Source: Bacteroidetes bacterium UBA2234 (GTDB lineage: Bacteria; Bacteroidota; Bacteroidia; NS11-12g; UBA955). Taken from it: a DNA stretch of 14,642 bases. The notes beneath the pieces are model-generated. The model did no database searches and was not told where the DNA came from. It saw only the letters and a program-made list of their open reading frames with translations. Positions within the stretch are counted from its first letter, which is position 1, and each line of letters starts with the position of its first letter. Below, in pieces: positions 1-14,642 of this stretch. A program made the translations under genes and the position numbers. The stretch spans positions 29,110-43,751 of the forward strand of contig DDYM01000026.1 in NCBI GenBank assembly GCA_002347985.1, given 5' to 3'.

Positions 1-318
1 AAAGTAGACGGTAAGCGCGCTTATCAGCTGGCACGACAAGGCGATGCAACGGTATTGAAATCCAGAAAAATCACCATCCATTCACTGGAATTCACCCGTA
101 TCGAAATCCCCGAAGTGGACTTTCTTGTTCGATGCACCAAAGGCACCTATATACGGAGTTTGGTTTTTGATATTGGCACAGCCCTTGGTTCAGGAGCTTA
201 CATGTCGCGATTGGTTCGCACCAAAATTGGAGAGCACCACCTCGAAAACGCCGTTTCACCGCATGCCTTTGAAGAAGTGTTCAAGTTGAGAAAAGTGGGA
301 AATTCCGACAACCCCTAA
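1..318 (+). CDS. truB: tRNA pseudouridine(55) synthase TruB, C-terminal part (5' end outside window)
   Basis: This is the last 105 codons of an open frame that runs in from the left edge in frame 1 and stops at TAA 316-318. TruB converts U55 of the tRNA T-loop to pseudouridine in the cytoplasm. The segment carries the conserved end of the catalytic domain: the stretch CTKGTYIRSL followed by a glycine-rich turn and SRLVRTKIG, matching the family pattern of a GTYIRSL strand-helix and an L-R-T-x-x-G signature near the C-terminus. The catalytic Asp lies upstream and is not visible. There is no PUA-like tail, as expected for the short bacterial form. The next gene starts 45 bases later behind its own promoter-like element, so co-transcription is not required. 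The identification is firm; only completeness is unknown. Confidence 0.93.
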   Translation, partial: KVDGKRAYQLARQGDATVLKSRKITIHSLEFTRIEIPEVDFLVRCTKGTYIRSLVFDIGTALGSGAYMSRLVRTKIGEHHLENAVSPHAFEEVFKLRKVGNSDNP

Positions 319-326
319 CACAACAT

Positions 327-357
327 TTCAAGTTTGGGCCAATTTTTGCTATCTTTG
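327..357 (+). promoter_or_regulatory. Bacteroidota-type promoter for the thioredoxin-like lipoprotein gene
   Basis: TATCTTTG at 350-357 is an exact TAnnTTTG -7 element. TTTC at 326-329 sits 20 bases upstream as a one-mismatch -33 TTTG. Only six bases separate the -7 element from the ATG at 364, so transcription should begin at or within a base or two of the start codon. Confidence 0.6.
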
Positions 358-363
358 GCCAAC

Positions 364-1605
364 ATGCGCACGATTCACAAAACTCTACGCTCTTTGGCTT
401 TCATAGCCCTATCATTCACGTTGGTACAATGCACTGAACTCAACGCTGGAAAAGTTAAACAAGATTTTAACAATTGGTTTACGGACCTAATCACCCCTCG
501 CGCCTCTTCCTTAGAAATGGCCAACGATGGTTATATCGTAAAGGGAAATTTGAAGAACAAACCCAATCAAGTCATTCGTTTGTTTGAAATGACAGCCGAA
601 GGTTTGGTTTTCATCGATAGCACTTTCACGGATAAAAAAGGCGATTTCAACGTCAAAGGCAGCACCAAAGAGCTCATCTTTTGCGCGTTGATGGTCTTGG
701 ACAAGCAAATGGTTTATTTGGCACTAAACAACGCCACAGAAGCAACCCTGGCGATCGATGCAACTACCACGGGCATCAATTACACGATCACTGGAAAAAA
801 TGTCGACGAAAGTCAGGCCTTAAAAGACCTCCTGAAGCTCAACGAAGGTTTCTCCTCTCGAATCAAGGCATTGGAAGCAGAAGCCAGCAAGTTAAATCCC
901 AACACAGACGAAGGTTTTAATAAAATGCAAAAACTGCAAGGCGATTACTATGCTACGTTAAGCGAGAGATCCGCCGCCATATTGAGTTTCGCGAAAAGCA
1001 AACCAAGCAGTTTCATTCCCTTTTTCATTCTTCATTTCAATGTGGTCCAAGAACCTACCATTGAATTATTAACCGTGGCCCGTGACGCTGCAGTGAAGGC
1101 AGACCCTACATCTAAGTACACCCAAATGATTCAACAACGATATCAGGAAGAGGCCAAACTCATGATAGGCGGAGAAGCCCCTGAAATCAATTTACCACAG
1201 CCAGACGGTACGAATTTGGCTTTGACTTCATTGCGCGGGAAATATGTTTTGATTGATTTCTGGGCCAGTTGGTGCGGACCCTGCAGAAAAGAAAATCCCT
1301 ACAACGTTGAAATGTACAAGCGCTTCAAAGACAAGGGTTTTGAAATCTACGGTGTGTCATTGGATCAAGACCCTACTCGATGGAAAGGTGCTATTGAAAA
1401 GGATGGGTTAACATGGAAACATGTGAGCGACCTCAAAGGTTGGAGCAGTTCCGCTGGCCAGACCTACAACATCCATTCTATCCCTTCAACCGTATTGGTA
1501 GACCCTGCCGGCAAAATCGTAGCCAAGGGATTGCGCGGTGAAGAATTGAATGCGAAATTGGAAGAATTATTGGGCGCAGCAACCGAATCTGCACTAAAGA
1601 ATTGA
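364..1605 (+). CDS. Thioredoxin-like (TlpA/AhpC-TSA) lipoprotein with N-terminal DUF4369-like domain
   Basis: The 413-aa protein starts at ATG 364; a TTG 30 bases upstream lies in the promoter and is rejected. A basic N-terminus and hydrophobic stretch (residues 7-21) end in LVQC, giving a lipoprotein signal with Cys23 as the likely lipidated residue. The Gln at -1 is less usual than Gly, Ala or Ser. Residues about 40-130 resemble the beta-rich DUF4369 domain common in Bacteroidota, and a helical charged segment follows (about 150-265). The C-terminal thioredoxin fold (about 270-405) holds W-C-G-P-C with Cys304 and Cys307 and the cis-proline loop at IPS with Pro374. It is probably a periplasmic-facing thiol-disulfide reductase. 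In many Bacteroidota such proteins occur in multiple copies with unknown partners, and neither neighbour here (truB, a response regulator) reveals a substrate. Family assignment is strong; the physiological role is open. Confidence 0.88.
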   Translation: MRTIHKTLRSLAFIALSFTLVQCTELNAGKVKQDFNNWFTDLITPRASSLEMANDGYIVKGNLKNKPNQVIRLFEMTAEGLVFIDSTFTDKKGDFNVKGSTKELIFCALMVLDKQMVYLALNNATEATLAIDATTTGINYTITGKNVDESQALKDLLKLNEGFSSRIKALEAEASKLNPNTDEGFNKMQKLQGDYYATLSERSAAILSFAKSKPSSFIPFFILHFNVVQEPTIELLTVARDAAVKADPTSKYTQMIQQRYQEEAKLMIGGEAPEINLPQPDGTNLALTSLRGKYVLIDFWASWCGPCRKENPYNVEMYKRFKDKGFEIYGVSLDQDPTRWKGAIEKDGLTWKHVSDLKGWSSSAGQTYNIHSIPSTVLVDPAGKIVAKGLRGEELNAKLEELLGAATESALKN

Positions 1606-1653
1606 TAAATCTTAAATTGAAGTTTAATTAATGTTAAAATAATACATTGAGAG

Positions 1654-1683
1654 TTGAAAGTTAACACCAATTCAATTCCTTTG
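1654..1683 (+). promoter_or_regulatory. Promoter-like element upstream of the response regulator
   Basis: TTG at 1654-1656 is followed after 19 bases by TTCCTTTG (1676-1683), a one-mismatch form of TAnnTTTG. The ATG follows after seven bases. The 85-base gap is otherwise AT-rich, with no convincing terminator hairpin for the preceding gene. Confidence 0.45.
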
Positions 1684-1690
1684 TAACATA

Positions 1691-2377
1691 ATGATTAAAG
1701 GACTGCCTAAAGTATTAGTAGTAGATGACGAGCAAGACATTCTCGAACTAATTAGGCATTCCCTCGCCAAAGAGGGATTCGAAGTGCATATTGCCGCGAA
1801 TGGAGCTCAAGCCATCGAACAGGCTAAAAAAGTCAAACCGGAAATTATCATTATGGATGTCATGATGCCGGTAATGGATGGCATGGAGGCCTGTAGACAA
1901 TTGAAAGAACTTCCAGAAACCAAGCACATCCCCGTAATTTTCTTAACGGCTCGTAGTGAAGAATTTGCCGAGCTCGCAGGCTTCGAAGCCGGCGCCGATG
2001 ATTATATCGCCAAGCCAGTAAGAAATAGAGTTTTATTGAGTAGAGTAAAAGCCATTTTACGTCGCAGAAACGCATTGGTTACGCCTGAACCGGAGAAATA
2101 CGATTTCGATAATTTGAAAATTGATCGTGAGCGATTTGTGGTAGAATATGACGGACGTACACTACAGTTGCCAAGAAAAGAATTTGAATTGCTTTCATTT
2201 TTGGCATCCAGACCCGGAAGAGTATTTTCCCGCGATGAAATCCTAGAAAACGTCTGGGGCAATGAGGTTTTGGTTGTAGATCGTACGATCGACGTGCATG
2301 TGAGAAAAATTCGTGAGAAATTGGACGACAAATTCATTTACACGGTAAAGGGCGTAGGTTACAAATTCGAAAGTTAA
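1691..2377 (+). CDS. OmpR/PhoB-family two-component response regulator (orphan in this window)
   Basis: This 228-aa cytoplasmic transcription factor has the full two-domain layout. The receiver domain (about 6-123) has the acidic pocket Asp12-Asp13, phospho-acceptor Asp56 in a MDVMMP context, switch Thr86 in FLTAR and conserved Lys108 in AKP. The winged-helix DNA-binding domain (about 132-228) includes the recognition-helix region RTIDVHVRKIREK and the terminal hairpin VKGVGYKF. All phosphotransfer residues are present, so it should be phosphorylatable. No histidine kinase gene is adjacent: the upstream gene is a lipoprotein, and the downstream gene is convergent pabB, whose stop codon overlaps this one. 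The partner kinase must lie elsewhere. Sequence style (AGFEAGADDYI) resembles the RprY-like regulators of Bacteroidota, but I do not assign that name. Confidence 0.95.
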   Translation: MIKGLPKVLVVDDEQDILELIRHSLAKEGFEVHIAANGAQAIEQAKKVKPEIIIMDVMMPVMDGMEACRQLKELPETKHIPVIFLTARSEEFAELAGFEAGADDYIAKPVRNRVLLSRVKAILRRRNALVTPEPEKYDFDNLKIDRERFVVEYDGRTLQLPRKEFELLSFLASRPGRVFSRDEILENVWGNEVLVVDRTIDVHVRKIREKLDDKFIYTVKGVGYKFES

Positions 2378-3675
2378 TCGGATTCGAAAATCGACAAAAC
2401 GGCGCTCGCCTTGTCTAAACACTCCTGGTATTCATCTTCCGCTACACTGTCGTAAGTGATGGCGCCACCCACCGCATAGGCCAATACTTTCGTCTGCGCA
2501 TCGTATTGCAAAGCACGAATCACAACGTTAAAGTCCATTTCATCCTTCCAGATATACCCTATTGTTCCAGAGTAAATTCCCCTGGCAAACGATTCAAGTT
2601 GGTCCGTGTGTTGCATAACCGAAATCTTGGGCGCACCTGTCATACTTCCCATAGGAAAAGTAGCTCGAATCAAATCGTCCAAATTCACTGCCGAATTCAA
2701 TCTCCCTTCCACCGTAGAAATCAATTGATGAACGTGAGAAAACGAGTACACCGCACAACATTCTGGAACAACCACACTTCCAATTTCACAGACCTTAGAC
2801 AAATCATTGCGGACCAGATCCACAATCATGATGTTCTCCGCCCTGTCTTTTTCAGACGATTCCAATTCTTGGGCAACTTCAGAATCCCTGATTGAATCCA
2901 AAACCGAGGTACCCGACCTAAAAACCCTTGGCCTTGTCCCTTTGATCGGTTGCGAGAAAACCAAATCGCCGCGCTTCCCAAAAAACCTCTCGGGGCTTGC
3001 ACATAACAAATACCGATCCCCATCTTTCAGAAAAACCGAAAATGGCGCCGGGGCTTTCCGATGCAATAGCAAGAAAGAATCGTAAGGATCCATCTCCTGT
3101 TCAGCGGTGAACGCGATGCAATAGTTCATTTCATAGAAGTCGCCATCCACGATATGACGCTTGATGCGCTCTACATTGTCTATATAAGATTCTTTTGACG
3201 TTTGCGCCTCCCATCTAGGAGTACATCTGTTAGCCAATCCAACGCTACCCTGATTTTCATCCTGAATATTTATAATATCTCGCACTTCGGGATTGTCCCG
3301 CTGAGATACATTCACATCCAACAAATTTCCATCCCCTGAAATCACACCCTCCTTATCCACCGCCACCCATTCCATGGGCGATACAAATTTCAAGGCATCA
3401 AATTCTACCAATTGAGAATGACTTGTATTCAAAGAACTTTCAATCTGATTCTTAAAATCATATCCCACATATCCCATAATTGGAGTGGTAGGAGATTTTG
3501 GCACCGAGATTAAATCCGGAAACTGCTGGGAAATTCCAAATCCTGCCATGATTGAAATTTCTCCGCGTGCATCAGGACGACCGCCGGAAATAAACAGGCA
3601 AGCAAACGACTCATTTCTTGCTTTTTGGAGCAAACATTCAAGTTGGTATGTCTTCGCAATTTCCTGATTATCCAT
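2374..3675 (-). CDS. pabB: Aminodeoxychorismate synthase component I (PabB)
   Basis: The 433-aa protein belongs to the chorismate-binding family and probably makes 4-amino-4-deoxychorismate for the p-aminobenzoate branch of folate synthesis. The decisive residue is Lys245 in PIKGT. PabB enzymes carry this catalytic lysine, whereas anthranilate synthases usually have PIAGT. Other family blocks are visible: SPERFF (227-232), the EKDRAEN...DLVRNDL helix (275-292), GSMTGAPK (343-350) and the C-terminal AEDEYQE region (412-418). The N-terminal half has the GYVGYD turn (68-73). No glutaminase domain is fused, so a separate PabA/TrpG subunit is expected. The start is ATG 3675, not the GTG three bases upstream. 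It lies six bases downstream of the uvrC stop and has no promoter motif, so it is probably co-transcribed with uvrC. An isochorismate- or anthranilate-forming role is less likely given Lys245. Confidence 0.88.
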   Translation of the reverse strand: MDNQEIAKTYQLECLLQKARNESFACLFISGGRPDARGEISIMAGFGISQQFPDLISVPKSPTTPIMGYVGYDFKNQIESSLNTSHSQLVEFDALKFVSPMEWVAVDKEGVISGDGNLLDVNVSQRDNPEVRDIINIQDENQGSVGLANRCTPRWEAQTSKESYIDNVERIKRHIVDGDFYEMNYCIAFTAEQEMDPYDSFLLLHRKAPAPFSVFLKDGDRYLLCASPERFFGKRGDLVFSQPIKGTRPRVFRSGTSVLDSIRDSEVAQELESSEKDRAENIMIVDLVRNDLSKVCEIGSVVVPECCAVYSFSHVHQLISTVEGRLNSAVNLDDLIRATFPMGSMTGAPKISVMQHTDQLESFARGIYSGTIGYIWKDEMDFNVVIRALQYDAQTKVLAYAVGGAITYDSVAEDEYQECLDKASAVLSIFESD

Positions 3676-3681
3676 CACTTA

Positions 3682-5511
3682 TTATAAAATCATATGATCA
3701 TCCTCCGAACTGTCATCGCCTTGATAAAAACGATGAATTACCTTTGATTTTGCCACGCCAACCACACCAGACAGCACCTCAACACTTGCCTCTTTTACCT
3801 TTTTTACGCTTTTAAAATGCTTTAGAAGCAATCGCGCAGTTTCCTCTCCAATGCCCGGAATTTCCGTGAGCTCTGTACGCAACGTCCCCTTGTCTCTCCT
3901 ACTTCTATGATGCGTAATTCCAAATCGATGCGCTTCATCACGCATCTGCTGAATCACTTTTAACGTCTCCGATTTCTTATCGATATAAAGTGGCAGGGAA
4001 TCTCCGGGGAAATAAATTTCTTCCAATCGTTTTGCAATGCCCACGATCGCCAACTTGGTATAAATCCCCATTGCTTTCAAGGCCTCCACGGCTGCGCTCA
4101 GTTGACCCTTTCCCCCGTCCACAACGATCAATTGGGGCAATGGTTTCTGCTCTTCAATCATTCGTGAATATCGACGGGTAATCACTTCCTTCATCGTTGC
4201 AAAGTCGTCTGGCCCCTCCACCGATTGCACATTAAAATGTCGGTACTCCGACTTCGCCGCCTTTCCATTCTTGAAAACAACACAGGCACTCACAGGATAG
4301 GTGCCCTGAAAATTCGAATTGTCAAAACATTCTATATGTCGAGGTAGCTCACTCAAACGAAGATCCTTCTTCATCTGCTCCATCAATCGATCTACACGGA
4401 TTTCGGGATTTAATTTCTCATATTGCGAGAGTTTCTCTTGCTTATAGAGCAGCGTATTCTTCATGCTCAGCTCAAGTAAACGTCGCTTATCGCCCATTTT
4501 CGGCACGGTTACGGCAACGCCATCGAGTTCCAAATCGAGTTCATGACTCAGAACGATTTCCCTACAGTCATCGCCATATTGATTTCGCATTTCTGCCACA
4601 GCGGAAGCAAGTAGATCTGCATCCAATTCATCCAGTTTTTTTCGGATTTCCACATTGCGACTGACAATGATTAGGCCTTGACTGACCCGCAAGAAGTTTA
4701 CGAAGGCCACCTTTTCGGTACTACTGATACTATACACTTCCAAATCGCCGAGCACGGTGCTAACGACTGTACTTTTAGATTGATATCTTTCCAAGGAATC
4801 CAATTTCTCCTTGAATTCGTGGGCTTTTTCAAAAGCCAATTCCGCGGCGGCCGACAACATCAAATCTTTCAAATGTCGTTTCACCTCCCCCAAATTCCCT
4901 TTCAACAAATATTTGATCTGGGCGATGCTTTCATTGTATGCAGACTCTGACTGATATCCTTCGCAGGGACCCAAACAATTGCCCAGCTGATATTCCATAC
5001 AAATCTTGTGTTTGCCCGCGGCTACGCTCGCGGGCGTCATCCCAAAATTGCAATTCCGGGTAGGATACAATTTCTTCACCAAATCCAAAACCGTGTGCAT
5101 CACCTTTACATTGGCATAAGGCCCAAAATAATCCGACCCATCACGAATGGGATTCCTGGTAGGAAAAACCCTGGGAAATCGCTCCGCAGTTATCCGAATG
5201 TATGGATAGGTTTTATCATCCTTCAATGAAATATTATAACGGGGCTGAAATTCCTTGATGAGACTGTTCTCAAGCAACAAAGCATCCATTTCGGTATCAA
5301 CTACCGTATACTCCAAATACTGAATCTTACTCACCAAAATCGCAGTTTTGCGATTCTCGTGCTGCTGTTTCGTAAAATAACTGGTGACGCGTTTTTTGAG
5401 ATTTTTCGCCTTGCCCACATAAATGATCACATCCTCCGCATCGAAATACTTGTATACCCCCGGTGAGTCGGGCAACGACTTAATTAACTTACTCAAATGA
5501 GCGGGGACCAT
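3682..5511 (-). CDS. uvrC: Excinuclease ABC subunit C (UvrC)
   Basis: This 609-aa full-length UvrC makes both incisions around lesions marked by UvrA2B in nucleotide excision repair. Domains in order are: GIY-YIG nuclease (about 15-95) with GVY at 18-20 and YVGKAKNLKKR at 31-41; a four-cysteine cluster C154, C171, C179 and C183, matching the position of the Fe-S cluster ligands reported for E. coli UvrC; a UVR motif region (about 200-242) for UvrB contact; an RNase H-like nuclease with Asp397 (FDNSN), Asp465 (VDGGKGQ) and His528 (DEAHRF); and a tandem helix-hairpin-helix tail (about 548-596). The start ATG 5511 is preceded by TAATTTTG. The gene ends in tandem TAA codons six bases before pabB. 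All expected catalytic residues are present. Confidence 0.97.
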   Translation of the reverse strand: MVPAHLSKLIKSLPDSPGVYKYFDAEDVIIYVGKAKNLKKRVTSYFTKQQHENRKTAILVSKIQYLEYTVVDTEMDALLLENSLIKEFQPRYNISLKDDKTYPYIRITAERFPRVFPTRNPIRDGSDYFGPYANVKVMHTVLDLVKKLYPTRNCNFGMTPASVAAGKHKICMEYQLGNCLGPCEGYQSESAYNESIAQIKYLLKGNLGEVKRHLKDLMLSAAAELAFEKAHEFKEKLDSLERYQSKSTVVSTVLGDLEVYSISSTEKVAFVNFLRVSQGLIIVSRNVEIRKKLDELDADLLASAVAEMRNQYGDDCREIVLSHELDLELDGVAVTVPKMGDKRRLLELSMKNTLLYKQEKLSQYEKLNPEIRVDRLMEQMKKDLRLSELPRHIECFDNSNFQGTYPVSACVVFKNGKAAKSEYRHFNVQSVEGPDDFATMKEVITRRYSRMIEEQKPLPQLIVVDGGKGQLSAAVEALKAMGIYTKLAIVGIAKRLEEIYFPGDSLPLYIDKKSETLKVIQQMRDEAHRFGITHHRSRRDKGTLRTELTEIPGIGEETARLLLKHFKSVKKVKEASVEVLSGVVGVAKSKVIHRFYQGDDSSEDDHMIL

Positions 5512-5515
5512 AACA

Positions 5516-5523
5516 CAAAATTA
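5516..5523 (-). promoter_or_regulatory. -7 element of the uvrC-pabB promoter
   Basis: TAATTTTG (minus strand) is an exact TAnnTTTG four bases before the uvrC ATG, in the 26-base gap after murI. No TTG with standard 19-20 base spacing is visible upstream, so the -33 is weak. If used, it yields a leaderless uvrC mRNA. Confidence 0.4.
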
Positions 5524-5537
5524 CGCGCAAACCCCTA

Positions 5538-6368
5538 TCAATGGGTACCAATTTCTATATGACGTGCACTTATACTGTCCCCAAAAAACATAGAGGCCTG
5601 AAGATCAAATGTGCTCGCATCGTCAGTCGTGACAAAATCACGCTGTTTCCCCTTCATTAACCCCGTCTCAATCTCCGAATGACGGGACAAATAATCTTTC
5701 AATTTCTCAGCAACGATGCCACCCTGTGTTACCAGCTTTATTGAATCCGGAACAAATTTCTTAATCGTCTTAATCAACAAAGGGTAATGGGTACAAGCCA
5801 ACAACAATGTATCAATTTTGGGGTTGCGTGCCAATATCCGATCCACATGCTGTTTCACAAAATAGTCCGCCCCCTCTCCATTCATCTGATTGTGCTCCAC
5901 CAAATAAACCCACATCGGACAAGCTTCCTGCTCAACAATCATCTCAGGATAAAACTTAGCGATTTCGATGGGATAAGATTTCGATGCCACCGTTCCCGCT
6001 GTCCCCAAAACGCCAATCACTCCCGCTTTGGAATATTCTCCAATGGATTCGGTTGTCGGTCGAATCACCCCCAAAACTCTTTTGTTATCATTTCGCTTCG
6101 GCAAATCCACCTGTTGAATCTGACGCAACGCCTTGGCAGAAGCCGTATTGCAAGCCAAAATCACCAAATCACAACCCTCATCAAACAGCCAATTCACACA
6201 TTCTAAAGTGTAGTTGTAAACTGTGTCAAACGAACGATTTCCATAGGGAGCACGGGCATTGTCGCCCAAATACAAATAATCATAATCCGGCAAAGCATCC
6301 ACAATACTGCGCATCACAGTGAGCCCACCGTAACCCGAATCAAATATGCCTATTTTGCCCTTTTTCAT
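5538..6368 (-). CDS. murI: Glutamate racemase (MurI)
   Basis: The 276-aa cytoplasmic enzyme interconverts L- and D-glutamate to supply D-Glu for UDP-MurNAc-pentapeptide synthesis. The racemase hallmarks are intact. FDSGYGG lies at residues 9-15, including Asp10 and Ser11. The first catalytic cysteine is Cys73 in ACNTASA. The second is Cys192, with neighbouring His194, in ACTHYPLL. The length is normal for the family, though the segment around residues 88-97 (KRNDNK) is a charged insertion-like loop. The start is ATG 6368, immediately after a T-rich tract that ends the ompH-2 terminator hairpin. A TACATTTG -7 element lies 34 bases upstream. The gene follows two ompH genes, an arrangement frequent in Bacteroidota. 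Confidence 0.97.
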   Translation of the reverse strand: MKKGKIGIFDSGYGGLTVMRSIVDALPDYDYLYLGDNARAPYGNRSFDTVYNYTLECVNWLFDEGCDLVILACNTASAKALRQIQQVDLPKRNDNKRVLGVIRPTTESIGEYSKAGVIGVLGTAGTVASKSYPIEIAKFYPEMIVEQEACPMWVYLVEHNQMNGEGADYFVKQHVDRILARNPKIDTLLLACTHYPLLIKTIKKFVPDSIKLVTQGGIVAEKLKDYLSRHSEIETGLMKGKQRDFVTTDDASTFDLQASMFFGDSISARHIEIGTH

Positions 6369-6374
6369 AAAACA

Positions 6375-6402
6375 AAGGACTGCTGAGTATTCAACAGTCC
6401 TT
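6375..6402 (-). terminator. Intrinsic terminator after ompH-2, abutting murI
   Basis: Read on the minus strand, the 28 bases fold into a 12-bp stem with a four-base loop (ATAC). The outer arms are AAGGACTG and CAGTCCTT, and TTGA pairs with TCAG through one G-U wobble. TGTTTT follows directly before the murI ATG. On the plus strand the wobble becomes a C-A mismatch, so the hairpin fits minus-strand RNA better, as expected for terminating the ompH transcript. Confidence 0.7.
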
Positions 6403-6410
6403 CAAATGTA
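6403..6410 (-). promoter_or_regulatory. -7 element for murI
   Basis: TACATTTG (minus strand) is an exact TAnnTTTG. Transcription from it would start inside the adjacent hairpin at 6375-6402, so only the 3' arm would be in the murI leader. The nearest upstream TTG (6434-6436) is 23 bases away, a little far for a -33 element. Confidence 0.45.
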
Positions 6411-6424
6411 TTGCAATAAATGAA

Positions 6425-6937
6425 TTACTTCTTCAACAATGCAGCAATCACCGCAGCTGTTAGATCGTCGGCTGGATTTGCACTCCACAGAACGATGTTC
6501 TGAGAATTATCAATCACATGGGCATAACCCTTGGCCTTGGCAACATCACCGGCAGTTTTCTTAACCAACTCTAAAATTGGATTGTACAAACGCACTTGCT
6601 CTTGTTGGATCTCCGCTTTGTATGCTTCTTGGGTTTCTTGTGCTTCCTGTTGCAAACGCTGAAAACTCTTTTGTATCAATTCCAACTGCGCAGGAGATGC
6701 TTTCAAAGCCTGCTTGGTTTGATACTCTTTTTCCTTGTTTTGCATTTCTAATTCCAAATCCTGCAAACGTTGAACATACCCTTGCTCGATGGCAGCCAAT
6801 TTCGCCATAACTGAATCTTTCATTGGCAAAGTATCTACAACCTTAATGGTATTAATGGTAGCAATTTTCTGAGCCTGCGCGATGGAACCCATTGCCACAA
6901 ATACGGTCATGGCAATCAATAGAATGGTTTTTTTCAT
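6425..6937 (-). CDS. ompH: OmpH/Skp-family periplasmic chaperone (second copy)
   Basis: The 170-aa protein has a Sec signal peptide (MKKTILLIAMTVFVAMGSIAQA, cut near the AQA motif) and a long charged coiled-coil region (about 40-125), rich in Gln, Glu and Lys with heptad-like spacing. A conserved end has the family's GYAHVID segment (about 139-145), followed by a short hydrophobic tail. Skp/OmpH trimers hold unfolded outer-membrane proteins in the periplasm on the way to the BAM complex. The start is ATG 6937; a TTG nine bases upstream falls within a TAAATTTG promoter element. It lies 21 bases after the first ompH copy and is followed by a terminator before murI. The two copies differ strongly in sequence and tail, so they are paralogues rather than a recent duplication. 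Confidence 0.9.
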   Translation of the reverse strand: MKKTILLIAMTVFVAMGSIAQAQKIATINTIKVVDTLPMKDSVMAKLAAIEQGYVQRLQDLELEMQNKEKEYQTKQALKASPAQLELIQKSFQRLQQEAQETQEAYKAEIQQEQVRLYNPILELVKKTAGDVAKAKGYAHVIDNSQNIVLWSANPADDLTAAVIAALLKK

Positions 6938-6943
6938 GTATAT

Positions 6944-6951
6944 CAAATTTA
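6944..6951 (-). promoter_or_regulatory. -7-like element between the two ompH genes
   Basis: TAAATTTG (minus strand) is an exact TAnnTTTG six bases before the ompH-2 ATG, in the 21-base gap. No TTG lies at the -33 position, so it may be weak or fortuitous and ompH-2 may be mainly co-transcribed with ompH-1. Confidence 0.35.
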
Positions 6952-6958
6952 GTTTTTA

Positions 6959-7627
6959 TTAATTATTGTCGTCTGGACTGCCATTGGGCGAAGTCCCATT
7001 CGGTACATTGCCCTTCGGTGTTGGCATATTTGGCTTAGCTCCCCCTGGACGGTTTTGGGTATTCGGCTTCGCTGGAGTGGCATTTGCACCGGGCATTTCC
7101 TCGGTAGGAATTCCCAACGCCTCCATCACTTCCAACGTTTTGTCGTACTTCTGATCAGCATACAACATCAACGCCCCACCCGATTTATCAAAAATGTAAG
7201 CGTAACCTTCTTTTTTCGCAACGTTCTGAATGGCATCATACACTTTGTCTTGCAAAGGCTTCACCAACCTTGCGCGCTCTTGATACAATTCACCCGTAGG
7301 GCCAAATTTTGTTTCTCTAAATTTTATCAATTCCGCCTCTTTCTGTTCGATGGCTTCTTTTTTCTGACGCCTCTTATCGTTGGTTAACAAAATCTCCTCC
7401 GCTGTAAAATCGCGATACATCTGCTCCAAAGCCGACTGCATCGATTGCGCCTCACCCTGATATTTCGCTGCCAAATCATCCAAATCTTTTTGCGCTGCTC
7501 TATACTCAGGTAGCTTGGCCAAAATCACATCCGAATCCACGAATCCAATTACCTGACTCTTTTGGGCATTGGCAACACCCAAAATCAACATCACGCATAT
7601 CAAAAGGAATTGTTTTTTCATTTTCAT
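6959..7627 (-). CDS. ompH: OmpH/Skp-family periplasmic chaperone with Pro/Asn/Gly-rich tail (first copy)
   Basis: I place the start at ATG 7627, giving 222 aa. ATG 7621 (MKKQ...) is nearly as good, and ATG 7657 would add an unneeded N-terminal extension. A signal peptide (MKMKKQ plus a hydrophobic core, ending ANAQ) precedes a V-D-S-D-x-I-L segment and a Lys/Glu/Gln-rich coiled-coil body (about 40-125). The conserved KEGYAYIFDKSGG block (about 138-150) closes the chaperone domain. Unlike the second copy, about 50 extra residues follow. They are rich in Pro, Asn, Gly and Lys with repeated KPN and PNG units, and are probably disordered. The family's role is periplasmic chaperoning of outer-membrane proteins. 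A TATATTTT near-match -7 lies at 7667-7674, but read-through from the lipoprotein gene 61 bases upstream is equally possible. Confidence 0.88.
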   Translation of the reverse strand: MKMKKQFLLICVMLILGVANAQKSQVIGFVDSDVILAKLPEYRAAQKDLDDLAAKYQGEAQSMQSALEQMYRDFTAEEILLTNDKRRQKKEAIEQKEAELIKFRETKFGPTGELYQERARLVKPLQDKVYDAIQNVAKKEGYAYIFDKSGGALMLYADQKYDKTLEVMEALGIPTEEMPGANATPAKPNTQNRPGGAKPNMPTPKGNVPNGTSPNGSPDDNN

Positions 7628-7688
7628 TGATTTGTCAAACCGCATGCCAAAAGTCATTAGTGCACGAAAATATAGATTTTTCCTTGAT

Positions 7689-8231
7689 TTATGGATGCTC
7701 TAACAAAATTGAGGGCGTTACGATAATGTTACTTCTATGTAAAGCACGATCCATCAGCTGAATTGTGAATCGAACGGTATCACCTCGGTATTGATAAGGA
7801 CGAGCAGGAACATTGAGTACCAAATTCCCATGAATCGATTTGCTTAAGCCAGACGGAGTGATATTTCTGATCCTCTCATGCAGTACAAGTGTATCCTTGG
7901 GACCCATCAGGGGATTCATCGGGCAAATCCAACTGCCCCCAATTTTTTGCTGGTAATACACCTTTAGATTATAAAACTCGCTTTGTTTATAGCCAAAGGG
8001 CGACATCGTATCGGCATCGTCAAGTCCCACATCGCCATCGCTGTCCTCGTAACTCAAATCAATTTCTACAAAACTATCATACCCATACCCGCTGTTGAAT
8101 TTATAAATGCCTCCAAATGTCAGTTTGGGAACCGCGGAGACATTATCTTTGCTCGGATTACACGAGAACATAGTCCCGGCTAACAAAAGCATGACGGAAA
8201 CCATCGAAAATATTGAAAACTTATTCCACAT
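7689..8231 (-). CDS. Small lipoprotein with an Asp-rich DSDGDVG motif, function unknown
   Basis: This 180-aa protein starts at ATG 8231; a TTG 12 bases upstream lies in the promoter and is rejected. The N-terminus is a lipoprotein signal with a hydrophobic core ending in MFSC, so Cys24 is the likely lipidation site. After a short Asn/Ser/Lys linker the mature protein looks beta-rich. It carries the acidic run E62-D-S-D-G-D-V-G-L-D-D-x-D74, which resembles a calcium-binding DxDGDxG loop. From memory, many uncharacterised Bacteroidota lipoproteins share a similar D-G-D-G-D-I-G-L motif near a Y/F strand, so this is probably a member, but I cannot assign a function. It precedes the ompH pair on the same strand, and its 5' end overlaps the divergent LuxE-like gene by 41 bases. 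Confidence 0.78.
   Translation of the reverse strand: MWNKFSIFSMVSVMLLLAGTMFSCNPSKDNVSAVPKLTFGGIYKFNSGYGYDSFVEIDLSYEDSDGDVGLDDADTMSPFGYKQSEFYNLKVYYQQKIGGSWICPMNPLMGPKDTLVLHERIRNITPSGLSKSIHGNLVLNVPARPYQYRGDTVRFTIQLMDRALHRSNIIVTPSILLEHP
8144..8151 (+). promoter_or_regulatory. -7 element of the LuxE-like gene, inside the lipoprotein coding sequence
   Basis: TATCTTTG is an exact TAnnTTTG, 39 bases before ATG 8191. TTTG at 8124-8127 is a possible -33 with short spacing (16). It lies within codons of the divergent lipoprotein gene. Confidence 0.45.
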
Positions 8232-9165
8232 CCCTTCGTCCAAATTTAATGACTGGGCGCAGTTAATTTTTCAATACCAACAAAAAAACAACCCGGTTTT
8301 CGCTGAATGGCATCGACTTTACCCATCAACGTCGGCTGAGTTCACGTTTTTACCCATCGCATTTTTCAAAAGCCATACAGTTCTCAGCGGAAATAAAACC
8401 GCGGAAATCGTTTTTAGCAGTTCAGGAACTACAGGAAGCGTGCCTTCCCTTCATCCCGTTGCCGACCTCAATATTTACGAAGACAGTTTCACCAAAGGCT
8501 TTGAACATTTTTACGGTCCAATTGAAAATTACTGCGTGATCGGCTTGCTGCCAAGTTACTTGGAAAGAAGTGGCTCTTCGCTGGTTTATATGGTAGACAA
8601 TTTTATCAAAAAAGGCAGAGCCAACAGCGGGTTTTATTTAAACGAATACGATACCGTTGCCAAGATCATTCAGGAAAATGAAAATCAAAACGTTCCTACC
8701 CTACTTTTGGGAGTCACCTTTGCGATGCTGGAAATGATCAAAGCGATTCCTAAGCAGCACTGGAAACAGACCCTTGTAATGGAAACCGGTGGAATGAAAG
8801 GCCGAGGACCTGAAATTACACGTGAAGAGTTGCAAGCCCAATTAACTTCCCATTTGGGTGTTGAGCATGTCCATTCAGAATACGGAATGACGGAATTGCT
8901 GAGTCAAGCATATTCTCAAAAAAATGGTCGATTCCATTGTCCTCCTTGGATGAAAATCTGTATTCAAGATCCGGCAGATCCACAACTTTGGTTTGGTCAT
9001 GGCAAAACAGGAAGACTTTGCATTATCGATTTAGCAAATGTTCATAGTTGCTCTTTTATCGCGACAGACGATTTGGGCAAAACCCACGAGGATGGGAGTT
9101 TTGAAGTGTTGGGAAGGATTGACTTCAGCGACCTAAGAGGCTGCAATCAATTGGTAATCAATTAA
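8191..9165 (+). CDS. LuxE-like acyl-protein synthetase / acyl transferase
   Basis: I choose ATG 8191 (324 aa). A longer frame to 8107 begins deep inside the opposite gene, and the residues after 8191 already give the usual short lead before the conserved F-x-x-x-x-x-x-I-F-x-Y-Q-x-x-N-N-P-V-F segment. The protein belongs to the adenylate-forming LuxE family (PF04443 type): phosphate-loop SSSGTTGS at 76-83, METGGMKGRG near 202-211, SEYGMTELLSQAY as the A5-like motif, TDDLG and GRID near the end. LuxE proteins activate fatty acids with ATP and carry the acyl group on a cysteine near the C-terminus. Cys318 in RGCNQLV is at an equivalent place and is my candidate acyl site. No luxC, luxD or luciferase genes are nearby, so bioluminescence is not implied. 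The substrate is unknown; fatty or aryl acids are possible. Confidence 0.85.
   Translation: MTETIENIENLFHIPSSKFNDWAQLIFQYQQKNNPVFAEWHRLYPSTSAEFTFLPIAFFKSHTVLSGNKTAEIVFSSSGTTGSVPSLHPVADLNIYEDSFTKGFEHFYGPIENYCVIGLLPSYLERSGSSLVYMVDNFIKKGRANSGFYLNEYDTVAKIIQENENQNVPTLLLGVTFAMLEMIKAIPKQHWKQTLVMETGGMKGRGPEITREELQAQLTSHLGVEHVHSEYGMTELLSQAYSQKNGRFHCPPWMKICIQDPADPQLWFGHGKTGRLCIIDLANVHSCSFIATDDLGKTHEDGSFEVLGRIDFSDLRGCNQLVIN
8241..8248 (-). promoter_or_regulatory. -7 element of the lipoprotein gene, inside the LuxE-like coding sequence
   Basis: TAAATTTG (minus strand) is an exact TAnnTTTG, nine bases before the lipoprotein ATG at 8231. TTG at 8272-8274 (minus strand) is 23 bases away, longer than the usual -33 spacing. 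The site falls in the SKFN codons of the opposite gene. Confidence 0.45.
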
Positions 9166-9177
9166 TAAAAAACACAA

Positions 9178-11532
9178 TTAATCTTCGTCTTCGTCGGGAA
9201 TTTCCAACACCTGCTCCGCAAGCTCTTCTTTGGCATTCAACGAATTTTCCAAACTCAAAATCATAGCTGGAAGAAGGAACAAGTTAGCTGCCATCCCCGT
9301 AAGCAAGGTCAATCCCGTTAACCAACCCAAGGCTTGAGTTCCTTGAAAATTGGAGAATGTGAAAATCAAGAATCCTGCGCAAATAGCAACCATACTATAA
9401 ATCATGCTCAAGCCCACTTCAACGATTGTTCCATTGAGCGCTTCTCGCACCGATTTATTGTGCTTCACCAGTTCACGTCGGAAAGTAATGATAAAGTGAA
9501 TTGTGGCATCCACAGTAATCCCGAACGCAATACTAAATACCAAGATGGTTGAGGGCTTCAAAGGCACGTCGAAGTAACCCATCGTTCCAGCCGTTACAAG
9601 CAAAGGAATGATGTTTGGAATCACCGCAATCACAATCATACGAATTGATGGGAACAAGAAACCCATGGTGATTGTAATGATGATCAACGACCAAAAAGTG
9701 GCACTGCCCAAACTGCCGAAGAGGTAGGAATTGCCTTTTAAGAATACCGCCGAGGTACCTGTAACTTGAACAGAGTATTCATCTTTGGGGAAAATCCTAT
9801 CGATTATCACCGCGACTTCCTTGTTGATACTATCCAGAGAAACAGAGCCTACATCTTTAATTTGATAACTGATACGCAACCCAGTTCTACTGCTGTCTAT
9901 CAATCCTGAAACCATTTGATTTTTTTCAGACGATTTGGCAATCGGCATACGACCCATGATATCGGCCAAATCCAAAGCATTCGGCATCCGATAAAAAGCG
10001 GGATCCCCTTCGTTGATGGTTTGATTGGCATAAGAGACAACTTCCACAACCGACATCGGTTTTGAAAATTCCGGGTATTTCTTCAGGGCACGCTGTAATC
10101 GGTTTACCTTGTCTAAGGTTTCAAATGTGCCGATATCGCCATCGTCGTGTGTGCGAACCACGATTTCGTAAGGCATCACCCCTTTGTAATGTTCCTGGAA
10201 ATACAACAAATCTTGGTACATCTTAGAACTGCGAGGTACATCGTCTACCATATAAGCCAAGGGATGCAATCGGAAAACAAAAGTGGTACTCACAACGGTT
10301 AGCGCAATAAACCAGAAATAAATTCTCCGTTTGTGATTAAACACCATGAATTTCACCCAACCCAAAAACTGGTTGATATTTTTATTATCGAGGTGAGCGA
10401 TTTGCTTGTCCGATGGAACAGGCAAGAAACTATAAAGCGCAGGAATCCCTATGATATTGATAAAGAACACCAAATTGATGGTGATAAATGAAACAACACC
10501 ATATTGTTCTAGAATTTGTGTTTTGGTGAAATAGAAGGTACCAAATCCCACCGCTGTGGTAAAATTAATCAGGAAGGTAGCCACACCAACGCGGGAGATA
10601 ATTCTCGACAGGGCCTTTGCTTTGTTCCCATGTTTGCGATACTCTTCGTGGTATTTATTGATCAAATAAATGGCATTCTGAACACCAATAACCACCAACA
10701 AAGGAGGCAGTGTACCGGTAAGCAAAGTAAGTTTGTAACCCAACAGGCCACAGACCCCAAACATCACCAATACCCCAATGCCAATAAAAACAATGGCGAT
10801 GGCCAATGTGCTGAAGCTTCGGAAAAATACTAGAATCAAGATGGCGGTAACCAAAAAGGCAATTACAGTAAAGAGGATGATTTCACTTTTTACCGTGGTG
10901 GCCATTTCGGTTCTTACAAACGGCAATCCACCAATATGCATTTCTGCGCCCGAAAAATCCTCGTATTCTTTGGCTGTTTTTTCGATTGTACGAATCACAC
11001 TGACCCTTTTCTCCGATTCCTGGGTCTTGTTATCGAGCACCAATAAGATCAGGGCCGAGTTTGTATTCTTGTTGTACAACATCCCCTGATAGAATCGCAT
11101 ATCCAAAAATTTATCTCGGATACTATCTACTTCGGCTTGGGTATTAGGGGCATGAGAAAATGCCGGTTTGATTTCAAATTTCCCCGCAGTATCTGTTCGC
11201 AAATCAAACAGACGCGTGGGGCTGATGACTTGGGTGACTCCAGGTATTTTCGACATGTCTTCACACATCTTATAATAGGCCTGGAAGTTTTTTAGTTCAA
11301 ACAACTTATCGCTACTGAATCCAACAACTACTTTGTTATTGTCTAATCCGAATGTCTTTTGAAATTTCTGGTACGCTAACAAATCGGCGTCATTGCTTGG
11401 CACCAATTTTTGCATGGCATACTCCAACTTAACTTTTGTTGCATAATAGCCCATCACACCGGTGAAGGCCAAGATTAGTATCAAGAACAGAGCGCGTTGC
11501 TTTAGAATAAAGCTTGCTATTTTATCCCACAT
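9178..11532 (-). CDS. RND/MMPL-family membrane exporter (12 TM)
   Basis: The 784-aa inner-membrane protein shows the duplicated RND layout of the MMPL/SSD branch. TM1 (about 12-32), a large periplasmic loop (33-215) and a five-helix block (about 217-368) form the first half. TM7 (about 403-421), a second loop (422-605) and a five-helix block (about 611-757) form the second. An acidic tail follows (EIPDEDED). It is shorter than multidrug RND pumps and matches the 'predicted exporter' group that moves lipids or other hydrophobic molecules with the proton gradient. In the second half TM10 has GITVDATIHF with Asp675; the matching TM4 position is Gln285 in GVQNAIYL. No membrane-fusion or TolC-like gene is adjacent. 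The start ATG 11532 follows TACCTTTG by eight bases. The gene converges on the LuxE-like gene with only 12 bases between stops. The substrate is unknown. Confidence 0.88.
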   Translation of the reverse strand: MWDKIASFILKQRALFLILILAFTGVMGYYATKVKLEYAMQKLVPSNDADLLAYQKFQKTFGLDNNKVVVGFSSDKLFELKNFQAYYKMCEDMSKIPGVTQVISPTRLFDLRTDTAGKFEIKPAFSHAPNTQAEVDSIRDKFLDMRFYQGMLYNKNTNSALILLVLDNKTQESEKRVSVIRTIEKTAKEYEDFSGAEMHIGGLPFVRTEMATTVKSEIILFTVIAFLVTAILILVFFRSFSTLAIAIVFIGIGVLVMFGVCGLLGYKLTLLTGTLPPLLVVIGVQNAIYLINKYHEEYRKHGNKAKALSRIISRVGVATFLINFTTAVGFGTFYFTKTQILEQYGVVSFITINLVFFINIIGIPALYSFLPVPSDKQIAHLDNKNINQFLGWVKFMVFNHKRRIYFWFIALTVVSTTFVFRLHPLAYMVDDVPRSSKMYQDLLYFQEHYKGVMPYEIVVRTHDDGDIGTFETLDKVNRLQRALKKYPEFSKPMSVVEVVSYANQTINEGDPAFYRMPNALDLADIMGRMPIAKSSEKNQMVSGLIDSSRTGLRISYQIKDVGSVSLDSINKEVAVIIDRIFPKDEYSVQVTGTSAVFLKGNSYLFGSLGSATFWSLIIITITMGFLFPSIRMIVIAVIPNIIPLLVTAGTMGYFDVPLKPSTILVFSIAFGITVDATIHFIITFRRELVKHNKSVREALNGTIVEVGLSMIYSMVAICAGFLIFTFSNFQGTQALGWLTGLTLLTGMAANLFLLPAMILSLENSLNAKEELAEQVLEIPDEDED

Positions 11533-11540
11533 AGATACTG

Positions 11541-11548
11541 CAAAGGTA
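11541..11548 (-). promoter_or_regulatory. -7 element of the RND exporter gene
   Basis: TACCTTTG (minus strand) is an exact TAnnTTTG, eight bases before the ATG. The region where a -33 TTG would lie (about 11568-11572) is the centre of the rplI terminator palindrome and holds no TTG. Confidence 0.45.
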
Positions 11549-11560
11549 CTGATAAAAAAA

Positions 11561-11586
11561 TAAAGGTCGCCCTAGGGCGACCTTTA
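11561..11586 (-). terminator. Rho-independent terminator of the rpsF-rpsR-rplI operon (26-bp perfect palindrome)
   Basis: The 26 bases form a perfect inverted repeat centred between 11573 and 11574 (arms begin TAAAGGTCGCC). On the minus strand the stem is followed by an almost pure T run (11552-11561), directly downstream of the rplI stop. In the plus direction no T tract follows, so it terminates the ribosomal operon, not transcription from the left. Confidence 0.9.
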
Positions 11587-11608
11587 ACAAATATGAGAAG
11601 TGAAAAGA

Positions 11609-12049
11609 TTACTCAGCGATCACATCCAAAGTGATGGTCGCGTTGATATCTTTAAACAAGTTGATGTTGGCTTCGTATGTTCCGATAGATTTGATATCAT
11701 CAAAAACAATTTTACGACGGTCTACATCAAACCCTTTTTCTTTCAATACATTGGCAACTTGTAAGCTGGTCACTGAACCGAAGATTTTTCCACTTGCACC
11801 TGCTTTTGCAGCAAGATTGATGGTAGATCCGTTCAATTTTTCAGCCAACGCTTCTGCATCTTTGCGCAACTTGTCCATTTTGAACGCGCGCTGACGCATA
11901 TCTTCGGCTAACATTTTCAATGCGCCTTCGTTTGCCAATTTTGCTTTTCCTGTAGGAATCAAGAAGTTCCTAGCGTATCCGTCTTTTACAACAACCACGT
12001 CATCTTTGTGACCTAGGTTTTTAACGTCTTGGGTGAGAATGATTTTCAT
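11609..12049 (-). CDS. rplI: Large-subunit ribosomal protein bL9
   Basis: The 146-aa protein is complete. The N-terminal rRNA-binding domain has the bL9 signature: MKIILTQDVKNLGHKDDVVVVKDGYARNFLIP at residues 1-32. A long charged connecting helix follows (about 42-75). The C-terminal domain (about 76-146) starts with GKIFGSVTS, typical of bL9. The protein binds 23S rRNA near the L1 stalk base and supports translational fidelity. The start ATG 12049 is set by a perfect Shine-Dalgarno AAGGAGG at 12057-12063 with a seven-base spacer, exceptional in this window. It is the last gene of rpsF-rpsR-rplI, 15 bases after rpsR, and a strong terminator follows. Confidence 0.97.
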   Translation of the reverse strand: MKIILTQDVKNLGHKDDVVVVKDGYARNFLIPTGKAKLANEGALKMLAEDMRQRAFKMDKLRKDAEALAEKLNGSTINLAAKAGASGKIFGSVTSLQVANVLKEKGFDVDRRKIVFDDIKSIGTYEANINLFKDINATITLDVIAE

Positions 12050-12056
12050 GTGTCTT

Positions 12057-12063
12057 CCTCCTT
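12057..12063 (-). promoter_or_regulatory. Strong Shine-Dalgarno of rplI
   Basis: AAGGAGG (minus strand) lies seven bases before the rplI ATG, in the short gap after rpsR. It is one of only two strong SD sequences among the starts in this window. Confidence 0.8.
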
Positions 12064-12064
12064 C

Positions 12065-12328
12065 TTATTTTAAACCATCAGCAACGAAAGGAAGCAACGA
12101 CAGGTGACGTGCTCTTTTAATTGCTACAGAAATTTTACGTTGATACTTCAAAGATGTACCGGTGATACGACGTGGCAAAATCTTGCCTTGCTCGTTGATG
12201 AACTTCAACAAAAACTCACCATCCTTGTAGTCGATGTATTTGATACCGTGTTTTTTGAAACGGCAATACTTCTTCTTTTGCAGAACCTGCGGAGTTTGGT
12301 TGAAGATAAAGTTTGATTCTTTGCTCAT
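12065..12328 (-). CDS. rpsR: Small-subunit ribosomal protein bS18
   Basis: The 87-aa protein has the bS18 core: [19 protein letters not shown] (residues 18-36), followed by the R-I-T-G-T block and the [21 protein letters not shown] signature near the C-terminus. It binds 16S rRNA on the 30S platform as a heterodimer with bS6. Its ATG overlaps the rpsF TGA stop in an ATGA arrangement (12325-12328), so the two are translationally coupled. An AGGAGG lies seven bases upstream within the last rpsF codons. The length is slightly above that of E. coli S18 because of an N-terminal extension. There is no sign of a zinc-binding CXXC form, since only Cys22 is present. Confidence 0.97.
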
Positions 12329-12729
12329 AATTCGTCCTCCTCGATTTCGATTTTCTTTTTAACAACAACTTTCGTTCCTTGCGGAGTTACCGTACGAAGC
12401 TCGCCATTGCGTTTGCGTTGATTGAAATCAACACCCCAACGGTCTAACTTCACAGTGAGGTAACGCAAGATGCGCTCGTCGCGGCGAAAAACCAATTCAA
12501 AAGACTTGATGAATTCAGGGTTTGCCTTAAATTCGAACAAGTGATAAAATCCCGTGCCTTTTTTCTGGATAGGGTAGGCTAGTTTGGTTAGTCCCCAATT
12601 TTCTTCGTGGACTAACTCCCCTCCATTGCCGGTGATCAACTCTCTGTAGCCTGCAACAGCATCTTTCATCTGTTGTTCAGAGAGCACGGGTGTCAAAATG
12701 ATCACGGTCTCGTACTGGTTGGTATTCAT
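12325..12729 (-). CDS. rpsF: Small-subunit ribosomal protein bS6
   Basis: The 134-aa protein begins with the bS6 strand [17 protein letters not shown] and carries the conserved W-G-x-x-K-L-A-Y-P-I-x-K block (about 45-56), H-L-F-E-F (about 63-67) and D-E-R-I-L-R-Y-L (about 84-91). It pairs with bS18 on the 30S platform. The C-terminal extension is first basic (VVVKKK), then acidic (EIEEDEL). The GAG-GAG-GAC codons of that acidic end also form the Shine-Dalgarno of rpsR. The start ATG 12729 has an A/T-rich upstream region with no SD, and a good promoter lies 21 bases upstream. It is the first gene of the rpsF-rpsR-rplI operon; no ssb gene sits between rpsF and rpsR, unlike in Firmicutes. Confidence 0.97.
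12336..12341 (-). promoter_or_regulatory. Strong Shine-Dalgarno of rpsR within rpsF
   Basis: AGGAGG (minus strand) lies seven bases before the rpsR ATG and is encoded by the Glu-Glu-Asp codons near the end of rpsF. Confidence 0.75.
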
Positions 12730-12750
12730 TTGGCTATAAAATTAGGGCTG

Positions 12751-12781
12751 CAAAAATAGGGTTTTAAATCGACTCCTACAA
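12751..12781 (-). promoter_or_regulatory. Promoter of the rpsF-rpsR-rplI operon
   Basis: On the minus strand TTG (12781-12779), 20 bases and TATTTTTG (12758-12751) match the Bacteroidota -33/-7 consensus. The rpsF ATG follows 21 bases after the -7, giving a leader of about 15 bases. Confidence 0.7.
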
Positions 12782-12811
12782 GCATTTACGCACTTTTATC
12801 GGATTCCCGAT

Positions 12812-13108
12812 TTAAGGAACAGGGTCGTAGCCACTCCCACCCCATGGCCCACAGCTCGCAATGCGTTTCAAAGTGAGACTTGTCGCTTTAAAAAAACCAT
12901 GCTTGCGAAATGCCTCTACCCCATATTGACTGCAGGTTGGCGTGTAACGACAAGCATTGGGGAGCAAGGGCGAAATCGCACCCTGATAGAATTTAATCAC
13001 AAAAATGGGCAGCAACGAAATCAGCCATCGAAGCCCTTTGTGGGAATGTTCGATGCGCGGCGACTCGGAGCCGGTGATATCATCCTTATGCTGACTTTTC
13101 GAGCACAT
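12812..13108 (-). CDS. yidD: Membrane protein insertion efficiency factor YidD
   Basis: This is a small YidD-family protein (98 aa from ATG 13108). The family core is clear: [25 protein letters not shown] (about residues 27-51), a short amphipathic/hydrophobic segment; then [10 protein letters not shown] with its cysteines, and the C-terminal [14 protein letters not shown]. YidD lies at the inner face of the cytoplasmic membrane and aids YidC-dependent insertion of membrane proteins. The chosen start overlaps the end of rnpA by 23 bases and gives an unusually polar 26-residue lead. The real start might be a non-ATG codon closer to LRWL, and the more upstream TTG-like starts lie fully inside rnpA. 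rpmH-rnpA-yidD is a classic bacterial order. Confidence 0.92.
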
Positions 13109-13505
13109 CGAGAATTTTTTGCTGAAGTACTTTGTACGATTTTTCCAGCGCTTTGTAGTCGGGCAATTCACTGCCGGTATACATCAACGCGATGGCCATC
13201 GTTTTGCCCTGTGCGGTCAGTACATTGTATAACTCCATTTTATGATTTCGGTATAGCTCCCTCAATCTGCGCTTGATAAAATTCCGATCCACCGCGCGCT
13301 TAAACTTGCGCTTGCTGGCAGTAAAAACCACTTGCGCAGGAACACCCTCCACGGGCAATGGAGTAAAATACAAATTGGCCCGCAAGGGATATTTCGAAAC
13401 AAAAACGCCAGACCCAAAGAGTCCGGCGAGAATATTTACGTTGTTGAGTTTCTCGGACTTGCCGAAAGCCTTTCCCAAACGATATGGCAACACTGATTGA
13501 GTCAT
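13086..13505 (-). CDS. rnpA: Ribonuclease P protein component (RnpA)
   Basis: The 139-aa protein is the small basic subunit of RNase P, which with the RNase P RNA removes 5' leaders from tRNA precursors. The family signature [13 protein letters not shown] is at residues 74-86, preceded by [13 protein letters not shown]. The N-terminal region contains FGKSEKL, the usual lead into the first helix. I use ATG 13505; a TTG 18 bases upstream is a weaker option. It lies 23 bases after rpmH and overlaps yidD. No promoter motif is visible in the gap, so transcription from the rpmH promoter is likely. The N-terminus is longer and the tail more extended than in E. coli RnpA, but all recognisable blocks are present. 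Confidence 0.95.
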
Positions 13506-13528
13506 TGCCTTTTTACGCAACAAAGGGA

Positions 13529-13690
13529 TTAACCCTTGTGGCTGCGCTCGTGAGATACAGTAAGACTGGCACGACCGCGTTTGCGACGAGCTGCCAAAAC
13601 CCTACGGCCATTGCTTGTAGCCATGCGCTCACGGAAGCCGTGACGGTTTTTACGTTTTCTAGTAGAGGGTTGGTAGGTGCGTTTAGTCAT
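13529..13690 (-). CDS. rpmH: Large-subunit ribosomal protein bL34
   Basis: This 53-aa gene was found by reading the minus strand directly: ATG at 13690-13688, TAA at 13531-13529. The protein starts [19 protein letters not shown] and continues with [21 protein letters not shown], the unmistakable bL34 pattern. Basic residues dominate. The C-terminus has a short extra tail after LTV (SHERSHKG) compared with E. coli L34. It is the first gene of rpmH-rnpA-yidD and has a near-consensus promoter 24 bases upstream. A spurious open frame lies on the opposite strand over its full length. No dnaA gene or cluster of DnaA boxes accompanies it, so rpmH does not mark the origin here. Confidence 0.96.
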
Positions 13691-13714
13691 GATTGAAAAT
13701 GCTTAAAAGGGCTG

Positions 13715-13745
13715 CAAATATACAATGATTGAAACGACTTTGCAA
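13715..13745 (-). promoter_or_regulatory. Promoter of the rpmH-rnpA-yidD operon
   Basis: On the minus strand TTG (13745-13743), 20 bases and TATATTTG (13722-13715) fit the Bacteroidota -33/-7 consensus exactly. Spacing is identical to that of the rpsF promoter. The rpmH ATG is 24 bases beyond the -7. Confidence 0.75.
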
Positions 13746-13778
13746 GTAGACCCACTCTTTTTTTTCAATCCTCCTCAC

Positions 13779-13786
13779 TATCTTTG
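13779..13786 (+). promoter_or_regulatory. -7 element of the PH-like membrane protein gene
   Basis: TATCTTTG, an exact TAnnTTTG, lies six bases before ATG 13793, the same distance as at 350-357. The -33 region is a T-rich run rather than a clear TTG. Confidence 0.5.
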
Positions 13787-13792
13787 AAATCA

Positions 13793-14293
13793 ATGTCGAA
13801 TCAACCCCAATATTCCGAAAAATCCCGCTTCCCCCAATGGGTATTTTGGCTCATTATCAGCATCCCCATCTCAATCTACGCGTACTTATATTTTCACCCC
13901 GAGGAAAGAGAGCCATTTGATTGGATTGGACTTCTGATCGCCGCTGCCGTTGGAATATTTTTGTACTACATCAAATTAACCGTAACCATCAACCCAAACG
14001 GGATTGCCTACCAATATCCGCCATTTCACAACAAACCCAATCTTCTGCCTTGGGAAAAAATCAAATCCATTGAATTAATGAAAATCAATCCGCTGAGAGA
14101 ATTTGGGGGATGGGGCCTCCGCTACGGACGACTTGGAGCCGCCTACACTACAAGAGGTCGCTACATCCTACACATCGAAAAAACGGAAGGACAAGCAATC
14201 AACTTAACCATCGCCCAACCAGAAGAATTCATCAATGCAATTGCCCAGCAAAGTTGGCCGGTAACCCCAAAAATCCCTGAAAACGTGATTTAA
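13793..14293 (+). CDS. Two-TM membrane protein with C-terminal PH-like domain, function unknown
   Basis: This 166-aa protein starts at ATG 13793 (a TTG nine bases upstream lies in the promoter). A polar N-terminus leads to TM1 (about 17-35), a short charged loop and TM2 (about 43-60). The rest (about 62-160) is a beta-rich soluble domain. It has I-N-P-N-G-I-x-Y at 66-73, L-P-W-E-K-I-K-S-I-E and F-G-G-W-G-L-R-Y-G at 104-112, then R-G-R-Y-I-L-H-I and a final helix FINAI. Two TM helices followed by such W-x-x-I and GGWG(L/I)R blocks are typical of bacterial PH-like (DUF304-like) membrane proteins. I infer that fold but no specific function. It sits divergent from rpmH, and its TAA directly abuts the stop of the convergent phosphatase gene. 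Confidence 0.75.
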   Translation: MSNQPQYSEKSRFPQWVFWLIISIPISIYAYLYFHPEEREPFDWIGLLIAAAVGIFLYYIKLTVTINPNGIAYQYPPFHNKPNLLPWEKIKSIELMKINPLREFGGWGLRYGRLGAAYTTRGRYILHIEKTEGQAINLTIAQPEEFINAIAQQSWPVTPKIPENVI

Positions 14294-14642
14294 TTATCCG
14301 TTGTAATACAACTCGCGAATCAATCCATCCGCAAGTCCGATGCGCGGTACCCCAATCTCGTTCACGTCCGACCACTTTAGAATGGAAGTATAAATTTGCA
14401 AGGCCGGAACGATCACCTCCGCCCTCTCTTGTCGTAAATTGTATTCGTGCATTCGCTCTAACACAGAGAGATTACTCATCGACTTATAGTAAGTATCCAT
14501 CTGAGTGAGAGAAAGAGACTTACCCTCTTTGGTTTTAGAAATCGAAAACAACTTATTGATGTTGCCACCACTGCCAATGATCGACAAATTTTTCACACCT
14601 TTTACCGAAGATTTTACGGCCGATTTCATGTCGTTCCAAACC
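14294..14642 (-). CDS. Ppx/GppA-family phosphatase, C-terminal part (5' end outside window)
   Basis: This is the last 115 complete codons of a minus-strand gene entering from the right edge; the frame continues upstream of an internal Met as VWND. Visible family features are the glycine-rich IGSGGNINKL segment that belongs to the actin-like ATPase fold, and the C-terminal block MSNLSVLERMHEYNLRQERAEVIVPALQIY. There the E-R and R-x-E-V-I-V-P-A pattern matches the Ppx/GppA end (E-R...R-A-D-x-I-x-x-G). A final G-L-A-D-G-L-I-R-E-L also matches. The family hydrolyses inorganic polyphosphate or pppGpp from the chain end; which substrate applies cannot be decided from this fragment. It lacks the extra C-terminal HD-like domain of long Ppx enzymes, as in the short ~300-aa forms. 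Confidence 0.87.
   Translation of the reverse strand, partial: VWNDMKSAVKSSVKGVKNLSIIGSGGNINKLFSISKTKEGKSLSLTQMDTYYKSMSNLSVLERMHEYNLRQERAEVIVPALQIYTSILKWSDVNEIGVPRIGLADGLIRELYYNG

Follow-up and report, generated by a model that had tools for sequence, protein, structure and literature searches.

The motifs upstream of rpsR and rplI in the 14,642 nt stretch of Bacteroidia DNA analysed here (the window) are, as judged from their sequence conservation, genuine Shine–Dalgarno (SD) sequences under selection. They stand in a genome in which SDs are not in general use, because AGGAGG-N4-10-ATG is no commoner there than its reversed control (66 against 74 sites in the whole source genome), and this control, together with the conservation in the family, rules out a chance origin of both SDs. 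It has been reported for Bacteroidia that the 16S rRNA 3' tail is held by bS21, bS18 and bS6, with the anti-SD hidden (McNutt et al., 2023; PMC9976891, here and below as given in parts of that paper), which agrees with the masking on which the original prediction was built.

The operon and its two SDs

The source assembly comprises 2.19 Mb in 74 contigs, with the window on contig C63. The genes rpsF, rpsR and a third one, which from its sequence and the operon order we take to be rplI, encoding bL9, form a minus-strand operon (12729–11609; Table 1), in which the TGA of rpsF overlaps the ATG of rpsR (ATGA). The rpsR SD lies inside the last rpsF codons (GAG GAG GAC; the bS6 tail reads E-E-D-E) and the rplI SD begins 1 nt past the rpsR stop codon.

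Table 1. Features of the rpsF-rpsR-rplI operon (window coordinates)
Feature	Position	Strand	Remarks
rpsF, bS6, 134 aa	12325..12729	-	No SD
rpsR, bS18, 87 aa	12065..12328	-	PF01084 match; ATG at 12328
rplI (presumed), bL9, 146 aa	11609..12049	-	Relatives found via tblastn; ATG at 12049
rpsR SD, AGGAGG	12341-12336	-	7 nt gap to ATG
rplI SD, AAGGAGG	12063-12057	-	7 nt gap to ATG
Promoter-like -7 box, TATTTTTG	12751..12758	-	21 nt 5' of rpsF ATG
Perfect inverted repeat AAAGGTCGCC/GGCGACCTTT, then T run	11554..11585	-	Read directly from sequence

There is no 16S gene in the source assembly, and we therefore rely on the seven family 16S genes with a complete 3' end, of which two are from the same genus. 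The tail is CCACCTCCTTT in 7/7, continuing with CTAG in six and TTAG in one, and the CCUCC anti-SD is intact in all seven. With this tail the rpsR SD forms six and the rplI SD seven contiguous pairs. Pairing energies were calculated with duplexfold against CACCUCCUUUCU; McNutt et al. (2023) name free_scan, so the values are not identical to theirs. The 16 starts of the window were called mechanically as the first ATG of each open reading frame (ORF), and some may be miscalled; among them rpsR has -11.6 and rplI -12.6 kcal/mol, while the other 14 range from -4.1 to +1.3 kcal/mol, the latter being the value of rpsF. The rpsR SD is thus well beyond the -7 kcal/mol taken as the criterion for rpsR SDs in Bacteroidia. 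The coordinates, the 7 nt spacing and the strength of both SDs were therefore predicted correctly, whereas the statement that these are the only two strong SDs holds for the 16 window starts and not for the genome: it is an effect of the window, because the S10-spc operon holds three more AGGAGG motifs.

Upstream of rpsF, the box TATTTTTG is accompanied by a TTG at 12781–12779 and matches TAnnTTTG, which we take to be the -7 box consensus of Bacteroidota; using five relaxed patterns, a TAnnTTTG-like box was found 19–32 nt 5' of rpsF in 30/30 analysed family genomes. From the position of this promoter-like box the rpsF leader would be only about 15–20 nt long. Because the box is so close to rpsF, there seems to be too little space in the operon for the rpsF_leader, a bS6:bS18-binding 5' UTR structure described for the same operon in many phyla in parts of two papers (PMC4647458, PMC7247131); the putative leader would be too short for a structured 5' UTR of this kind. 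An Rfam search, in which the presence of rpsF_leader in the library was not confirmed, gave three sub-threshold matches, none of them 5' of rpsF. Nor did the 30 family genomes examined show, on average, an mRNA hairpin over the two SDs (mean z +0.35 and +0.46). The inverted repeat downstream is likely, from its sequence, to be an intrinsic terminator closing the operon. Elsewhere in the window, a 352-aa plus-strand ORF (8107–9165) runs opposite to its neighbours; its start region overlaps the start of the minus-strand ORF 7689–8243 and may be miscalled.

Conservation in the family and the class

Thirty of the 39 genomes in the family set entered the rpsR and rplI counts (four had no rpsR match and five no locus). 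A motif of AGGAG or better precedes rplI in 30/30 and rpsR in 24/30. In four of the rplI cases it agrees only with an alternative ATG, which was selected on account of the SD and lies 9 nt upstream of the start initially assigned. A GGAG core is present at rpsR in 27/30, in four of them 13–14 nt away, and absent in 3/30. In contrast, AGGAG or better was found before rpsF in 0/30 and a GGAG core before rpsU in 0/30 family genomes, the source genome included; the rpsU count is based on 30 genomes (one had no match, eight no locus) that overlap the rpsR/rplI set only partly. An alternative rule combining energy with motif gave 24/30 for both rpsR and rplI, and the motif-only counts were adopted instead. 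Within the own genus, rpsR has AGGAGG in 5/5 genomes, and rplI has AGGAGG in 2/5 and AGGAG in 3/5. Thus conservation in relatives bears out both SDs and the SD-less state of rpsF; what it does not support is an exclusive tie of SDs to platform genes, as rpsU and rpsF have none and the 50S protein bL9 has the best-conserved SD of the four genes compared.

Energy alone is a weak yardstick, and we prefer motif and conservation, because mock windows reach -7 kcal/mol in up to 17/29 family genomes (rplF). At this threshold the S10-spc starts are patchy in the family (rplW 15/29, rplR 14/30, rplC 7/28), rplB reaches it in 1/30, and there were no such starts for rplD (0/30), rpsH (0/28), rplF (0/29), rpsE (0/28), rpmD (0/30) or rplO (0/30).

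Since the rpsR SD lies within rpsF, it could be a by-product of the acidic bS6 C terminus, whose Glu and Asp codons would yield AGGAGG by chance and with no role in initiation. The core is indeed inside rpsF in 26/27 family genomes with a core and in 39/41 of all genomes with one, and the source genome's own tail is acidic. However, the reading of AGGAGG, mostly xAG-GAG-Gxx, allows E, K or Q as the first residue (with shorter SD cores also L, M or G), two genomes (G036 and G054) spell it E-G-G, one (G016) spells it G-E-D in another register, and in the remaining 2/41 (G025 and G104) the rpsR SD stands between the genes, which are 15–17 nt apart. The claim of dual use therefore stands in that the SD is encoded by bS6 tail codons, but its tie to acidity does not, as K-E, Q-E, E-G-G and intergenic sequence also hold it in relatives. 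Codon choice points the same way: in the last eight rpsF codons of 42 genomes with the SD, GAG makes up 63/99 Glu codons (64%, a value that is partly high by definition), as against 9/96 (9%) in 75 SD-less genomes and 36–43% in the rpsF bodies (296/817 in SD-less genomes). With a GAG share that is high in the former tails and low in the latter, the tail codons seem to be under pressure for or against an SD, according to the needs of the lineage. In addition, a by-product of bS6 cannot explain rplI, because the rplI SD lies past the rpsR stop. On the basis of the alternative spellings, the codon bias and the conservation we reject this explanation as extremely improbable, and for rplI it is refuted outright.

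The survey of the rest of the class covered 90 of the 93 other genomes in which rpsR was matched and 89 of the 95 in which rpsU was; the start of rpsF could be read in 87. There, AGGAG or better was found before rplI in 27/90, rpsR in 14/90, rpsU in 18/89 and rpsF in 0/87, and the same motif 30 nt further upstream, used as a control, was found 0, 1, 0 and 2 times, respectively. Association tests used the energy-plus-motif rule. The SDs of rpsR and rplI co-occur, since 12 of 15 genomes with an rpsR SD (source genome included) also have the rplI SD (p = 2e-5), as do 6/8 when one genome per family is taken (p = 0.006); the rplI SD is also present in 16/76 genomes lacking the rpsR SD. No association was seen in the class genomes between the rpsU SD and the rplI SD or between the rpsU SD and the rpsR SD (4/15 genomes with and 13/73 without the rpsR SD; p = 0.48), and we dismiss a switch between rpsU and rpsR SDs, which neither replace nor accompany each other. 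In many Flavobacterium loci (L110–L167) among the matches listed, the region upstream of rplI contains a shared, conserved AAGGACAACAAC-like segment but no full SD. As to kinship, the 98 other genomes drawn contained one of the same order, which is seemingly small, and a three-protein FastTree tree, built from short alignments and rooted on Saprospiraceae, placed the family outside Flavobacteriaceae.

SD-bearing genes of the source genome

Of the 68 site-and-spacing pairs of AGGAGG counted genome-wide, 10 precede the first ATG of an ORF; this count covers ORFs of 80 aa or more that start with ATG. The genes concerned are rpsR, rplI, rplC, rplW, rplR, a nuoK-like gene and four others, ribosomal protein (r-protein) genes thus making up 5 of the 10. 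While rplW and rplR were confirmed by Pfam searches, rplC and the nuoK-like gene are names that we presume from sequence and gene order. The three additional r-protein carriers lie in the S10-spc operon, which shows that SDs are not confined to the bS6/bS18 operon. Whether many other genes carry equal SDs thus has a divided answer: there is no general use, but some other AGGAGG carriers do exist. We further examined 404 sampled starts, drawn around AGGAGG sites and from the S10-spc operon with ORFs that run off the end of a sampled segment left out. The median pairing energy was -1.8 kcal/mol, against -2.4 in the mock window, and AGGAGG precedes 5/30 r-protein starts (counted by hand) but 2/374 others (Fisher 3e-5), frequencies that in such a sample are not genome averages. 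The nuoK-like gene, one of the few non-ribosomal genes with an SD, has AAGGAGG 6 nt 5' of its ATG (C19:7276-7290).

The arrangement of these genes could suggest translational coupling, in which the SD would help ribosomes finishing rpsF or rpsR to start again: the starts of rpsR and rplW overlap the preceding stop (ATGA), and the rplI SD follows the rpsR stop almost directly. Yet the other 14 ATGA overlaps in the 404-start sample are without AGGAGG, one having -7.7 kcal/mol and the rest -5.8 or weaker, 0/5 TAATG junctions in that sample are at or below -7 kcal/mol, and the two genomes with an intergenic gap before rpsR keep the SD in it. Coupling at ATGA overlaps is thus unsupported, and we consider coupling in general an improbable explanation.

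Reading of the SDs and relation to known systems

We think that, on balance, the SDs of rpsR and rplI are probably read best by 30S subunits in which the 3' tail is free, as part of a small SD set rich in r-protein genes (with the source genome's rplC, rplW and rplR) and not as a loop for bS18 alone. The platform of such subunits would be still incomplete, or would have become so again. By analogy with Flavobacterium johnsoniae, the anti-SD would be hidden in the mature 30S of the source lineage, provided that its ribosomes behave like those of F. johnsoniae and that loss of bS18 frees the 16S tail as loss of bS21 does, both of which we infer. When platform proteins are short, synthesis of bS18 and bL9 would then rise relative to that of the SD-less bS6 from the same mRNA, and the net effect would presumably be feedback, including feedback on bS18. 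The latter explains part of the pattern at most, because rplC, rplW and rplR carry AGGAGG, rpsU and rpsF have no SD, and the rplI SD is commoner than that of rpsR.

We rank reading by free-tailed subunits first because the facts on the platform and the 16S tail agree with it and because AGGAGGU responds to the loss of bS21. The bS21 and bS18 platform parts examined look normal from their sequences, with a Tyr at position 54 of bS21 and bS18 residues 16–87 aligning to the F. johnsoniae 7jil chain. A reporter given AGGAGGU in F. johnsoniae became sensitive to the loss of bS21, its output rising more than twofold in bS21-deltaC, by 70% in Y54A and by 40–70% in the depletion strain, while an AGGA reporter was virtually unchanged (PMC9976891). 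An SD of about the length of those of rpsR and rplI can therefore suffice. Counting against this reading, these SDs offer only 6–7 bp, compared with 9–13 bp in the proven bS21 loop, the non-platform gene rplI has the commoner motif in the class, and rplI is weakened to AGGAG in 3/5 genomes of the own genus. Further points against it are the missing or distant cores at rpsR in part of the family, the dependence of four rplI cases on the alternative ATG, the patchy S10-spc SDs and the lack of a link between the rpsR and rpsU SDs.

Second, with a clearly lower though appreciable probability, we place static tuning, according to which the SD would be read by a fixed minority of the ribosomes or, weakly, by all of them, and would lift internal cistrons to r-protein stoichiometry without any feedback. 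This is consistent with the r-protein SDs being on internal cistrons (rpsR, rplI, rplC, rplW and rplR) and not on the promoter-proximal rpsF or on rpsU, with the presence of non-platform proteins among the carriers, and with the energies of rpsR and rplI, which fall short of the -14 to -21 kcal/mol given for rpsU in PMC9976891 with another program. However, the internal genes rplD, rplF, rpsE, rpmD and rplO manage without an SD (0/28–30 each), and wild-type F. johnsoniae made somewhat less from the AGGAGGU reporter, which the authors attribute to base changes or structure (PMC9976891).

A bolder form of reading by free-tailed subunits takes the rpsR-rplI pair as a sensor of unfinished 30S, in which platform-incomplete particles with a free anti-SD would selectively raise the synthesis of bS18, which they lack, and of bL9, the most conserved output. 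In this lineage the pair would take over the parts played by the rpsU loop and the bS6:bS18 leader. It draws on the report that in Escherichia coli bL9 enhances 16S maturation (PMC4399890, in part), and we regard it as unlikely.

What is new in these findings is small. Strong rpsR SDs in Bacteroidia, and the suggestion that bS18 is autoregulated through them, go back to Jha et al. (2021), as cited in parts of PMC9976891 and PMC8710568, and a list in McNutt et al. (2023) already includes rplI and rplW among other Bacteroidia ribosomal genes with SDs; the sentence concerned does not name rplC or rplR, and the section around it gives no role. An open-access search for rpsR or rplI SDs or bS18 autoregulation in Bacteroid* gave only these two papers and the review PMC10931766. 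The system cited from Jha et al. (2021) resembles ours in having a strong SD 5' of rpsR in an SD-ignoring class. It differs in that the SDs cited are from Bacteroidales, Cytophagales and Sphingobacteriales, while the source genome lies in a seemingly small order, and in that our lineage lacks the rpsU SD and conserves the rplI SD better than that of rpsR. Our additions are a lineage in which rpsR and rplI have SDs and rpsU has none, the leading place of rplI, two further carriers (rplC and rplR), and the evidence from codon choice. The exception to SD-blindness already known from Bacteroidia is thereby extended to another lineage. Of the four genes compared, that of the non-platform protein bL9 has the best-conserved SD in our family and also the commonest in the class sample, and models that explain SDs by platform-protein feedback must account for it. 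The model can be tested with the F. johnsoniae reporter strains already published.

The closest precedent for such a reading is the autoregulation of rpsU by bS21-less ribosomes (McNutt et al., 2023; PMC9976891), in which an SD is likewise read by ribosomes with a freed anti-SD. There the SD is on rpsU and stronger than -13 kcal/mol, whereas the 6 bp of rpsR reach -11.6 and the 7 bp of rplI -12.6 kcal/mol, and the source genome's rpsU has no SD, unlike the extended rpsU SD reported for several Bacteroidia orders. This rpsU (C38:23580-23738) has a TATTTTTG box 21 nt 5' of its ATG. In genus g9 of the family, two genomes (G009 and G020) have AAAGGAAGTGG at rpsU, which is close to the extended SD but contains a single mismatch; at rpsR, G009 is without an SD and G020 keeps GGAGG, and the near-SD possibly marks a transition between the rpsU and rpsR arrangements.
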